From NCBI RefSeq assembly GCF_023736155.1, contig NZ_JAMLJJ010000001.1, positions 682,001-746,000 on the forward strand: a stretch of DNA of 64,000 nucleotides, given 5' to 3'. The stretch is from Larsenimonas salina (GTDB lineage: Bacteria > Pseudomonadota > Gammaproteobacteria > Pseudomonadales > Halomonadaceae). Under the pieces are notes generated by a model, which was not told where the DNA came from, did not search any database, and worked only from the letters and a program-made list of their open reading frames with translations. Shown here one piece after another: positions 1-64,000 of this stretch. A program made the translations under genes and the position numbers. Positions within the stretch are counted from its first letter, which is position 1. Each line of letters begins with the position of its first letter.

Positions 1-247
1 TTGCCAGGCGCTCCTCCTCGACAAGCTCGGCCAAGCGGGCACGCCGCTCGGGCGCGCCGATTCGGACAAACCGCCAGGGCTGCATGTAGCCCACACTCGG
101 CGCGTGGTGGGCGGCCTCCAAAAGGCGCTTCATGGTAGCCTCATCCACCGGGTCCGATAGAAAATGACGCATGTCGCGGCGCTCAAAAATGGCGCGATAG
201 ACCGCGTCGCGGTCAGTGGCGGAAAAGGCGTTTTTGGAAGCCGTCAT
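1..247 (-). CDS. bluB: 5,6-dimethylbenzimidazole synthase BluB, partial (C-terminus beyond left edge)
   Basis: BluB is the flavin-destroying nitroreductase-fold enzyme that makes 5,6-dimethylbenzimidazole, the lower ligand of cobalamin, from reduced FMN and oxygen. The visible 82 codons contain the family's N-terminal signature: an ERRDMRHF flavin-binding stretch, a DPVDEATMKRLLEAAHHAPS helix and GYMQPWRF. The ATG at 247 lies 6 bp after the stop of cobD, so it is the last visible gene of the minus-strand cobalamin operon. The use of molecular oxygen by this family implies an aerobic or microaerobic host. A generic nitroreductase is the alternative, but the HAPSVGYMQPWR motif and the context favour BluB. 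Confidence 0.9.
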   Translation of the reverse strand, partial: MTASKNAFSATDRDAVYRAIFERRDMRHFLSDPVDEATMKRLLEAAHHAPSVGYMQPWRFVRIGAPERRARLAELVEEERLA

Positions 248-253
248 GAGAAG

Positions 254-1282
254 TCATGCCTTTGCAAGTCGTGAACCAAGAAGGCCAAGCGCATCTTCAT
301 GCGCGCGCCCGATGCGAAGCAGCGCCCGTGACTCGTCAATCGGCCAGAGCCGCGTCCAGAGGTGCTGGTCGGCAAGCCGAGCCTGCCACGTGTTCGCCTG
401 CGTGGCGGTCATGTCATACGCGGTAAAAAGCGGCGTGGAATACATCGCCTGTGTGTCCTGGCCGAGCAAGTCTTGCCAGAGTTGGTCCTGTTCACGCTGC
501 CACCGGGCAAGCGTTTGACGCATCACGCTCACCCACCGAGTGTCCCCGAGTGCTTGTGTGCCCGCCTTGATAGCGGCGGTGGACACCGCCCACGGGCCGC
601 GCCTCGCGCGAAGCGATGACAGCGACTCATCTGTACCGAGCACGAACCCGAGCCGAACCCCGGCCAGACCAAAGAACTTGCCGAACGAGCGCAGCGTAAT
701 GAGGCCTGAGTGATGTGGGGCCAAATACGCCTCGTCTTCGTAAGGGTCGATAAACGCCTGGTCGACGATCACGGCGCCACCGCGGCTACGGGCCAGATCG
801 CCAAGACGGATGAGCGTTGCGCGTGCGTAGGTGCGCCCGGTCGGGTTATTGGGTGAGATAACAATGATCAGTGACGCGGATGAGCGGTCAAACGCCTCGA
901 GCAGCGCCTGATCGGACAGCCAGCCGTCGTAGCGCTCGACCGTAGTGCCCTGCTTTAAAAACGCCGCCTCGTGCTCCTGATACCCCGGAAACGGTGCCAG
1001 CACAGGAACGCCCCGAAACCTAGACGCCAGCGCCTCGATCGCCCACTGGCTTCCGGGCACCGCAAGGCACGCCATCGAGTCAACGCCGTAATGGACACTC
1101 GCGCACCGCTCGAGCCGTTCGGGCGATTCAGGCAGTGCCGCAAGGCACGCCGCCGTCAGCGGTGTGATCGGATACGAGCTTGGGTTGATGCCGGTCGATA
1201 GATCGAGCCACTGAGTGCGCGCCCCGCCAAAGCGAGCGATGGCCTGATCGAGGTTGCCGCCGTGAACCACCGGTGCACTCAC
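254..1282 (-). CDS. cobD: Threonine-phosphate decarboxylase (CobD/CobC-type, PLP-dependent)
   Basis: A 342-residue fold-type I aminotransferase-like enzyme that would decarboxylate L-threonine-O-phosphate to (R)-1-aminopropan-2-yl phosphate, the linker of the nucleotide loop. The PLP-lysine region reads TLRSFGKFFGLAGVRLGF, and the substrate-binding stretch ISPNNPTGR is intact. The N-terminus HGGNLDQAIARFG is typical of the family. I chose the GTG at 1282, which overlaps the cbiB stop in a GTGA arrangement. A longer upstream frame exists but only overlaps cbiB. It is named cobD in the Salmonella scheme and cobC in the Pseudomonas denitrificans scheme. It is translationally coupled to cbiB and followed by bluB. 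Confidence 0.93.
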   Translation of the reverse strand: MSAPVVHGGNLDQAIARFGGARTQWLDLSTGINPSSYPITPLTAACLAALPESPERLERCASVHYGVDSMACLAVPGSQWAIEALASRFRGVPVLAPFPGYQEHEAAFLKQGTTVERYDGWLSDQALLEAFDRSSASLIIVISPNNPTGRTYARATLIRLGDLARSRGGAVIVDQAFIDPYEDEAYLAPHHSGLITLRSFGKFFGLAGVRLGFVLGTDESLSSLRARRGPWAVSTAAIKAGTQALGDTRWVSVMRQTLARWQREQDQLWQDLLGQDTQAMYSTPLFTAYDMTATQANTWQARLADQHLWTRLWPIDESRALLRIGRAHEDALGLLGSRLAKA

Positions 1283-2205
1283 GGCAGATACCCGACCACA
1301 CCGCAAAGCGCAGCGACGGCCAGCCAGACGATCACGGTGCGATTGATCAGCCGGCATGCAGCAACGATGGTGCCAGCGGCCGGCGCATCCCCCGCCCCCA
1401 GCTCTGGCCGGGCCTGACGCTTGCCGTGATAAATGGCGTCGCCGCCGAGCACCACGTTGAGTGCACCGGCGCCGGCGGCCATGACCGGCCCTGCATTCGG
1501 GCTTTTCCAGTGCCGGCCCTGCGTTCTTGCACACGAAAGTGCCTGCCTGAAGCGCCACCAGGAGCGGGTCGCGAGTCCGTAGCTTATAACCACAAGCCGT
1601 GCTGGCACCCAGTTCAGCACATCGTCAAGCCGCGCTGCGGCCCAGCCGAAATGGAGATAGCGCTTTGATTTGTAGCCCCACATGGCGTCCAGCGTATTGA
1701 CCACGCGATAGATCACGACTCCCGGAAGCCCCGCCACCATGAACCAGAAGATCACCGCGAAAATGGCGTCGCTGCCGTTTTCGAGCACCGATTCGGTCGT
1801 CGCGGACGCCACCTGGCTTGGCGTCATTGCCTCGGTATCGCGGCTAACCATCAGCCCGAGCCGCGTACGGGCAAGATCAAGCTCCCCCCGACGCAGTGGC
1901 GCCGCCACCCGGCGCGCATGCTCTTTGAGACTGCGCCAGCCAATCGCTACATAAAGTGTGATGATCGAGACCACGGCGTAGGTCGAGGTTCGATCCGACA
2001 GCACAAGCTCGAGCCAGAGCGACACAATCAGAAGCGGCAACACCACAACCGATAGCGCAATAAGCCCCGCTATTCGACTTGGTCGGTAGTAGCGCGCCTC
2101 CACCCAATCGATAATGCGCCCAAGCCCCACAAGAGGGTGATAATGCCTTGGTTCACCAAAGGTGTGATCCAGCAACAAGGCCAGCGATAAAACGATAAAC
2201 AGCAT
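1279..2205 (-). CDS. cbiB: Adenosylcobinamide-phosphate synthase CbiB
   Basis: An integral membrane enzyme of 308 residues that joins aminopropanol phosphate to adenosylcobyric acid. The N-terminus has a hydrophobic helix followed by LLLDHTFGEPRHYHPLVGLG, the CbiB signature (L-D-x-x-x-G-E-P-x-x-x-H-P). Further hydrophobic segments lie around residues 45-90 and 150-175 and at the C-terminus. It follows cobC after 28 bp and is coupled to the downstream decarboxylase that provides its substrate. The Shine-Dalgarno is weak (GTGAGCC upstream of ATG). The length is normal for the family. Confidence 0.94.
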   Translation of the reverse strand: MLFIVLSLALLLDHTFGEPRHYHPLVGLGRIIDWVEARYYRPSRIAGLIALSVVVLPLLIVSLWLELVLSDRTSTYAVVSIITLYVAIGWRSLKEHARRVAAPLRRGELDLARTRLGLMVSRDTEAMTPSQVASATTESVLENGSDAIFAVIFWFMVAGLPGVVIYRVVNTLDAMWGYKSKRYLHFGWAAARLDDVLNWVPARLVVISYGLATRSWWRFRQALSCARTQGRHWKSPNAGPVMAAGAGALNVVLGGDAIYHGKRQARPELGAGDAPAAGTIVAACRLINRTVIVWLAVAALCGVVGYLP

Positions 2206-2233
2206 GTCAGAGGCTCACAATATAACGGTATAA

Positions 2234-2875
2234 TTAATAATCCAGTGCATCCGGCAGCGCAAGCGGTGCCTGAACAACGCCGTGGTGCAGCAGTCTCAAC
2301 GTGGGTCCGGCCTCATCGTGATCGACCCGAACACGCGTTACGCTTGCGTAGGGCACATCGAGGCGATGCACGTACGCACCGGCGTCATGGTTCATGCCCA
2401 GCACCTGTTGCAGAACCGCTCGAATCACGCCGCCGTGGGTCATCACAACCGTATGACGCTCATGGCACATCAGCCTGTCTTTTAACGCCTCGCCCACACG
2501 TTGCTCGAACGCCGAAAGCGTTTCGCCGCCAGGGGGGCCTGCAAGCGCCGGCGCCGCCCAGAACCGCGCCAAATGGTCAGGGTCTTGCTCATGAAGCTCG
2601 GCCACCGGGCGCCCGTCCCAGTCGCCGAAATCCATTTCCGCCCAACGCCCGTCCACATTCAGCTTGACGCCTGCTGTCTCGGCCAGGCGCTCTCCCATGC
2701 GTCGGCAACGCTTTAATGGGGAACTTATAACGTGCGTTGGCGTAGGCAGCCACCCAAGCACCGCCTCGATCTGGCGTGTCCCTTCTGCACTGAGCTCAAC
2801 GTCTGTGCGCCCGCGCAGCATCGGACCCCCTTCGCAGGCGCCATGGCGAACGAAATCGATAATGGTTGCGCTCAT
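2234..2875 (-). CDS. cobC: Alpha-ribazole phosphatase (histidine phosphatase family)
   Basis: A 213-residue histidine phosphatase with the catalytic RHG motif near the N-terminus (IDFVRHGACEGG) and the second histidine in VVMTHGGVIRAVL. In cobalamin operons this family dephosphorylates alpha-ribazole 5'-phosphate or adenosylcobalamin 5'-phosphate at the end of nucleotide-loop assembly. The ATG at 2875 overlaps the cobU stop as ATGA, which decides the start over a longer upstream frame. Phosphoglycerate mutase-like proteins share the fold. The role is assigned from position between cobU and cbiB. Confidence 0.88.
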   Translation of the reverse strand: MSATIIDFVRHGACEGGPMLRGRTDVELSAEGTRQIEAVLGWLPTPTHVISSPLKRCRRMGERLAETAGVKLNVDGRWAEMDFGDWDGRPVAELHEQDPDHLARFWAAPALAGPPGGETLSAFEQRVGEALKDRLMCHERHTVVMTHGGVIRAVLQQVLGMNHDAGAYVHRLDVPYASVTRVRVDHDEAGPTLRLLHHGVVQAPLALPDALDY

Positions 2876-3426
2876 GTGCCCTCCGGATGGCCAAGTGCCG
2901 GCATCGGCGCGCCCTTCAAGCACTGTGGCAGTCCGGCCACGACCCACCAGGCGTGGCTGGCCCGCTGTGCGATGCGCTGATGCGCCGTACCGGAGAGATC
3001 GACAAAACGCCGACTGAGTGCGTTCATCGGCACCACGCCCTGGCCGACTTCATTGCTCACGATCAGAATCCGGCCTTCGGCGTGGGCCAGAACGTCGTCG
3101 AGCGCCTCGAGCGCAGCCGTCATGTCCCGCTCGCGCAAAAGCTCGTTGGTAAGCCAAAGTGTCAGGCAGTCGACCAGCACGCAGCGCCCGGGCGCCATCG
3201 CCCGAGAAAGCGTCTCAGGCAGGTCCAGCGGCGACTCGATCAGCCCCCACCCCTCCGGGCGGCGGGCGCGGTGTAGCTCGATGCGCTCCTGCATCGACGT
3301 ATCGTCGCCGGCCTCGGCGGTCGCGATATAGATGATTTCGTCACCTTGATGCATCGAATACTGGGCAAGCGTTTCGGCAAACCGGCTCTTACCGGAACGC
3401 GCGCCCCCAAGAATCAGTTCAACCAC
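2872..3426 (-). CDS. cobU: Adenosylcobinamide kinase / adenosylcobinamide-phosphate guanylyltransferase
   Basis: A bifunctional 184-residue enzyme that phosphorylates adenosylcobinamide and then transfers GMP to give adenosylcobinamide-GDP. The P-loop LGGARSGKSRFAE sits at residues 6-18. The CobU motif around the guanylylated histidine follows at IELHRARRPEGW, and the DCLTLWLTN and SNEVGQGVVP stretches are also typical. The start overlaps the cobS end by 13 bp, and the stop is ATGA-coupled to cobC. Length and motifs are all normal. Confidence 0.95.
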   Translation of the reverse strand: MVELILGGARSGKSRFAETLAQYSMHQGDEIIYIATAEAGDDTSMQERIELHRARRPEGWGLIESPLDLPETLSRAMAPGRCVLVDCLTLWLTNELLRERDMTAALEALDDVLAHAEGRILIVSNEVGQGVVPMNALSRRFVDLSGTAHQRIAQRASHAWWVVAGLPQCLKGAPMPALGHPEGT

Positions 3427-4196
3427 ACCGCCACTCCTGCCAATAACACTGAAAGTTCAGTGATCTGCTGAGAAAATCCCAGCGCATCGCCGGTATACCC
3501 GCCAAGCATTGCCCGAAGCCACCGCGCAAGCCCGACACCGGCAACCGCGGCGACGCCAATCATCAATGCGCCGGTAGTGCCGCAGGCCCACAGCGCGATC
3601 ACACACGCCGTTAGCGCCGAGCCCCCCTGAACCCTGCCCGCGACCGGACTGGCCTGGGCGCGCACCTTGCTGTCGCTCAGACGCACATAGGAAAGCCGCC
3701 CCATGACCGCAACCGCCACGGCCCGGCCAAGACAATGCGCCGTGATCAGCACCACGGTGGCAACGCCGGCGGATACCTCGACCAGCGCAACCAACAGGGC
3801 GTACTTCAAAAGGGTCGTACCCACCAGCGCGAGCACCCCGTAGCTGCCGACCCGGCTGTCCTTCATGATCACAAGGCGCTGCTCGCGGGTGTGGCCGCCG
3901 CCAAGGGCATCGACCGTATCCGCCAGCCCGTCTTCGTGCAGCCCGCCGGTCACAAGCCAACCCGTGACCAATGAAAGCCCTACCGCGACCGTGGGCGGCC
4001 AAAGCAGCAACGAAAGCCACAGCACGAGGGCGATCAGCCCCCCGATCAGCGCCCCGATCAATGGGTAATACCTGAGCGCATCGGACAGCTCATTACCTTC
4101 CGGCCGCTCGGTCCGCATCGCCGGCAGCCGGGTCAGAAAACTGACCGCCCACCCCATGAGACGCGCTTCACGGCGGCATCGATCACGCAGCGTCAT
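3414..4196 (-). CDS. cobS: Adenosylcobinamide-GDP ribazoletransferase (cobalamin synthase)
   Basis: A multipass membrane enzyme of 260 residues that joins adenosylcobinamide-GDP with alpha-ribazole. The family motifs are FLTRLPA near residue 22, YYPLIGALIGG, the acidic metal-binding stretch GGLHEDGLADTVDALGGG around residues 83-100, and MKDSRVGSYGVLAL. Long hydrophobic segments dominate the rest. The ATG at 4196 overlaps the cobT stop as ATGA. It is not the Pseudomonas denitrificans CobS, which is a chelatase subunit. Confidence 0.95.
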   Translation of the reverse strand: MTLRDRCRREARLMGWAVSFLTRLPAMRTERPEGNELSDALRYYPLIGALIGGLIALVLWLSLLLWPPTVAVGLSLVTGWLVTGGLHEDGLADTVDALGGGHTREQRLVIMKDSRVGSYGVLALVGTTLLKYALLVALVEVSAGVATVVLITAHCLGRAVAVAVMGRLSYVRLSDSKVRAQASPVAGRVQGGSALTACVIALWACGTTGALMIGVAAVAGVGLARWLRAMLGGYTGDALGFSQQITELSVLLAGVAVWLN

Positions 4197-5236
4197 ACCG
4201 TGATGCCGGCGTCGTCAAACGAGGCCATTTCATTGTAGAACGCCAGTGCCGAGCGCAACATCGGCAACGCAAGTGCCGCCCCGCTGCCCTCGCCGATGCG
4301 AAGGCCCAGTGAGAGCAGCGGCCTTGCGGCGAGCCAATCGAGGGCCAGCGCGTGACCGCGCTCCTCGGACTGATGTGAAAAGATCAGATACTCCCGCGCC
4401 TCCGGCGCAATCGCACAGGCGTACATCGCCGCCACGCTTACCATGAAGCCATCGATCACCACCGCCATGCCGGCCTCGGCACCGGCAAGAATCGCCCCGA
4501 CCAGCCCCACGAGCTCGAACCCGCCCAATGCGGCCAGTGTATCGATCGGATCGAACAGCGCCTCACGATGACGCCGGAGCGCCTGGGTAATAAGGGCCTT
4601 CTTGCGCGCGAGCTGAATGTCGTTGACGCCCGTACCTCGCCCGACGCACGCCGCCACCGGGTGGCCGGTGAGCGCAGCCATCAGGGCGCTTGCCGAACTG
4701 GTGTTGCCAATGCCCATTTCACCGAGGGCAATCAGGTTGGTGCCCTCACGGTGCAGCCTGCCAATGAGCGATCGGGCATGCTCGAACCCGGCTTCCACGC
4801 AGTCCCGATCCATCGCCGGGCCCTGATGAAACGCCGCCGTGCCCGCACCAAGACGGGCATCGATGATGCGCTCATCGTCGAGAGCCGTGCGCATGCCCCA
4901 ATCAACCACGGTCACGGGAAGTCCCGCCTGGCGTGCGAAGGCGTTGACACTGGCGCCACCGGCCAGAAAGTTCGACACCATCTGGCGCGTCACCGCCTGA
5001 GGCGCGATCGAGACACCAAATTCGGCCACGCCGTGATCACCGGCCATGATCAGAAGCCTTGGCAGGCGAATCTCTGGGGGCGTTGCCTGAAACGGCGGCG
5101 TGCCAAGCACGCGGGCAAGCGTAAAGGCCAGGGCTTCAAGCTCGCCCAAAGCGCCCGGGGGCTTGGTTCGGCTGTCGATTCGGCGGCGAATCAGATCGTC
5201 CATCACGGTCGACACCGGAGGAATGCTAAAGGTCAT
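4193..5236 (-). CDS. cobT: Nicotinate-nucleotide-dimethylbenzimidazole phosphoribosyltransferase CobT
   Basis: This 347-residue enzyme makes alpha-ribazole phosphate from dimethylbenzimidazole and nicotinate mononucleotide. It has the SRTKPPGALGELEALA start, MAGDHGVAEFGVS, the glycine-rich FLAGGASVNAFARQ, LGEMGIGNTSSASALMAALTG and a C-terminal GAALALPMLRSALAFYNEMA. I chose the ATG at 5236. An ATG at 5248 and a longer frame to 5344 add residues that do not fit the family. First gene of the minus-strand operon, with a candidate promoter at 5269-5297. Dimethylbenzimidazole supplied by the operon's own bluB is the expected substrate. Confidence 0.95.
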   Translation of the reverse strand: MTFSIPPVSTVMDDLIRRRIDSRTKPPGALGELEALAFTLARVLGTPPFQATPPEIRLPRLLIMAGDHGVAEFGVSIAPQAVTRQMVSNFLAGGASVNAFARQAGLPVTVVDWGMRTALDDERIIDARLGAGTAAFHQGPAMDRDCVEAGFEHARSLIGRLHREGTNLIALGEMGIGNTSSASALMAALTGHPVAACVGRGTGVNDIQLARKKALITQALRRHREALFDPIDTLAALGGFELVGLVGAILAGAEAGMAVVIDGFMVSVAAMYACAIAPEAREYLIFSHQSEERGHALALDWLAARPLLSLGLRIGEGSGAALALPMLRSALAFYNEMASFDDAGITV

Positions 5237-5268
5237 GAAAGCTCGCATGCGGGTTCGAGGGCGCTCAG

Positions 5269-5297
5269 AACATACCACCGGCAAAGGCCACAACCAA
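5269..5297 (-). promoter_or_regulatory. Candidate sigma-70 promoter for the cobT-bluB operon
   Basis: On the minus strand TTGGTT (5297-5292), a 17-bp spacer and TATGTT (5274-5269) lie 33 bp upstream of the cobT start. Matches to TTGACA/TATAAT are 3 of 6 and 4 of 6 with ideal spacing. No riboswitch is visible on this strand, so this operon appears to lack direct cobalamin feedback. Prediction from sequence only. Confidence 0.4.
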
Positions 5298-5306
5298 GCA
5301 CCTGCA

Positions 5307-5335
5307 TTGACGGGCTCGCAGCGCCTCAATAGGAT
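5307..5335 (+). promoter_or_regulatory. Candidate sigma-70 promoter for the riboswitch-controlled cob operon
   Basis: TTGACG (5307-5312), a 17-bp spacer and TAGGAT (5330-5335) give a good sigma-70 match. Transcription would begin about 5342, exactly where the cobalamin riboswitch begins. The -35 box is only 9 bp from the -35 of the divergent candidate cobT promoter, so the two probably compete or share regulators. Confidence 0.6.
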
Positions 5336-5340
5336 GGTCG

Positions 5341-5468
5341 CCACGCACAGGTGCCCGGCCGCACGCCGGGATAATCGGGAAAGTGATGTGAGTTCACTGC
5401 TGTCCCCGCAACGGTAAGCCGCCCGCCTCGGTTCGAGACGGCTGCAAGCCCGGAGACCGGCCTGATGC
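5341..5468 (+). promoter_or_regulatory. Cobalamin (B12) riboswitch
   Basis: The conserved blocks of the adenosylcobalamin aptamer occur in order on the plus strand. AGGTGCCCG is at 5349. GGGATAATCGGGAA (5368-5381) follows. The core GCTGTCCCCGCAACGGTAA is near 5399-5417, and the 3' block AAGCCCGGAGACCGGCC is near 5446-5462. It is oriented toward the chelatase-cobW operon starting at 5572 and would repress it when cobalamin is abundant. No clear intrinsic terminator follows, so control is more likely translational. A short GCGG/CCGC hairpin precedes the ribosome binding site region. Bases 5237-5571 otherwise hold only the two promoters and a possible leader ORF. Confidence 0.93.
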
Positions 5469-5518
5469 GCTTTTGTTCACCTCTCTTGACGCGTACGGGC
5501 GATGCGCGGGAACGGACC

Positions 5519-5575
5519 ATGACACCACACGTTTTGATGATCGCGGCGACCGCGCTTAACGGAGTTGCCCGATGA
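5519..5575 (+). CDS. Possible 18-residue leader peptide ORF between riboswitch and operon
   Basis: An ATG at 5519, preceded by a plausible Shine-Dalgarno (GGGAACGGA), opens an 18-codon frame (MTPHVLMIAATALNGVAR). Its TGA at 5573-5575 overlaps the ATG of the chelatase gene. That geometry is typical of translational coupling and would place the leader between the aptamer and the first large gene. I recognise no family. It may be chance; no homologues can be checked here. Confidence 0.25.
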   Translation: MTPHVLMIAATALNGVAR

Positions 5576-7347
5576 GCACGCCTCCCCTGTTTCCGTTCAC
5601 GGCCGTGATCGGTCAAGGCACGCTCAAGCGCGCCTTGATGCTTGCAGCCATCGAGCCTCGCCTCGGGGGCGTGTTGATCTCAGGCCCGCGAGGCAGTGCG
5701 AAATCGACGCTTGCCCGTGCGCTCGCCGCGCTTTTGCCTTCACCGGATGCCCGCTTCGTGACCCTGCCACTCGGTGCCAGCGAAGACCGCCTCACCGGCA
5801 GCCTCGACCTGGACCACGCGCTCTCTGAGCAGCGTGTGCGCTTCAATCCGGGACTTCTGGCGCAGGCCGATCAGGGCATTCTCTACATCGATGAAGTCAA
5901 CCTGCTGCCCGACAGCCTGGTCGACCAGCTCCTCGATGTGGCGGCCTCCGGCGTCAACGTGGTCGAGCGCGACGGCGTCAGCCACTCACACCCGGCCCGG
6001 TTCACGCTGATCGGCACCATGAACCCTGATGAAGGCGCGCTTCGCCCCCAGCTTGCCGACCGATTCGGTCTTCAGGTCGAGCTTGCCGATGCGCTAAGCC
6101 CCGAGCAGCGCATGGCGATTGTGCGCGCCCGCCGCGCGTTCGATGACGACCCCGAGGGCTTCTGCGCGCAGTACGCGAACGACCAGCGCGCCCTGACCGA
6201 AACCATTGCTACCGCCCGGGCGCAGCGCGCACGCGTCACCCTCGCTCCGGCGCTCGAGCTCGACATCGCCACCCGCGCCATGAACGCAGGCGTTGAGGGC
6301 GTGCGCGCCGACATCGCCTGGCAGCGCGCCGCCTGCGCTCACGCCGCGCTTGACGGCCGAACGGCTGTCACAGCCGCCGACATCGACCTGGTCGAGCCTC
6401 TGGTACTGAATCATCGGCGGACGACACCGCCGCCTCCGAATCAGGGCAATCACAATGCCCCTGATACGCCGCCACAATCGTCGTCGAACGACGCTCCGGG
6501 CGCCGATAACGATCATGAGAGCCGTGACACGAGCGAGGCCTCACCGTCTTCGGAAGACGACGGCGCGCATGGCGCCTTGCCGCCCGAGCCTCAGCCGACC
6601 GGCACCCGCCGCCGCTGGCGTCCGCTTGAGCGCAGCGCCTCCGGCGACAACGCCACCGCCCCGCTTGAGGCCGAGCGCGCTCGGCACATGGGGGGCGCCA
6701 ACAAGGGCGCCCGCCAGCACCGCAGCGCCATGGGGCCGGTCGACTGGCCGCGAACGCTTGCCGCCGGGCTTTTTGACGCCGCGCCACGGCCGCACCATCG
6801 ACGCCGTCGCACCGGCCGCCAGTCGCCCCTTCTGATCGTGCTCGACCGCTCCGGCTCGACACGTGCCGGCGCACGCTTCAGTCAGCTCAAGGGGCTTCTT
6901 GCCAACATCGTCGAGCACGCCTACCGCACCCGGCGGCAACTGGCCGTGCTGTCCTTCGGCGGCGACGGGGTTGTCTGGACGCACGCCCTCGGCCGAGCGC
7001 CGAAGCACGTCGAGACACTGCTTGCCCCGCTCGGTGCCGGCGGCGGCACACCGCTTCTGGACGCGCTCGAACGCGCGCGCTCAGAACTCGCGCGCTGGCA
7101 AAAACGCTTCAATGTTCAGGCTGAAAGCTGGCTTTTGACCGACGCCCGTGCGCCGTTTCCCAAGGCGCTTCCCCCCTGGCCCGGCGTCCTGACGATTGTG
7201 GATACCGAGCAGGGGCGCGTACGTCTTAATCGCGCCGAGGCGCTCGCCAAAGCGCTCGACGCGCAGTACACAACGCTTGACGAGTATCCGGCCCTTGATG
7301 ACACAGACGCCGATTCGACCGCACCCCCACGAGGAGCCCTTGCATGA
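5572..7347 (+). CDS. ChlI/ChlD-type chelatase subunit (AAA+ plus VWA domains), probable CobN partner
   Basis: A 591-residue protein like the fused ChlI/ChlD subunits found beside CobN in pseudomonad cobalamin loci. Residues 1-280 are an AAA+ ATPase with Walker A GPRGSAKST near 40 and Walker B ILYIDEVNLL near 105. Residues 285-410 form a low-complexity acidic, proline- and arginine-rich linker. A C-terminal von Willebrand A domain starts near 418 with the metal-binding VLDRSGST motif at about 422-429. By family logic it would power CobN-dependent cobalt insertion in place of CobS/CobT of Pseudomonas denitrificans. It is the first gene after the riboswitch, with GGAG 7 bp before the ATG, while cobN itself is 13 kb away. 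A magnesium chelatase role is unlikely, as no other chlorophyll genes occur. Confidence 0.85.
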   Translation: MSTPPLFPFTAVIGQGTLKRALMLAAIEPRLGGVLISGPRGSAKSTLARALAALLPSPDARFVTLPLGASEDRLTGSLDLDHALSEQRVRFNPGLLAQADQGILYIDEVNLLPDSLVDQLLDVAASGVNVVERDGVSHSHPARFTLIGTMNPDEGALRPQLADRFGLQVELADALSPEQRMAIVRARRAFDDDPEGFCAQYANDQRALTETIATARAQRARVTLAPALELDIATRAMNAGVEGVRADIAWQRAACAHAALDGRTAVTAADIDLVEPLVLNHRRTTPPPPNQGNHNAPDTPPQSSSNDAPGADNDHESRDTSEASPSSEDDGAHGALPPEPQPTGTRRRWRPLERSASGDNATAPLEAERARHMGGANKGARQHRSAMGPVDWPRTLAAGLFDAAPRPHHRRRRTGRQSPLLIVLDRSGSTRAGARFSQLKGLLANIVEHAYRTRRQLAVLSFGGDGVVWTHALGRAPKHVETLLAPLGAGGGTPLLDALERARSELARWQKRFNVQAESWLLTDARAPFPKALPPWPGVLTIVDTEQGRVRLNRAEALAKALDAQYTTLDEYPALDDTDADSTAPPRGALA

Positions 7348-7946
7348 ACGACGCAGCTGATACCAAGTACCGTGAACGCATGGCTACCAAAAAACAGGTC
7401 GTCGATGAGCGCATCGCCCGCGCAACGATCGAACGGGGCGTTTTGATCCTGATGAAAGGCAACGGCAAGGGCAAAAGCAGCTCGGCCTTTGGCACGCTCG
7501 CCCGCGCCCTCGGCCACGGCCACCGGGCCGCCGTCATCCAGTTCATCAAGGGCCGCAAGGCCACCGGCGAGTACCTGTTCTTCAAGGATCATCCTCGGGT
7601 CGATTTCCACGTCATGGGCCATGGCTTCACCTGGGAAACCCAGGACGCCACCAAGGACCGGGACGCCGCGCTCGCAGCCTGGGCTCAGGCCGAGGTCTAC
7701 CTTCAGGACCCGAACTACCACTTCCTGTTGCTCGATGAGCTCTCCTATATGCTGAAGTACGGCCATCTCGAGCCCGAGCGCGTGGCAAAAGCACTTGCCG
7801 CACGGCCCGAGCACCAGAACGTCATCGTGACCGGGCGCACCATGGCCCGAGAGCTTCAGGACATCGCCGATACCATCAGCATCGTCAACGACGAGCGCCA
7901 CGCCTTTCGACAAGGTGTCAAGGCTCAACCCGGCATCGAGTACTGA
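7344..7946 (+). CDS. cobO: Cob(I)yrinic acid a,c-diamide adenosyltransferase
   Basis: A CobO/BtuR-type ATP:corrinoid adenosyltransferase of 200 residues that attaches the 5'-deoxyadenosyl upper ligand. The P-loop is MKGNGKGKSSSAFG near residues 39-52. The family motifs VIQFIKGRKATGE, DELSYMLKYGHL and NVIVTGRTMARELQDIADT follow, and the C-terminus is the typical GVKAQPGIEY. The start is ATGA-coupled to the preceding chelatase gene. Confidence 0.95.
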   Translation: MNDAADTKYRERMATKKQVVDERIARATIERGVLILMKGNGKGKSSSAFGTLARALGHGHRAAVIQFIKGRKATGEYLFFKDHPRVDFHVMGHGFTWETQDATKDRDAALAAWAQAEVYLQDPNYHFLLLDELSYMLKYGHLEPERVAKALAARPEHQNVIVTGRTMARELQDIADTISIVNDERHAFRQGVKAQPGIEY

Positions 7947-7953
7947 GACCATT

Positions 7954-9291
7954 ATGACCGACGTCGCCGCCCCCACTCGCGAGGCCCTGTGCCCGGCGCT
8001 GTTCATTGCAGGCATCGCCTCCGGTCAGGGCAAGACCACCGTGACGGCCGCGCTTGCGCGTCTGCATCGCCGCAAGGGGCGCAAGGTCGCGATCTTCAAG
8101 ACCGGGCCGGACTACCTCGACCCGCTGATTCTGGCCCAGGCCGCCGACCACCCGGTCGAGCCGCTCGATCTCTGGATGGCTGGCGACGCCTTCTGCCGCC
8201 AGCAGCTGTTCGACGCTGCGCGCCAGTGTGATCTGATCCTGATCGAGGGGGCGATGGGGCTGTTTGACGGCACGCCCTCGAGCGCCGACCTCGCCGCGAC
8301 GTTCGGTATTCCCGTCGCTGCCGTCATTAACGCCAAGGGCATGGCCCAGACCACCGCCGCACTGGCCTTCGGGCTCAAATACGCCCCGCGCCCGGCGAGC
8401 ATGGCGTTTGAGCTTGCCGGCATCATCGGTAATCACGTGGGCAGTGCCCGCCACCGTGAGCTGATCGAGACGAGCCTGCCCGATGACATTGCCCTGCTTG
8501 CAACGCTTGCCCGAGATGAGGCGTTCGAGCTGCCCTCGCGTCACCTCGGGCTGGTGCCTCCGAGCGAACAGGACGGGCTTTCCAGACGCATTGACGCCGC
8601 CGCCGATGCGCTTGAAGACACGGCCCTGGCCGCGCTGCCACCGGCCTGTCGCTTTTTCGACCAGCACATTCCGGCACCCGAGCCCGCCCTTGCCGGCAAG
8701 ACGGTCGCGATCGCCCGAGACGATGCGTTCAGTTTCATCTACGCGGCGAATTTGCGCCTTCTTCGTGCCCTGGGCGCCGAGCCTTGCTTTTTCTCACCGC
8801 TTGAGAACGCGCATCTGCCGGACGCCGACGCCTACTGGTTGCCGGGCGGTTACCCCGAGCTTCACGGCGAGGCCCTGAGCGCCAACACCGCTTTGCACGA
8901 AGCGCTTCGTCAGCGCCACCGCGCCGGCACGCCGATACTTGCCGAGTGTGGCGGCATGCTCTTTTTGCATGAAACCCTGACCGACCACGCCGGCACCTGC
9001 CACACCATGGCCGGGCTCTTGCAGGGGCATGGCGAAATGCGCACCAAACGCGGCTGTCAGGGCATGCAGTACGCGCCGCTGCCTGAAGGCGACATTCGCG
9101 GCCACGCACACCATCACGCGAGAAGCCACGCAACGCTCGAGCCGTTGACCCATGCCCGGCGCGCCCATCACCCGGCACCGGGTGAGGCAATCTATCGGAG
9201 CGAACGCCTCACGGCGAGCTACCTGCATCTGTTCTTTCCCTCGAACCCAGCCGCCGTGGCCTCGTTGTTCGGCGCAGACGGCTCACGCTAA
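7954..9291 (+). CDS. cobB: Cobyrinic acid a,c-diamide synthase
   Basis: A 445-residue glutamine amidotransferase that amidates the a and c side chains (CobB/CbiA family). The N-terminal dethiobiotin synthetase-like domain has the P-loop [15 protein letters not shown] and VEGAM-type motif [13 protein letters not shown]. The C-terminal class I amidotransferase domain has [13 protein letters not shown] and the nucleophile in [11 protein letters not shown], with histidines near the end. The ATG at 7954, 7 bp after the cobO stop, fits the family better than one at 7915 that overlaps cobO. CobB acts after cobalt insertion in the early pathway and before it in the late pathway, so the gene does not settle which route is used. 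Confidence 0.95.
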
Positions 9292-9293
9292 CC

Positions 9294-10412
9294 ATGTGGC
9301 CTGAAAGCGACGACGCATCCCGCCCGCTCAGAACCGGTTTGACGACCGGCAGCTGCGCGACGGCGTGTGCGTTGGCCGCGGCCAGGTTGTTGCTGTCAGG
9401 CACGCCCACCACACAGTGTGATATCGACCTGCCCGCCCGTCGGGGGCGGCCGGGCAAGCGGGTCAGCCTGCCGATCACCCGCTGTGAGCGTGTGGCGCCC
9501 GACTGCGCCCGCGCCGATACGATCAAGGACGCCGGCGACGACCCGGACGTCACCCACGGCGCCACCGTGTTCGCTGTGGTGACGCAAGGCGCCCCCGGCA
9601 TTCGCTTTCACGCCGAGCGCGGCGTCGGAATTGTCACTCGAGACGGCCTGCCCGTGCCTCGGGGGGAACCTGCGATCAACCCGGTGCCCCGGCGCATGAT
9701 CACCGAGCACCTCGACACCCTGATTCGAGAGCACGGCGGCGAGCTCGGCTTCGACGTTGCCATTGGCGTTGAGCGCGGCGAAGCGCTTGCCCTGAAAACC
9801 ATGAATCCCCGCCTCGGGATCGAGGGGGGGCTGTCGATTCTCGGGACGACCGGCATCGTGCGGCCGTTTTCCTGTGCGGCCTACATCGCCTCGATCCATC
9901 AGGCAATCGATGTGGCACACACCAACGGCGTCACCCACGTGGCTGCGACCACCGGCAACGTCAGCGAGCGCTACGCCAGGCACACGTTTGGCCTTGAGGA
10001 CATGGCGCTCATCGAGATGGGCGACTTCGCCGGCGCCGTACTCAAGTACCTGCGCCGGGTGCCCATGGCCCGGCTTTCGCTGGTCGGGGGCATTGGCAAG
10101 ATCAGCAAGCTCGCCAACGGCCACCTTGACCTGCACAGCCGCGCCTCAAGCATCGATTTCGAGTTCATTGCCGAATGCGCCCGCGAGCTTGGCGCCTCGA
10201 ACGCCATGCTCGAGGCCATTCGAGACGCCAACACGACCGGCGCGGCGATCGAGGCGGCCAGCGCCCTGCCGCTGGCCGAGCGCCTGTGCAAGCGGGCATG
10301 GGAGACCGCGCGGTCTCGCCTACCGGCGACGCTTGTAGTGGACGTCACCGCGACCGACCGTCAGGGCCATTGCCTCGGCGCCTGGCCCCGGGAGACCGCA
10401 TGCGCGCACTGA
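9294..10412 (+). CDS. cbiD: Cobalt-precorrin-5B C1-methyltransferase CbiD
   Basis: A 372-residue CbiD protein with the diagnostic N-terminus [21 protein letters not shown], then [10 protein letters not shown] and [10 protein letters not shown]. CbiD performs the C1 methylation associated with ring contraction in the anaerobic-type pathway. It also replaces the missing CobF in several organisms with a largely aerobic-type gene set. Together with cbiG and cbiX it points to early cobalt insertion. It is 2 bp downstream of cobB and overlaps cobK by 13 bp. Confidence 0.95.
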
Positions 10413-11170
10413 TTCTCGGTGGCACGGGCGATGGCCGAACCCTCGCTGAGAGGCTGAGCGGGCACGGACTCGACGTCCTCTATAGTGTCGCCGGCAGGCT
10501 CACCTCCGCCCGACTGCCAACCTGCGCGACTCGCGTCGGCGGCTTCTCGAGCAGCGACCACGATAGTCTCGAGGGCTTGGCTGAGACGCTGATCCAGGAA
10601 AGCATCACACTCGTGATCGACGCGACCCACCCCTTCGCGGCACGCATTTCGGTCACGGCCCTCGCGGCCACTAAACGGCTTGGCCTGCCGTGTTGGCAAC
10701 TGCGTCGGCCGAGGTGGATACCAACCTCGGAGGACCGCTGGCACGAGGCCCGAGATCTCGAAGCACTGGTCTCAAGTCTTGAGCCTTATTCCCGGCCGTT
10801 CGTGACCCTTGGCCAATCAAGTCTTGCTCTGGTCGAGCGGCTCGCGCCGCATCAACACGCGCTGGTGCGAAGCGCCGCCGCACTCGAGCTTCCCGCGCCG
10901 CACCGCCACGTGCTCGACCGGGGGCCGTTTGCGATACATAAAGAGCTCGACGTCATGCGCGGCCATCACTGTGACGCGCTGGTGACCAAACACAGTGGCG
11001 GCGAGACCACCGAGGCCAAACTGCTCGCGGCCCGAGCACTCGGACTGCCCGTTTTTTTACTTGCTCGTCCGCCACTCCCTGAGGCGGACCGCGTTTTCTA
11101 TAGCCCGGCGGCGCTTTCACGCGCGCTGATCCCGGGCCGACCGACCGATGAGGTTCAACATGACCGATAA
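10400..11170 (+). CDS. cobK: Precorrin-6A reductase (CobK/CbiJ)
   Basis: A 256-residue NAD(P)H-dependent reductase of the macrocycle. The nucleotide-binding start [15 protein letters not shown], then [14 protein letters not shown], the central tryptophan-containing [11 protein letters not shown] and the C-terminal [30 protein letters not shown] are all typical. The ATG at 10400 begins inside the end of cbiD. The long frame upstream is not part of the protein. The stop overlaps the start of cbiX by 11 bp. Confidence 0.93.
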
Positions 11171-12188
11171 ACCCGCCATCCTGTTCGTGGGCCACGGCTC
11201 CCGCGACGTCGATGCCGTCAACGAATTCACTCAGCTCACCGCCCACTTTCGCGAGCGCTACCCGGACCGCCTGTGCGAGTACGGTTTTCTCGAGTTCGCC
11301 CGCCCCGTCATCTATGACGGCGTCAAGAAACTGGTCGATCAGGGCGCAACCACCATTTCCGCCGTGCCCGGCATGCTGATGGCCGCAGGCCACGCCAAGA
11401 ACGACATCCCGAGCGAACTGAACGCGCTTCAGGCCGAATTCGACGGCATTACCATCAACTACGGTGCCGAGCTCGGCGTTAACGCCAACATGCTTCAGGC
11501 CGCGCGGGATCGCATCGAGGCCGCCGAGCAGAGCTTCGGCGAGGACTACGAACGCAAGGAAACGCTGTTGGTGGTGGTCGGCCGCGGCGCCTCCGACCCG
11601 GACGCCAATTCCAACATCAGCAAGATCACCCGCATGCTCGAGGAAGGCATGGGCTTTGGCTGGGCGGTGACCGGCTACAGCGGCGTAACTACCCCGCTTT
11701 TGCCCGAGGCGCTCGAGCGCGCACACCGGCTTGGCTTCACCCGCGTGGTCATCTTTCCCTACTTCCTGTTTACCGGACGTCTGATCAAAAAGATCTATGA
11801 CTGGGCGGATGACTACCAGCGTGCCCACCCCGAGGTGGAAGTGGCCAAGGCCGGCTACCTCAACGACCATCCGCTGGTGATCGACACCTTCGCCGACCGG
11901 CTGCATGACATCGAGGAAGGCAGCCCCAACATGAACTGCCAGCTCTGCCAGTACCGAGTTCAGGTGGTCGGCAACGAGCACAAGGTCGGCGCGCCTCAGG
12001 AAGGCCACCATCACCATGTGCGCGGCGCCGGCACCGACGCCGATGGGCATCACCATCATCATGACCATCACCACCACGACCATGGGCATCATCACCACGG
12101 ACACGGACACGGACACGGACACGGACATCACGATCACGGCCACAGTCACGCCCATGACAAGAACACGCTGGCGACCGACCGCGAATGA
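11160..12188 (+). CDS. cbiX: Sirohydrochlorin cobaltochelatase CbiX, long form with His-rich tail
   Basis: A 342-residue CbiX with two chelatase half-domains. The first begins ILFVGHGSRDVDAVNEF and the second has VVVGRGASDPDANSNISKI. It would insert cobalt into sirohydrochlorin (factor II), the committing step of the early-cobalt route. A MNCQLC motif at residues 258-263 matches the M-x-C-x-x-C iron-sulfur site known in long CbiX of Bacillus megaterium. Residues about 284-335 are extremely His-rich, partly encoded by tandem GGACAC repeats (12099-12128). The start is the ATG at 11160, just inside cobK. The tail probably stores or delivers cobalt; that is inference. Confidence 0.92.
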   Translation: MTDKPAILFVGHGSRDVDAVNEFTQLTAHFRERYPDRLCEYGFLEFARPVIYDGVKKLVDQGATTISAVPGMLMAAGHAKNDIPSELNALQAEFDGITINYGAELGVNANMLQAARDRIEAAEQSFGEDYERKETLLVVVGRGASDPDANSNISKITRMLEEGMGFGWAVTGYSGVTTPLLPEALERAHRLGFTRVVIFPYFLFTGRLIKKIYDWADDYQRAHPEVEVAKAGYLNDHPLVIDTFADRLHDIEEGSPNMNCQLCQYRVQVVGNEHKVGAPQEGHHHHVRGAGTDADGHHHHHDHHHHDHGHHHHGHGHGHGHGHHDHGHSHAHDKNTLATDRE

Positions 12189-12841
12189 TCGACTGGCCCG
12201 AGTTCGAGCGTGACCCCAGGGCCATCGAGCGTGAGAGCTTTCGACAGATTCGCGCCCTCACCGACCTGAGCCGCTTCAATGACGATGAGGCGCAGGTCGC
12301 AATGCGCCTGGTGCATACCTGCGGTGACCCGGCGATGGCCTCGAGCGTGCGCCTGAGCGCGGACGCCGTGACACGCGGACTGGAAGCGCTCTCTCGCCGG
12401 GCGCCGGTCCTCTGTGACGTCGAGATGGTGCGTTTTGGCCTGACTCAGCGCTATATGGACGCCCTCGGGCTTGAGGCGCACTGTTTTCTGCGCAGGGACT
12501 CGACCGGAGAGCGGGCGCGCGCCCATGGCATGACCCGCACCATGGCCGCCGTCGCGGACTGGCTCGAGCATCTTGAGGGCTCGATCGTGCTGATCGGCAA
12601 TGCCCCGACGGCGCTTTTCCACCTGCTCGAGAAGCTGCGCGATGGCGCGCCACGGCCCGCACTGATCATCGCCATGCCGGTTGGCTTTGTCGGCGCGGCC
12701 GAATCGAAGGCGCATCTGTGGGCGGCCCAGGACGCGCTTGACCTGAAGGCCATGACGCTGCTTGGTCGTCAGGGCGGCAGCGCACTGACGGCGGCCGCGT
12801 TCAATGCGTTATTGCGCATTCATCAGGGAGAGCGGTACTGA
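12185..12841 (+). CDS. cobH: Precorrin-8X methylmutase (CobH/CbiC)
   Basis: A 218-residue enzyme that migrates the C11 methyl group to C12 to form the corrin (hydrogenobyrinate or cobyrinate). The catalytic-histidine stretch RLVHTCGDPAMASSVRLS, CDVEMVRFGLT, LIGNAPTALFHLLE and MPVGFVGAAESKA are the family hallmarks. It is ATGA-coupled to cbiX and overlaps cobL by one base. It could equally be called cbiC. Confidence 0.95.
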   Translation: MIDWPEFERDPRAIERESFRQIRALTDLSRFNDDEAQVAMRLVHTCGDPAMASSVRLSADAVTRGLEALSRRAPVLCDVEMVRFGLTQRYMDALGLEAHCFLRRDSTGERARAHGMTRTMAAVADWLEHLEGSIVLIGNAPTALFHLLEKLRDGAPRPALIIAMPVGFVGAAESKAHLWAAQDALDLKAMTLLGRQGGSALTAAAFNALLRIHQGERY

Positions 12842-14148
12842 TGACGCTTTATGTGGTGAGCCTTGGCATCGAGTCGCCGGCCGTTCTGCCTACACGCGCT
12901 GTCAGGTGGCTCGCCGAGGCCGATCATCTTATCGGAAGCGCGCGCCAGCAGGCGATGATCCACCCTTATGAAACGCGCGCGCAGCGCCATGCGCTGCCCC
13001 GTCCGCTCGACGAGCTGGGGCCAATGCTTTCATATCTTGAAGGCACGCTTGTTCTGCTTGCCTCCGGCGACGCCCGGTTTTTTGGTATTGCCAATACGCT
13101 TTCGAGACGCTGGCCTGCGCTTTCGTTTGAAAGTTCGCCGAACGTGTCGAGCATTCAGTATCTGGCACACCACCTTGGTGTCGACCTGGCCGCATCGAGA
13201 ACGATCAGTCTCCATGGACGACCGCTCGAGGCGTTGACGCCGCATCTTGTATCCAATAACACGCTGATGCTACTGACCGATGCCGCCAACACACCGCAGG
13301 CCATCGCCACCCATCTTGTCAGGCACGGGTTCGAACATAGCGTCTGCACGGTTGGAGAACGACTGGGTTACCCGGAAGAAACGGTGCGCAGGTTCGACAC
13401 CGCCAGTGCACTTGCCTCCGAAGAGACGCCCTTCGACGGCCTGAACGTGGTGTGCGTGACACTTGCGCCCAAGATAAGGACCGAGCCTCAGGCCGCGCCC
13501 TTGGATGACACGCCGCCGTGGGTGTTGCCCGATGATCAGTTCGCAACCGACAGCCCGACACCGGGCCGGGGGCTTCTGACCAAGGCCGATATGCGACTGC
13601 AGGTGCTCGCCCTGCTCGCCCCACGCCCAAACGACATCGGCTGGGACATCGGCGCCGGCTGCGGCGGGGTCAGCATCGACTGGGCGCGTCAGCTCGAGTC
13701 GGGGTGTGTGCACGCGTTCGAGCATCACCCGGGCCGGTGGGAAGCGCTTTCGATCAACCGCGACCGCTTCGGTGTCTCGAGCCGGCTTGCACTTCACTGT
13801 GAGACGGCATCGAGCGAGACGCTCGCCGCCCTGCCGCCTCCGGACGCGGTCTTTATTGGTGGAAGCGACGGCCACCTTGATGCCTTGCTGCCCTGGCTCT
13901 GGCAGACACTGCGGCCCGGCGGGCGGCTTGTGATCGCAACCGTGCTCGAAGGAAGCCGCGCCGAGGTGCTGTCGTTTGAAACCAGCCACGGCCTTGATGG
14001 CCAGTGGCGGCAGCTCGGCATCAGCCGCGGCGAATGGCTCGCCGGTCAACGCCTGCTGCGCCCGGCGCTGCCGGTCACGCTTGTCTGCTTTCATAAACCG
14101 AATGCCACCGACAGGACACACGCAACGTCACAGGAGCACCCGGCATGA
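12841..14148 (+). CDS. cobL: Precorrin-6Y C5,15-methyltransferase, decarboxylating (CobL, CbiE-CbiT fusion)
   Basis: A 435-residue fusion of two methyltransferases. Residues 1-210 resemble CbiE (tetrapyrrole methylase fold; C5 methylation) with VVSLGIESPAVLP at the start and GDARFFGIANTL. Residues 235-420 resemble CbiT (Rossmann fold; C15 methylation and decarboxylation) with the SAM-binding IGAGCGGVSIDWA near 278. It starts with an overlap with cobH and ends ATGA-coupled to cobI. The fused form is the one found in the aerobic-type gene set. Confidence 0.94.
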   Translation: MTLYVVSLGIESPAVLPTRAVRWLAEADHLIGSARQQAMIHPYETRAQRHALPRPLDELGPMLSYLEGTLVLLASGDARFFGIANTLSRRWPALSFESSPNVSSIQYLAHHLGVDLAASRTISLHGRPLEALTPHLVSNNTLMLLTDAANTPQAIATHLVRHGFEHSVCTVGERLGYPEETVRRFDTASALASEETPFDGLNVVCVTLAPKIRTEPQAAPLDDTPPWVLPDDQFATDSPTPGRGLLTKADMRLQVLALLAPRPNDIGWDIGAGCGGVSIDWARQLESGCVHAFEHHPGRWEALSINRDRFGVSSRLALHCETASSETLAALPPPDAVFIGGSDGHLDALLPWLWQTLRPGGRLVIATVLEGSRAEVLSFETSHGLDGQWRQLGISRGEWLAGQRLLRPALPVTLVCFHKPNATDRTHATSQEHPA

Positions 14149-14858
14149 GCGGTACCTTTTTCGGACTCGGCGTCGGCCCGGGCGACCCGGAGCTTTTAAC
14201 GCTCAAGGCCCACCGACTGCTGCAGCGGGTGGATGTGGTGTGTTTCATTACCAACAAGGACGGCTACTCGCTTGCCGCCGACATCGCCCGTGAGAGCCTG
14301 CCAACGACGCGTCGCCAGCGCCATCTTCCGATTGAGATCGCGATGTGCCGAGATCGTACCCTGATCGAGCAGGCCTACGATCAGGCAGCGGCTCAGATCG
14401 GTGAGGCGCTTGACCACGGTCATGATGTGGCCTTTCTGTGCGAGGGCGACCCGCTGTTCTATGGCTCCTTTGCCTATCTGCTGGCGCGCCTTGCCCCCGA
14501 CTACCCGTGTACGAGCGTGCCGGGCATCAGCTCGCTTCAGGCCGCCGGCAGCGCACTGACCCAGCCATTGACGACCCAGGGCGATCGATTGGCGGTGATC
14601 AGCGGGCTCGAGGACGAGCGTGATCTTCTGGACGCGCTCGAGCGCTTTGAAACCGTATTTATCATGAAGGGCGGACGACGGCGCCATCACATCGCGGCGG
14701 TGATCGAGCGCGCCGGCCGCGCGCATGAGTGTGCGTATCTCGAACATATCTCAACGCCTGAGGAAACGCGCCTTCGCACGCTCTCAAGACTGCCGGACGG
14801 GCCCGGCCCCTACTTCTCGGTGTTCGTGGTCAGCCGCCATCACCGGAGTACGCCATGA
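14145..14858 (+). CDS. cobI: Precorrin-2 C20-methyltransferase (CobI/CbiL)
   Basis: A tetrapyrrole methylase of 237 residues. The N-terminal GLGVGPGDPELLTLKAHRLL, FLCEGDPLFYGSFAYL, VPGISSLQAAGSAL and FIMKGGRR motifs define the CobI/CbiL subfamily, which methylates C20 of precorrin-2 or its cobalt form. Sequence alone does not show whether it prefers the metal-free or cobalt substrate. It is ATGA-coupled at both ends. Confidence 0.94.
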   Translation: MSGTFFGLGVGPGDPELLTLKAHRLLQRVDVVCFITNKDGYSLAADIARESLPTTRRQRHLPIEIAMCRDRTLIEQAYDQAAAQIGEALDHGHDVAFLCEGDPLFYGSFAYLLARLAPDYPCTSVPGISSLQAAGSALTQPLTTQGDRLAVISGLEDERDLLDALERFETVFIMKGGRRRHHIAAVIERAGRAHECAYLEHISTPEETRLRTLSRLPDGPGPYFSVFVVSRHHRSTP

Positions 14859-15637
14859 TCACGATCGTCACACTGACCGAGCCAGGCCGCGCCCTCGGCG
14901 AGCGCCTGCTCGAACAGCTCGATCAGGGCGGCCGTCACGTCCACAAACCGGCCCCCTTCGGCGAGTGGCTCAGAGGCGCGTTTCTTGACGCACAAACAAC
15001 GCGCGCTCCGCTGATCTGCGTCTGCGCCACTGGCATCGTCGTACGAACGCTTTCCCCGATCCTCGGGGATAAATACCGGGACCCGCCGGTGCTGGTGCTC
15101 GATGAGCGCGGCCAATTCGTGATTCCGCTGCTTTCAGGCCACGAGGGCGGTGCCAACGACTGGGCCGAACGGCTGGCCGGTATTCTCGGCGCCCAAAACG
15201 TAACGACCACAGCCAGGCGCTACGTCACCCCGCGCTATACGCTCGGCATGGGCTGCGAGCGCGGTTGCGAGGTCGATCATCTGGAGGCCCTGGTGCGCAG
15301 CTGTCTGAATGCGCGCGGCCTTGCCCAGGGCGATATTCACGCGATTGCAAGTATTGACCTCAAGGCCGATGAAGTGGGCCTGATCGAACTGGCAAGCCGC
15401 TGGCAGGTGCCCTTCCGTACGTTCACGGCGGCACAGCTTTTCGAGTTTGACGACGCACTGACGCAGCGCTCCGAGATTGTCTATCGTGAAGTCGGGGTGT
15501 ATGGCGTTGCCGAGGCCGCCGCGCTTGCCAGCGCGCACGCCCTGACCGGCGCAACCGATGATGCGTGCGAACTGATCCTTCCCAAACAGAAAACGCGACG
15601 CGCGACCTGCGCGATCGCCCGAAGCTATGGTGACTGA
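14855..15637 (+). CDS. cbiG: Cobalt-precorrin-5A hydrolase CbiG (with CobE-like C-terminal domain)
   Basis: A 260-residue CbiG. CbiG opens the delta-lactone and expels acetaldehyde during anaerobic-type ring contraction. The N-terminal part has CATGIVVRTLSPILGDKYRDPPVLVLDE and LLSGHEGGANDWAERLA. The C-terminal CobE-like part has GMGCERGCEVDHLEALV, IASIDLKADEVGL and VYGVAEAAALASA. A full CbiG, rather than CobE alone, argues for the cobalt-dependent ring contraction. No CobG or CobZ oxygenase is visible in the window. It directly abuts cobJ. Confidence 0.93.
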   Translation: MITIVTLTEPGRALGERLLEQLDQGGRHVHKPAPFGEWLRGAFLDAQTTRAPLICVCATGIVVRTLSPILGDKYRDPPVLVLDERGQFVIPLLSGHEGGANDWAERLAGILGAQNVTTTARRYVTPRYTLGMGCERGCEVDHLEALVRSCLNARGLAQGDIHAIASIDLKADEVGLIELASRWQVPFRTFTAAQLFEFDDALTQRSEIVYREVGVYGVAEAAALASAHALTGATDDACELILPKQKTRRATCAIARSYGD

Positions 15638-16423
15638 ATGACTCCTCTCTACGTGATCGGTATCGGGCCGGGCGATCATGCCCACCTGACCATGGAGGCG
15701 GAAACCGCGATTGCGGCGGTGACCGATGTGGTCGGCTACGGCCTTTATATGGATCTTCTAGGCGATGCCATGACCGGCAAGCGCCGCCATCAGCGCGAAC
15801 TGGGTGAGGAAACCGACCGCGCCCGAATGGCACTGGATCTGGCGGCGTCCGGCAAGCCCACCGCGCTGATCTCAAGCGGCGACATCGGCATCTTCGCGAT
15901 GGCAACGCTTGTGTTCGAACTGCTTGATCACGCCAATCAGGGCCTCGAGAACGGTCGCGGCTGGGACCGCGTCGATATTCAGGTCATGCCCGGCATCAGC
16001 GCGATGCAGCTGGCCTCGGCCCGTCTCGGGGCGATTTTGGGCCACGATTTCTGCGCCATCTCGCTCTCGGATCTCTTGACCGATTGGGAGGTGATCGACC
16101 AGCGCCTGACCGCCGCGGCCAAAGGGGATTTCGTGACCGCCTTCTATAACCCGGTGTCCAAGCGCCGTGACTGGCAGCTCAACCACGCCCGCACGGTCTA
16201 TCTCGAGCATCGCCCGCCCGAGACGCCGGTGATCGTTGCCCGCAACCTGGGCCGTGACGATGAGCGGGTCGAGGTCATCACCCTTGCCGAGCTTGAGGCG
16301 AGCCGCGTCGACATGTTGACCGTGGTCGTGATCGGAAGCTCCACTACCCGCCATATTCGCTTCGGCCGCAATGAGTGGGTCTATACGCCCAGAGGCTATG
16401 CCAAGAAACGGGTCGAGTCATGA
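15638..16423 (+). CDS. cobJ: Precorrin-3B C17-methyltransferase (CobJ/CbiH)
   Basis: A 261-residue tetrapyrrole methylase that methylates C17 with ring contraction. Motifs are YVIGIGPGDHAHLTMEAE, VVGYGLYMDLL, SSGDIGIFAMATLVFEL, VMPGISAMQLASARLGA and FYNPVSKRRDWQL. The length is that of the simple enzyme, without the C-terminal iron-sulfur extension found in some CbiH proteins. The ATG follows the cbiG stop with no gap, and the stop is ATGA-coupled to cobM. Confidence 0.94.
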   Translation: MTPLYVIGIGPGDHAHLTMEAETAIAAVTDVVGYGLYMDLLGDAMTGKRRHQRELGEETDRARMALDLAASGKPTALISSGDIGIFAMATLVFELLDHANQGLENGRGWDRVDIQVMPGISAMQLASARLGAILGHDFCAISLSDLLTDWEVIDQRLTAAAKGDFVTAFYNPVSKRRDWQLNHARTVYLEHRPPETPVIVARNLGRDDERVEVITLAELEASRVDMLTVVVIGSSTTRHIRFGRNEWVYTPRGYAKKRVES

Positions 16424-17214
16424 CGGTTCACTTCATTGGCGCAGGCCCGGGCGACCCGGAGCTGATTACGGTCAAGGGTCTCAAGTTGATTCAGCGCTGC
16501 CCGGTGATTCTCTACGCGGGCTCACTGGTGCCCATCGAGATTCTTGAGGAAGCCCGTAGTGATGCCGACATCATCGACACCGCCTCGATGGCACTTGACG
16601 CCATTATCGAGCGCATCCAGCGTGCCCACGATGAGGGCCAGGATGTTGCGCGGGTGCACTCGGGCGACCCGTCGATCTACGGCGCGACCGGCGAGCAGAT
16701 GCGTCGGCTCGACGCGCTTGGCATCGATTTTGAGATCGTGCCCGGCGTGACGTCCACCAGCGCCTCCAGTGCGGCGCTCAAACGGGAGCTGACGCTCTCG
16801 GGCGTGACCCAGACCGTGATCATGACGCGCTTTGCCGGCAAGACCCCGATGCCCGAGCGCGAAAACCTCGACGCCCTCGCCCGCCACGGCGCCACGCTTG
16901 CGATTCACCTGGGCATTACGCGCATTCACAAGATCGTTGAGACGCTGATCCCGCACTACGGCGAAGACGCACCGGTTGCTGTGTGCTACCGCGTCGGCTG
17001 GCCCGACGAGCAGCATCTGACCGGCACGCTCTCGACCATCGTCGAGCAGGTGCGCGCGGCCAAGATCACCCGTACCGCGCTGATTTTGGTCGGTCATGTT
17101 CTGGCCCCGCCGGAGTTTAATGATTCGTACCTGTACGACGCACAGAAAGCACACATCTATCGCCCGAAATTCAAGACCGCTTCCCCGCGCGCGGTGAAGC
17201 GTGAGCCTCAATAA
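16420..17214 (+). CDS. cobM: Precorrin-4 C11-methyltransferase (CobM/CbiF)
   Basis: A 264-residue tetrapyrrole methylase. It carries FIGAGPGDPELITVKGLKLI at the N-terminus, YAGSLVPIEIL, RVHSGDPSIYGATGEQM, VPGVTSTSASSAALKREL and CYRVGWPDEQHLTGTL. These are the hallmarks of C11 methyltransferases. I took the ATG at 16420 (ATGA overlap with cobJ) and not the in-frame one at 16375. It ends 10 bp before the cobW start. Confidence 0.95.
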   Translation: MTVHFIGAGPGDPELITVKGLKLIQRCPVILYAGSLVPIEILEEARSDADIIDTASMALDAIIERIQRAHDEGQDVARVHSGDPSIYGATGEQMRRLDALGIDFEIVPGVTSTSASSAALKRELTLSGVTQTVIMTRFAGKTPMPERENLDALARHGATLAIHLGITRIHKIVETLIPHYGEDAPVAVCYRVGWPDEQHLTGTLSTIVEQVRAAKITRTALILVGHVLAPPEFNDSYLYDAQKAHIYRPKFKTASPRAVKREPQ

Positions 17215-17224
17215 AGGACGCCTC

Positions 17225-18313
17225 ATGCATCTAAACAAGATTCCCGCTACCGTCGTGACCGGCTTTCTCGGCAGCGGCAAGACCACCCTGTTGAGTAATG
17301 TGCTGCGCCAGGCCAAGGGCAAGCGCATCGCGGTCATCGTCAACGAATTCGGCGAGATGGACGTCGATTCAGAGCTTTTAAGAAGCTGCCAGCTCGATCA
17401 TGGCGATGACTCATGCAATACGATTGAAGCCGATGACGACGGCATCTATGAACTGGCCAATGGCTGTATCTGCTGCACCGTGGAAGAAGAGTTTCTGCCG
17501 GTGATGAAAAAACTGGTCGAGCGTCGCGATCAGATCGATCACATCGTGATCGAGACCTCCGGTCTTGCCCTGCCCAAACCTCTGGTACAAGCCTTCAACT
17601 GGCCCGACGTGAAGCAGTTCTGTACCGTTGATGCTGTCATCACGGTGGTCGATGGCCCGGCGCTGGCCGAAGGCCGGGTCGCCCACGATGAAGACCGCGT
17701 CGCACACCAGCGCCTGGCCGATGAGAGCCTCGATCACGACCCCTCGCTCAAGGAGCTGCTCGACGATCAGCTTGAGTCGGCCGATCTGGTCGCGATCAGC
17801 AAGACCGACCAGATGGAGGAAGGTGATCTCGAGCGGATCGAGGACGAGCTTCGGGGGCGCCTGGCGCCGCACGTCAAACTGATCCGTGTGCGCGACGGGG
17901 AAATCGACGCAAGCGCCGTGATGGGGCTCAACCTTGAAAGCGAAGCGCGCATCGAGGCGCTTGAGACCCACCACGACCACCACCACACCCACGGCCATGA
18001 CCATCATCACGCCCATGACGATTTTGACAACGTCGTCGTGCGGCTTGGTCAGGTTGATCCGGCCCGACTCAAGGAAGCGCTCGCCGAGGCGATTCGCCAG
18101 TACCCGATCGTGCGTGCCAAGGGGTTTGCTGACGTCGGCAAACCGATGCGTCAAGTGGTTCACGGCGTGGGCCACCGGCTCGACATGTATTTCGACCGCC
18201 CCTGGCAGTCAGATGAGCACCGCGATACCAAACTGGTACTGATCGGCAAGGGCCTTGATCGACAGGCGATCACCAATGCCCTGACCAAGGCGCAGGCGCC
18301 TACCCCCGCCTAA
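17225..18313 (+). CDS. cobW: CobW-family GTPase metallochaperone
   Basis: A G3E-family GTPase of 362 residues, thought in cobalamin operons to act as the cobalt chaperone for the chelatase. It shows the P-loop TGFLGSGKTTLL (residues 12-23), the metal-binding GCICC at 80-84, a G4-like AISKTDQ and a His-rich loop of about 16 residues near 248-263. The ATG at 17225 has AAAGGA 6 bp upstream. A GTG at 17201 in the same frame lies within cobM and is less likely. It is the last gene of the riboswitch-led operon and is followed by a terminator hairpin. Partner preference between CobN and CbiX is not evident. Confidence 0.93.
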   Translation: MHLNKIPATVVTGFLGSGKTTLLSNVLRQAKGKRIAVIVNEFGEMDVDSELLRSCQLDHGDDSCNTIEADDDGIYELANGCICCTVEEEFLPVMKKLVERRDQIDHIVIETSGLALPKPLVQAFNWPDVKQFCTVDAVITVVDGPALAEGRVAHDEDRVAHQRLADESLDHDPSLKELLDDQLESADLVAISKTDQMEEGDLERIEDELRGRLAPHVKLIRVRDGEIDASAVMGLNLESEARIEALETHHDHHHTHGHDHHHAHDDFDNVVVRLGQVDPARLKEALAEAIRQYPIVRAKGFADVGKPMRQVVHGVGHRLDMYFDRPWQSDEHRDTKLVLIGKGLDRQAITNALTKAQAPTPA

Positions 18314-18316
18314 TAC

Positions 18317-18344
18317 AAGGGCCCCGGCACATGCCGGGGCCCTT
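18317..18344 (+). terminator. Terminator hairpin after cobW
   Basis: A near-perfect inverted repeat with a 13-bp arm (AAGGGCCCCGGCA and its complement) lies 4 bp after the cobW stop. It is followed by TTACACTT, which is only weakly T-rich. It probably ends the cob operon and insulates it from fliD. Confidence 0.7.
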
Positions 18345-18469
18345 ACACTTCGTTACCTAAAAAAGTCTGAAAGCATTAAAGCCAAGCGCTCCTACGTCGT
18401 TATTACCGATATGCAATCACGCGACCTTCGCCTGAATTCGCGGTTCAACGACTTACTAATGGGGACATT

Positions 18470-19870
18470 ATGGCTTCCATTTCATCACTTGGAGTGGGTT
18501 CGGGACTGGATCTTGGCTCGCTGCTCAATCAGCTTCAGAGCGCTGAGAGTTCTCGGCTGACCCCCATTAAAACCCAGCAAAACAGCTACAACGCCAAGCT
18601 AACAGGCTACGGCAAGCTCTCAAGCGCGCTCGAAAGTTTTCAGACTGCCGCCAAGGCACTCGGTGATCCGTCACTTTATAAGAGCAAAAGCGCTGCCAGT
18701 GAAAGCACGGCGTTTTCACAAACGCTGAGTGAAAATGCTCAGGAAGGCAGCTACAGCGTCAAGGTTAACCGTCTGGCCACTGCTCAGTCTCTGGCCACCA
18801 CCGGTCAGAACAGCCGTACCGATACAATCGGCACCGGGGATGCGGGTAAGCTCACCATTAGCGTCGGCGACAAGACCACCGAGGTGGTCCTTGGCAGCGA
18901 CAATAGCTCACTCGAAGGCATTCGGGATGCAATCAACGGCTCTGACGCTGGCGTAACGGCGTCTATCATCAACGATGGCAGCGGCACGCCACACCGGCTC
19001 GTCTTGAGCTCCGAAACCACGGGTGAATCATCAAAGATTACGACGTCATTCGCCTATGACGACTCGAATGACGATACTGCCCTCGCCGACATGCTGAATT
19101 ACGATAGCGACACCGGCAGTGGCAATCTGGTCGAGACGATTGCGGCTCAAAACGCCGAAGTCGTTATCAACGGCCTGACCATTACCAGTGACACCAATAC
19201 GGTCGAAGAAGCGATCCAGGGCGTGACGCTGAATTTGACCGAAACCAATGAGACCGCCGAAACCCTGTCCATTTCACAGGATAAGGACACAATTAAAGGC
19301 GCGTTCGACAAGCTGGTGTCATCGTACAATGCACTGCAGAAAGTCATCGATACTCAAACCAGTTATGACGCCGAGGGTGGTCGCAACGGCGCGCTTTTCG
19401 GGGAGTCATCGGTACGTAACATGCAGGTGCAGATTCGGGGCGCGTTCAACACCAGCACCGAGGGTGATGGGTTCAACTACCTAACTCAAATCGGCGTATC
19501 ACTGAATTCCGACGGCGAACTCGAAATCGACAGCGACAAGCTCGACAAGGCAATCGCAAATGACAGCGCAGGCGTTGCCGAGCTGATGACAGGCTCTGAT
19601 GGCGAGTCCGGTGTGGCCGGCATCATGACCACTACCATGGACGGCATTCTGGGTGAAACCGGTTTGATCGCTTCGGTCAAGGACAACATCAATAACCGCC
19701 TCGACTCACTTTCCGATCGCTACGACCAGGTCTCAGCAAGCATTGACGCAACCGTTGCCCGCTACCGCAAGCAGTTCAATGATCTGGACGTGATGATGTC
19801 GTCGATCAATTCGACCAGCAACTATCTAAGCCAGCAGTTTGCGGCCATGAACGCACAGTCCAGTCAGTAA
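18470..19870 (+). CDS. fliD: Flagellar filament cap protein FliD
   Basis: A 466-residue FliD (HAP2), the cap that directs flagellin polymerisation at the filament tip. The conserved N-terminus ISSLGVGSGLDLGSLLNQL, a central serine-, threonine- and aspartate-rich D2/D3-like region, and the C-terminal helix ending in SSINSTSNYLSQQFAAMNAQ are characteristic. There is no cleavable signal peptide, as expected for a type III flagellar substrate. GGGGACATT precedes the ATG. It heads a fliD-fliS-fliT operon between cobW and cobN. The flagellin gene is not in the window. Confidence 0.95.
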   Translation: MASISSLGVGSGLDLGSLLNQLQSAESSRLTPIKTQQNSYNAKLTGYGKLSSALESFQTAAKALGDPSLYKSKSAASESTAFSQTLSENAQEGSYSVKVNRLATAQSLATTGQNSRTDTIGTGDAGKLTISVGDKTTEVVLGSDNSSLEGIRDAINGSDAGVTASIINDGSGTPHRLVLSSETTGESSKITTSFAYDDSNDDTALADMLNYDSDTGSGNLVETIAAQNAEVVINGLTITSDTNTVEEAIQGVTLNLTETNETAETLSISQDKDTIKGAFDKLVSSYNALQKVIDTQTSYDAEGGRNGALFGESSVRNMQVQIRGAFNTSTEGDGFNYLTQIGVSLNSDGELEIDSDKLDKAIANDSAGVAELMTGSDGESGVAGIMTTTMDGILGETGLIASVKDNINNRLDSLSDRYDQVSASIDATVARYRKQFNDLDVMMSSINSTSNYLSQQFAAMNAQSSQ

Positions 19871-19879
19871 GGAGGCATC

Positions 19880-20287
19880 ATGTATTCACGCAAGAGAGCC
19901 AACGCCTACGCCAACATTGGTCTTGAAACCGGTGTAATGAGCGCATCACCCCACCAGTTGATCGTTATGCTGTTTGACGGCGCACAGGCCGCGCTCAAGA
20001 AAGCGCAGTGGGCCGTCGAGCAAAACGACGTACAGACCAAGTGCGCGGCGCTTTCCAAGGCAATTCGCATCATCGAGGAAGGCCTGCGCGCAAGCCTTGA
20101 TAAGGATCAGGGCGGTGAGATTGCCGACAACCTCGATAACCTTTACGAGTACATGTCGCGCACGCTCACCCGGGCCAATGCGCGCAATGACCTCGAAGCC
20201 ATTCGCCACGTTGATGCGCTGCTCGCCGATATCAGCAGTGCCTGGAAGGACATCGCAACCGAGCCACAAAGCGCGGTGAGCGCATGA
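19880..20287 (+). CDS. fliS: Flagellar export chaperone FliS
   Basis: A small helical chaperone of 135 residues that binds the C-terminus of flagellin and prevents premature polymerisation. The signature YANIGLETGVMSASPHQLIVMLFDGA (residues 11 on) and the following helices AALSKAIRIIEEGLRASLD and NLDNLYEYMSRTLTRANA match the family. It starts 9 bp after fliD with an AAGGAGG Shine-Dalgarno and overlaps fliT by 4 bp. Confidence 0.94.
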   Translation: MYSRKRANAYANIGLETGVMSASPHQLIVMLFDGAQAALKKAQWAVEQNDVQTKCAALSKAIRIIEEGLRASLDKDQGGEIADNLDNLYEYMSRTLTRANARNDLEAIRHVDALLADISSAWKDIATEPQSAVSA

Positions 20288-20619
20288 ATGCCAACGTCAC
20301 GCCTCGCGCCTGCTATCAGGCCCTTCATAAGACAACCGAGGCGTTACTGAGTGCGGCTCGTGAAGGGCGCTTTGAGGAACTGACCGAGCGCCAGCAGGCC
20401 TATCAACGCGCCTTTGATCGGGTCGCTGCGATCGATACCGCGCTTGGCGAGGCCGACAAGCAGTTCGAGGGCAAGGATGAACTGATCCGAGACGTACTGG
20501 CCATGAATAGTGAGCTGACCCGGCTGATCAAAGAGGCCAGAACCTCGCTCGACAAAGACACCGCCGGCCAGCAGCGAACCGACAAGGCACGTCTGGCCTA
20601 CCTGTCGCAAAGCAGCTGA
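20284..20619 (+). CDS. fliT: FliT-like flagellar chaperone
   Basis: A predicted all-helical protein of 111 residues, ATGA-coupled to fliS. Position, size and a glutamate- and lysine-rich helical pattern (ALLSAAREGRFEELTERQQAYQRAF at the start) fit FliT, the chaperone that binds FliD and, in enterics, FlhDC. Sequence conservation in this family is low, so the assignment rests mainly on context. Confidence 0.75.
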   Translation: MNANVTPRACYQALHKTTEALLSAAREGRFEELTERQQAYQRAFDRVAAIDTALGEADKQFEGKDELIRDVLAMNSELTRLIKEARTSLDKDTAGQQRTDKARLAYLSQSS

Positions 20620-20654
20620 ATTCCTCCCCTTTGCCGACGAGAGTCGGTATGATG

Positions 20655-20695
20655 ACGCCCAACTCGCATGGCTTTCGCGTTTACCTGTTGGGCGT
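20655..20695 (+). promoter_or_regulatory. Inverted repeat overlapping the cobN translation-initiation region
   Basis: A perfect 9-bp inverted repeat (ACGCCCAAC at 20655-20663, GTTGGGCGT at 20687-20695, 23-base loop) ends 6 bp before the cobN ATG. The right arm contains the only Shine-Dalgarno-like purines (GGG) before the start, so the hairpin could mask ribosome binding. The TCTTTTA that follows also resembles a short terminator tail. A -10-like TATGAT is at 20648. Its function is unproven. Confidence 0.4.
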
Positions 20696-20701
20696 TCTTT
20701 T

Positions 20702-23700
20702 ATGCATCTCTTTGCCGCGCAGCCTGGTAGCTTCGGCGACCAGGATGGCATCATCGATCTCGGCCAATCTCCTGCCGATATCGTCATACTCGCCGCCGCC
20801 GATAGCCTTCTGGCCGCGCTAGCCGATGCCGTCGACGAGCGAACACAAGCCACCCCCTCCGTTCGGCTCGCCAACTGGCTGAACCTGACCAAGCCTGCAT
20901 CCCTGGATCTTTATCGAACCAAGGTGCTCGATCATGCGCGTGTGGTGGTGGTCTCGCTTCTAGGTGGTCAGAGCTATTGGCATTACGGCCTCGATCAACT
21001 TAGGGACTGGCAATCGGCAAGGCCGGAACGTCATTTGATTCTTGTGCCGGGCGACGATCAGGCCGACCCCGACCTCATGACGCTAAGCAGTACAGAGCAT
21101 CATGAAACCGAGCGCATGTGGCGCTACTTTCGAGAAGGCGGCGCAACCAACGCCCAGCGCGCGCTCGACTTCCTGGTTCATCGTTTCTTCGATGACACGC
21201 AAGCCGTTGCCGCGCCCCAGTGTTTGCCGAAGGCATTGATCTACGCCCCCGAGCGCCTGGAAGGCATTACCGTCGATCACTGGCTTGAACAGGCTGATCC
21301 GCAGTGTGACAACGCACTGCTGATCTTTTATCGAAGCCACCTGCAGGCCGTGAACACGGCTCTATTTGATACGCTAATCGCGCTCGCGCTCGAGCACGGC
21401 ATCAACCTGTTACCACTCGCCGTTACCTCGCTCAAAGACACGCACTGTCTAAGCCTTGCCAACCAGCTGTGCCACACGATCAATGCCCGGCTGATCCTGA
21501 ACACGACCGGCTTTGCGCTGTCCGGAACCGGCAACGCCTCACTCGCCTCACAGCCTCGAGACGATGCGCCCGCCTTCGAGGCGGATGTGCCGGTCCTACA
21601 GGCAATCCTTTCAAGCAGTAGCCGAAACGATTGGCAGGACAACACTCAGGGGCTTAGAAGCCGCGATATCGCCATGCAGGTAGCGCTGCCTGAAATCGAT
21701 GGCCGTATCACCACTCGAGCGCTTGCGTTCAAACATATAGAGCGCCGAAGCCAGCACGCTCAAATAGACGTGATTCGCTTTGCACTCGATGACGGCCGGG
21801 CGCGGTTTGTCATGCGTCTGGCCCAACGCTGGATTCGCCTGGGCCGGCGCACCAATGCCGACAAGCGCGTGGCGCTGGTTCTGGCCAACTACCCCACGCG
21901 CGAGGGCCGCATCGGTAACGGTGTTGGACTGGACACCCCCGCCTCGGCCCACGCCCTTCTTAACGCGCTCGAGCGTGCGGGCTATACGCTCGATGACCTG
22001 CCAGACGACGGCAATGCGCTGATCGAGCGGCTCAAGGACGGCATAACCAACGACCTTGATACCCTACCCGGCCGCCCATGCTTTCAAAGTGTCTCGCTCG
22101 AACGTTATTTGATCTACTTCAATGCGTTACCCGAGCCGCTTCAGCAGGCCGTATCAGCGCGCTGGGGGCTCCCTGAGCGCGACCCCAAATACCGCAGCGG
22201 CCGTCTGATGATTGCAGGCCGCCGATTCGGTCACGTATTCGTAGGGCTACAACCTGCCCGCGGCTTCGACATCGACCTTGATGCAAACTACCACGACCCC
22301 GACCTGGTCCCGCCCCATGCCTATCTGGCGTTTTATGCCTGGCTGACAGAGATCTGGAACGCCGACGCCGTCGTGCATGTCGGAAAGCACGGCAACCTCG
22401 AATGGCTACCGGGCAAGGGACTTGCGCTTTCCGAGCATTGCTGGCCGGAAGCCGCCTTCGCCCCGCTGCCGCACTTCTATCCCTTTATCGTCAACGACCC
22501 AGGCGAAGGGGCTCAGGCCAAGCGACGCACTCAGGCGGTCATTATCGATCACCTGATGCCGCCCATGGCCCGCGCTGAACTCTACGGACCAATGATCGAA
22601 CTCGAGGAATTGGCCGACGAGTACTATCAGGCGCTGGGCATGGACGACACCCGAGCCGAGCACCTCAAGGCCGCGTTACTCGATAAAGCGCGGGAATCGC
22701 ATTTGATGGAAGAACTCGGCCCAAGCGACAACGACGATGAGTCACTCGTAGCGCTGGATGGCTATCTCTGCGAGCTCAAGGAAGCCCAGATTCGAAACGG
22801 GCTGCACTGTCTGGGCCGGCTTCCTGAAGGCGCCGAATTCGAAGAGACACTCGTGGCCTTATTGAGACTGCCCCGTGGGGAACGGGCAGAAGACCGAGGC
22901 CTTCTTCACGCCCTGGCCATCGACCTTGGCCTTCCCGAAGCGTTTGACCCGCTCAGTCAGGAAGTGACGCCCTGGCAGGGCCCGTACCCTGATATTCTGG
23001 CAGAACTCAGTGACGCACCATGGCGCACCCATCAGGACACGCGCGAACGGCTCGAGCAGCTGGCACGGCGCGTTGTGGGCGCGCTCAGTACCGAAGAACG
23101 TTCAAGCTTGAAACGATCGGACTGGCCGGCAACGACTGCGTTGCTCGACTTCATCGACACCCATCTGGGCCCTGCACTGGACGCCAGTGCCCATAACGAG
23201 CTGAACGCGCTCGTTCAGGGGTTGAACGGTCGTTTCGTACGCCCAGGCCCCAGTGGCGCCCCAACTCGAGGACGGCTCGACACCCTCCCGACCGGCCGCA
23301 ATTTCTTCTCGGTCGACAGCCGCGCTATCCCGAGCAAGATGGCATGGACGCTCGGTCAGCGTTCGGCCGACCGGCTGATCGAACGTCATCTACAGGAACA
23401 TGGCGACTACCCCAGAACACTGGGGCTTTCGGTCTGGGGGACGGCCACCATGCGTACCGGCGGTGATGACATCGCCCAGGCCCTCGCCCTGATGGGGGTC
23501 AAACCCCGCTGGGCGGCCGGTTCACAGCGCGTGGTGGGCTTTGAAATCATCCCGGGCTTTATCCTGAATCGCCCTCGGGTCGATGTGACCCTTCGGGTCT
23601 CCGGACTATTCCGTGACGCCTTCCCCAATCTTATGCAGCTCATCGACGCCGCGGTACGCAAGCTTGCAGACTTTGAGGAGCCTCTCGAACTCAATACGAT

Positions 23701-24496
23701 TCGGGCCAATGTGCTTGAGCGAACTACCGCCCTTGGCGCCACATTGACTGCCGAGCAGGCACACGAACAGGCGCGCTATCGCGTTTTTGGCACCCGGCCG
23801 GGGGCGTATGGTGCAGGCCTTCAAGGGTTGATCGATGAGCGGCTTTGGGACAGTCGGGACGACCTGACCGAGGCCTATCTCAACTGGGGCGGCTACGCCT
23901 ACGGTGAGCATGATCACGGCACACCGGCGCGCCAGGCGTTTGCTCATCAACTCGGTAACCTCGAGGCCGTCGTACAGAATCAGGACAACCGCGAACACGA
24001 CCTGCTGGATTCGGATGACTACTACCAGTTCCAGGGCGGCATGACCAACGCTGTCACCACGCTCAGCGGCTATGCGCCCTCGGTGTATCACGGCGATCAC
24101 AGCCACCCCCATGCCCCGCGGATTCGAACCCTCAAGGAAGAACTCAATCGAGTTCTGCGCTCACGGGCACTCAATCCCAAATGGCAGCAGGCGATGCGAC
24201 GCCATGGGTACAAGGGCGCGTTCGAGATGGCCGCGACCGTCGACTACCTGTTCGCCTTCGATGCCACTACGGCACTGATCGATGACTATCAGTACGAAAA
24301 CGTGACCGACAGCCTGATCCTTGACCCAGACAATCGCGCGTTTTTGGAACATAACAATCTGGACGCGTTGAAAGAAATGAGTGAGCGGTTGCTTGAAGCC
24401 TGTCAGCGCGGGCTGTGGGCGCAGCCCGGCAATTACCAAGATACCCTCGAGGCGCTGCTGCTCGAGATTGATGCCAAGCAGGAGCACTCCCGATGA
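20702..24496 (+). CDS. cobN: Cobaltochelatase large subunit CobN
   Basis: A 1264-residue CobN, the catalytic subunit that inserts cobalt into hydrogenobyrinic acid a,c-diamide in the late-insertion pathway. It shares the MgChel/ChlH fold. The start [86 protein letters not shown] and [15 protein letters not shown] are classic CobN stretches. The length is normal. The expected ATP-driven partner is the ChlI/ChlD fusion at 5572. There is no riboswitch upstream of it here, only a hairpin. It is ATGA-coupled to cobQ. Confidence 0.95.
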
Positions 24497-25980
24497 CATA
24501 CCCGCCGCCCCGTCAAACATTCAAGGCTGCAAGGAGCCTGATGATTCAGGGGACAACCTCGGACGCCGGCAAGAGCGCAATTGTCACGGCCCTGTGCCGT
24601 TTGTACCGGGACCTGGGCATGAGCGTTGCCCCCTTCAAGTCTCAAAACATGGCCCTGAACAGTGCGGTGACGCTTGATCAGGGTGAAATCGGTCGCGCCC
24701 AGGCCGTACAGGCATTTGCCGCAGGCATCGAGCCGACTACCGACATGAACCCGGTGCTCTTGAAGCCCAACTCCGACCTTGGCGCCCAGGTCATCGTGCA
24801 CGGCAGAGCCATCGGTAACATGGACGCGCGAACCTATCACGGTCACAAGCCGGCCCTGCTCGAGGATGTCGTCGACGCGCACAACCGATTGGCCGCCGAA
24901 TTTGACGCCGTGTTCATCGAAGGGGCCGGCAGCGCTGGCGAAGTCAACCTGCGCGAACATGACATTGCCAATATGGGGCTTGCCGAGGCAATTGACTGCC
25001 CGGTGGTCATCGTTGCCGACATTGATCGGGGTGGGGTCTTTGCCCACCTGCTCGGTACGCTCGATGTACTCTCTGCTTCCGAGCAGGCGCGCGTCGTGGG
25101 CTTTATCATCAATCGTTTTCGCGGCGATATTCGGCTGTTGGAGCCAGGTCTTGAGTGGCTCGAGCAGCGAACCGGCCGGCCGGTGCTCGCCGTCCTGCCG
25201 TACCTTGATAACCTGCACATTGAAGCCGAAGACGGCTTATCCCGCGGTGGCAACAGTGGCGATGAGAAGCGCGCCCTACAGGTGGTCGTGCCACTGCTTC
25301 CAAAGATCTCCAACTACACCGATCTGGACCCGCTCAGGCGCCATCCCGATGTGGCCGTCACCTACTGTGATCATCCCGATCAGATCGGCAAAGCCGATTT
25401 GATCATACTGCCTGGCAGCAAGAACGTGCGCTCCGACCTTGCATGGCTGAAACAGCGCGGCTTCGACCGGCTGATCGAGCGTCACCTTCGTTATAGGGGC
25501 AAGGTATTAGGCATCTGCGGTGGCTATCAGATGCTGGGTCAGTGGATTCACGACCCCGAGGGGGTGGAAGATTCCACTGGCAGCAGTGAGGGGCTCGGCT
25601 GGTTCGCGATGGACACCGTATTAACCGGTGACAAGACACTGACTCGCGTCAAGGGCACCCTTAGCCTGGGCGGCGCGGTAGAGGGCTATGAGATTCATGT
25701 CGGTCGCAGTACGCATTCAGCAGCGCACACATCGCTGGTGAGCCTTGCCGATCACAAGGAAGATGGGGTGATATCAGACGATGGTCAGCTGGCCGGAAGT
25801 TATCTGCACGGCCTGTTCGATCATCCGGAGGCCCTGGCCTCGCTCCTTAGATGGGCAGGACTGGAGGCGCCAGCGAAGTTTGATTATCAAACGGAACGCG
25901 ATGAACACATCACGCGGTTGAGCCAGGCACTTGATCGTGCCTGGCCCGAGGCAAAACACTACATTACTCCACGAACGTGA
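24493..25980 (+). CDS. cobQ: Cobyric acid synthase CobQ
   Basis: A 495-residue glutamine-dependent amidotransferase that amidates side chains b, d, e and g of adenosylcobyrinic acid diamide. The N-terminal ATPase domain has [20 protein letters not shown] and [13 protein letters not shown]. The C-terminal class I amidotransferase has the nucleophile in [12 protein letters not shown] and the histidine in [13 protein letters not shown]. It is coupled to cobN and ends one base before the convergent glycosyltransferase gene, with no terminator visible between them. Confidence 0.96.
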
Positions 25981-25981
25981 C

Positions 25982-26800
25982 TTAGCCGGCTTTCTTTCGA
26001 AGAAAGCGCTGATAAACCGTACCTAAAAGCCACTCGGGAGCCAGCCTGAGTGGCGCTCGTTTCGCGGCATTAATCACGCATTCAGGCATCGAGATGAAGC
26101 CCATCTTGCGAAATTTATTCTGTAGGATGACGTCCTGCTTGAAGTAGTGCCAGCCTCGACGGCGTGTCAACATGCCGTTACCGACTCGGGCATCGACGAG
26201 GATATCTGCCATGTTATCCATGACCCGTCCAGCCACAAGAAGACGCGCCCACAGGTAGTAGTCTTCCATACCCAAAAACGGCTTATAGCCCCCTGCCGCC
26301 TCGATGGCCGACTTCCTGAACATGACCGTCATGTGATTGACCGGGCACCGGGCCTTAGCGAACTCACGGACGCTTTTCACGCCAGTGGGCAGCTCGCGAA
26401 TCGCGTGAGGCTGCGCGGGGTCATCGTTAAACTCCGCAATCGCCCCACCGAGCACGTCCGTTTCCGGATGGCGTTCGAAAAACGCCAGCTGTTTCTCGAA
26501 TCGATCACGCCGACAGAGGTCGTCGGTGTCCATTCGGGCAACCAGCTCGAACCGGCACTGTGCCAGCCCCTTGTTCAAGGCTTCACCAAGTCCAACGTTT
26601 TTTTCAAGAGGCACGGACACGATATTAAGTGTGTCCCGAAAGCGCTCGATGATGGTCTTCAGTTCGTCCCCGATCGGGCCATCTTCAACGATGATGACCT
26701 CACTGGCTTTGACCGTTTGTGCCACCAGACTTTCAAGGCACGTCTCTAGAAAAGCCGGTTTCTCCTTGAAATAGATCGACATGAGTACCGAAAAGTCCAT
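25982..26800 (-). CDS. Family 2 glycosyltransferase
   Basis: A 272-residue GT-A fold glycosyltransferase. The start FSVLMSIYFKEKPAFLETCL, VEDGPIGDEL and the DxD motif in ARMDTDDLCRRDRF define a GT2 enzyme. A later GGYKPFLGMEDYYLWARLL is typical of bacterial polysaccharide GT2 proteins. It has no obvious membrane segment. It is the last gene of the exopolysaccharide operon, starting one base into the end of the upstream GT4 gene. Donor and acceptor sugars cannot be told from the sequence. Confidence 0.88.
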   Translation of the reverse strand: MDFSVLMSIYFKEKPAFLETCLESLVAQTVKASEVIIVEDGPIGDELKTIIERFRDTLNIVSVPLEKNVGLGEALNKGLAQCRFELVARMDTDDLCRRDRFEKQLAFFERHPETDVLGGAIAEFNDDPAQPHAIRELPTGVKSVREFAKARCPVNHMTVMFRKSAIEAAGGYKPFLGMEDYYLWARLLVAGRVMDNMADILVDARVGNGMLTRRRGWHYFKQDVILQNKFRKMGFISMPECVINAAKRAPLRLAPEWLLGTVYQRFLRKKAG

Positions 26801-27921
26801 CAGGTACGCTCTCCCTGCGATAACGTCTCTTCATAGACGTCTTGATAGTGTTTTGCCATTACACGGGCGCTTAGATGGTCACGCACGATGGACAGGGCCG
26901 CCTGAGAGCGACGCTCGACCTCGTTTCTATCCATCGTTAATTCGTTATCTAGCACGTTTTGAAGTGAGCTGGCATTGCCGGTTTCAAAAAGTGCCACTGC
27001 CTGCTCGTTAATGTCGTACAACTCGCGATGCGAAGGAATATCCGAAAGTACTGCCGGAAGCCCGCACGCCATCGCCTCGATCACGCCCATGGGAAGCCCT
27101 TCCATATGCGACGCAGAAATATAGGCATCTGCGGCGTGCAGCCACTTCATGACGTTCGACTGATAGCCTTTGAATAAAATTCTTTCACCGCCGAATTTTT
27201 CTTCAAGTTCACCGAGAAGAGGCCCATCACCAAGGCAAATAAGATAGTTATTCTCGTTTGCACGCGATACTGCCTTCGCGAGTGTTCTTGGGTCTTTGCG
27301 CTCATTGAGGTGGGCACTGGTTACATAAACAACAGCATCTTCTGGAAGCTGCAGTTCTTGTCGCAGTCGTTTTTTATCTTCAGCTTGTACTGGAAGGAAA
27401 AAATTGTCATCTACACCGTTACGAATAAATGTGAATTTCTTATTCGAAAGATAACCAAGCTGCTGCAAAATACTTTTCGATACAGTGACACACTTATTTT
27501 TCCGCGCGAGTATACGCAGATGAGCAAACGCCATTAAACGACCTTTTTTCCCGAAAGAAAATGCATAGTCACCATATGGGTAATTATGAACTGTACTTAT
27601 GCAAGGATACATCTTTAGGAAAAGTGAATAAAAGTCGCTTCTCAAATCCTGAGTATGGATTAAATCCGGATCAATATCTGCAACATTTTTTTTCAACGAG
27701 CTAACGACTCGGCTCATTGAATCATAGCGACTAAAATTTAAACATTTTATATTCTCTACAAAAGGGTCGAAATCTGGTTTTATTGAATGCTCTCCCTCAG
27801 GAGACAATGTAATAATTTCAATCTTTAATTTATTACCATCAAGATTGGAAATCAACTGATAAAGCTGATTGATTGGCCCAGATCTTTTCAACGTTGTTAC
27901 TATAAAAAGTATCTTTTTCAT
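26800..27921 (-). CDS. Family 4 glycosyltransferase
   Basis: A 373-residue GT-B glycosyltransferase. The N-terminal IVTTLKRSGPINQLYQLISNL and the C-terminal E-x7-E-like region ASHMEGLPMGVIEAMACGLPAVLSD are GT4 hallmarks. The N-terminal half is clearly AT-rich compared with the rest of the window, while the C-terminal half nears the local average. That suggests a recombination junction inside the gene. It overlaps the polymerase gene upstream by 4 bp. Sugar specificity is unknown. Confidence 0.87.
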   Translation of the reverse strand: MKKILFIVTTLKRSGPINQLYQLISNLDGNKLKIEIITLSPEGEHSIKPDFDPFVENIKCLNFSRYDSMSRVVSSLKKNVADIDPDLIHTQDLRSDFYSLFLKMYPCISTVHNYPYGDYAFSFGKKGRLMAFAHLRILARKNKCVTVSKSILQQLGYLSNKKFTFIRNGVDDNFFLPVQAEDKKRLRQELQLPEDAVVYVTSAHLNERKDPRTLAKAVSRANENNYLICLGDGPLLGELEEKFGGERILFKGYQSNVMKWLHAADAYISASHMEGLPMGVIEAMACGLPAVLSDIPSHRELYDINEQAVALFETGNASSLQNVLDNELTMDRNEVERRSQAALSIVRDHLSARVMAKHYQDVYEETLSQGERT

Positions 27922-28967
27922 GATGAGGCCGTCTTAAGAAAGTTGAATGCCGAGCTAAAGAGAAACGTAGGTGCCAGCCCCAAGAGAACAAATGCTAATC
28001 TGCTTACCCACCTCAGAGCTGGATCTTTAAACAAGCGATCAAAATCAGCGATAAACATGGGAATGATAATAATCAAAAGCATCATGCCAACGCGTTCGCC
28101 TTGAGCGCCACCTAATACTGGGAAAACGATCAAGAATGAAATAAATGCGTACAATATATATGCATAATCTCTGATCATATTTTTTAGATTAAACTTCGAC
28201 ATAAAAACTGAAAGAAGGAAAAATAGCGTAAATAGTGCAGCATACGCTGGGCCCAAAGAGATACCCGTACTGTTCGAAGATTTTGCAAGCTCCGAATCTC
28301 CAAGAGACGAGTAATAAACCCCGCCAATCATAACTAGGAATGTAAAGACAAATATAACCAATTGAATGGGGTTCAACTTGTCTCTAGACGAGCTCCTTCT
28401 GGCCGAGTAAAGATAAAGCAGTGGCAAATAAATTATTGCAGAGTTATGAATAAACAAAGCCAGCATGCCAAGAACATAAATAATATACTTGTTTCTAAAA
28501 CCATAAAAAGCAAACAAGACCATCATCGAAGACAAAAACTGCCTATATATATTCTCATAACCCATTAGAAGAGGAAAAAAGCAAACCATGAAAGGTATGC
28601 AAAAAAAGGGAATATTTCTATCGTTCTTTTTATTCAAAACGGCATAAAATATAAAGGACACCCAAACAATGTCAGTAATGATGAACGTCCACACCTCATC
28701 GCCTGTCTGGTCAAACAGCAAAGGCATGCCCAACCAATAAACAAACTCTCTAACGTAATAAATATTATCCAAACTAAAATCTAGATTAGCATGCAACATT
28801 GTTGCATATAGATACATGTCATAATCCCACCCTGAAAATCGGACTATGCCCATGTATACAACTATCGCAACAAACATCAGTGCGATAGTTAATATATTTT
28901 TAGGCATCAATGTCGACAACAAAGTAAGGAGACAGATACCAAGGTAACCTGTTAATTCAAGCGTCAT
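27918..28967 (-). CDS. EpsG/Wzy-like exopolysaccharide polymerase
   Basis: A 349-residue polytopic membrane protein with about ten hydrophobic segments. The layout (GYLGICLLTLLSTL at the start, a FSGWDYDMYLYATML loop, then many aromatic helices) resembles the EpsG family of polysaccharide polymerases. I chose the ATG at 28967 because GAGGAGCG sits 6 bp upstream. The longer frame lies inside the preceding gene. It is the most AT-rich gene of the window, as usual for serotype-specific wzy genes. The role as polymerase is inferred from topology and from being the only multi-helix gene here besides the flippase. Confidence 0.75.
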   Translation of the reverse strand: MTLELTGYLGICLLTLLSTLMPKNILTIALMFVAIVVYMGIVRFSGWDYDMYLYATMLHANLDFSLDNIYYVREFVYWLGMPLLFDQTGDEVWTFIITDIVWVSFIFYAVLNKKNDRNIPFFCIPFMVCFFPLLMGYENIYRQFLSSMMVLFAFYGFRNKYIIYVLGMLALFIHNSAIIYLPLLYLYSARRSSSRDKLNPIQLVIFVFTFLVMIGGVYYSSLGDSELAKSSNSTGISLGPAYAALFTLFFLLSVFMSKFNLKNMIRDYAYILYAFISFLIVFPVLGGAQGERVGMMLLIIIIPMFIADFDRLFKDPALRWVSRLAFVLLGLAPTFLFSSAFNFLKTASS

Positions 28968-28977
28968 GGAACGCTCC

Positions 28978-29850
28978 TCAATGATTTTTTCTGAAGTTGC
29001 ACAAGACCCGGCAATACGTCTTGAACATGCCGATCCGGTGAGCCACATCTCCAGCAACCTTCACCGCTTTCAGCTGCGAGGAAAGGTGGGAAAGACGCAT
29101 ATGTCGGCTGAAGAACGTGAATCCCGATTCATGGGCGGCTACGATCGACGTTAGAAACTGGCGCTTGCAAAAGCCGGTAATGTGGCGTTCATCGGTAAGA
29201 TAATGCGAAATAAAAAACTCACTGGCCTTGATATTGAGTGAGCTGCTCATGTTCGTATCGCGATCGACATACATAACAACCGAGGCATCAGCATCGTAGC
29301 GCCAATTAATGCCCTTATCGTCTATATCGAGAAAGAAGCCCCAATCCTGGTGCTTGTTGAGCGTTCCATTCATGTATTCCTTACGTGACATCGAAATCGT
29401 TGAGGTCCGAAAATCACCGTCATGAATGAACAAGTAATCTCGAGCTGGCACTTTTCCGATGCTATCGACAAACACATGATCACGCCCGGCGCGTTCGATG
29501 AACCCACCGAAAATGAACTCAGCGCCCTCTTCGTGATGCATCTTCAACCGTTTTTGAATGTGATTGCGCTCAAAGGCATCATCGGAATCGAGCAGAAAGA
29601 CGACGTCACCTACTGAGGCTTCAATGCCCATGTTTCTGGAAGCAGCCGCATTTGATTTTTCCGGCTTATGAATAAGCGTTACGTTCGAATAATCGGCAAC
29701 AATCGTCTCGAGCAGCTCGGCATCGTCAGAACAATCATCCACTAGAATGATTTCAGTACTGACCGTATCAGCGGCGCTGAAAACACTATCGATCGTCTTC
29801 TTGATAAATGAAGAGCTTTTATACGTCGGAATAACGACACTGGCATCCAT
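28978..29850 (-). CDS. Family 2 glycosyltransferase
   Basis: A 290-residue GT2 enzyme. The N-terminus DASVVIPTYKSSSFIKKTI, ILVDDCSDD, the SNAAASRNMGIEAS stretch and the DxD-type motif in VFLLDSDDAFERN are classic. The ATG at 29850 with GGTGGG upstream is preferred over a GTG at 29859 that overlaps the flippase end by 8 bp. It lies between flippase and polymerase genes of the exopolysaccharide operon. Specificity is unknown. Confidence 0.87.
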   Translation of the reverse strand: MDASVVIPTYKSSSFIKKTIDSVFSAADTVSTEIILVDDCSDDAELLETIVADYSNVTLIHKPEKSNAAASRNMGIEASVGDVVFLLDSDDAFERNHIQKRLKMHHEEGAEFIFGGFIERAGRDHVFVDSIGKVPARDYLFIHDGDFRTSTISMSRKEYMNGTLNKHQDWGFFLDIDDKGINWRYDADASVVMYVDRDTNMSSSLNIKASEFFISHYLTDERHITGFCKRQFLTSIVAAHESGFTFFSRHMRLSHLSSQLKAVKVAGDVAHRIGMFKTYCRVLCNFRKNH

Positions 29851-29851
29851 G

Positions 29852-31162
29852 CTATACACCCACCCAGAACAGATAAACGAAGGTCAATACGATCAGCCCT
29901 GGAAGCCAGGTCAAGGTGTACTTGAGTACACTTAGTTTCATCAGCCGACCCAGGAACAGTTTTTGCTGGAGAATGGTCAGGGCGATCTGAACGCCAAGTA
30001 TCGTGTATGCGAAATACGTCGCACTGAAGAACACGGCAATGACAAGTGACACACCCAAAATGACGGTCGAGATCACATTCCAGGAGAACTCGATGCTTGT
30101 TTTACCAACGGATTGCGCGAGAATGCCGGTCGGCAAGCCAAGACAGCGCAAATAGGCAATTAAAAGGAAGATAGAGAAAAATTGCTGTGCATCCGCATAG
30201 CGCTCGCCGTAGATAAGCGTGAGGAAAAACTCGGCGAACACGATGCCAACAATCGCAGGTACTCCATAAGCAAACGTGATGCCATGAAGCGTTGCCAAAT
30301 ATGCCTTCGAGAGCGCCTTATCATCTTTCTGACGCTCGGCATAGATCGGCATCACGACCTTCTGAATAACCGGTCGAATGATAATCATCGAGCGCAAGGC
30401 CAACTCCTTGCCAACCGTATAAAGTCCCAGCAGATGAGCCGGCATGAAACGGGCCGCCAGAAACACGTCGAACTGCTTTCTGAACTCACCGATCAGCACG
30501 CTGCCCAAATGGAACCCGCCAAACGATAAAGGCTCACGTAAAAGCGAAAACATGTCTCGACCAACATAAAAACGGATTGGACTTATCCTGTTGGCAGCAT
30601 AAAAGCACAGAAGACTCATGATCAAATTGGCACTGATCATCCCAATCAGCTGAGAATAGATATCGAACCCGGAGTAAAGAAGTCCAACGACCAGTGCAAG
30701 CCCCGTGCCTTTCGCCAGAATGTCGAAGATGGCCAATTTATCCAGCTTCTTCGATTTGATGAGGATCGCCTGAGCCTGACTGCCAAGGCCAAGTGCAAGA
30801 AAATTCAAGCCACCAACCATCATAAGCCCCGCAAAACCCGGCTTACCAATCAAACTTTCTAAAAAGTCAGCAGAGCAAAGCGCCACGAAAAATAGCAGTG
30901 ACCCCAGGACAAGGTTTAGTGTGAAAAGTATATGACGCTGGTTGTCGCTAATATTTTGTTTGTAGATCAGGAACGAAGAGAAACCAACATCCTGAAAAAT
31001 GATGCCTATATTTACAACAGCGATAACAACAGAAAGAAGGCCCATGTCGGAAACGGCCACAAAGTGGCCGACGATCCCGAGCTGAACAATTTGAATAATG
31101 GAATTGACAATGGTGGCGGCAAACGTCCAAGAAATGTTTCTGGCCAAGGCGTTCGATTTCAT
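29852..31162 (-). CDS. Wzx-type oligosaccharide flippase (MATE/MOP superfamily)
   Basis: A 436-residue membrane protein with about twelve hydrophobic helices, starting NALARNISWTFAATIVNSIIQIVQLGIVGHFVAVSDMG cut into helix 1 and its loop. The polysaccharide-transporter family pattern, with a glycine-rich mid region LSFGGFHLGSVLIGEFRKQFD, indicates export of undecaprenyl-linked repeat units across the inner membrane. It overlaps the GT4 gene upstream by 4 bp. Its partner would be the EpsG-like polymerase two genes downstream. Confidence 0.88.
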   Translation of the reverse strand: MKSNALARNISWTFAATIVNSIIQIVQLGIVGHFVAVSDMGLLSVVIAVVNIGIIFQDVGFSSFLIYKQNISDNQRHILFTLNLVLGSLLFFVALCSADFLESLIGKPGFAGLMMVGGLNFLALGLGSQAQAILIKSKKLDKLAIFDILAKGTGLALVVGLLYSGFDIYSQLIGMISANLIMSLLCFYAANRISPIRFYVGRDMFSLLREPLSFGGFHLGSVLIGEFRKQFDVFLAARFMPAHLLGLYTVGKELALRSMIIIRPVIQKVVMPIYAERQKDDKALSKAYLATLHGITFAYGVPAIVGIVFAEFFLTLIYGERYADAQQFFSIFLLIAYLRCLGLPTGILAQSVGKTSIEFSWNVISTVILGVSLVIAVFFSATYFAYTILGVQIALTILQQKLFLGRLMKLSVLKYTLTWLPGLIVLTFVYLFWVGV

Positions 31163-32376
31163 AGCGTGGTCTCGTTCCTGAGAATCGATTCCAGCTCATC
31201 AATCAACTTGAACTTATCAAACTCGAGATTCACTTTTTCTCGCGCATTGTTGCGGATGTCGAGCATATCCTCCGCAGAATACGACAGGGCCTCTCTTATG
31301 GTCTGACTCAAAGACTCAGCATCCGCTTCGCGTGCCAAAAAACCACTGCGCCGGTGTTCGATCAGCTCAGGGATTCCGCTGTGGGTCGAAGAAATCACTG
31401 GCAGGCCTAAACACATGGCTTCCATCAAAGCCACTGGGATACCTTCCATATCACCGTCGAATGAGGTTTTGCTTGGCAGCAGGAAGAAATGGGCGTGTTC
31501 CATTTCGTCGCGGATCGTTGACTGAGTCTGATTACCCAGAAATACGATTTTGTCTGAGATATCGAGTTCTTCGGAGCGTTTTTTGTATCCCGGTAATTGA
31601 TCACCGGAACCAATAACACGATATGAAAAATCAATGCCCTGCTTATGCAGTTCGCCTAGAGCTTCTATTGCAGTGTCTATACCCTTTTTAGGAGCAAGAC
31701 GCGCAACACTCAGAAAACGAACAGGCGCGTCATGTTCAGGCGGCTTATACCCTTCGATCCAGCTAAAGCTATTCGAATCCACCCCCATTCGATGAAGCAC
31801 AACTTTTTCAGATGGACAGCCCAACTGCTTCAGCTTGTCTGCCCACAGGTGACTAATTGGCAGGAAAAGCTCGCCTTCAGAGAAAAGTGTCTTGTAGCGC
31901 GCTTCATAGTCGGCCACTACCTGGTAACGCGAGATGTCGTACCCATGAAAAACAGTGGCAAGCTTGCCTGTAAACAAACCATCATTTCTTAGATTACTGG
32001 CTTGAACGCCGACTGGTCCAAAATGCGCAATCACTACATCGAACTTACCAAGAAAAGCATTTTTACCAAGCGCGGCAAAATGATTGATCGACTCTCGATC
32101 CAGATTGCTAGGCATAGCCGGTTTCTTAAGGAAACCGACCATCCCAAAAGCAAGCAGTTTGGCGGCCTTGACCCATTTATTTTCGCTGACCGGTAATAAA
32201 TACACGGTTCTACTTAGAAGGTCGTATTTAGAAATAAGGTCATGCGATATACCGTACTCTTTCTCGAAAGAAAGAATCGTTACATCATGCCCTTTGTCAA
32301 TTAGCCCAATGATCTGATTCAAAATGAATGTTTCAGAGAGCTTGGGAAAGCCTGTCACAAAAAAAGCAATTTTCAT
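31159..32376 (-). CDS. Family 4 glycosyltransferase
   Basis: A 405-residue GT-B enzyme. The start KIAFFVTGFPKLSETFILNQI is typical of GT4 colanic acid/exopolysaccharide transferases (WcaL/AmsK-like). RFLSVARLAPKKGIDTAIEAL and the donor-site region EGIPVALMEAMCLGLPVIS follow in the C-terminal half. It follows the phosphoglycosyltransferase by 15 bp. Sugar specificity is unknown. Confidence 0.9.
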   Translation of the reverse strand: MKIAFFVTGFPKLSETFILNQIIGLIDKGHDVTILSFEKEYGISHDLISKYDLLSRTVYLLPVSENKWVKAAKLLAFGMVGFLKKPAMPSNLDRESINHFAALGKNAFLGKFDVVIAHFGPVGVQASNLRNDGLFTGKLATVFHGYDISRYQVVADYEARYKTLFSEGELFLPISHLWADKLKQLGCPSEKVVLHRMGVDSNSFSWIEGYKPPEHDAPVRFLSVARLAPKKGIDTAIEALGELHKQGIDFSYRVIGSGDQLPGYKKRSEELDISDKIVFLGNQTQSTIRDEMEHAHFFLLPSKTSFDGDMEGIPVALMEAMCLGLPVISSTHSGIPELIEHRRSGFLAREADAESLSQTIREALSYSAEDMLDIRNNAREKVNLEFDKFKLIDELESILRNETTL

Positions 32377-32391
32377 TCCATCACCGAAGAT

Positions 32392-33672
32392 TTACCGCGC
32401 ACCAAAGCCAGTTAGCATGGTCTTGATTGTTCTTACAACGATCAAAACATCCAGCCAGAACGAAAAGTGCTTAATGTAGTAAAAGTCATACTCCAGCTTC
32501 TTGGTCATGCCCTCGATCTCGGCAGCATAACCTTGCTCGACCTGCGCCCAGCCAGAAATACCCGGGCGAACAATATGTCGATAGTGGAAAAACGGAACAT
32601 CTTTTTCATACCATTCAGCAAGACTCAATGACTCAGGCCGCGGTCCGATCAGACTCATATCGCCTTTCAGGACATTGAAAAGCTGCGGCAGCTCATCGAT
32701 ACGGTATTTACGAATAACCTTACCGATCTTGGTAATACGCGGATCCTCGCCTTCGGAGGTAAACCCCTCGCCAGGATGATTTACGTACATGCTTCGGAAT
32801 TTATAAACCTTGAAAGGCTTGCATTTAAAACCCATGCGCGTTTGGTTGAAGAAAGCAGGACCCGGGTCATCACGCTTGATCAAGATTGCTGTTACGAGCA
32901 TGACAGGCAAAACCGGAGGTAAGACCAGAACCACGGCAACAACATCAATCAAGCGCTTGAAAAACTCGTAGTCCTCACGTGGCAAAAGGCTTCCGAACTT
33001 GTTTTCATACATGTGATCGAGATGCACCCGACCAGTAACTGACTCATGAATCTGGCGCGCGTTGTACACTGGAATTCGATTAATCGCGCATTCAGCCAGA
33101 AATTTTTGCCATTCATCCGGAATTTCGGCTCTTAAGTCCGCAACGATGCCGTCAACACGCATATCTTCGAGATCCGCCTGCTCGAGAAAGCGCCAGTCAA
33201 TGTCCTTACTGGTGCAAAACTCACCAATTCTGCCAAATGGCACGACAGCAAGCTTGGCGGTTTGATACTTCTTCCCGATATAGCTTCCTACAAAGCTATA
33301 AAGAATCGAAAAGAGGCAAGAAACTGCCATCGCGTTCTCAAATATTTTAATACCTAAAAGATAAGCAATTAGATAAGCAATACCGAATGCTGCAAGCGCA
33401 ACCGGTACAATATAAAAATAGGAAATGGCCCCAGGATAGGACGCAATCTGTCGAACGACACTGACGGTCGCAAGCAGAGCCAAACCATTGAGAATGAACG
33501 TGCTGAGAAGACTTACTCGACCGAACTCGCTCTCACCTGGGACAATTAGAAATGGCAAAATGACGCAAAACGCAATACCGAGGAATAAGTGGATATTGCG
33601 GCTAAAGATCAGCTTTTCGTACCACAGCGAATGTCTACGATTTTTGTCCAGGCTGTCCTTGAACGATTCCAT
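32392..33672 (-). CDS. Undecaprenyl-phosphate sugar phosphotransferase (WcaJ/WbaP-like)
   Basis: A 426-residue polyisoprenyl-phosphate hexose-1-phosphate transferase that starts repeat-unit assembly at the inner membrane. The N-terminal half has four hydrophobic helices and a CoA-binding-like domain. The C-terminal catalytic domain has the membrane hairpin LIDVVAVVLVLPPVLPVMLV, then NQTRMGFKCKPFKVYKFRSM, YRIDELPQLFNVLKGDMSLI, GPRPE and RPGISGWAQV. It is likely a glucose- or galactose-1-phosphate transferase, undecided here. It is separated from wzc by a hairpin at 33691-33715. Confidence 0.93.
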   Translation of the reverse strand: MESFKDSLDKNRRHSLWYEKLIFSRNIHLFLGIAFCVILPFLIVPGESEFGRVSLLSTFILNGLALLATVSVVRQIASYPGAISYFYIVPVALAAFGIAYLIAYLLGIKIFENAMAVSCLFSILYSFVGSYIGKKYQTAKLAVVPFGRIGEFCTSKDIDWRFLEQADLEDMRVDGIVADLRAEIPDEWQKFLAECAINRIPVYNARQIHESVTGRVHLDHMYENKFGSLLPREDYEFFKRLIDVVAVVLVLPPVLPVMLVTAILIKRDDPGPAFFNQTRMGFKCKPFKVYKFRSMYVNHPGEGFTSEGEDPRITKIGKVIRKYRIDELPQLFNVLKGDMSLIGPRPESLSLAEWYEKDVPFFHYRHIVRPGISGWAQVEQGYAAEIEGMTKKLEYDFYYIKHFSFWLDVLIVVRTIKTMLTGFGAR

Positions 33673-33690
33673 ATCAACATCCCTTTAGTA

Positions 33691-33715
33691 AAAATCAGGC
33701 CGGCTTTCGCCGGCC
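33691..33715 (-). terminator. Intra-operon hairpin with T-run between wzc and the sugar phosphotransferase gene
   Basis: On the minus strand GGCCGGC, loop GAAA, GCCGGCC (33715-33698) is followed by TGATTTTT. It looks like an intrinsic terminator of moderate strength lying inside the operon just after the wzc stop. It probably reduces readthrough into the glycosyltransferase genes. Confidence 0.6.
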
Positions 33716-33723
33716 ACTCATGC

Positions 33724-35913
33724 TTATTTATAAGAATAATTATAATAGCTGTACTGATTACGCATGTTCTTTTCAACCGCGTTGAAGATACAGCCTTTAA
33801 CCTCAATTCCGTTATGTGACAAGCGGCGCTGGGAAGTCTTAACTTCCTTAATCGAGTTAGTCTCGTACTTAACTACCATCATGGTCGTGCCAGCATGCTT
33901 ACCAATAACCGCAGCATCCGTGACAGCCAATACGGGCGGCGTATCGATAATAACCAGATCGAAATTCTTGTTTGCCCAGGACGCAAACTCGCTGAATCGG
34001 ACATTGGCAAGAAGCTCTGAAGGATTGGGCGGCGTTTTACCCTTGGAGATAAAGCTCAGATTTTCATGTTTAGTGCTTTTCACCACAGTTTGCGGATCCT
34101 TCGCACCGCTCAGGATATCACTCAATCCGTTTTCCGATTTTACATTGAAGGCGTTGTGGACATGGCCTTTACGCATATCGGCATCAACCAGCAATACTTT
34201 TTGGCCAGCCTCAGCGCATACTGCTGCCAGGTTCGACGTCAAGAAGCTTTTACCGATACTTGGGCTTGCACCCGTGATCATCAGAATCGAGTTCGATGCT
34301 TCCATCATCGCAAAATGCAAACTTGTCCGCAGCGAACGCACCGCCTCAACTGACATGTCTGTCGAATCGTGGAAAGCCAGCACGTCAGTATCCACGGATG
34401 TGCTTTTGCCAACCTTGGATTTTTTGATACTGCGAGTCAGCGACTGTTGTTTTTCAGCCAACGGGATCGTTGCGTAAACGGGTAGCCCTGTTTTCTCCAG
34501 TTCATCCGGGTCTTCGATCCCCTTGTTCAAGGCGGCGCGCACAAAGACATAAAGAACGCTCAAGACAAGCCCCATGATCGTAAACAGAAGCACCACTAGC
34601 GTAGAGCGCGGAGCCACTGGACCATGTACAACCGCATCGTCGATAATGCGGACATTACCTACAGCGCCTGCTTTGGCGATATTAAGCTCTTGCAGTTTAT
34701 TGAGCAGTTGAACGTAAATATCTTGGGTTACAGAAACATTGCGCTGCAGCCGCAGAATTTCCTGCTGTGTTTCTGGCAGGTTATCAATCCGCTTCTGGAG
34801 GTTCTCTTTTTCCTGATTAAGCTGCTGTTTCTTTTCAAGAAGTGATTGGTACTGCGGATGATTCTTGGTAAAACGCTGTGAAAGATCTGCCTCATCAAAT
34901 TTCAGCTGGTTAAGCTGAGATTCTACGTTTACCAACTGGTTCAGAGTTGACTGGGTTTCCTGCGTCAGGTCAACAGAATCCTGGCGCACACGATAATCAT
35001 TGAGCTTATTCTCGGCGCTGGATAGATTTTCTCGAACTTCCGGGATCTGCTTTTTGAGGAAGTCGATACTATTTTGGGCCTCCGCCGATTGGCGACGAAT
35101 ATTTTGCTCGAGATAAACTTCGTTGATGGCCTGAAGACTATCTTTGATTTGAAGTGCGTCTGCTCCGGTAAGCGTCAACTGCAGGATACCTGTGCCTGAA
35201 CGACCGGTTTCTTCCACACTGAAGCGTTTCTTGAGGTTGCCAATCGCGGAAAGGTCGGAACGCTTGTACATGATGAACTCAGCCCCTTTCGGCGCATTCA
35301 AATTCATGACACGTACTTCAACATTACCGTCAGAGGACTGTGAAAGCTGCCCCACCAAGCCGGACAACACACGCTCACCGCCTGCGTAGACGTCATAGCT
35401 TTGATCGCCTGTCACCTTGACCGTCAGCGGATAGCCGATCAGCCGGGACGGAAGCACCAAACGCGTGATATTGATACCTTCGCCACCAAATACATATGAC
35501 CAGTTGCTGGCGAATCCAGGTCGTTTGACATTCTTGCGCAGTATGAGATCACCAATGACCGGAACCTTCTTGGGCTCGACGATGGTCTGCAAGTTTACTC
35601 GATCGGCTGCATTTCCAAGCACTTTACGTGACTGCAGGATTTGCATCTCTGCGACCGACTTGGGGCCGGTATTACCAAAAATGTTACCGATCTCCCCTGC
35701 CGCATTACTGGCATTCGGACGAGATTCGATTTCAATCAGAGAATTGGCTTGATAAATGGGTGTAGCTACAAACGAGTAGATAACTCCCATCATGGCGAAT
35801 ACGAAAGTAACGCCAATAATTAGCCATTTCCTATCATATAAAAGGCCGAGGATACGACCAATGTCCATATCCTCGTTTTCTTGCGCAGTTTCAAGCTTTT
35901 CGTGCGAAGCCAT
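33724..35913 (-). CDS. wzc: Polysaccharide co-polymerase with tyrosine autokinase domain (Wzc-like)
   Basis: A 729-residue inner membrane protein controlling chain length and export. Residues 25-50 hold the first transmembrane helix, followed by a periplasmic Wzz domain with long coiled coil (about 270-390), the second helix near 435-460 and a cytoplasmic BY-kinase domain. That domain has Walker A GASPSIGKSFLTSNLA, Walker A' LLVDADMRKG and Walker B LVIIDTPPVLAVTD. The C-terminus ends in a tyrosine cluster with five tyrosines in QYSYYNYSYK, the autophosphorylation tail. No matching Wzb phosphatase gene is present in this cluster. Confidence 0.94.
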   Translation of the reverse strand: MASHEKLETAQENEDMDIGRILGLLYDRKWLIIGVTFVFAMMGVIYSFVATPIYQANSLIEIESRPNASNAAGEIGNIFGNTGPKSVAEMQILQSRKVLGNAADRVNLQTIVEPKKVPVIGDLILRKNVKRPGFASNWSYVFGGEGINITRLVLPSRLIGYPLTVKVTGDQSYDVYAGGERVLSGLVGQLSQSSDGNVEVRVMNLNAPKGAEFIMYKRSDLSAIGNLKKRFSVEETGRSGTGILQLTLTGADALQIKDSLQAINEVYLEQNIRRQSAEAQNSIDFLKKQIPEVRENLSSAENKLNDYRVRQDSVDLTQETQSTLNQLVNVESQLNQLKFDEADLSQRFTKNHPQYQSLLEKKQQLNQEKENLQKRIDNLPETQQEILRLQRNVSVTQDIYVQLLNKLQELNIAKAGAVGNVRIIDDAVVHGPVAPRSTLVVLLFTIMGLVLSVLYVFVRAALNKGIEDPDELEKTGLPVYATIPLAEKQQSLTRSIKKSKVGKSTSVDTDVLAFHDSTDMSVEAVRSLRTSLHFAMMEASNSILMITGASPSIGKSFLTSNLAAVCAEAGQKVLLVDADMRKGHVHNAFNVKSENGLSDILSGAKDPQTVVKSTKHENLSFISKGKTPPNPSELLANVRFSEFASWANKNFDLVIIDTPPVLAVTDAAVIGKHAGTTMMVVKYETNSIKEVKTSQRRLSHNGIEVKGCIFNAVEKNMRNQYSYYNYSYK

Positions 35914-35942
35914 TGTCTATACACCTAGCGATAAAATAGAAA

Positions 35943-35972
35943 AGCGCTCGCTATCGAAATAACGAACGCTTC
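35943..35972 (-). terminator. Intra-operon hairpin between wza and wzc
   Basis: On the minus strand a 13-bp stem with three G-T wobbles (AAGCGTTCGTTAT with ATAGCGAGCGCTT) and a TTCG loop is followed by TTCTATTTTA. It lies 11 bp after the wza stop and resembles a partial intrinsic terminator that would give more Wza than Wzc. Confidence 0.6.
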
Positions 35973-35983
35973 CAAACGAACAA

Positions 35984-37105
35984 TTAATCGAAGTCGTTGT
36001 TGATACCAGTACCCTGGCGAGTGATGTTGGTGGTCGGCAGCAGCAGGCTGATGACCTTGTTCCAACGAGCCAACGGTGCGGCAGTCACATAGACAATGTC
36101 TTTCGGTTGCAGTTCAAACTCGGTACCAAGTACAAACGCCGCTGAGTTGGATACATCCAACTGGTAGACGGTGACGTCTTTATCCTGTTCGGAGGCTTCG
36201 GCATTGCGACGAATCACGAAGATACCGGAGGGTTGCGCCTGAAACTCATCAATACCACCAGACTGTGCAATTGCGTCAGTCAAGCTAAGGCTATACCCGC
36301 CCATCGGCAAGGCTTGAGGACGGTTTACTTCGCCCATCACGTAAACTTGCTGCCCACCAATATCTGGAATGTGAATCACGTCGCCATCGTGAAGGATTCC
36401 GTTAACGCCTGCGCGGCCATTTTGAAGAAGATCATATAGAGAGATTTCGCGCCGCTGCCCGTTGTGCGTGATCACAATGTGATGCCAATCTGCGGCATCA
36501 GTTACACCGCCCGCTTGCGTAATAGCATCCATAATGGTCAGCGGAATGTTAGTGATCGGCTGAGGACCAGGATTCTGAACACGCCCTGTGATGTAGGCTT
36601 TCTTGGCACGGTAGGAAGCCACATTCACGTTGACCTGAGGATCAGCCACGTAGTCCTGGAGTGCGGAGGTGATAATACCGCGGACCTGATTGACGGTCTT
36701 TCCTTCGACGCGAATACGACCTACATACGGATAGTAGATAGAGCCATCTTGCTGAACAACATAACCAGAGTCGCTTGAGCTACGCTCGGATCCAGCCGGA
36801 ATGGTCAGCTCAGGATGGTCATAAACGATAATATTAAGAATATCGCCACGACCGAGTTCATACTCATATTCATTTAGGCTATTTACATAATCGAGAGAAA
36901 CAGTCTTATCCTGCGCCTGCTCGCTTACCGCCTTACGCTGCATTTCTTGCTGGTTGATCAAGTCGAATGTAATCGCCTTGACTTCAACGTGATCGTCCAT
37001 CGAAGGACTCTCAGCGCTATAATCGATGTCTCCGCCTGGGGCCAGAACACACCCCCCCAGAAGAAGCGTTGAACTCAGCAGCACACAACCATAGATTTTT
37101 TTCAT
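35984..37105 (-). CDS. wza: Outer-membrane polysaccharide export lipoprotein (Wza-like)
   Basis: A 373-residue lipoprotein with a signal peptide and lipobox LLLGGC (Cys19). It forms the outer membrane channel for polysaccharide. The Poly_export domain begins ELGRGDILNIIVYDHPELTIPAG and YVVQQDGSIYYPYVGRIRVEGKT. Two or more SLBB domains follow (AYITGRVQNPGPQPITNIPLT and QVYVMGEVNRPQALPMG). I chose the ATG at 37105. The upstream frame would bury the signal peptide. First gene of the exopolysaccharide operon. Confidence 0.94.
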   Translation of the reverse strand: MKKIYGCVLLSSTLLLGGCVLAPGGDIDYSAESPSMDDHVEVKAITFDLINQQEMQRKAVSEQAQDKTVSLDYVNSLNEYEYELGRGDILNIIVYDHPELTIPAGSERSSSDSGYVVQQDGSIYYPYVGRIRVEGKTVNQVRGIITSALQDYVADPQVNVNVASYRAKKAYITGRVQNPGPQPITNIPLTIMDAITQAGGVTDAADWHHIVITHNGQRREISLYDLLQNGRAGVNGILHDGDVIHIPDIGGQQVYVMGEVNRPQALPMGGYSLSLTDAIAQSGGIDEFQAQPSGIFVIRRNAEASEQDKDVTVYQLDVSNSAAFVLGTEFELQPKDIVYVTAAPLARWNKVISLLLPTTNITRQGTGINNDFD

Positions 37106-37277
37106 AATACAGCTCTCTATCCTTTTAAAACCGCCAATTAGCTGATAATTGTCATGTTTTTTGTCCGACTTGCCAGCGTTTTGCACATACGCTCAAGCAG
37201 AAGATAAGACATAAGTTTGAGCAAACGATACCAGAAAGCGCTCTCTAGGCATATGCCGTTTTGCGCAAACGCCAGTC
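37106..37277 (-). promoter_or_regulatory. Presumed promoter region of the exopolysaccharide operon
   Basis: The 170 bp between the mvaT terminator and wza must hold the operon promoter if the terminator is efficient. A minus-strand TTGACT with a 17-bp spacer has only a poor -10 (GCATAT), so no promoter can be fixed. No ops/JUMPstart element (GGCGGTAG) was seen. An A+T-rich stretch just upstream of the ATG could be a silencing target. Confidence 0.3.
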
Positions 37278-37305
37278 AAAAAAAAGCGCCCCGGAGGACG
37301 CTTTT
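37278..37305 (-). terminator. Intrinsic terminator of mvaT
   Basis: On the minus strand AAAGCGTCC pairs with GGGCGCTTT around a four-base loop, followed by a run of T (eight Ts including the stem end). It lies directly after the mvaT stop. Confidence 0.85.
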
Positions 37306-37309
37306 GGGG

Positions 37310-37672
37310 TTATTCAACAAGCCAGGATTCGACCGTATCCGCTCCATACTGCTCTTTCCAGGCTTTAAGCGTTTTCTGGTTTCCACCTCGAGTTTCTACA
37401 ACTTCTCCGCTGTGCGGGTTTTTATACACCTTGAGCTTTCTCTTCTTGCGCTGATTCGTGGATTCGGTTTTTTCAGCTGATTGTCCCTTGGAGGGCTCCA
37501 GCAGCTCGATGACGTCACTTGATGTCTTACCGAACTCTTCCATGAGATTTTCTAATTTAGATTTAAACTCAAGCTCTTCCTTGAGGCGCTGATCCTGCTC
37601 GAGCGACTGCAATTCATCTTGCAATTTCTTAAGCAGCTGCTCTTTTTCCATGTATTGATTTAATAGCGACAT
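37310..37672 (-). CDS. mvaT: MvaT/MvaU-family H-NS-like xenogeneic silencer
   Basis: A 120-residue nucleoid protein. Residues 1-60 form a charged coiled-coil oligomerisation region starting SLLNQYMEKEQLLKKLQDEL. A basic linker (NQRKKRKLK) follows. The C-terminal DNA-binding domain KVYKNPHSGEVVETRGGNQKTLKAWKEQYGADTVESWL is the MvaT signature in two blocks. MvaT proteins bind AT-rich DNA and silence acquired genes, including polysaccharide loci in Pseudomonas. Here it lies directly upstream of an AT-rich exopolysaccharide operon. The start follows yrbL by 18 bp with GAGG upstream. Confidence 0.92.
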   Translation of the reverse strand: MSLLNQYMEKEQLLKKLQDELQSLEQDQRLKEELEFKSKLENLMEEFGKTSSDVIELLEPSKGQSAEKTESTNQRKKRKLKVYKNPHSGEVVETRGGNQKTLKAWKEQYGADTVESWLVE

Positions 37673-37690
37673 CGATTCAACCTCAATAAT

Positions 37691-38326
37691 TCAATTTAAT
37701 TTGGCAACAATATTATGAGATTGATTATCTGTAATCAAGCCAGCTCTTGAAAACTTGCCTAATAGTTTTCTTAGTCTTTTCTTTATGCGCCTTTGAGCAA
37801 ACCATTTCGAATAATTTGCAATCGGTAAAAAAGCTGGATTGGAAACACCATCGATCAAAAAAAGACGCATACAATTTTGGTCCTCAATGACGCAAACAAT
37901 GTTTCTATCATTTATATCTGATGGAATAATCCAGTTGGAATACAAAAAAACACATAGCTCGAGCAATGCATCCTGAAACCGATATAACTCCAATAGCTCT
38001 GGTTTAGACTCTCGATAGAATTTTAGTGTTTTAGCAGGCGCACCTTTATCCAGAATCAGATCAAATATAAGTCCTTCACCCCGCCCTCCAAGATAAATCG
38101 ACCCATAATATTTGGGAATGAAGTGCCAGTAAGGCACATTGCGCGCTTCCAAATAGGAGAAATAACGCTTTTCGCGTAAATTCTGCTCACTTCCCCGCTT
38201 GGGGTACCTCGGCAATTTCAAGCAGCGGGGCGTACTACATTCGAGCTGATAGACGACTCGGTCATTGCCTTGACCGATCGGCTCCTGATGCGCCAGCGTC
38301 TTCAAAATCTGTTGCTTGTCGTTCAC
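37691..38326 (-). CDS. YrbL-like protein (PhoP-regulatory-network family, kinase-like fold)
   Basis: A 211-residue protein of the YrbL family, which resembles a small protein kinase. GQGNDRVVYQLECSTPRCLKLP looks like a nucleotide-binding loop with the K of CLKLP, and a SDINDRNIVC stretch resembles a catalytic loop (D-x4-N), followed by LFLIDG in the DFG position. The starting codon is GTG at 38326. It is moderately AT-rich. Such genes are common near lipopolysaccharide and exopolysaccharide loci. A direct role in sugar phosphorylation or signalling is only a guess. Confidence 0.75.
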   Translation of the reverse strand: MNDKQQILKTLAHQEPIGQGNDRVVYQLECSTPRCLKLPRYPKRGSEQNLREKRYFSYLEARNVPYWHFIPKYYGSIYLGGRGEGLIFDLILDKGAPAKTLKFYRESKPELLELYRFQDALLELCVFLYSNWIIPSDINDRNIVCVIEDQNCMRLFLIDGVSNPAFLPIANYSKWFAQRRIKKRLRKLLGKFSRAGLITDNQSHNIVAKLN

Positions 38327-38415
38327 GCTACTCTATCCGTGATAAATCCTTGCCGATCACGGTCCAGACACCGACGCCCCTACTATGACACGTCACATCG
38401 AAACCGCCTTCCGAC

Positions 38416-39405
38416 CTAGCCACCGGTCATATTCATAAAACGCACGACCTGAACATCCCCGTCCGTTCTGAAGTGGTGCTTTTCTGGTTTCAAGCCCATG
38501 GCATCAATAATCACCTGCTTAAGCTTCTCAAGATCGCCAGGATACGTTCTGATTGTTTCCTTTAGATCGACCGAATGCTCATTTCCTAAACACAAAAGAA
38601 GTCGACCTTCTACGGTTACGCGCACGCGATTGCAATCGGCACAGAAATTATGGGAATGCGGTGAGATAAACCCGACCTTCTGATTACGGTCGATCAACTG
38701 GTAATAGCGTGATGGCCCAAGCGTAGATTCTGCCAGCGGGACCATGGCGTATTTCTGACGTATACGTGCATAGACATCATCATTGGACATGAAGGTCTCC
38801 TCCCGACCGTGGTCGGACACCTCACCAAGCGGCATCTCCTCGATGAATGAAATATCCACGCCTTCCTGATAGGCAAACTCGACGAGATCGAGAATTTCGT
38901 CGTCGTTACGATTTTTAAGAATCACGGCATTGAGCTTGATGCGCTCAAAACCCGCGGACTTGGCCGCTCGAATACCTTGTATAACCCGGTCCAGCCGCCC
39001 CGTACGTGTAAGCGCCTTGAAACGTTCCGGGTCGAGAGAATCAAGGCTGATATTGAGTCGACGAAGCCCCCCATCGAACAAGCGCTTGGCGTATTTATCG
39101 AGCTGTGCGCCATTGGTTGTCATGGCAAAATCCTTGATGCCTGAAAGCGCACCAATTTTATCAACGAGGTCATCTACCCCACGTCGCACCAAGGGTTCAC
39201 CGCCCGTCAAGCGCACCTTTTCGACGCCAAGGGACTCAAATGCCTCGGCAACAAATGCCAGTTCATCGATCGAAAGCACCTGATTTCGAGGCAGGAACTC
39301 CATGTCCTCGCTCATGCAGTAGACGCATCGAAAATCGCATCGATCCGTAATCGAGATACGTACATATTTGATTCGACGTTGAAAGTTATCGACCAAAGCC
39401 GTCAT
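38416..39405 (-). CDS. moaA: GTP 3',8-cyclase MoaA
   Basis: A radical SAM enzyme of 329 residues that converts GTP to 3',8-cyclo-GTP in the first step of molybdenum cofactor synthesis. It has the N-terminal cluster motif [11 protein letters not shown], the SAM-binding [13 protein letters not shown], the C-terminal cluster cysteines in [22 protein letters not shown], and the C-terminal diglycine of NMTGG needed for activity. The ATG at 39405 overlaps the moaE stop as ATGA. Last gene of the Moco operon. Confidence 0.96.
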
Positions 39406-39854
39406 TCGTTTCTCCAACGATCCTTGGCGTGTTGATCGCTTTCGCGTTCACGCACCCAATAGGAACCGTGGCTGGTGTGTTCCTGCTTCCAGAAGGGAGC
39501 ATCGGTCTTGAGTATGTCCATGAGATAGGCACATGCTTCAAACGCAGACTGACGATGGCGGGCCCCCACGATCACCAATACGATGTCTTCTCCGAGAGAA
39601 AGGCGTCCGACTCGGTGAACAATGCGCGCCTGATCGATGTCCCAGCGTGCCTTCGCGTCCTTTAAAAGATCATCCAGAACTCGCTCGGTCATGGCCGGGT
39701 AATGCTCGAGTGTGAGGGCCTCGACCGAGGCATCAATCATGTCCCGGACCCGACCGACAAACATGACTACACCGCCCATCTCTCGATTATTTTCGGTAAA
39801 TTCAAGGTACTCGGCGTTGACATCAAAGGCGTCTGGCTGGATGCGAACGGTCAT
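39402..39854 (-). CDS. moaE: Molybdopterin synthase catalytic subunit MoaE
   Basis: A 150-residue Moa[65 protein letters not shown] and the lysine in FWKQEHT are family hallmarks. The thiocarboxylated C-terminus of MoaD inserts into its active site. Here that MoaD is the C-terminal domain of the fusion protein encoded 1 bp upstream. The ATG at 39854 excludes residues overlapping the fusion gene. Confidence 0.95.
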
Positions 39855-39855
39855 A

Positions 39856-41220
39856 TCACCCCCCCGTGACTGGCGGGAAAAATGCAACTTCATCATTTTG
39901 AGCCAACACATCGTCCATACGCGCCATTCTTTGATTGACGGCGACCATCAAACGCGAAGCCCCAACGGAAGATAAGTCGATACCATGTTGACGCTCGAGA
40001 TACATTAACAAGGCAGCCGGTGTCGTATCCGCCAGCGCATCAAGATCAAGCCGCATTTCTTTATGACCTGCAAGCTCGCCAATTTCGCCAAAAAAACGCA
40101 CCAATAACGCAGAGGATTGTGATGAGGTCGCATCACCCTCATTCTCCTGTGACACCTGCTCGACATCGTTTTGAATCAACGACCAGTCGCCACTTTTACC
40201 ACCTTGTTTTGCCCGTACTCGGGTGTAGTCGATACTCATGCGCTTATCGACGGCCTTGCACATGTCGTAAAGCGTCAGACTCGCTACGCTTGCAGCCGTC
40301 AACGCCTCCATTTCAACGCCTGTCTTGCCATCGGTTTTGCAGGTCGCCAGCACGTGTACGCCACCGCGGTCCTTATCCGGCGTACATTCAATGCTCACTT
40401 GCGTCAGCGACAGCGGATGACAAAGCGGGATCAGTTCCGATGTGCGCTTGGCAGCTTGAATCCCCGCAATGCGCGCGCTTGCCAGAACGTCCCCTTTGGG
40501 CAGGCGCTCATCAAGCAGTAACTCCAGCGTTTCCGGCGCCATGGATAAAAAGCTTTCGGCTTCTGCAGTGCGTTTGGTAATGGCCTTATCGGCGATATCG
40601 ACCATGTGCGCGTCACCGCGCTCATTAAGATGCGTGAGAGACATTTGGTGCCCATCAAATCCATTGTGAGTTGCAGACCGTCTCGAGTACAACCAGCGAA
40701 CGACCCATTCGAACGTCTGTTCGTGAGTGTCGAGCACTGCCATATTCGGCGAAAAGGGTATATTTTGTTTGGAAAGGTCCGGGCTGAATACCGCCTCGAT
40801 ATTCGGATCATTCATGACCTTGATCGCATCCGAATCATCAACCGCTTTACGAGCTACCCAAAGCTTGGGCACTGGGTGTGATTTAAAACCTTCAAGCAGC
40901 AATAGATCGGGTGACAAGGTCTCAGCGTAGCGGATCACATCGTCCAACGCAGGCTCACCCGATGTTTCCTGAACCAGCGAAAAGCCATTTTGCCCCGATA
41001 TGATCGAGGCCACGGCCCCGGCGCGCCGATAGCGCTCGCTGTCTGATCCCGGCTTATCCAGCGTAAGAGCGTGATGACTGTGTTTGAACACACACACACT
41101 GACCCCAAGCGCGGACAACCTCTGCACCAAATGTTCAAGCAAAGTCGTCTTGCCTTGGCCGCTGTAACCTGAAACCGCCAACACTGGCAAGGCCGTTCTC
41201 ATCAAGACGGATGCAATCAT
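39856..41220 (-). CDS. MobB-MoaC-MoaD triple fusion protein
   Basis: A single uninterrupted 454-codon frame joins three Moco proteins. Residues 11-180 are MobB (P-loop GYSGQGKTT at 18-26, [21 protein letters not shown] split by the family's KHxHH motif, LLLLEGFK). Residues 193-346 are MoaC, cyclic pyranopterin monophosphate synthase (LIPLCHPL at 263-270, [20 protein letters not shown] across 300-319, [15 protein letters not shown]). Residues 371-454 are MoaD, ending in the free diglycine VTGG required for adenylation and thiocarboxylation. About 25 polar residues link MoaC and MoaD. The first ATG is very close to its AGGA, so a start at 41202 is possible. Confidence 0.92.
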
Positions 41221-41264
41221 ATCCTACCCATTTTTTAGCACACGCATGACAAGCCTGCTAACGT

Positions 41265-41870
41265 TCAATGCGTCTTTTTAAGCTCCGTAGACATGATCCG
41301 CTCCACCAGCGCCTTATCTTCTGGCGTATTCACATTCTGAAAGCATTCGGCCCGTGAAAACACCATACGCTCCGCGTCATGGCACTCATACCAGGGTAGA
41401 ATCTTGCGCTCACCCTTGAGAAGGTATGATTCAAGATCTTGCGCCAGAGACGTTTTCACGACCGCAACCACAGGATGCGCTCGTTGCTCATCAGCGGCAT
41501 ACACTATATCCATTGCCCCCCTACGGGCTCGATCAACCAACGCTTCAAAAACACTCGGCGCAATGGCAGGCACATCGCAGGGCGCGATCATCAGCCACGC
41601 GGCATTGGATGCGCAAAGGGCTGCGTGAATACCGCCTAACGGTCCGATAAATCCGGGAACACGATCTGCTATGACATGCCACCCGAATGCCGCGTACTCA
41701 TCAACCGATCGATTGGCGCTAACATAAAGCGTCTCGACCTGAGTCGTCATCGCGTTCGCGACATGCATGACCATCGGAGCGCCATTGACCAACTGCAACC
41801 CCTTATCGACGCCACCCATTCGGGTGCCTTGACCGCCAGCAAGAATCAACCCGTCCACCGATTCATTCAT
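41265..41870 (-). CDS. mobA: Molybdenum cofactor guanylyltransferase MobA
   Basis: A 201-residue nucleotidyltransferase that attaches GMP to molybdopterin to form the bis-MGD precursor. The N-terminal GTP-binding loop LILAGGQGTRMGGVDKGLQ, the DRVPGFIGPLGGIHAAL stretch and IAPCDVPAIAPSVF are diagnostic. MoCD-containing enzymes such as nitrate reductase or formate dehydrogenase are expected elsewhere. First gene of the Moco operon, 44 bp before the fusion gene, and divergent from the XRE-cupin regulator. Confidence 0.94.
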   Translation of the reverse strand: MNESVDGLILAGGQGTRMGGVDKGLQLVNGAPMVMHVANAMTTQVETLYVSANRSVDEYAAFGWHVIADRVPGFIGPLGGIHAALCASNAAWLMIAPCDVPAIAPSVFEALVDRARRGAMDIVYAADEQRAHPVVAVVKTSLAQDLESYLLKGERKILPWYECHDAERMVFSRAECFQNVNTPEDKALVERIMSTELKKTH

Positions 41871-41973
41871 GAGTATCGTATCGCTCTATTGCACCGCATT
41901 GCGTAAAATCAAAACGTTATCCCAGCTGTTGCCATAAGAAAAGACGCCGGACAGGTGTCGATAGGACCAAGTC

Positions 41974-42573
41974 ATGACCGATATCCAAACAACGCATAAC
42001 GTGGGCCAAAGACTCAAAGACCTCCGACAGCAGCACCAACTGTCTCAGCGAGAGCTTGCAAAGCGCGCCGGCGTCACCAATAGCACGGTGTCCCTGATCG
42101 AACTCAATACGGTCAGCCCGTCTGTCAGCTCACTTCGAAAGATTCTGAACGCCATTCCAGTATCGCTCAGCGAGTTTTTCGCCGAAGAAGCCACTAGTCA
42201 GACCAAGTTTTTCTACAGGGCAGATGAACTGGTTGAGCTTGGAGACGGCCACCTGTCATTTCGAATGATAGGCAATCACGGCAAGCACCGCGCAATGACC
42301 ATATTGCATGAACGCTACCCAAGCGAGGCCGATACGGGCGCAGATATGCTGAGTCACGACGGTGAAGAAGGTGGCATCATCGTCGAAGGAGAAATCGAAT
42401 TGACGGTCGACGGTGAAACACAGGTACTGAAAGCAGGCGATGGGTATTACTTTGATTCCAGCCTGCCCCATCGATTTCGGAACGTGGGCGACGCACCCTG
42501 TGTCATCGTAAGCGCCAATACGCCTCCCACGTTCTCAGAGGGCCAGTTCAGAAGTGATAAGGCTCACTCCTGA
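41974..42573 (+). CDS. XRE-family regulator with cupin sensor domain (PuuR-like)
   Basis: A 199-residue regulator. Residues 10-66 are a helix-turn-helix (RLKDLRQQHQLSQRELAKRA and SNSTVSLIE-type recognition helix NSTVSLIELN). Residues 115-190 form a cupin barrel (GGIIVEGEIELTVDGETQVL and GDGYYFDSSLPHRFRNVG). The architecture resembles PuuR, the putrescine-utilisation repressor, and relatives that sense polyamines or amino acids. No catabolic partner genes lie next to it, so the regulon cannot be named. AGGA is 7 bp before the ATG. Confidence 0.88.
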   Translation: MTDIQTTHNVGQRLKDLRQQHQLSQRELAKRAGVTNSTVSLIELNTVSPSVSSLRKILNAIPVSLSEFFAEEATSQTKFFYRADELVELGDGHLSFRMIGNHGKHRAMTILHERYPSEADTGADMLSHDGEEGGIIVEGEIELTVDGETQVLKAGDGYYFDSSLPHRFRNVGDAPCVIVSANTPPTFSEGQFRSDKAHS

Positions 42574-42581
42574 CCGGGTAC

Positions 42582-43211
42582 TCAGCGCGTACCGAAAATC
42601 TTGTCTCCGGCGTCGCCCAGGCCGGGGACGATGTAGCCTGACTCATCAAGGCACTCATCAACGGAGGCCGTATAGATCTCGACATCGGGATGCGCCTGCT
42701 CGACCTTTTCAATGCCTTCTGGCGCGGCAACCAGCACGATCACCTTGACCTGAGAGCATCCTTTTGCCTTCAGCATATCGATAGTGGCCACCATCGAACC
42801 GCCTGTTGCAAGCATTGGGTCAATCACGATGGCCAGACGCTCATCCAGGTCGCTGACGAACTTCTCGAAATACGGCACCGGTTCAAGGGTTTCTTCGTTG
42901 CGGTATAGCCCAACCACGCTGATACGCGCGCTCGGCAGAAGCGCCATGACACCGTCCATCATGCCAAGACCCGCACGCAGAATCGGAACAATCGTTACCT
43001 TCTTGCCCTTGATGTGCTCGACTTCGATCTTCTCGCCGTTCCAGCCATCAACATACGTCTTTTCGACCTCAAACCCCTTGGTCGCCTCGTACGTCAGCAG
43101 CTCAGCCACCTCAGAAGCAAGCTCCCGGAAGTTTTTCGTGCTGACACGAGCGGTGCGCATCAAGCCGATCTTGTGTTTGATCAGCGGGTGGTCAATTTCA
43201 TGCACACTCAT
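42582..43211 (-). CDS. upp: Uracil phosphoribosyltransferase
   Basis: A 209-residue enzyme converting uracil and PRPP to UMP in pyrimidine salvage. It shows [12 protein letters not shown] at the start, [30 protein letters not shown] (PRPP-binding) and the C-terminal uracil-recognition region [17 protein letters not shown]. The length equals that of the E. coli enzyme (208). It is convergent with the XRE-cupin gene with 8 bp between the stops. Confidence 0.97.
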
Positions 43212-43276
43212 GCAATCATCCTTTTCTAAAATCGTTCGGTTTTAACTGTTCTCGTCGCCACAAATGGGCTGTGCGA

Positions 43277-43969
43277 TCACTCGCTGACGCGTGCTGGCAA
43301 GCGCCAATCGATCGGCTCGAGACCGTGCTCGAGGAGAAACTGATTCGTTTGGGAAAAATGACGGCACCCCAGAAAACCGCGGTGCGCAGACAGCGGCGAC
43401 GGGTGCGGGGCGTGAAGCACCAGATGCTTCTTGCGATCAACAAACGCGGCCTTCTTCTGGGCATAACTTCCCCAGAGCAAAAACACGACATGATCACAGG
43501 ATCGATTGATCGCCTCGGTGGCCCGGTCGGTGAACTGCTCCCACCCCTGTCCACGGTGAGATGCGGCCTGGCTCTGCTCAACCGTCAACACGCTGTTCAA
43601 CAACAACACACCCTGTTCGGCCCAGGATTTGAGATAGCCGTGGTTGACCGGCTCGAAGTCGACCGTATCCGCGGCCAGCTCCTTGTAGATATTCACAAGA
43701 GACGGGGGCGTCTTGACATCCGGTCGCACCGAAAAGCACAGGCCATGCGCCTGTCCGGGACCATGATAGGGGTCCTGACCAAGGATAACGACCTTGACTC
43801 GATCCAATGGCGTAAGCTCAAAGGCCTTGAACCAGTTCGATGAGTGCGGATAGATCACCTTGTGCGCGGCTTTTTCATTGGCCAGAAATGCGCGCAACGC
43901 CTGCATGTAAGGCGTCTCGAATTCCTGACCGATCTCATTGGCCCAGCTTTCGGGAAGCGGCGTCGTCAT
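43277..43969 (-). CDS. ung: Uracil-DNA glycosylase
   Basis: A family 1 uracil-DNA glycosylase of 230 residues. The catalytic water-activating motif [22 protein letters not shown], split over residues 60-81, the uracil-binding [10 protein letters not shown] and the DNA-intercalating [11 protein letters not shown] are intact. It is ATGA-coupled to gpt, an arrangement combining nucleobase salvage with uracil repair. Confidence 0.97.
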
Positions 43970-44466
43970 GACGATTCGGAGCTGCCGCGCTGAGCGGCAA
44001 GCGGCTCAATGTAGGACAGCGCCATATCCCAGGGAAACTGAATCCAGGTCGCCTGCTCGACATCGACCACACTTAAATCCACCAACGCCTTGCCCTCGGG
44101 CTTGGCATACACAGTGGTAAACAAGGCATTGGGGAGCATGTCGCGAACGGCGCGTGCCGTATTGCCAGTATCAACCAGATCGTCGATCAGGAGCCAGCCC
44201 TGACCGTCGTGATCGACGCCCTTGAGCACGTCCAGACCGCCCTGATCCATGTGATCATAGCTTTTGATGCATACGGTATCGATCAACCGAATGTTCAGCT
44301 CCCGGGCCACCAGCGCAGCTGGAATCAACCCACCGCGCGTAATGGCAACAATCCCTTTGAACGGCTCTTCATGCGTTTCGAGCAACCGATGGCACAGAGT
44401 ACGAACATCGCGGTGCAAACGATCCCATGAAATCGTCAGGTGAGCTTGATAACGTGCTTCACTCAT
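43966..44466 (-). CDS. gpt: Xanthine-guanine phosphoribosyltransferase
   Basis: A 166-residue purine salvage enzyme close to E. coli Gpt. [46 protein letters not shown] and the PRPP loop [19 protein letters not shown] are matched, and the C-terminal [10 protein letters not shown] is typical. I prefer the ATG at 44466; another in-frame start is at 44475. It lies 26 bp after apt and overlaps ung by 4 bp. Confidence 0.95.
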
Positions 44467-44492
44467 TACATTCAACCTTGGCGATAACGCCC

Positions 44493-45038
44493 TTACTCGT
44501 TTTCCAGAAAGCTACATACCGCAAAGACATTGTGACCCGACTGACGGATTTTTTCTGAGCCACCCAGCTCAGGAAGGTCCACAATGGTCGCGGTTTCAAC
44601 GACATGGCCACCGCTTCGCTGAATGAGCTTGGCGGCCGCAAGCATAGTGCCCCCCGTCGCGATCAAGTCATCCATCACAACGATCCGATCCCCTTTTTGG
44701 AATGCATCGGAGTGGAGTTCAACCGATGACTCGCCGTATTCCAAGGAATACGTTTCGCTGATGGTCTTGAACGGGAGCTTGCCCTTCTTTCGCACCGGCA
44801 CGAAACTGCAGCCCAACTCATAGGCCAGCGGTGCACCGATAATGAACCCGCGAGCATCGATCGCGGCAACGGCATCGACCTCAAGTTCTTGGTAGCGATG
44901 AACGAAACTGTCGATCAGTTTTCGAAACGCCGCACTGTTTTGCAAAAGCGGGGTTATGTCGCGGAAATTGACGCCGGCCTGCGGCCAGTCAGGTACCGTA
45001 CGAATGACCGACTTGATGTAATCGCCGTAGATGCTCAT
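44493..45038 (-). CDS. apt: Adenine phosphoribosyltransferase
   Basis: A 181-residue enzyme converting adenine to AMP. It has the N-terminal [32 protein letters not shown]-type [30 protein letters not shown] and the PRPP loop [20 protein letters not shown]. The ATG at 45038 matches family length. An in-frame TTG at 45071 would add eleven residues and sits just before AAAGGA. It heads an apt-gpt-ung operon. Confidence 0.96.
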
Positions 45039-45124
45039 GGCTTGGGCGCTGTCCTTTGTTGAATCACGCAAAACACAAAACCGCGCATCTTAGCGAAAGC
45101 GCGGCAGTGAATCGAGTCAATTTA

Positions 45125-45730
45125 TCACCGTGCGGCCAGCACACGCTCGACCGTTTCAACGATGGCCTGGGTTTGAGGATCGATCTCTATATTGACCGAA
45201 TCGCCAATGCCCTTGTCGGCAAGGGTCGTGCGCGCCATGGTCTCAGGGATCAAGTTGACACAGAAACGTCCGTGATCGACTGCCCCAACCGTCAAACTGA
45301 TGCCATCGATACCAATGTAGCCCTTGTCCAGAACAAACCGCGTGAAATCCATTGGTAAATCGAACCAGATTCGAAGGTTATTGGGCGCCGTATCCAACTC
45401 GACAATGGACGCCATGCAGGCGATGTGACCAGACATTAGATGTCCGCCGATATCGTCACCGACGCGTGCGGCGCGCTCGACATTGACCACATCGCCGGCT
45501 TCACGTTGCCCAAGTGTTGTCAGGCGAAGCGTTGCGCGCATCATATCGAAGGTGACACGCGTACCTTCAATAGAGGTTACGCTCAAGCAGCAGCCATCGA
45601 GGGCGACCGAGGCGCCAAGCGCCAGGCCATCGATCATGGGCTCAGGAAGCTCGACTTCAATCTGGGACAGCGCTTGCTGCCGTAGATGGGCAATGACCGG
45701 CGCTTTGGCCTGGACGATTCCGGTAAACAC
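45125..45730 (-). CDS. ribE: Riboflavin synthase alpha chain
   Basis: A 201-residue protein with two lumazine-binding repeats that dismutates 6,7-dimethyl-8-ribityllumazine to riboflavin. The N-terminal FTGIVQAKAPV and the first repeat LALGASVALDGCCLSVTSI are mirrored by the second repeat YIGIDGISLTVGAVDHGRFCVNLIPET (two stretches). The start is GTG at 45730 with GGAGG 4 bp upstream. An upstream frame to 45763 lacks support. The gene is solitary, and no FMN riboswitch is visible. Confidence 0.93.
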   Translation of the reverse strand: MFTGIVQAKAPVIAHLRQQALSQIEVELPEPMIDGLALGASVALDGCCLSVTSIEGTRVTFDMMRATLRLTTLGQREAGDVVNVERAARVGDDIGGHLMSGHIACMASIVELDTAPNNLRIWFDLPMDFTRFVLDKGYIGIDGISLTVGAVDHGRFCVNLIPETMARTTLADKGIGDSVNIEIDPQTQAIVETVERVLAAR

Positions 45731-45833
45731 GCGACCTCCGATAAGGCGGAAGCACATCGTCACCGAGTCCCCCCGGCCCTGAATGCCCGCCTTTCAACAG
45801 TAAATGAAATTGGTGGGGCCATTTTGCCACGCG

Positions 45834-45862
45834 TTGACACGATGAGGCGAGCTATCTAAGAT
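45834..45862 (+). promoter_or_regulatory. Sigma-70 promoter of the metNIQ leader
   Basis: A perfect -35 box TTGACA (45834-45839), a 17-bp spacer and TAAGAT (45857-45862) predict transcription starting near 45869, a few bases before the SAM-II-like aptamer. Confidence 0.75.
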
Positions 45863-45876
45863 TGCGCTCCGTTTTT

Positions 45877-45930
45877 TCGCGCCGATTTGAACCCAGCTTG
45901 CGGGGCGCTTATAAATGCCGCTAAACGGGT
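45877..45930 (+). promoter_or_regulatory. SAM-II-like (SAM-alpha/SAM-V fold) riboswitch upstream of metNIQ
   Basis: The RNA fits the SAM-II H-type pseudoknot. P1 pairs GCGCC (45879-45883) with GGCGC (45904-45908). The pseudoknot pairs AGC (45895-45897) with GCT (45920-45922) and ACCC (45891-45894) with GGGT (45927-45930). Conserved elements GATTTGA, CTTGC, ATAAATGC and GCTAAA are all present at the expected places. The downstream genes are for methionine uptake, the expected target. SAM-V shares this core and cannot be excluded. SAM-bound RNA would hold GGGT and favour the terminator just downstream. Confidence 0.88.
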
Positions 45931-45943
45931 GTGTCCAGCGTTG

Positions 45944-45969
45944 AGCCACCCTTCGGGGTGGCTTTTTTT
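45944..45969 (+). terminator. Intrinsic terminator forming the riboswitch expression platform
   Basis: AGCCACCC, loop TTCG, GGGTGGCT followed by six more Ts is an ideal terminator between aptamer and metN. CACCC (45947-45951) in its left arm can alternatively pair with GGGTG (45927-45931) of the aptamer tail, giving an antiterminator when SAM is absent. Confidence 0.93.
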
Positions 45970-46021
45970 ATGTCTGTAGTACACTTGCATCTCTCACATT
46001 GCCGACACCTTACCAGGTACC

Positions 46022-47056
46022 ATGATTCAACTTGAGCAACTCAGTAAATTCTACGGCTCGGATCACGATGCGATCTGCGCACTAAACAACGTTGACCTGA
46101 CGGTCCCCAAGGGCAGCATCACAGGCGTTATCGGTGTCTCGGGGGCGGGAAAAAGCACGCTCATTCGCTGCGTCAACATGCTCGAGCGCCCGAGCAGCGG
46201 GCGGGTACTGGTCGATGGCCAGGACCTGACTCAGCTCGATGCGCCAGCGCTTCGCAAAGCGCGCCACGACATCGGCATGATTTTTCAGCATTTTAACCTG
46301 CTCGATTCTCGCACGGTCTATCAGAATATCGCGTTTCCCCTGGAACTAATGGGCTTTGACAAGAACGCGATGAAAGAGCGTATTACGCCTCTTCTGGAAT
46401 TGACGGGCCTCAGCGACAAAAAAGACCGCTACCCTTCTGCACTTTCAGGCGGCCAGAAACAGCGCGTCGCTATTGCGCGAGCCTTGGCCAGCCGACCGAA
46501 AGTTCTTCTGTGCGATGAGGCAACCTCCGCCCTCGACCCTCAGACCACCGCATCGATCTTGGAGCTTTTGCGTGAGATCAATCAGGAGCTTGGGTTAACC
46601 ATCCTGTTGATCACGCATGAAATGGAAGTGGTCAAATCGATCTGTGACAGTGTGGCACTGATCAGCGGCGGAGAACTGGTCGAGACATCAAAAGTCGGGC
46701 CATTTTTTACCGCCCCAAGCACAAAGCTGGGGCGAGAGTTTCTGGAGGAATTCCTTCGCATCGACCCTCCAAAATCGCTGCTTGACCGGCTCTCCAGCGA
46801 TGGACGCGATAAACCCTATCCGGTGATCCGTATCATTTTCAATGATGACAACGTCGCCTCACCGCTGATCTCTCAGCTGGCCCGCTCGTTCGAACTAGAC
46901 ATCAGCATTCTTCAGGCCAAGATCGAAGACATTCAGGGATACACCCTTGGCCTGATGATCGCCGAATTCCGTGGCGATTCCGCCCATGTAGAGAAGGCAC
47001 TTGCCAAACTGTCTGATATGCAACTGTCCACGGAGGTTTTAGGGTATGTCGACTGA
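46022..47056 (+). CDS. metN: Methionine ABC transporter ATPase MetN
   Basis: A 344-residue ATP-binding subunit for methionine import. Walker A GVSGAGKSTLIRC, the signature LSGGQKQRVAIARALA and Walker B VLLCDEATSALDP lie in the first 180 residues. The C-terminal NIL domain (about 265-340, KPYPVIRIIFNDDN onward) is the allosteric methionine-sensing domain of MetN, which gives transinhibition. First gene after the SAM-responsive leader, overlapping metI by 11 bp. Confidence 0.96.
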   Translation: MIQLEQLSKFYGSDHDAICALNNVDLTVPKGSITGVIGVSGAGKSTLIRCVNMLERPSSGRVLVDGQDLTQLDAPALRKARHDIGMIFQHFNLLDSRTVYQNIAFPLELMGFDKNAMKERITPLLELTGLSDKKDRYPSALSGGQKQRVAIARALASRPKVLLCDEATSALDPQTTASILELLREINQELGLTILLITHEMEVVKSICDSVALISGGELVETSKVGPFFTAPSTKLGREFLEEFLRIDPPKSLLDRLSSDGRDKPYPVIRIIFNDDNVASPLISQLARSFELDISILQAKIEDIQGYTLGLMIAEFRGDSAHVEKALAKLSDMQLSTEVLGYVD

Positions 47057-47699
47057 CATGATGGCCCTTATCGGCCACGCCACATTGCAAACCATTTACA
47101 TGGTCTTGATCAGTGGCGTTATTTCAGGCGTGTTGGGCCTGGCACTGGGTCTGGCGCTTTACGTAACACGGCCAGGCCAGATTCTTGCGTGTCGTCCGGC
47201 GTTTCTGGTCACAAGTGCGGTCGTGAACGTCGGACGCTCGATCCCCTTTATCATCCTGATGGTGGCCATCGTTCCTTTCACTCGTCTTGTGGTAGGCACC
47301 TCTATCGGTACCAATGCAGCCATGGTGCCACTAACGATTGCAGCCATTCCCTTTGTGGCCCGGCTGATCGAAGGAGCATTGAACGAGATTTCGCCCGGAC
47401 TGATCGAGGCGGCTCAAGCCATGGGGGCGACACCGAAGCAGATCGTTACCAAAGTACTGATCCCGGAAGCGCGAGGCGGCATCATTACGAGCATTACCAT
47501 CACGATTGTTACACTCATAAGCTACTCGGCCATGGCCGGTGCCGTTGGCGGTGGCGGTCTGGGTGACGTCGGCATTCGCTACGGGTATAACAGGTTCGAG
47601 CCGTTGATCATGCTGGTGACGGTCGCCATTTTGGTGATCATGGTTCAAGGCGTGCAGATGCTTGGCGACTCGATGGTCAAACGCGCCAACCACAAATAA
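47046..47699 (+). CDS. metI: Methionine ABC transporter permease MetI
   Basis: A five- or six-helix permease of 217 residues. The N-terminal TLQTIYMVLISGVISGVLGL and the EAA-type coupling loop EGALNEISPGLIEAAQAMGATPKQIVTKVLIPEA (two parts, about 112-145) are the hallmarks. GAVGGGGLGDVGIRYGYNRF closes the family pattern. It follows metN and precedes the binding lipoprotein. Confidence 0.96.
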   Translation: MSTDMMALIGHATLQTIYMVLISGVISGVLGLALGLALYVTRPGQILACRPAFLVTSAVVNVGRSIPFIILMVAIVPFTRLVVGTSIGTNAAMVPLTIAAIPFVARLIEGALNEISPGLIEAAQAMGATPKQIVTKVLIPEARGGIITSITITIVTLISYSAMAGAVGGGGLGDVGIRYGYNRFEPLIMLVTVAILVIMVQGVQMLGDSMVKRANHK

Positions 47700-47732
47700 G
47701 ACACCACATTACTCAAAGCAGGGAGCTTCCCA

Positions 47733-48545
47733 ATGCAACTACCTCTTCGTTCACTGGCTATGGCCGCCCTTACCCTTGGTTCAGTCGCACTGGCCGGCTG
47801 TGGCAGCTCGGAAACGGATGACGCCACGGTCAAGGTCGGCACGATGTCAGGCCCTGAAACCACGGTTATGGAAACGGCCAAGAAAATCGCCAAGGAGAAG
47901 TACGGGCTGGACGTTCAGATCGTCGAATTCACTGACTACAACTCTCCGAATGCGGCGCTTGCTGACGGCAGTCTCGACGCCAACGCCTATCAGCACAAAC
48001 CCTACCTTGAAAGCATGGTTAACGACCGCGGCTACAAGTTTGCGGTAGCTGGCGCCACGTTTGTCTATCCGATCGGTGCCTATTCCGAGCGCTACGACAG
48101 CCTCGAGGATCTTCCAGACGGCGCCACGATCGCCATTCCCAACGACCCCTCCAATGAGGGCCGCTCGCTGATCCTGATGGACAAGAATGGGTTGATCACG
48201 CTCAAGGACAATACTGATTTGAATGCCACGCCGATGGACATTTCAAAGAACCCGCACAACTTCAAGTTCAATGAAATCGATGCAGCGCAACTGCCACGCA
48301 CGCTTCAGGATGTTGACCTTGCCTTTATCAATAACACATACGCCCAACCCGCCGGCTTAAGCCTCCAGGACGATGCGCTTATCACGGAAGGTCCGGATTC
48401 GCCCTACGTGAACCTGATCGTAGTGCGCGCCGGTGACCAGGATAAGGAAAAGATCAAGCATCTGGTCGAGGCCTATCAGACAGATGAAGTCGCTGAGAAA
48501 GCGGAAGAGCTGTTTAAGGGCGCCGCCGTTCCCGGCTGGAAATAA
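47733..48545 (+). CDS. metQ: Methionine-binding lipoprotein MetQ
   Basis: A 270-residue substrate-binding lipoprotein. The signal peptide ends in the lipobox ALAGC with Cys23. The NlpA/MetQ family features VKVGTMSGPETTVMETAKKIA, VEFTDYNSPNAALADGSLDANAYQH (in two parts) and IPNDPSNEGRSLILMDKNGLI are present. It sits 33 bp after metI with CAGGGAG upstream. An inverted repeat (48554-48580) separates it from msrC. Confidence 0.95.
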   Translation: MQLPLRSLAMAALTLGSVALAGCGSSETDDATVKVGTMSGPETTVMETAKKIAKEKYGLDVQIVEFTDYNSPNAALADGSLDANAYQHKPYLESMVNDRGYKFAVAGATFVYPIGAYSERYDSLEDLPDGATIAIPNDPSNEGRSLILMDKNGLITLKDNTDLNATPMDISKNPHNFKFNEIDAAQLPRTLQDVDLAFINNTYAQPAGLSLQDDALITEGPDSPYVNLIVVRAGDQDKEKIKHLVEAYQTDEVAEKAEELFKGAAVPGWK

Positions 48546-48553
48546 TAAAGGAA

Positions 48554-48580
48554 GCTCGCCGGGCACCATGCGCGGCGAGC
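48554..48580 (+). repeat. Inverted repeat between metQ and msrC
   Basis: GCTCGCCG (48554-48561) and CGGCGAGC (48573-48580) form a hairpin with an 11-base loop and no T-run. It may stabilise the metNIQ message or weakly attenuate msrC. It is not a convincing terminator. Confidence 0.45.
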
Positions 48581-48599
48581 CTCGACGCCATCTCTCGTT

Positions 48600-49067
48600 G
48601 TGAGTCTTGATTCGATGACATATACGCTTTTAGAACGCCAGCTGGATGCGCTTTTGGACACCCGAGACTGGGTTACCAATACCGCTCAAATGAGCGCCTT
48701 CCTGTTCAATACACTTTCAGACGTCAATTGGGTCGGCTTTTATCTACATCACACGTCATCGGTTCTGAGTCTTGGCCCCTTTCAAGGCAAGCCCGCCTGC
48801 AATCCGATTCCCTTTTCAAAAGGCGTTTGCGGCAAGGCCGCCACCACGCGCCAGACTCAACGCGTTGATGATGTTCACAGCTTCCCCGGCCACATTGCCT
48901 GCGATGAAGCATCGCGCGCCGAATTGGTCGTTCCACTGGTGGTAGGCGATACGCTCTGGGGAGTGCTGGATATCGATAGTCCGCGCCCGAATCGATTTAG
49001 CGAAGATGATGCCCGGTTAATAGAACGTTTGTGCGCTCTATTCATGGAGCGCACTGATCTCGTATAA
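48600..49067 (+). CDS. msrC: Free methionine-(R)-sulfoxide reductase (GAF domain)
   Basis: A 155-residue fRMsr that reduces free L-methionine-R-sulfoxide. TNTAQMSAFLFNTLSDVNWVGFY (in two parts), LGPFQGKPACNPIPFSKGVCG and GHIACDEASRAELVVPLV match E. coli YebR/MsrC, with the three redox cysteines retained. The start is either GTG at 48600 or ATG at 48615. Its location after metNIQ suggests that imported oxidised methionine is repaired. It is probably read from the same SAM-controlled promoter. Confidence 0.9.
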   Translation: MSLDSMTYTLLERQLDALLDTRDWVTNTAQMSAFLFNTLSDVNWVGFYLHHTSSVLSLGPFQGKPACNPIPFSKGVCGKAATTRQTQRVDDVHSFPGHIACDEASRAELVVPLVVGDTLWGVLDIDSPRPNRFSEDDARLIERLCALFMERTDLV

Positions 49068-49096
49068 AAAACGGGCGCCATCGGCGCCCGTTTTTG
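49066..49096. terminator. Bidirectional terminator after msrC
   Basis: AAAACGGGCGCC, loop ATC, GGCGCCCGTTTTT is a strong symmetric hairpin with A- and T-runs. It serves msrC on the plus strand and may also terminate the convergent tailspike-like gene. Confidence 0.9.
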
Positions 49097-49126
49097 TATC
49101 CCGCATTTAGAAACGTCGAATAGGGC

Positions 49127-50875
49127 TTACCCTTCCAACTTGTTACCTTCAACGTGCGCAAGCATCAAGCAGAACCGATCGGGCGTTTTGGCCTCTCCCG
49201 TCTCACGATCAATGAAGAAAACATCAAAACCCTTGGCACGACGGTAGGCGCGCCACGAGCCACCATAGACATTGATGTGACCGATGCCGTCACAAATGAC
49301 ACCGCGTGTATGCACCGTGCAATGAATCAAGTAATTACGCAGCTGAGGCGCCCCGTCTTCCAATAGAAAACGCACTCGACCAGGTTGACTGTCATCGATT
49401 TCCGTAAAGCATCCCGTCCCTGTTGACGGGCCGCCATCCCAAAGTACCTGCTGCGGAATCGCGACGGTGGTTTTTCGAACCTTGCTGTCACACTGGAAGT
49501 CAGCCTCGCCCACTAAACCTCCAATGCTCCAAGACGGGAAGCTGTAACTTTCCTTGAGGTCATTCCCGTCATCATCCTTGCCCTGAAGAAAGTGGAGCTT
49601 GCCTTTCCAACTGCCATCGTTACCGCGCGAGGTGAACACCAGGCTGCCATTTTTCATGTCGCGATTACGATAGCCGGTGTTATTGCCGGCCATGATGTAA
49701 AAGTCACCGACGTTCGAATAGACCTTGTCGTAGCCGGTTTCAAACGTTAGATCGCCCTTGCCCGTCCATTGGTCGCATTCGGACTTGATTGATTCGTGAT
49801 CGATTCGAAGCGCCTGACCGGTGGGCGTTCGAATAACCACGTTGCCCTCACCCGTCATGACACCGCCAACGCGATTATCGTGCGTGTCACTATTGAACAC
49901 ATTGATCCAGCCAAATACTGCGTAGTTGGCACTGGCCGTATTGCAGAAAAGCTGCTGATAAAGTTCGGTGGTCACACAGCGCGCCTCTTCAGCGCCGTTG
50001 CGATTTTCCCACCAATTGCCTTGAAAATGGGAGTGATAGATCACCTTGCCATGAATGGCTCGACCCGTAACGCGCTCGAAAATGTTATCGACAAAGCTTG
50101 CGCCATAGAGCTCGCCGTCAACCAGAATGCAGTCATGAACGTAATGGAAATGGTTTCGGATAAACCGGCTGGTCGTACACAGCGGAGCATCCTGAAAATG
50201 GATCGCCGTTTCGATCGAGGTGAAGGTATTGTCCAGTAGCGACAGATCCACCCCGCCCGGTGTTTCAATCGCGTTTTTGAAATTGTGGAACGAGCAGTTC
50301 TGGACCAGGTTGACGTAAGACGTCATTTCAAGTGCGGTGTGTGTTTGATTGCGATCATGAAAGGCAATCCCAATTACATTCTTGCCGACCTTGGTAAACA
50401 TCGCGCCGTCAAGGTCAGAACCCGTAATCAAGCTTGAGTAGGCCGCTTTTTGGCCAAAGTGGTCCTTACTGCCACCGATCAGACTGACGCGCCCCAGCTC
50501 GATCGTTTCATTGATGACAAATTTACCCTCGTGTGGGATGACCACCGTTCTCGTCTTGCCATCGGCGATTGCGGCCTTGATCGCAGTAGAGCTGTCATTT
50601 TTACCAGAGGGATCAGCGCCCCACAGCAGGATATTGCCTCGCTCCTCGCCTTCTATGACACGCTTCCAGCGGCGTCCACCCTTCGTGACGATAATCATGC
50701 CGTTGTCATCAGCGCTTTTAGTATCGCCCGAGGCAACGAACCGACCACCTCCACAGTAGGGGTAGGTGTGATAAAGAACCTGGACGACTTGCTTTTCCGC
50801 TTCAGGCTCATAGGCCCGCAGCTTTTCGACGTTTTCAACAGTGATCACGGCATTGGCGGTTGTTAGTTCAGTCAT
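49127..50875 (-). CDS. Phage tailspike-like right-handed beta-helix protein (pectate-lyase superfamily)
   Basis: A 582-residue protein of tailspike architecture. Residues 1-75 resemble the particle-binding neck of phage tailspikes (VENVEKLRAYEPEAEKQVVQ, YPYCGGGRFVASGDTKSADD, RRWKRVIEG). Residues 82-100 carry the entry motif of the beta-helix (LLWGADPSGKNDSSTAIKAA), followed by long parallel beta-helix repeats rich in N, G and H to about 400 and a beta-rich C-terminus. There is no signal peptide. Proteins of this type usually degrade capsule, O-antigen or exopolysaccharide. Catalytic residues cannot be named. It is an orphan with no other phage gene around, next to two tRNA-Val genes. TAAGGAG precedes the ATG. 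Base composition is lower in GC than its neighbours. Confidence 0.75.
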   Translation of the reverse strand: MTELTTANAVITVENVEKLRAYEPEAEKQVVQVLYHTYPYCGGGRFVASGDTKSADDNGMIIVTKGGRRWKRVIEGEERGNILLWGADPSGKNDSSTAIKAAIADGKTRTVVIPHEGKFVINETIELGRVSLIGGSKDHFGQKAAYSSLITGSDLDGAMFTKVGKNVIGIAFHDRNQTHTALEMTSYVNLVQNCSFHNFKNAIETPGGVDLSLLDNTFTSIETAIHFQDAPLCTTSRFIRNHFHYVHDCILVDGELYGASFVDNIFERVTGRAIHGKVIYHSHFQGNWWENRNGAEEARCVTTELYQQLFCNTASANYAVFGWINVFNSDTHDNRVGGVMTGEGNVVIRTPTGQALRIDHESIKSECDQWTGKGDLTFETGYDKVYSNVGDFYIMAGNNTGYRNRDMKNGSLVFTSRGNDGSWKGKLHFLQGKDDDGNDLKESYSFPSWSIGGLVGEADFQCDSKVRKTTVAIPQQVLWDGGPSTGTGCFTEIDDSQPGRVRFLLEDGAPQLRNYLIHCTVHTRGVICDGIGHINVYGGSWRAYRRAKGFDVFFIDRETGEAKTPDRFCLMLAHVEGNKLEG

Positions 50876-51013
50876 TAGGCTTCTCCTTAGGTCCCTGTGT
50901 AGCGCAGTCCGAAGCGTGCACCGCTTCTCGACTCCACAGCCCTATTTGTAAGAGACGCCTAAAAAAGAATCTAACGATACTCCGAGTAAGCGCAAAGCTT
51001 ACACATGACCAAC

Positions 51014-51049
51014 ACAAAAAAAGCCCAACTTTCAAAAAGTTGGGCTTTC
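51014..51049 (-). terminator. Intrinsic terminator after the tRNA-Val pair
   Basis: On the minus strand AAAGCCCAACTTT, loop TTG, AAAGTTGGGCTTT followed by more Ts lies 8 bp after the CCA end of the second-transcribed tRNA gene. Confidence 0.93.
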
Positions 51050-51056
51050 GGGATCT

Positions 51057-51132
51057 GGTAGGACCGAGCGGATTTGAACCGCTGACCTCCACGATGTCAA
51101 CGTGGCGCTCTAACCAACTGAGCTACGGTCCT
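51057..51132 (-). tRNA. tRNA-Val (anticodon GAC), copy 2 in transcription order
   Basis: A 76-base cloverleaf with acceptor AGGACCG/CGGTCCT, D arm GCTCAGTTGGTTAGAGC, anticodon arm CCACG-TTGACAT-CGTGG (anticodon GAC), T arm AGCGG-TTCAAAT-CCGCT and an encoded CCA. It is identical to the copy at 51163-51238 and is followed by a terminator. Confidence 0.97.
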
Positions 51133-51162
51133 GTACTAGCGATGTCGTTGATGGGCATTCAT

Positions 51163-51238
51163 TGGTAGGACCGAGCGGATTTGAACCGCTGACCTCCACG
51201 ATGTCAACGTGGCGCTCTAACCAACTGAGCTACGGTCC
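51163..51238 (-). tRNA. tRNA-Val (anticodon GAC), copy 1 in transcription order
   Basis: This copy is identical in all 76 bases to the downstream one, including encoded CCA. The 30-bp spacer differs from the tRNA, so this is a clean tandem duplication. Both are read from a promoter in 51239-51316 or further upstream. Confidence 0.97.
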
Positions 51239-51316
51239 TGCTAGGGGTCTTGCCTGATCAACGCTGCGCAATTTTACGGATTTGCCTTTTGAATGCAAGC
51301 ATTTAAATGACTTTTT

Positions 51317-52042
51317 TTAAGCCGCAGGGATCAGGCTAGTCCACATAAGTGCACCAACGGACGCACCAATGATCGGCCCCAGAATCGGAATCCATGCGTA
51401 GGACCAATCCGAGCCGCCCTTGCCGGCGATCGGCAGCAGTGCATGAGCCAATCTCGGCCCAAGGTCCCGCGCCGGATTGATCGCATAACCAGTGGGGCCT
51501 CCAAGCGACAACCCAATGGCCCAAACCAGCCCACCCACCAGAAACGGCAGTAACCCGCCGGCGATAGAACTTGAATGAACGATCGCCCCGATTCCAACGA
51601 TCAATGTGACCGTACCAATTACCTCACTCAGAACGTTACCAAATGGGTGCCGGATCGCCGGCGCCGTACAAAAGATGCCTAGTTTGCTTTCTTTCGATTC
51701 CGTCAATTTCCAGTGCGGCAGATACGCAAGCCAGACACAAATCGCCCCGACAAAACACCCAAGCATCTGGGCCGCGATCATCCCGAAAACCACATTCGCC
51801 TCGACGTACATGCCCATGACCCACTTGGCGATGGTCACCGCCGGATTGATATCGGCCCCAGGCGAGCCCATTGCGTTGGCAACGAACACACCCATCATGA
51901 CCGCAAGCCCCCATCCGGTGGCAATGACCATCCACCCGCTGTCCTTGCCTTTCGTTCGCTGCAGCAGCACGTTAGCCACCACCCCATCCCCGAACAAAAT
52001 CAGAGTCAGCGACCCAAAGAATTCCCCGATATACGCGTGCAT
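51317..52042 (-). CDS. glpF: Glycerol uptake facilitator (aquaglyceroporin GlpF)
   Basis: A 241-residue MIP-family channel with six helices and two half-helices. The two NPA boxes are INPAVT (near residue 65) and INPARD (near 190). The Asp after the second NPAR is typical of glycerol-conducting members. It lies 30 bp downstream of glpK, the reverse of the E. coli glpFK order. AAAGGAG stands before the ATG. It lets glycerol enter to be trapped by GlpK. Confidence 0.94.
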   Translation of the reverse strand: MHAYIGEFFGSLTLILFGDGVVANVLLQRTKGKDSGWMVIATGWGLAVMMGVFVANAMGSPGADINPAVTIAKWVMGMYVEANVVFGMIAAQMLGCFVGAICVWLAYLPHWKLTESKESKLGIFCTAPAIRHPFGNVLSEVIGTVTLIVGIGAIVHSSSIAGGLLPFLVGGLVWAIGLSLGGPTGYAINPARDLGPRLAHALLPIAGKGGSDWSYAWIPILGPIIGASVGALMWTSLIPAA

Positions 52043-52072
52043 GACACACTCCTTTTCGTCGTGTTTAAGGGC

Positions 52073-53566
52073 TTAATCCTGATTGTCGGATTTAACCCGG
52101 GACACGGCGTCGAGCCAGCCGGCATAGAGTGATTGACGTTTGTCATCGGAGAACTGCGGATAAAATGAGCGCTCTTTATGCCAAAGCGAGGTGATGTCTG
52201 AAAGCGACTCATACCAGCCAAGCTTCAGACCTGCCAGATAGGAGACCCCGAGCGCGGTGGTTTCAAGCACCGTCGGACGATCGACCTGAACATCGAGAAT
52301 GTCAGCCAAAAACTGCATGACCCAGTTGTTGCTGACCATGCCACCATCGACTCGCAGTGCCGCAGTGGACGCCGTCACATCACGATTCATGCACTCCTGA
52401 AGGTCACGCGTCTGATAGCAGACCGACTGCAATCCGGCCGCCACCAGTTCGGCAATGCCGGTATTTCGGGTCAGTCCGAAAATCGCGCCCCGCGCTTGCG
52501 GATCCCAGTGTGGCGCCCCCAGTCCGGTAAAGGCCGGCACTAGATACACGCCATGGCCATCGTTGGTCTCGCGCGCAAGGTGTTCTGTTTCCGAGGCGTT
52601 GGAGAAGAGCTTCAACCCATCGCGCAGCCACTGAACTGTCGCGCCCGCAATGAAAATACTGCCCTCCATCGCGTAGGTGACCTTACCATTCAGACGATAA
52701 CCAACAGTGGTCAACAGCTTGTTATTGGATACCTCTGCTCGCTCGCCGGTGTTCATGATCATGAAACAGCCGGTGCCGTAAGTGCTTTTGACCATGCCCG
52801 GCTCGAAGCAGGTTTGACCGATCAAGGCAGCCTGTTGATCGCCGGCAACGCCTGCAATCATCAGGCTCGCCCCCAGAAGCTGAGCATCGGTTCGCCCGAA
52901 CTCATCGCTTGAATCCATAACCTCCGGCAGCATGGACTCCGGAATACCAAACAGCTCAAGAAGATCACGGTCCCAGCACTGCTCATGAATGTTGAACAGG
53001 CAGGTGCGAGAGGCATTGGTCGCATCGGTTCGATGCTCACGCCCCCCCGTAAGCTTCCAGATCAGATAGCTGTCGACCGTTCCGAACAAGAGCTCGCCTC
53101 GCTCGGCACGCTCTCGAGCGCCATCTACGTTTTCAAGAATCCAGCGAAGCTTGGTGGCTGAAAAGTACGGATCGATCAAAAGCCCGGTCTTGCTTTGGAT
53201 CTTTTCGTCATGCCCCTGGGATTTCAGGGAGCGGCAATAATCACCCGTGCGACGATCCTGCCAGACGATGGCGTTGTAGACCGGCTCGCCGGTGTTCTTG
53301 TCCCAGACCAGGGTGGTTTCGCGCTGATTGGTAATGCCGATGCCTGCGATCGAATGCACGGTCTTGCCGCTATTGGTGATGGCCTGCTTGATGGTTCTAA
53401 GCGTTGACCCCCAAATATCATCCGGATGATGCTCAACCCAGCCGCCCTCAGGGAAATGCTGTGGAAATTCTTCCTGAGCCAATGAAACAATATTGCCGGT
53501 CTTGTCGAACAAGATGGCTCTGGAGCTGGTTGTACCCTGATCAATGGCGAGCATGAGAGAGGTCAT
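52073..53566 (-). CDS. glpK: Glycerol kinase
   Basis: A 497-residue FGGY kinase that phosphorylates glycerol. [41 protein letters not shown] (with the R-E substrate contacts), [27 protein letters not shown] and the C-terminal FGGY signature area [18 protein letters not shown] are all intact. The ATG at 53566 follows AAAGGACTTCGCC. It is controlled by a GlpR operator at 53603-53622. Confidence 0.97.
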
Positions 53567-53602
53567 GGCGAAGTCCTTTGTGTCTCGGATGTCATGTTCA
53601 TT

Positions 53603-53622
53603 TATTTTCACTTTCGAACATT
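53603..53622. promoter_or_regulatory. GlpR operator between glpK and glpR
   Basis: TATTTTCACTTTCGAACATT matches the E. coli GlpR consensus WATKTTCGWWAWCGAWCATW at 17 of 20 positions. It lies 37 bp upstream of glpK and 127 bp upstream of glpR, suited to repress the divergent pair in the absence of glycerol 3-phosphate. Confidence 0.75.
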
Positions 53623-53748
53623 GGGTACAGTACTGGCATGTCGCACATACAAACAAACTAAAATTGCGTGAACGTCCTTAGACATTGGTAGAGCAGCATT
53701 CACCAACGGCGCGCAAACCGACCATTCTTGATGAAGGAACGTGGCTTG

Positions 53749-54528
53749 ATGTCCCAACATAAACGCCAGGACGAAATGGTGTCGCTGATACAACAGCAGA
53801 AGTACATAAATATCGAACAGCTGACCGCGCATTTTAACGTAACGCCCCAGACCGTTCGCAGAGACCTTAACGTACTTGCGGAAAAGGGCATGATCCGGCG
53901 GGTTCATGGCGGGGCGGGAAGCATCGAATCCAGCACCGTCAACACGTCCTACAACACGCGTAAAACGCTGAATTACGAGGAAAAGAAAGCGATCGCGGCC
54001 ACCCTTGCGTCGCATATTCCCGACCACAGCTCCATTTTCATCAATATTGGCACCAGCACCGAACTGGTGGCCGAAGCCCTGCTCGACCACAAGGGGCTTG
54101 AGGTCATCACCAACAATTTGAACGTGGCCGCCATGATGCACGCCAAGGATGATTTCAACGTCATTGTGGCCGGCGGCGTGGTGCGCTCCCGTGACGGGGG
54201 CATTATCGGCGAGGCCGCGATCGATTTCATAAACCAGTTCAAGGTTGATTTCGGCATCATCGGCATCAGCGGCATCGACGAAGACGGCTCGCTGTTGGAG
54301 TTCGACTATCAGGAGGTCCGCGTCGCCCAGGCCATTATCGGCAATTCCAGGCACGTGTTTCTGGCTGCGGATCATTCAAAATTCATGCGTCGGGCAGTGG
54401 TTCGCCAAGCCCACATCAACCAGGTCGACGCTCTTTTTACCGACGTTCGCCCGCCCGATGCGTTTTGCGCACTGCTCGATGAGTCCGATGTTCGGCTCTA
54501 CCTTCCGGAGTCGGACTCGACGAGGTAA
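53749..54528 (+). CDS. glpR: DeoR-family glycerol-3-phosphate regulon repressor GlpR
   Basis: A 259-residue repressor. The N-terminal winged helix (RQDEMVSLIQQQKYINIEQL, FNVTPQTVRRDLNVLAEKG, RRVHGGA) is followed by the DeoR sugar-phosphate sensor domain (INIGTSTELVAEALLDH, IVAGGVVRSRDGGIIGEAA, ISGIDEDGSLLEFDYQE). Context with glpK, glpF and glpD identifies it. The ATG at 53749 with AAGGAA upstream is preferred over the in-frame start at 53728. Confidence 0.94.
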   Translation: MSQHKRQDEMVSLIQQQKYINIEQLTAHFNVTPQTVRRDLNVLAEKGMIRRVHGGAGSIESSTVNTSYNTRKTLNYEEKKAIAATLASHIPDHSSIFINIGTSTELVAEALLDHKGLEVITNNLNVAAMMHAKDDFNVIVAGGVVRSRDGGIIGEAAIDFINQFKVDFGIIGISGIDEDGSLLEFDYQEVRVAQAIIGNSRHVFLAADHSKFMRRAVVRQAHINQVDALFTDVRPPDAFCALLDESDVRLYLPESDSTR

Positions 54529-54534
54529 TGGATT

Positions 54535-54575
54535 GATGTTCGTTCGAACTTGTATTATTTTCTTTTTCGAACATA
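54535..54575. promoter_or_regulatory. GlpR operator region upstream of glpD
   Basis: TATTTTCTTTTTCGAACATA (54556-54575) matches the GlpR consensus at 18 of 20 positions. Just upstream, GATGTTCG-TT-CGAACTTG (54535-54552) has both half-sites but a two-base instead of four-base centre, so it may be an auxiliary site. Both lie in the 83 bp before glpD. Confidence 0.75.
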
Positions 54576-54611
54576 AATGACACATCGAAGACGACTTCGG
54601 CGGAGAACAGC

Positions 54612-56147
54612 ATGGCACATCAGCAAACGCCCCTATTGGACATGTATGTCATTGGTGGAGGCATTAACGGCACTGGTATTGCCTGCGACGCTGCCGGCCG
54701 GGGTCTGAGCGTCGGGCTCTGCGAGCAGGCTGACCTTGCAAGCGCCACATCCTCGGCGTCCAGCAAGCTGATTCATGGCGGTTTGCGCTATCTCGAGCAT
54801 TATGAATTTCGTCTGGTCAGAGAAGCGCTTCACGAGCGGGAGGTTCTGCTCAAGAAAGCGCCGCACATTGTCTGGCCGATGCGCTTTATCCTGCCCCATC
54901 AGCCGCACTTGAGACCGGGCTGGATGATTCGAACGGGACTTTTCCTTTACGACCATCTAAGCCATCGGGATAGCCTGCCCAAGGCCAAGAAGCTGACGTT
55001 CGGTTCGGATTCACCGCTGTCCTCAGACATCAAGAAAGGTTTTGAGTACTCAGACTGCTGGGTTGATGATGCCCGCATGGTGGTACTCAACGCCTTGCAG
55101 GCCAAGCAAAATGGGGCCGAGGTTCTGGTCAGAACCCGCTGCGAGCAGGCCCGCGCCGATGAAAATGGCCACTGGGAACTTACGCTCAAGGATATGCTGA
55201 CCGGTGAAACGCTTGTCCGTCGAGCCCGAGTTCTGATCAACGCTGCCGGCCCGTGGGTGGAATCCTTCATCCGAAACGAAACCCAGCGAAAGCCGCGCTA
55301 CGGCATCAAGATGATCAAGGGCAGCCACCTGGTCACCAAACGCATCAATACCGACGATCGCGCTTATATCCTTCAAAACAAGGACAAGCGCATCGTGTTC
55401 GTGCTGCCCTATCAGAACGACTTCAGTCTCATCGGTACCACCGACGTCGCCTACGACGGGGACCCGTCCAAGCTGGCCATCAGCCAGGAAGAAACCACGT
55501 ATCTATTGGACGTGCTCAACGACCATTTTGACGCACGCATCACCGAAGATGACATCGTCACCAGCTACTCAGGCGTGCGCCCGCTCTGCGATGACGAGTC
55601 CGACGACCCATCAGCCATGACGCGGGACTACACCTTGAACCTCGATGCCGAGAAGGCGCCGATGCTTTCCGTGTTCGGCGGCAAGATCACCACCTTCCGC
55701 AAGCTCTCGGAAGCCGCATTGCACGAACTGAAAGCCTATTACCCGACCATGCGTGGCGACTGGACGGCAGAAGCCACCATGCCCGGCGGCGACATCACCG
55801 ACCGGCTCGAGTACGCCAAGACCTTGAAAGCCAACTATCCCTTTTTGGAGACCAAGACAGCCGAACGTTTTGCCTCGAGTTACGGCACGCTCTGCGAGCA
55901 GTTCCTTGACGGCTGCAGCACGCTTGATGATCTTGGCGAGCAATTCGGCAGCGGCATGAGCGCCGCCGAGATCAACTATCTGATTGAGCAGGAATGGGCG
56001 CGGGAGCTTGACGACGTCATTTGGCGCCGAACCAAGATGGACCTGCGCCTCGATGGCGCTCAAAAGAATCGCATGAGCGACTACATCGCAGAACGGATTG
56101 CTGGTATTTACCCAGGCACGCCCACGACGGAAAGCGCCCAGGCCTGA
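54612..56147 (+). CDS. glpD: Aerobic glycerol-3-phosphate dehydrogenase
   Basis: A 511-residue FAD enzyme of the inner membrane that oxidises glycerol 3-phosphate to dihydroxyacetone phosphate with quinone. The FAD-binding start DMYVIGGGINGTGIACDAAG, ATSSASSKLIHGGLRYLEHY, LINAAGPWVESF, IKGSHLVT and YSGVRPLCDDES are characteristic. AAAGCGAG-type Shine-Dalgarno is weak (CGGCGGAGAAC before the ATG). It completes the glycerol pathway with glpF, glpK and glpR. Confidence 0.96.
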   Translation: MAHQQTPLLDMYVIGGGINGTGIACDAAGRGLSVGLCEQADLASATSSASSKLIHGGLRYLEHYEFRLVREALHEREVLLKKAPHIVWPMRFILPHQPHLRPGWMIRTGLFLYDHLSHRDSLPKAKKLTFGSDSPLSSDIKKGFEYSDCWVDDARMVVLNALQAKQNGAEVLVRTRCEQARADENGHWELTLKDMLTGETLVRRARVLINAAGPWVESFIRNETQRKPRYGIKMIKGSHLVTKRINTDDRAYILQNKDKRIVFVLPYQNDFSLIGTTDVAYDGDPSKLAISQEETTYLLDVLNDHFDARITEDDIVTSYSGVRPLCDDESDDPSAMTRDYTLNLDAEKAPMLSVFGGKITTFRKLSEAALHELKAYYPTMRGDWTAEATMPGGDITDRLEYAKTLKANYPFLETKTAERFASSYGTLCEQFLDGCSTLDDLGEQFGSGMSAAEINYLIEQEWARELDDVIWRRTKMDLRLDGAQKNRMSDYIAERIAGIYPGTPTTESAQA

Positions 56148-56173
56148 ACATCTCTAGTGCGCTCTGCATGAAA

Positions 56174-56201
56174 AACGCCCCGCTTGAATAAGCGGGGCGT
56201 T
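56174..56201. terminator. Terminator between glpD and fumC
   Basis: AACGCCCCGCTT, loop GAAT, AAGCGGGGCGTT. On the minus strand the stem is followed by TTTC, so it best serves fumC. It can also end glpD transcripts. Confidence 0.85.
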
Positions 56202-56229
56202 GTCGGTTTGATGGGGCCTTGCCTGACGA

Positions 56230-57606
56230 TTACTGAATGCCGCCCTCGGTCAGCTTGGCCGGGTCAAGATAGCGCTTGAGCTCCTCTTTCGAAAGCTCGG
56301 TCTCTTCTTCGGCCACCTCCAGAATCGGCCGCCCTTCCTGATACGCCTTCTTAGCTACTTTCGCCGCCGCATTGTAGCCAATGACCGGATTCAAGGCCGT
56401 GACCAGCACTGGGTTTTTCGAAAGCGGCGCTTCAATGCTGTCCTTTCTGACACTAAAGGTTGCGATCGCGTTATCGGCCAGAAGGCGCGACACGTTGGTC
56501 AACAGCGTTATCGAGGAAAGAACATTACTCGCCATCAACGGCAGCATCACATTGAGCTGAAAATTACCTGACTGACCGGCCACGGTGACGGCTGCGTCAT
56601 TACCGATAACCTGCGCCGCCACCTGCGCCGCCGACTCGGGAATGACCGGATTGACCTTGCCGGGCATGATCGAACTTCCGGGCTGAAGCGCCTCGAGCTC
56701 AATCTCGCCAAGCCCCGCAAGCGGCCCGGAATTCATCCAGCGAAGGTCATTGCTGATCTTCATCAACGCGCACGCGAACGCCTTGAGGTGCCCGGAAAGC
56801 TCGACGGTAGCGTCCTGTGAACCAAGGCTTGCAAAGAAGCTGTCACTGGGCGCGTACGAAAGCCCGGTGTGCTCACCCAGCACCCTGGCAAACCGCTCGG
56901 CAAATTCCGGATGCGCATTGATGCCGGTGCCTACCGCCGTGCCGCCTTGTGCAATACGAAGAAGGCGACGCTGTACGTCTTCAAGGCGCTCAACCGACTG
57001 CGCCACCTGAGACGACCACCCGCCAAGCTCCTGGCTCATCTTGATCGGCATGGCGTCCATCAAATGGGTGCGCCCTGTTTTGACGACGTCTTCGACGTCA
57101 GAGGCCTTGGTCTCGATTACGTCGTTCAGGTGCCTGAGCGTCGGCAACAGCGTTTCATGCAGGGCAATCGATGCAGACACATGAAGCGCCGTGGGGATCG
57201 TGTCGTTGCTGCTCTGCCCCATATTGACGTGGTCATTGGGGTTGACCTCGAGCTCATCGCTTGACGCCAGGTGAGCGATAACCTCGTTGACGTTCATGTT
57301 GGTCGAGGTGCCCGAGCCCGTCTGGAACACATCGACCGGGAACTGATCCTGGTGCTTGCCTGAAAGCAGCGTATCCGCAGCCGCAATGATGGCCTCGGCG
57401 CGGGGCTTATCCAGCAGTTCAAGATCGAGATTAACCTGGGCGGCAGCCCGTTTGACGTGCACCACTGCCTTGATGAACTCGAACGGCAGGGGCTGACCGC
57501 TGACCGGAAAGTTATTGATCGCGCGCTGCGTCTGCGCGCCATAAAGCGCCGATTCCGGTACCTCGAGCTCACCCATGCTGTCACGTTCAATGCGCGTATT
57601 GGCCAT
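56230..57606 (-). CDS. fumC: Class II fumarate hydratase
   Basis: A 458-residue iron-independent fumarase of the citric acid cycle. RIERDSMGELEVPESALYGAQTQRA (two parts), GSGTSTNMNVNEVIA, MGQSSNDTIPTALHV, GRTHLMDAMPI and the family signature GSSIMPGKVNPVIPE are intact. It is slightly divergent from E. coli FumC in the C-terminus but full length. It stands alone. Confidence 0.96.
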   Translation of the reverse strand: MANTRIERDSMGELEVPESALYGAQTQRAINNFPVSGQPLPFEFIKAVVHVKRAAAQVNLDLELLDKPRAEAIIAAADTLLSGKHQDQFPVDVFQTGSGTSTNMNVNEVIAHLASSDELEVNPNDHVNMGQSSNDTIPTALHVSASIALHETLLPTLRHLNDVIETKASDVEDVVKTGRTHLMDAMPIKMSQELGGWSSQVAQSVERLEDVQRRLLRIAQGGTAVGTGINAHPEFAERFARVLGEHTGLSYAPSDSFFASLGSQDATVELSGHLKAFACALMKISNDLRWMNSGPLAGLGEIELEALQPGSSIMPGKVNPVIPESAAQVAAQVIGNDAAVTVAGQSGNFQLNVMLPLMASNVLSSITLLTNVSRLLADNAIATFSVRKDSIEAPLSKNPVLVTALNPVIGYNAAAKVAKKAYQEGRPILEVAEEETELSKEELKRYLDPAKLTEGGIQ

Positions 57607-57818
57607 GCCTGTGTTCTCCCACTTGAGATTAAAACTGCGTTGGTGCGTTTAGGATAGACCCCGCACAAGGCCTTCGTCGAAAAAAGCAATGCGACTCATT
57701 ACCATAAATGATTGAGCACCTGACCAGAATGTGGGCCGAAGGCTCTACACCCGCTGGCGCGTCTTCTAGACTACAAACCTATGCGCGACGCGCCCTTATC
57801 ACCGATGGAGTCAACGCC

Positions 57819-58238
57819 ATGTGGATGCAAAAAGAGATCACCCTGAATGCGCGCTCGCGCGGATTCCACATCATCACCGACGACATCGAACGCGCCCTCA
57901 AGGACCTCGGCACGCTCAAAACCGGGCTTTTGAGCGTGTTCATCAAACACACCTCGGCTTCGCTGACCATTAACGAAAATGCCGACCCGACCGTACGCAC
58001 TGACTTCGAAAGCTTCTTCGACCGCGCCGTACCCGAAGACGAGCCGTATTTCGAACATGTCTTTGAAGGCAGCGACGACATGCCAGCCCACTTGAAAAGC
58101 AGCCTGCTGGGGCCGAGCGTTCAGATCCCGATCACGGACGGACGGCTCAATCTAGGCACCTGGCAGGGCATCTATCTCTGCGAGCATCGCAATCACGGCG
58201 GCAGCCGGCGGGTCGTGATCACCGCGTTCGGCGAGTAA
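57819..58238 (+). CDS. yjbQ: YjbQ/UPF0047-family protein
   Basis: A 139-residue single-domain protein of the widely conserved YjbQ family, whose biochemical role is not settled; a weak thiamine-phosphate synthase activity has been reported. Conserved parts seen are GLLSVFIKHTSASLTINENADPTVR (two parts), FEHVFEGSDDMPAHLKSSLLG, and GTWQGIYLCEHRNHGG with the conserved histidines. The ATG at 57819 follows GGAG. Upstream in-frame starts at 57708 give an untypical extension. Confidence 0.85.
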   Translation: MWMQKEITLNARSRGFHIITDDIERALKDLGTLKTGLLSVFIKHTSASLTINENADPTVRTDFESFFDRAVPEDEPYFEHVFEGSDDMPAHLKSSLLGPSVQIPITDGRLNLGTWQGIYLCEHRNHGGSRRVVITAFGE

Positions 58239-58258
58239 CCCCTGCCCGCACATGACCA

Positions 58259-58295
58259 TAAAAAACGCCGGGGCAGATCTGCTCCGGCGTTTTTC
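58259..58295. terminator. Bidirectional terminator between yjbQ and araH
   Basis: AAAAACGCCGGGGCAGATC pairs with its near-complement ending CCGGCGTTTTT, with one wobble. T-runs occur on both strands, so it terminates both convergent genes. Confidence 0.9.
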
Positions 58296-58312
58296 GTGTG
58301 ACGTCTATGTGG

Positions 58313-59317
58313 CTAACGCTCCCCTGCCCGTCGGGACTGCTTCCAGCGGTCGAACATGACCGCCAGCAGCAGGATCGCCCCTCGAACGAGATACTGATAA
58401 AAGGTCGGCACATTCAATAGCCCCATGGCGTTTTGCACGCAGCCCATGATCAGCACCCCGACCAGTACGCCGGTGATCGAAGCCACACCGCCCGACAGTG
58501 ACACCCCACCCAGCACACAGGCAGAGATCACGGCAAGCTCGAGCCCCTGTGAGGTGTTCGGGTCGCCGAGGCCCATGCGCGAGGTCAAGAGCACGCCAGC
58601 AATACCGGCCACCAGCCCCTGCAGCGCAAACACGGTGATCTTGAGCTTTCGTACGTTGACCCCGGCCAGAGCCGCCGCTTCGGCGTTGCCGCCGGTGGCC
58701 AGCGTATTTCGACCGAAGCTTGTCATGTTGAGGATGACCCCGAACACCACAAAGCACGCGATCATCGTCCACACCGGAAGCGTCAGCCCCAGAAAGGCCG
58801 CGCTGCCGAGATCGAAAAAGCCCGGCACCGTGATCATGACGGCGTCACCGCCAGAGGTGATGTAGGCAAGCCCGCGCACGAACTCCATCGCGGCAAGGGT
58901 CGCAATCAGCGAATTGATGCCAAAGCGCGCCACCACAAACCCATTGAACGCCCCAACCGCCGCGCCGGCGGCAATGCCCGCCACCACGCCGATGAAAACG
59001 CTGCCGCTGGTCGATGTGATCACGGCAGCTACCACCCCGGCGAAGGCAACGATCGAGGCAACCGAGAGATCCACCTCCCCAAGCGCCAGCACCATCATCA
59101 TGGTGGTCGCGATCGAACCGATCAAAGTGACCGACAGCAACAGCCCCACGATGTTACGCCCGGTCAGAAAGTCCGGCACTAAAATCGAGAGCCCGGCGAA
59201 CAGCAGAATGAACACCGCAATCAGACCGGACGTATCCAGTAATGTGCGAAGCGGCTTTGGCAACCGACGCCGCGTCGGCTCGCTCATCGAGGGCGCGGCG
59301 GTATCGTGTTGAGACAT
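58313..59317 (-). CDS. araH: L-arabinose-type ABC transporter permease AraH
   Basis: A 334-residue permease of the ribose/arabinose family with about ten helices. LASGDFDLSVAS-like LALGEVDLSVASIVAFAGV, NGFVVARFGINSLIATLAAM, FVRGLAYI, TSFGRNTLATGGNAEAAALAG and CVLGGVSLSGGVASI closely follow E. coli AraH. Specificity for L-arabinose is taken from similarity of all three subunits. No arabinose catabolic gene is in the window. A second in-frame ATG is ten codons in. Confidence 0.88.
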   Translation of the reverse strand: MSQHDTAAPSMSEPTRRRLPKPLRTLLDTSGLIAVFILLFAGLSILVPDFLTGRNIVGLLLSVTLIGSIATTMMMVLALGEVDLSVASIVAFAGVVAAVITSTSGSVFIGVVAGIAAGAAVGAFNGFVVARFGINSLIATLAAMEFVRGLAYITSGGDAVMITVPGFFDLGSAAFLGLTLPVWTMIACFVVFGVILNMTSFGRNTLATGGNAEAAALAGVNVRKLKITVFALQGLVAGIAGVLLTSRMGLGDPNTSQGLELAVISACVLGGVSLSGGVASITGVLVGVLIMGCVQNAMGLLNVPTFYQYLVRGAILLLAVMFDRWKQSRRAGER

Positions 59318-59380
59318 GGCGTTTTCCTTATCATTGTTAAGAGCACAACAAGCGCATCGAGAGCAGACGAGATGACGCGC

Positions 59381-60874
59381 TCAGGCCGGCAGCGCCAGCC
59401 CGAGCAGACGTTCGGGCGTGGCTTTCTCCCGCGAGACGATGTCCAGCAGTTCGCCGTCTCGCATGACACCGATGCGATCGCAGATCGAACTGACCTCCGC
59501 CAGATCGCTCGAGATCACCAGCACGCTCTTGCCCTGTTCGGCCAGGTCATAAAGCAGGCTATAGATGTCACGGCGGGCGCCGACATCGATCCCTCGGGTC
59601 GGCTCATCCATGATGAACAGATCGATTTCCTCGGCCAGCCAGCGCGCCAGAATGACCTTTTGCTGGTTGCCACCGGACAAGTTCGCGATCGGCGTGCGCG
59701 GCCCCGGCGTCTTGATGCTGAGCGCACGAATGTAGTGCTGCGTGGTCTCCATTTCGTGGGCCGTGTGTCGAAACAGACCAAGTCGTTTGAAAAAACGACG
59801 GCAGCTGATGTTGAGGTTGTCCGACACACTCGCGACCGGAAAGATGCCCTGGGATTTACGGTCTTCCGGGCACATGGCGATGCCGGCTCGAATCGCGGCC
59901 TGAGCGCTGGTGTAGCGACTGCGCTGCCCCTTGAACATTACGGCGCCTTCGCTTGCGCGCTCGGCGCCACAGACCAGACGCATCAGTTCACTGCGCCCGG
60001 CGCCGACCAGACCAAAAAGCCCCAGCACCTCGCCACGACGCACCTCAAGCGAGACCGGCGCGCGAACACCTCGCCCCTTCAGACCGTCCAGCGCCAGCAG
60101 CACCTCGCCAATGTCACGCGGCCGGTAGCCATACACGTCCTCGATGTCACGGCCGACCATTTCGCTGACCAGCGTGTCGTTGTCGACCCCCTCAAGCGTC
60201 TCGTGAGTGCAGATGTGACGCCCATCTCGAAAGACGGTGATCGCATCGCACATCTCAAACACCTCTTCCATGCGGTGGGTAACGTACAAAACGACCCGCC
60301 CTTCATCACGAAGGCGTGCAACGATCCGCTTCAGGTGCCGGGTTTCCTGAACCGAGAGCGAGCTGGTCGGCTCATCGAAGGCAATGATGCGCGCATCCCG
60401 TAACAGCGCCCGCCCGATCTCGATCATCTGCTGCTGGCCGACCGACAGCTCACGCACCTTGGTTGCCGGGTCGAGCGCCCCTTCGCCCAGATCATCCAAT
60501 ATAGCGAGGGCGCGCTCGCGCAGGCGCCGACGGTCCACGAAGCCGTGGTGAGCCGGCAGCTGCCCCATCAGAAGGTTTTCCGCCACCGACAGATTCGGTG
60601 CCAGTGTCAGCTCCTGATAAATGATGGCGATGCCGCTTTTGAGCGCCTCGCGGGCGTTGGCGAACACATGCGACGTGCCCTGGATCACCAGATGCCCCTG
60701 GGTTGGCGTGTTGACACCACTCAGCACCTTCAAAAGAGTCGATTTCCCCGCGCCGTTTTCCCCCATCAGGGCGTGCACCTGCCCCTGATGTGCGGCGAAA
60801 CTGACGCCGTCGAGCGCCTTGACCCCCGGGAACTCAACGGTCACGTTTTCCACGCGAAGATATGGTTCGTTCAT
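59381..60874 (-). CDS. araG: L-arabinose-type ABC transporter ATPase AraG
   Basis: A 497-residue sugar-importer ATPase with two nucleotide-binding domains. The first has Walker A LMGENGAGKSTLLKVL and signature LSVGQQQMIEIGRALL. The second has GLVGAGRSELMRLVCG and signature LSGGNQQKVILARWLA with Walker B LFIMDEPTRGIDVG. The degenerate second P-loop is usual for this class. The ATG at 60874 has CAGGAG upstream. It is 48 bp after araF and 63 bp before araH. Confidence 0.93.
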   Translation of the reverse strand: MNEPYLRVENVTVEFPGVKALDGVSFAAHQGQVHALMGENGAGKSTLLKVLSGVNTPTQGHLVIQGTSHVFANAREALKSGIAIIYQELTLAPNLSVAENLLMGQLPAHHGFVDRRRLRERALAILDDLGEGALDPATKVRELSVGQQQMIEIGRALLRDARIIAFDEPTSSLSVQETRHLKRIVARLRDEGRVVLYVTHRMEEVFEMCDAITVFRDGRHICTHETLEGVDNDTLVSEMVGRDIEDVYGYRPRDIGEVLLALDGLKGRGVRAPVSLEVRRGEVLGLFGLVGAGRSELMRLVCGAERASEGAVMFKGQRSRYTSAQAAIRAGIAMCPEDRKSQGIFPVASVSDNLNISCRRFFKRLGLFRHTAHEMETTQHYIRALSIKTPGPRTPIANLSGGNQQKVILARWLAEEIDLFIMDEPTRGIDVGARRDIYSLLYDLAEQGKSVLVISSDLAEVSSICDRIGVMRDGELLDIVSREKATPERLLGLALPA

Positions 60875-60922
60875 GGCCCTGCTCCTGTCCGACATGAGTA
60901 CACGTTCTGACCGATAGCGGGC

Positions 60923-61912
60923 TTACAGGCCGAGATCGTCGCGTACCTCTTGCCAGTTCTCACGGGTCATGAGCGTGCCGGTGGTTTCAGTATTGGCCTT
61001 GGGCTTATCCCCGGTGGTGATCCAGGTGTAGAGGTTGTCCGCGGTTTGACGGCCATGCATGGTCGAGCTGACCGCCATGGTGCCGTAAAAGCCTGTGGGG
61101 TTCTTGCGCGAGAATTCGGCAAAGGCGGCACCGGAGCCGTTGATGCCAACGCCGATGACCTGATCGGGTGACAGCCCGTACTGCTCACTTGCGCGCACGC
61201 CGCCCAGTACGCTTTCTTCATTCAGGGCGTAGATAACCCAGTGATCGAAGTTGCCGTGTTTTGAAAAGACCGGTGAGGCCGCAGCAAATGCGCTGCTGGT
61301 GTCGGTGTTCTGTTGGGGCGCGTCAAAAATGTTGGCCTTGACGAACCCGGACTCAAGCAGTGCCTGGGTCGCACCGTCAGTGCGCTCCTTCGCGGTCGGC
61401 AACTCATAGTTGGTAATACGAAGCGCGGCCACGGACTTTGGATCCCAGCCACGGGCCTTCATCTCGGCCGCGATCGCCTTGCCGACCTGCTGGCCGATCT
61501 TGTAGCCCGACATGCCAAGGTGCGGCACCGACTCGATGGGCTCACCGCCCGGCCCTAAAAACCGGTCGTCAACGGTAATGACCTTCATGCCGTAACGTTC
61601 GGCGCGGTTGACGATGGCCGGCCCAAGCCGGACATCCGGCGGGCAGATCACGAACCCCTGAGCACCCTGGGAGTGAAGGTTATCGATCGCACTCAAGACC
61701 TGCTGGCCATCTTCGCCTGCAAGGCGCACCACCGAGAACCCCTTCTCCTCGCCAAGTTGGGTCGCCGCCTTTTGTTCGTTGATGAACCAGGCTTGTTCGG
61801 GCTTTTTAACGATAAATCCGATCTTGACGTCGTCCTGGGCCTGCGCACTGCCCATGCACACTCCAAGACTCAGCCCAAGCGTCAGTAAGGAAGGTTTCAC
61901 AAAGCGGATCAT
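60923..61912 (-). CDS. araF: L-arabinose-type periplasmic binding protein AraF
   Basis: A 329-residue periplasmic sugar-binding protein, the same length as E. coli AraF. A signal peptide ends in GSAQAQ near residue 26. The mature start DDVKIGFIVKKPEQAWFINE, then GAQGFVICPPDVRLGPAIV and IGVGINGSGAAFAEF match AraF closely. I chose the ATG at 61912; the longer upstream frame would hide the signal peptide. First gene of the importer operon. Confidence 0.9.
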   Translation of the reverse strand: MIRFVKPSLLTLGLSLGVCMGSAQAQDDVKIGFIVKKPEQAWFINEQKAATQLGEEKGFSVVRLAGEDGQQVLSAIDNLHSQGAQGFVICPPDVRLGPAIVNRAERYGMKVITVDDRFLGPGGEPIESVPHLGMSGYKIGQQVGKAIAAEMKARGWDPKSVAALRITNYELPTAKERTDGATQALLESGFVKANIFDAPQQNTDTSSAFAAASPVFSKHGNFDHWVIYALNEESVLGGVRASEQYGLSPDQVIGVGINGSGAAFAEFSRKNPTGFYGTMAVSSTMHGRQTADNLYTWITTGDKPKANTETTGTLMTRENWQEVRDDLGL

Positions 61913-62231
61913 TGACGTTCTCCGGCCTAAAGGCTCAATTGTTGTTGGACACTGTCTCCTGCTTTGAGCCGATAGTAGAGGCCGAACCGATTCCAGAGTA
62001 ATAACGGTTGGACGCCAAACCGATACCTTATCTGGTATCAATAAAGCGCAGAGCCATACAGTACGGGCGTTGTCGCCCGCCCGTGAGTAAAACGCCATGA
62101 ACTAAAGTTGTCTTCGACTTTCGCGAAAGTCCGCCGCCATCAGCGGCACACAACGCACAGGCCACCCTTAAAAGGGGCGGCGGGAAGGAAAAAATTATCA
62201 GGGGACATGCAAGCAATCAGATAAAAACGCG
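61913..62231. promoter_or_regulatory. araF upstream region with direct repeats and a 16-bp palindrome
   Basis: The 319-bp gap holds no gene I can support. Near araF two 11-mers, GCCGAACCGAT (61981-61991) and GCCAAACCGAT (62014-62024), are 33 bp apart, an exact three helical turns, as for an AraC-like or other direct-repeat activator. GATACC/GGTATC (62022-62039) form an inverted repeat. A perfect palindrome GACTTTCGCGAAAGTC lies at 62116-62131, followed by a GCCGC/GCGGC hairpin. Only a weak minus-strand TACTAT (-10) was found, which suits an activator-dependent promoter. No regulator gene is adjacent. Confidence 0.45.
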
Positions 62232-62933
62232 TTACCACCCAAGCGCTTGCTTGACGAAGGGAATGGTCAATTTGCGCTGTGCCGACAGCGAGGCCTCATC
62301 AAGACGCGCCAATGTATCGAACAGCGTTGTCAGTTGGCGCGGACCTCGGTGGCAGAGATAACGCCCGACTTCATCGGGAAGCATCATTCCTCGACTCCGC
62401 GCTCTGAGCTTCAACGCCTCAAGCCGCTCATCATCGTTGAGCGGCTTGAGATGAAACGTGGTCCCCCAACTCAGCCGCGAGCCGAGATCAGCCAGCTTGA
62501 CCGGCAACTGACGTGGCGGCTTTTCTGCCGCGATAATCAGTCGCCGACCCGCGTCTCTCAATCGGTTGAAGCAGTGAAAAAGCCCTTCTTCCCAGCGCTT
62601 GCGGCCGATCACCGTGTCCAGATCATCGATCGCGATCAGCTCGAGATGCTCGATGTCCTCAAGCATCAAGGGGGGGAAATGACCAATGTCTGAGAGCGGG
62701 AGATACAGCGTGGAAATACCCTGCTGACTGGCCTCATGACAGGCGGCTTGAAGCAGATGACTTTTGCCGGATTCAGGCGCACCCCACAGATACAGAAACT
62801 GCTCGCCCGTCGGCGTAGGTTGGCGCACGAGCTGATCGACCAGTGTCTGGTTGCCCCCGGCCATGAAGTTGGCGAAGGTTGCATCGTCTCGCAATCCAAC
62901 TCCCAGCGGGAGCTGAGCCGGCCCGGACATCAT
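62232..62933 (-). CDS. hda: DnaA regulatory inactivator Hda
   Basis: A DnaA-related AAA+ protein of 233 residues that, with the loaded beta clamp, converts DnaA-ATP to DnaA-ADP after initiation. The N-terminal clamp-binding QLPLGV motif, Walker A LWGAPESGKSHLLQA, Walker B ELIAIDDLDTV and the sensor II-like C-terminus are seen. The start is either ATG at 62933 (or 62930) or at 62945, the latter overlapping perM by 11 bp. The perM-hda pairing is known in gammaproteobacteria. Confidence 0.92.
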   Translation of the reverse strand: MMSGPAQLPLGVGLRDDATFANFMAGGNQTLVDQLVRQPTPTGEQFLYLWGAPESGKSHLLQAACHEASQQGISTLYLPLSDIGHFPPLMLEDIEHLELIAIDDLDTVIGRKRWEEGLFHCFNRLRDAGRRLIIAAEKPPRQLPVKLADLGSRLSWGTTFHLKPLNDDERLEALKLRARSRGMMLPDEVGRYLCHRGPRQLTTLFDTLARLDEASLSAQRKLTIPFVKQALGW

Positions 62934-62934
62934 G

Positions 62935-64000
62935 TCAGCGCGCATCCTGATCGATCTTGGAGGAAGAGGAGTACATGGGGCTTTCTTTATACTGAGTAAA
63001 CAGGTAGCGCAATACTACCATGAGCACCGCCGCGACCGGCAACGCCAGCAGGACGCCGACAAACCCGAACAACTGCCCACCGGCCATGACCGCAAAGATC
63101 ACCACCACCGGATGCAGCCCGATGCGATCACCAAGCAAAAGCGGCTGGAACACCATGCCTTCAAGCAGCTGCCCAACCACGAACACCCCCCCGACACCGA
63201 GAAGCGGCAGCCAGTCCTGAAACTGGAAAAACGCTACCAGCTCGGCAATCGCCACCCCAACGATCACGCCAAGATACGGCACAATACTTGCCATACCGGC
63301 AATGATCCCGATGAGAAAACCGAACTTGACCCCCAAAAGCGTCAGCCCGATGGCGTAAACAATGCCGAGCCCAAGCATCACCAGAAGCTGGCCGCGCATG
63401 AACGCCCCAAGCACCTCATCGCACTCACGCGCAAGCCGGGTGACGGTAGATACCCAATCGCGGGGAATCGCATCCTTGATCTTGGCCTTCATGCGATCCC
63501 AGTCCAGCAGCAGATAGAAGGTCACGACCGGAATGATCGCAAGGTTGCCGATCAAAAACGCCAGCGCGAGCCCCGAACGCGACAGCTGAGTCAAAAACTG
63601 GGTGGCAATGGAGCCGGTTTCCTTCCAGTGCCCGGTCACGATATTTCTGAGCTGATCGAAATCGGCGGAAAAATCCGACCCCGTCCAGGACTGGATCGTG
63701 GGCATGACCACCTGCTGCACCCAGTTCAAAATAGCCGGAAGCGCCTCAACGAACTGAATCAACTGCCGCCAGAGCACCGGCAATACGATAATGGTCAACC
63801 CGATGACCGTGATCGACAAGAGAGAAAACACCACCGTCACCGCCAAACGCCGGGATAGCCCACGCGCCTCGAGCCGATCCGCCAGCGGGTCGCCCAAATA
63901 CGCAAGGATCGTGCCGACAAAAAACGGCATCAAGATCGGCGTCAAATGTGAAAACAACCACAGTCCGGCAAGTGCCCCGCCAATCCCCCACCAAAATCGC
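62935..64000 (-). CDS. perM: AI-2E/PerM-family membrane protein, N-terminus beyond right edge
   Basis: A polytopic protein of at least 354 residues from the right edge. The frame stays open to the edge without a clear start: residues RFWWGIGGALAGLWLFSHL come before the first usable codon at 63957 (TTG), so the gene is cut. Family motifs are PFFVGTILAYLGDPLADRLE, the charged middle domain, and GIIAGMASIVPYLGVIVG and FVGVLLALPVAAVLMV near the end. The function of PerM is not settled; relatives include AI-2 exporters and Na+/H+ antiporters. It is directly upstream of hda. Confidence 0.88.
   Translation of the reverse strand, partial: RFWWGIGGALAGLWLFSHLTPILMPFFVGTILAYLGDPLADRLEARGLSRRLAVTVVFSLLSITVIGLTIIVLPVLWRQLIQFVEALPAILNWVQQVVMPTIQSWTGSDFSADFDQLRNIVTGHWKETGSIATQFLTQLSRSGLALAFLIGNLAIIPVVTFYLLLDWDRMKAKIKDAIPRDWVSTVTRLARECDEVLGAFMRGQLLVMLGLGIVYAIGLTLLGVKFGFLIGIIAGMASIVPYLGVIVGVAIAELVAFFQFQDWLPLLGVGGVFVVGQLLEGMVFQPLLLGDRIGLHPVVVIFAVMAGGQLFGFVGVLLALPVAAVLMVVLRYLFTQYKESPMYSSSSKIDQDAR

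Follow-up and report, generated by a model that had tools for sequence, protein, structure and literature searches.

A putative SAM-II riboswitch with an intrinsic terminator upstream of metNIQ-msrC in Larsenimonas salina, and its P3-bearing relatives in Halomonadaceae

The window, by which we mean the whole 64,000-nt stretch of L. salina DNA analysed here, carries on its forward strand a methionine-import gene set in which metN (46022–47056; best family TIGR02314 at 461.8 bits, under its 499.7-bit cut-off) is followed by metI (47046–47699; NF008049, 250 bits, over the cut-off), the gene of the MetQ lipoprotein (47733–48545; TIGR00363, 323.7 bits, over the cut-off) and a GAF-type ORF (48600–49067). 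The latter probably encodes a free-methionine-(R)-sulfoxide reductase (msrC/yebR), as judged by phmmer matches to the PDB chains 1vhm (YebR) and 3mmh (methionine-R-sulfoxide reductase), and gave no match in an NCBIfam search. MetN is 97.7% identical to that of Larsenimonas suaedae DSM 22428 (NZ_JAMLJI010000001.1), and the gene upstream of the metN leader, on the opposite strand, is that of riboflavin synthase. Elsewhere in the window are a cobalamin riboswitch (5335–5479, + strand, 81.1 bits), with a chelatase-like ORF (5572–7347) and the next two ORFs behind it, which from their look we take to serve cobalamin synthesis, and two tRNA genes of equal score and identical sequence that lie 33 bp apart on the − strand (51059–51132 and 51166–51239).

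The segment ahead of metN is ordered as promoter, SAM-II aptamer, linker and UUCG terminator, with metN 52 nt further on. A preliminary description had named here a SAM-II-like riboswitch between a TTGACA-N17-TAAGAT promoter and a UUCG terminator, and our searches of 45750–46040 found each of these flanking elements as the sole one of its kind: the sigma-70-like promoter (45834–45862; −35 at 45834–45839, −10 at 45857–45862), with 10/12 matches (shuffle mean 0.2) and its end 16 nt 5′ of P1, and the intrinsic terminator (45943–45969; hairpin at 45943–45964, T run to 45969; shuffle mean 0.3), which is conserved in homologues. P1 and the motifs GATTTGA, CTTGC, ATAAATGC and GCTAAA likewise lie where they had been placed. 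In the Rfam alignment and in that of our own model R1 (below), P1 pairs 45879–45883 GCGCC with 45904–45908 GGCGC and encloses GAUUUGA (45884–45890), the putative third strand of the ligand-binding triplex (role taken from PMC6061858), together with the UUGC strand. The pseudoknot had been drawn as ACCC/GGGU plus AGC/GCU, and the first of these, P2a (45891–45930; 45891–45894 ACCC with 45927–45930 GGGU), was retained. The second had to be replaced: in the solved SAM-II/SAM-V fold, as described in PMC6061858, UUGC pairs with GC-AA and the U of GCU contacts the ligand adenine, and this geometry, whose transfer to the window sequence is our own, predicts a P2b core (45898–45924) in which 45898–45901 UUGC pairs with 45920–45921 GC and 45923–45924 AA, with U45922 bulged. 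All P2 pairs, in P2b and P2a alike, are possible in the window, and P2b in the window's genus is possibly extended by 45902–45903 GG pairing with 45918–45919 CC. AAA at 45913–45915 is a candidate A-minor strand adjoining P1 (role again from PMC6061858), and the near-invariant 13-nt linker GUGUCCAGCGUUG (45931–45943) leads from aptamer to terminator. The P3 hairpin discussed below is absent from the window, where 18 nt separate UUGC from GCUAAA. Folded alone by thermodynamics the leader is ordinary (z −0.74), and the support for the aptamer is comparative.

In a permissive cmscan, RF00521 (SAM_alpha) matched the leader at 45869–45944 with 29.6 bits (E 4e-5 in 251 nt). Because this is below the RF00521 gathering score of 36 bits, which is a curation threshold and not a structural feature, a default Rfam scan leaves the leader unreported. 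Genome-wide, the leader had an E-value of 1.2e-4, and the three other places listed at E up to 10 scored 12.6 bits or less, leaving a single copy of the element in the whole genome by RF00521. At E up to 10 all 14 control genomes gave some match, none over the cut-off, and at E 1e-3 none of the 14 did. We also built a covariance model, R1, from 34 metN leaders of other genera, with none of g1, which includes P1, P3 and the terminator; R1 found the window, which stands outside the model, at 82.8 bits with a genome-wide E of 5e-18, R1 E-values being rough owing to a short calibration. The SAM-II-like assignment proposed earlier is thus borne out by both models. RF01826 (SAM-V) gave no match in the leader at E up to 10, and SAM-V identity was rejected on this ground. 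In addition, SAM-V is described as a translational switch whose P2a, of 2 bp, covers the Shine-Dalgarno sequence, whereas the window has a terminator between aptamer and metN and lacks P3; the predicted pseudoknot and ligand site are as in SAM-V (PMC6061858). Phe_leader, STnc100, RefA9 and further Rfam families matched the leader far below their own cut-offs and were dropped. As a separate observation, Bp2_287 (RF02424, listed as a Burkholderia ‘sRNA’) aligns to the antisense strand of a SAM-II leader and its terminator at a Halomonas-group locus (L014, 1485–1602, minus strand; 27.9 bits, E 1.8e-4, cut-off 70) and, at 16.5 bits, to the minus strand of the window (45847–45966); it is possible that Bp2_287 models a SAM-II-like leader from the wrong strand.

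The closest known systems are the alphaproteobacterial SAM-II elements, for example those of Agrobacterium tumefaciens metA and Sinorhizobium meliloti metZ, with which the window shares P1, the P2 pseudoknot, a promoter just before P1 and a putative intrinsic terminator after P2 (PMC1273637, PMC9373788). Like these, it places a SAM-II aptamer upstream of methionine/SAM genes, here metNIQ; the targets in the survey of PMC4239095 are mainly metY, and also metA, metX, metC, hom and metW. Unlike known SAM-II, the window scores under the Rfam cut-off, and most related leaders carry P3. For the betaproteobacterial ‘metXZ’ element of Leyn et al. (2014), which lies upstream of metX/metZ, PMC4239095 gives a possible pseudoknot (regions 1-4 and 2-6) with a terminator behind it, and we suggest that this element may be identical with SAM-II.

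Relatives of the leader are frequent in the family. MetN was found in 255/275 Halomonadaceae genomes (E 1e-100), and 77 of the 95 family genomes examined have the SAM-II core before metN (linker in 71, recognised terminator in 69), which is not a random rate because the leader loci were partly hand-picked: seven came from RF00521 matches, and the rest were loci returned by the MetN search plus 60 regions picked from its list. One leader, L075, failed the P1 rule and was added by exact string match. By genus, the core was found in 15/17 genomes of g8, 7/8 of g14 and 0/15 of g20. Leaders of g4, g9 and g10 have the aptamer but neither the linker nor a recognised terminator, so the terminator platform is not universal. 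With these counts, the earlier view that a SAM-II element on a methionine importer is unusual does not hold. An exact scan for GCTAAAVGGGTGTGTCCAGCG returned at least 118 stretches, and the 80 matches listed all fall in genera that we take, in part by assumption, to belong to Halomonadaceae; among these 80, metN starts 96–218 nt downstream in 72, four stretches end 221–381 nt past the pattern and are too short to tell, and four, from Salinicola, have no metN in the stretch.

For alignment, 71 leaders with a recognised terminator end were reduced to 43 by removal of near-duplicates (A1), and a smaller set of 34 (A2) was derived, from which L074 and L076 (g1) were excluded since MAFFT misplaced their P1 3′ strand, and from which L117, L141, L144, L146, L152, L162 and L163 were left out by hand, some for an awkward P3 alignment. 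Because this hand choice could flatter P3, we recounted on all 43 leaders, and the picture was unchanged: 96.2% of cells were paired in the 34 leaders compared to 88.9% in shuffles, with a covariation score of 0.202 versus 0.077, and the corresponding values for the 43 were 96.5% and 89.5%, and 0.173 and 0.066. None of 500 shuffles reached the observed pairing or covariation values, a count that related rows make optimistic. At P1, two of six pairs show changes on both sides in both alignments, and at P3 all six outer pairs do. GAUUUG is invariant in A1 and A2, as are the four P2b pairs UUGC/GC-AA; P2a cells are paired in 95.6% and 95.9% of cases in the 34 and 43 leaders respectively, its three C-G pairs being invariant in A2 and one U-G appearing in A1. 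Since P2b never varies within the family, and P2a and the terminator hardly do, covariation tests mainly P1 (two pairs) and P3, and it is by conservation that the P2 pseudoknot, whose pairs show no covariation, is supported. Its strands are kept in the 34 and in the 43 homologous leaders, in line with the pseudoknot conservation that the preliminary description would expect.

From its architecture and relatives, we consider it about 90% probable that the leader is a SAM-II riboswitch turning off metNIQ-msrC by transcription termination. RNA polymerase would start just 5′ of P1 and, at high SAM, the nascent RNA would take the SAM-II pseudoknot (P1, P2b UUGC/GC-AA and P2a ACCC/GGGU); P2a would sequester GGGUG, the terminator hairpin GCCACCC-UUCG-GGGUGGC would form and transcription would stop before metN. 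At low SAM, GGGUG would instead pair with CACCC in the 5′ arm of the terminator, no hairpin would form and the importer would be made. We infer that the leader binds SAM, that switching runs in this direction, that the antiterminator forms and that msrC is co-transcribed, and regard SAM-responsive termination at this leader as well motivated and consistent with what is described for SAM-II (PMC1273637, PMC9373788). The proposed antiterminator (45927–45951), derived from the sequence and RNAalifold, pairs 45927–45931 GGGUG with 45947–45951 CACCC, and the alternatives are mutually exclusive, in that GGGUG can serve in P2a with ACCC or in the antiterminator with CACCC, and CACCC in the antiterminator or in the terminator. 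RNAalifold of A2 with the 3′ arm cut off gave GGGUG.GUC with GCCA.CCC and, with the arm present, the terminator. Antitermination through this complementarity had been put forward in the preliminary description, and it is indeed in place, plausible and conserved; in the window alone, however, the duplex is not better than in shuffles (p 0.113). Of 62 loci given, 47 leaders, not all of them independent, could be scored, and the duplex of tail and terminator 5′ arm reached p ≤0.05 in 11 of these, with ~2.4 expected. In some other families, the terminator arm offers UUUAGC or UUUAGU as a possible partner for GCUAAA itself (L189, L204, L205, L207). A search for MetJ recovered the E. coli control but nothing in any of eight family genomes, and the leader is a candidate regulator of methionine import in this family; it is compact and might be used as a natural sensor of SAM in halophiles.

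The ligand is not readable from the sequence alone and the target is a methionine importer, which would also suit a SAM-II-like fold that binds a ligand other than SAM, such as SAH or methionine. This we consider scarcely credible, since the bases that contact SAM or sense its sulfonium as described in PMC6061858 (UUU of GAUUUG, UU/AA, and U and the third A of GCUAAA) are kept, homologous leaders precede metK and metZ-type genes, and PMC1273637 reports SAM-II to be unresponsive to 1 mM SAH or methionine. Equally remote is attenuation by a leader peptide, in which translation of the frame ATG CCG CTA AAC GGG TGT GTC CAG CGT TGA from 45915 would set the terminator. The window has this frame, and several relatives have it with an ATG or GTG start, but by eye the g6, g17 and g22 leaders, as well as L076 and L092, lack such a start, the L088 frame does not share this stop, and the frame has no methionine codon past its start and no Shine-Dalgarno sequence. 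Moreover, identity at third codon positions argues for a constraint at the RNA level. On these grounds we rejected the leader peptide.

Salinicola (g20) bears on a further alternative, that the leader, once terminated, acts chiefly in trans as a small RNA with the near-invariant linker GUGUCCAGCGUUGAUG as its mRNA seed, control of metN being secondary. The linker shows more conservation than a mere spacer would require. In Salinicola, R1 found the element in 9/18 genomes, with 108.8 down to 42.9 bits, at ~7 kb from metN in eight genomes and 1.2 kb in one (G178). The linker is intact in four of these nine copies away from metN (L371–L374, which look intact as a whole) and in a fifth, L375, where the aptamer is lost or broken, linker and terminator are kept and no promoter was seen before the copy. 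Against this, in the other four (L376–L379) the linker has decayed along with aptamer and terminator, and R1 found none in 9/18 genomes. Furthermore, the 12-nt complement of the linker, CAACGCTGGACA, occurs once in the window's genome, inside the element itself; among 30 family genomes searched, several have it at further places, and shorter or partial targets may exist. The decay of copies uncoupled from metN fits a cis-acting switch for metN and argues against an independent small-RNA role, which we judge improbable, if less so than the two alternatives above. L375 is a reservation on the cis-switch reading, in which loss is presumed to have come after uncoupling.

The window element itself is unremarkable, a P3-less representative of a known class, but most of its relatives carry P3. 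A P3 hairpin of variable length lies between the P1 3′ strand and the AAxU strand in 67 of the 77 metN leaders with a SAM-II core, the window being among the ten without it, and in family leaders it adjoins a nearly invariant terminator platform. SAM-V, described from marine bacteria, has a P3 in the same place after P1, followed by adenines docking into P1, and P3 is said in PMC6061858 to be absent from SAM-II. A P3-bearing form of SAM-II on metN is thus present in most sampled genera of the family and is missed by standard annotation: a default Rfam scan reported none of five family metN leaders (L105, L113, L138, L086 and L076) and SAM_alpha in 5/15 order-level loci. This form matters more than the window itself, since it bears on the separation of the SAM-II and SAM-V classes. 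By combining P3 after P1 with a SAM-II P2a and a terminator, the Halomonadaceae metN leaders may constitute a structural bridge between SAM-II and SAM-V and, taken with the class census below, SAM-II may be one of the principal means by which MetJ-less Gammaproteobacteria sense SAM at their met genes, largely invisible at Rfam's cut-off; on this combined proposal our own judgement is evenly divided. If the bridge reading is true, SAM-II and SAM-V are one family.

In the census, which presumably includes the former Betaproteobacteria, R1 gave putative matches in 122 of 321 sampled GTDB Gammaproteobacteria, and SAM_alpha matched 107 at E 1e-3, of which 26 were over the Rfam cut-off. With 107 matching at a level where 0/14 controls do, and 26 exceeding the cut-off, the Rfam threshold is strict for this class. 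A looser RF00521 count in the family (65/275 genomes at E 0.05, nine over the cut-off, with 2/14 controls matching) was set aside because several weak matches, such as L036, L048, L049, L053 and L055 of g23, appear false, being without the core. R1 matched 39/390 genomes of the order sample, of which 13 belong to the window's family. SAM-II-like leaders in other families precede metN, metA, metZ-type, metK or metE genes: the best NCBIfam matches of 20 proteins downstream of R1 matches were MetN in three, MetA in two, the MetZ/cystathionine-synthase type in eight, MetK in six and MetE in one, and the MetN, MetA and MetE matches are under curated cut-offs. These 20/20 met genes are not a random sample, because the proteins were chosen from 46 loci after ORF inspection, where two loci (L178, L191) were offset by a contig edge and several had no clear ORF. 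MetJ was found in 2/321 class genomes (G784, G896), both absent from the R1 and RF00521 match lists. The rarity in a gammaproteobacterium assumed in the preliminary description is not supported by these numbers; SAM-II in Gammaproteobacteria had also been reported earlier, as sporadic, in PMC2258182, and it is called most common in Alpha-, Beta- and Gammaproteobacteria in PMC2704228. The census conflicts with a confinement of SAM-II to few taxa, as given in PMC3766115, where it is called narrow and recent, and in PMC4239095, where it occurs only in Rhizobiales and Rhodobacterales among the taxa surveyed, and it shows what the strict Rfam threshold hides. We found no report of the window leader in the open-access literature.

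In the course of these searches we also observed tandem SAM-II-like copies, two or more in each of 37 loci (36 in g8, plus L007 in g23), mostly 110–130 nt apart, as in L014 (1501–1690) and L037 (3010–3250 and 4225–4345). The first copy is followed by a terminator-like hairpin and the second, by eye, lies near a ribosome site. In this L014 and L037 (Halomonas group) are, by eye, like the tandem bi-mechanism SAM-II riboswitches of PMC9481103, with 44 cases in print, some of which combine a terminator with subsequent ribosome-site control, in contrast to the single copy of the window. The tandems precede an uncharacterised ORF of ~70 aa (core DDIVRPELRN) or one of 225 aa, the latter followed in L037 by an interrupted metK (Pfam S-AdoMet_synt domains), and representatives of these ORFs gave no match in Pfam (four ORFs) or PHROGs (four ORFs). 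A mixed arrangement was seen in L179 (1501–1718), where a SAM-II-like element (R1, 39.5 bits) is directly followed by a SAM-I/IV riboswitch (RF01725, 58 bits), a kind of SAM-class tandem of which seven are in print (PMC9481103).
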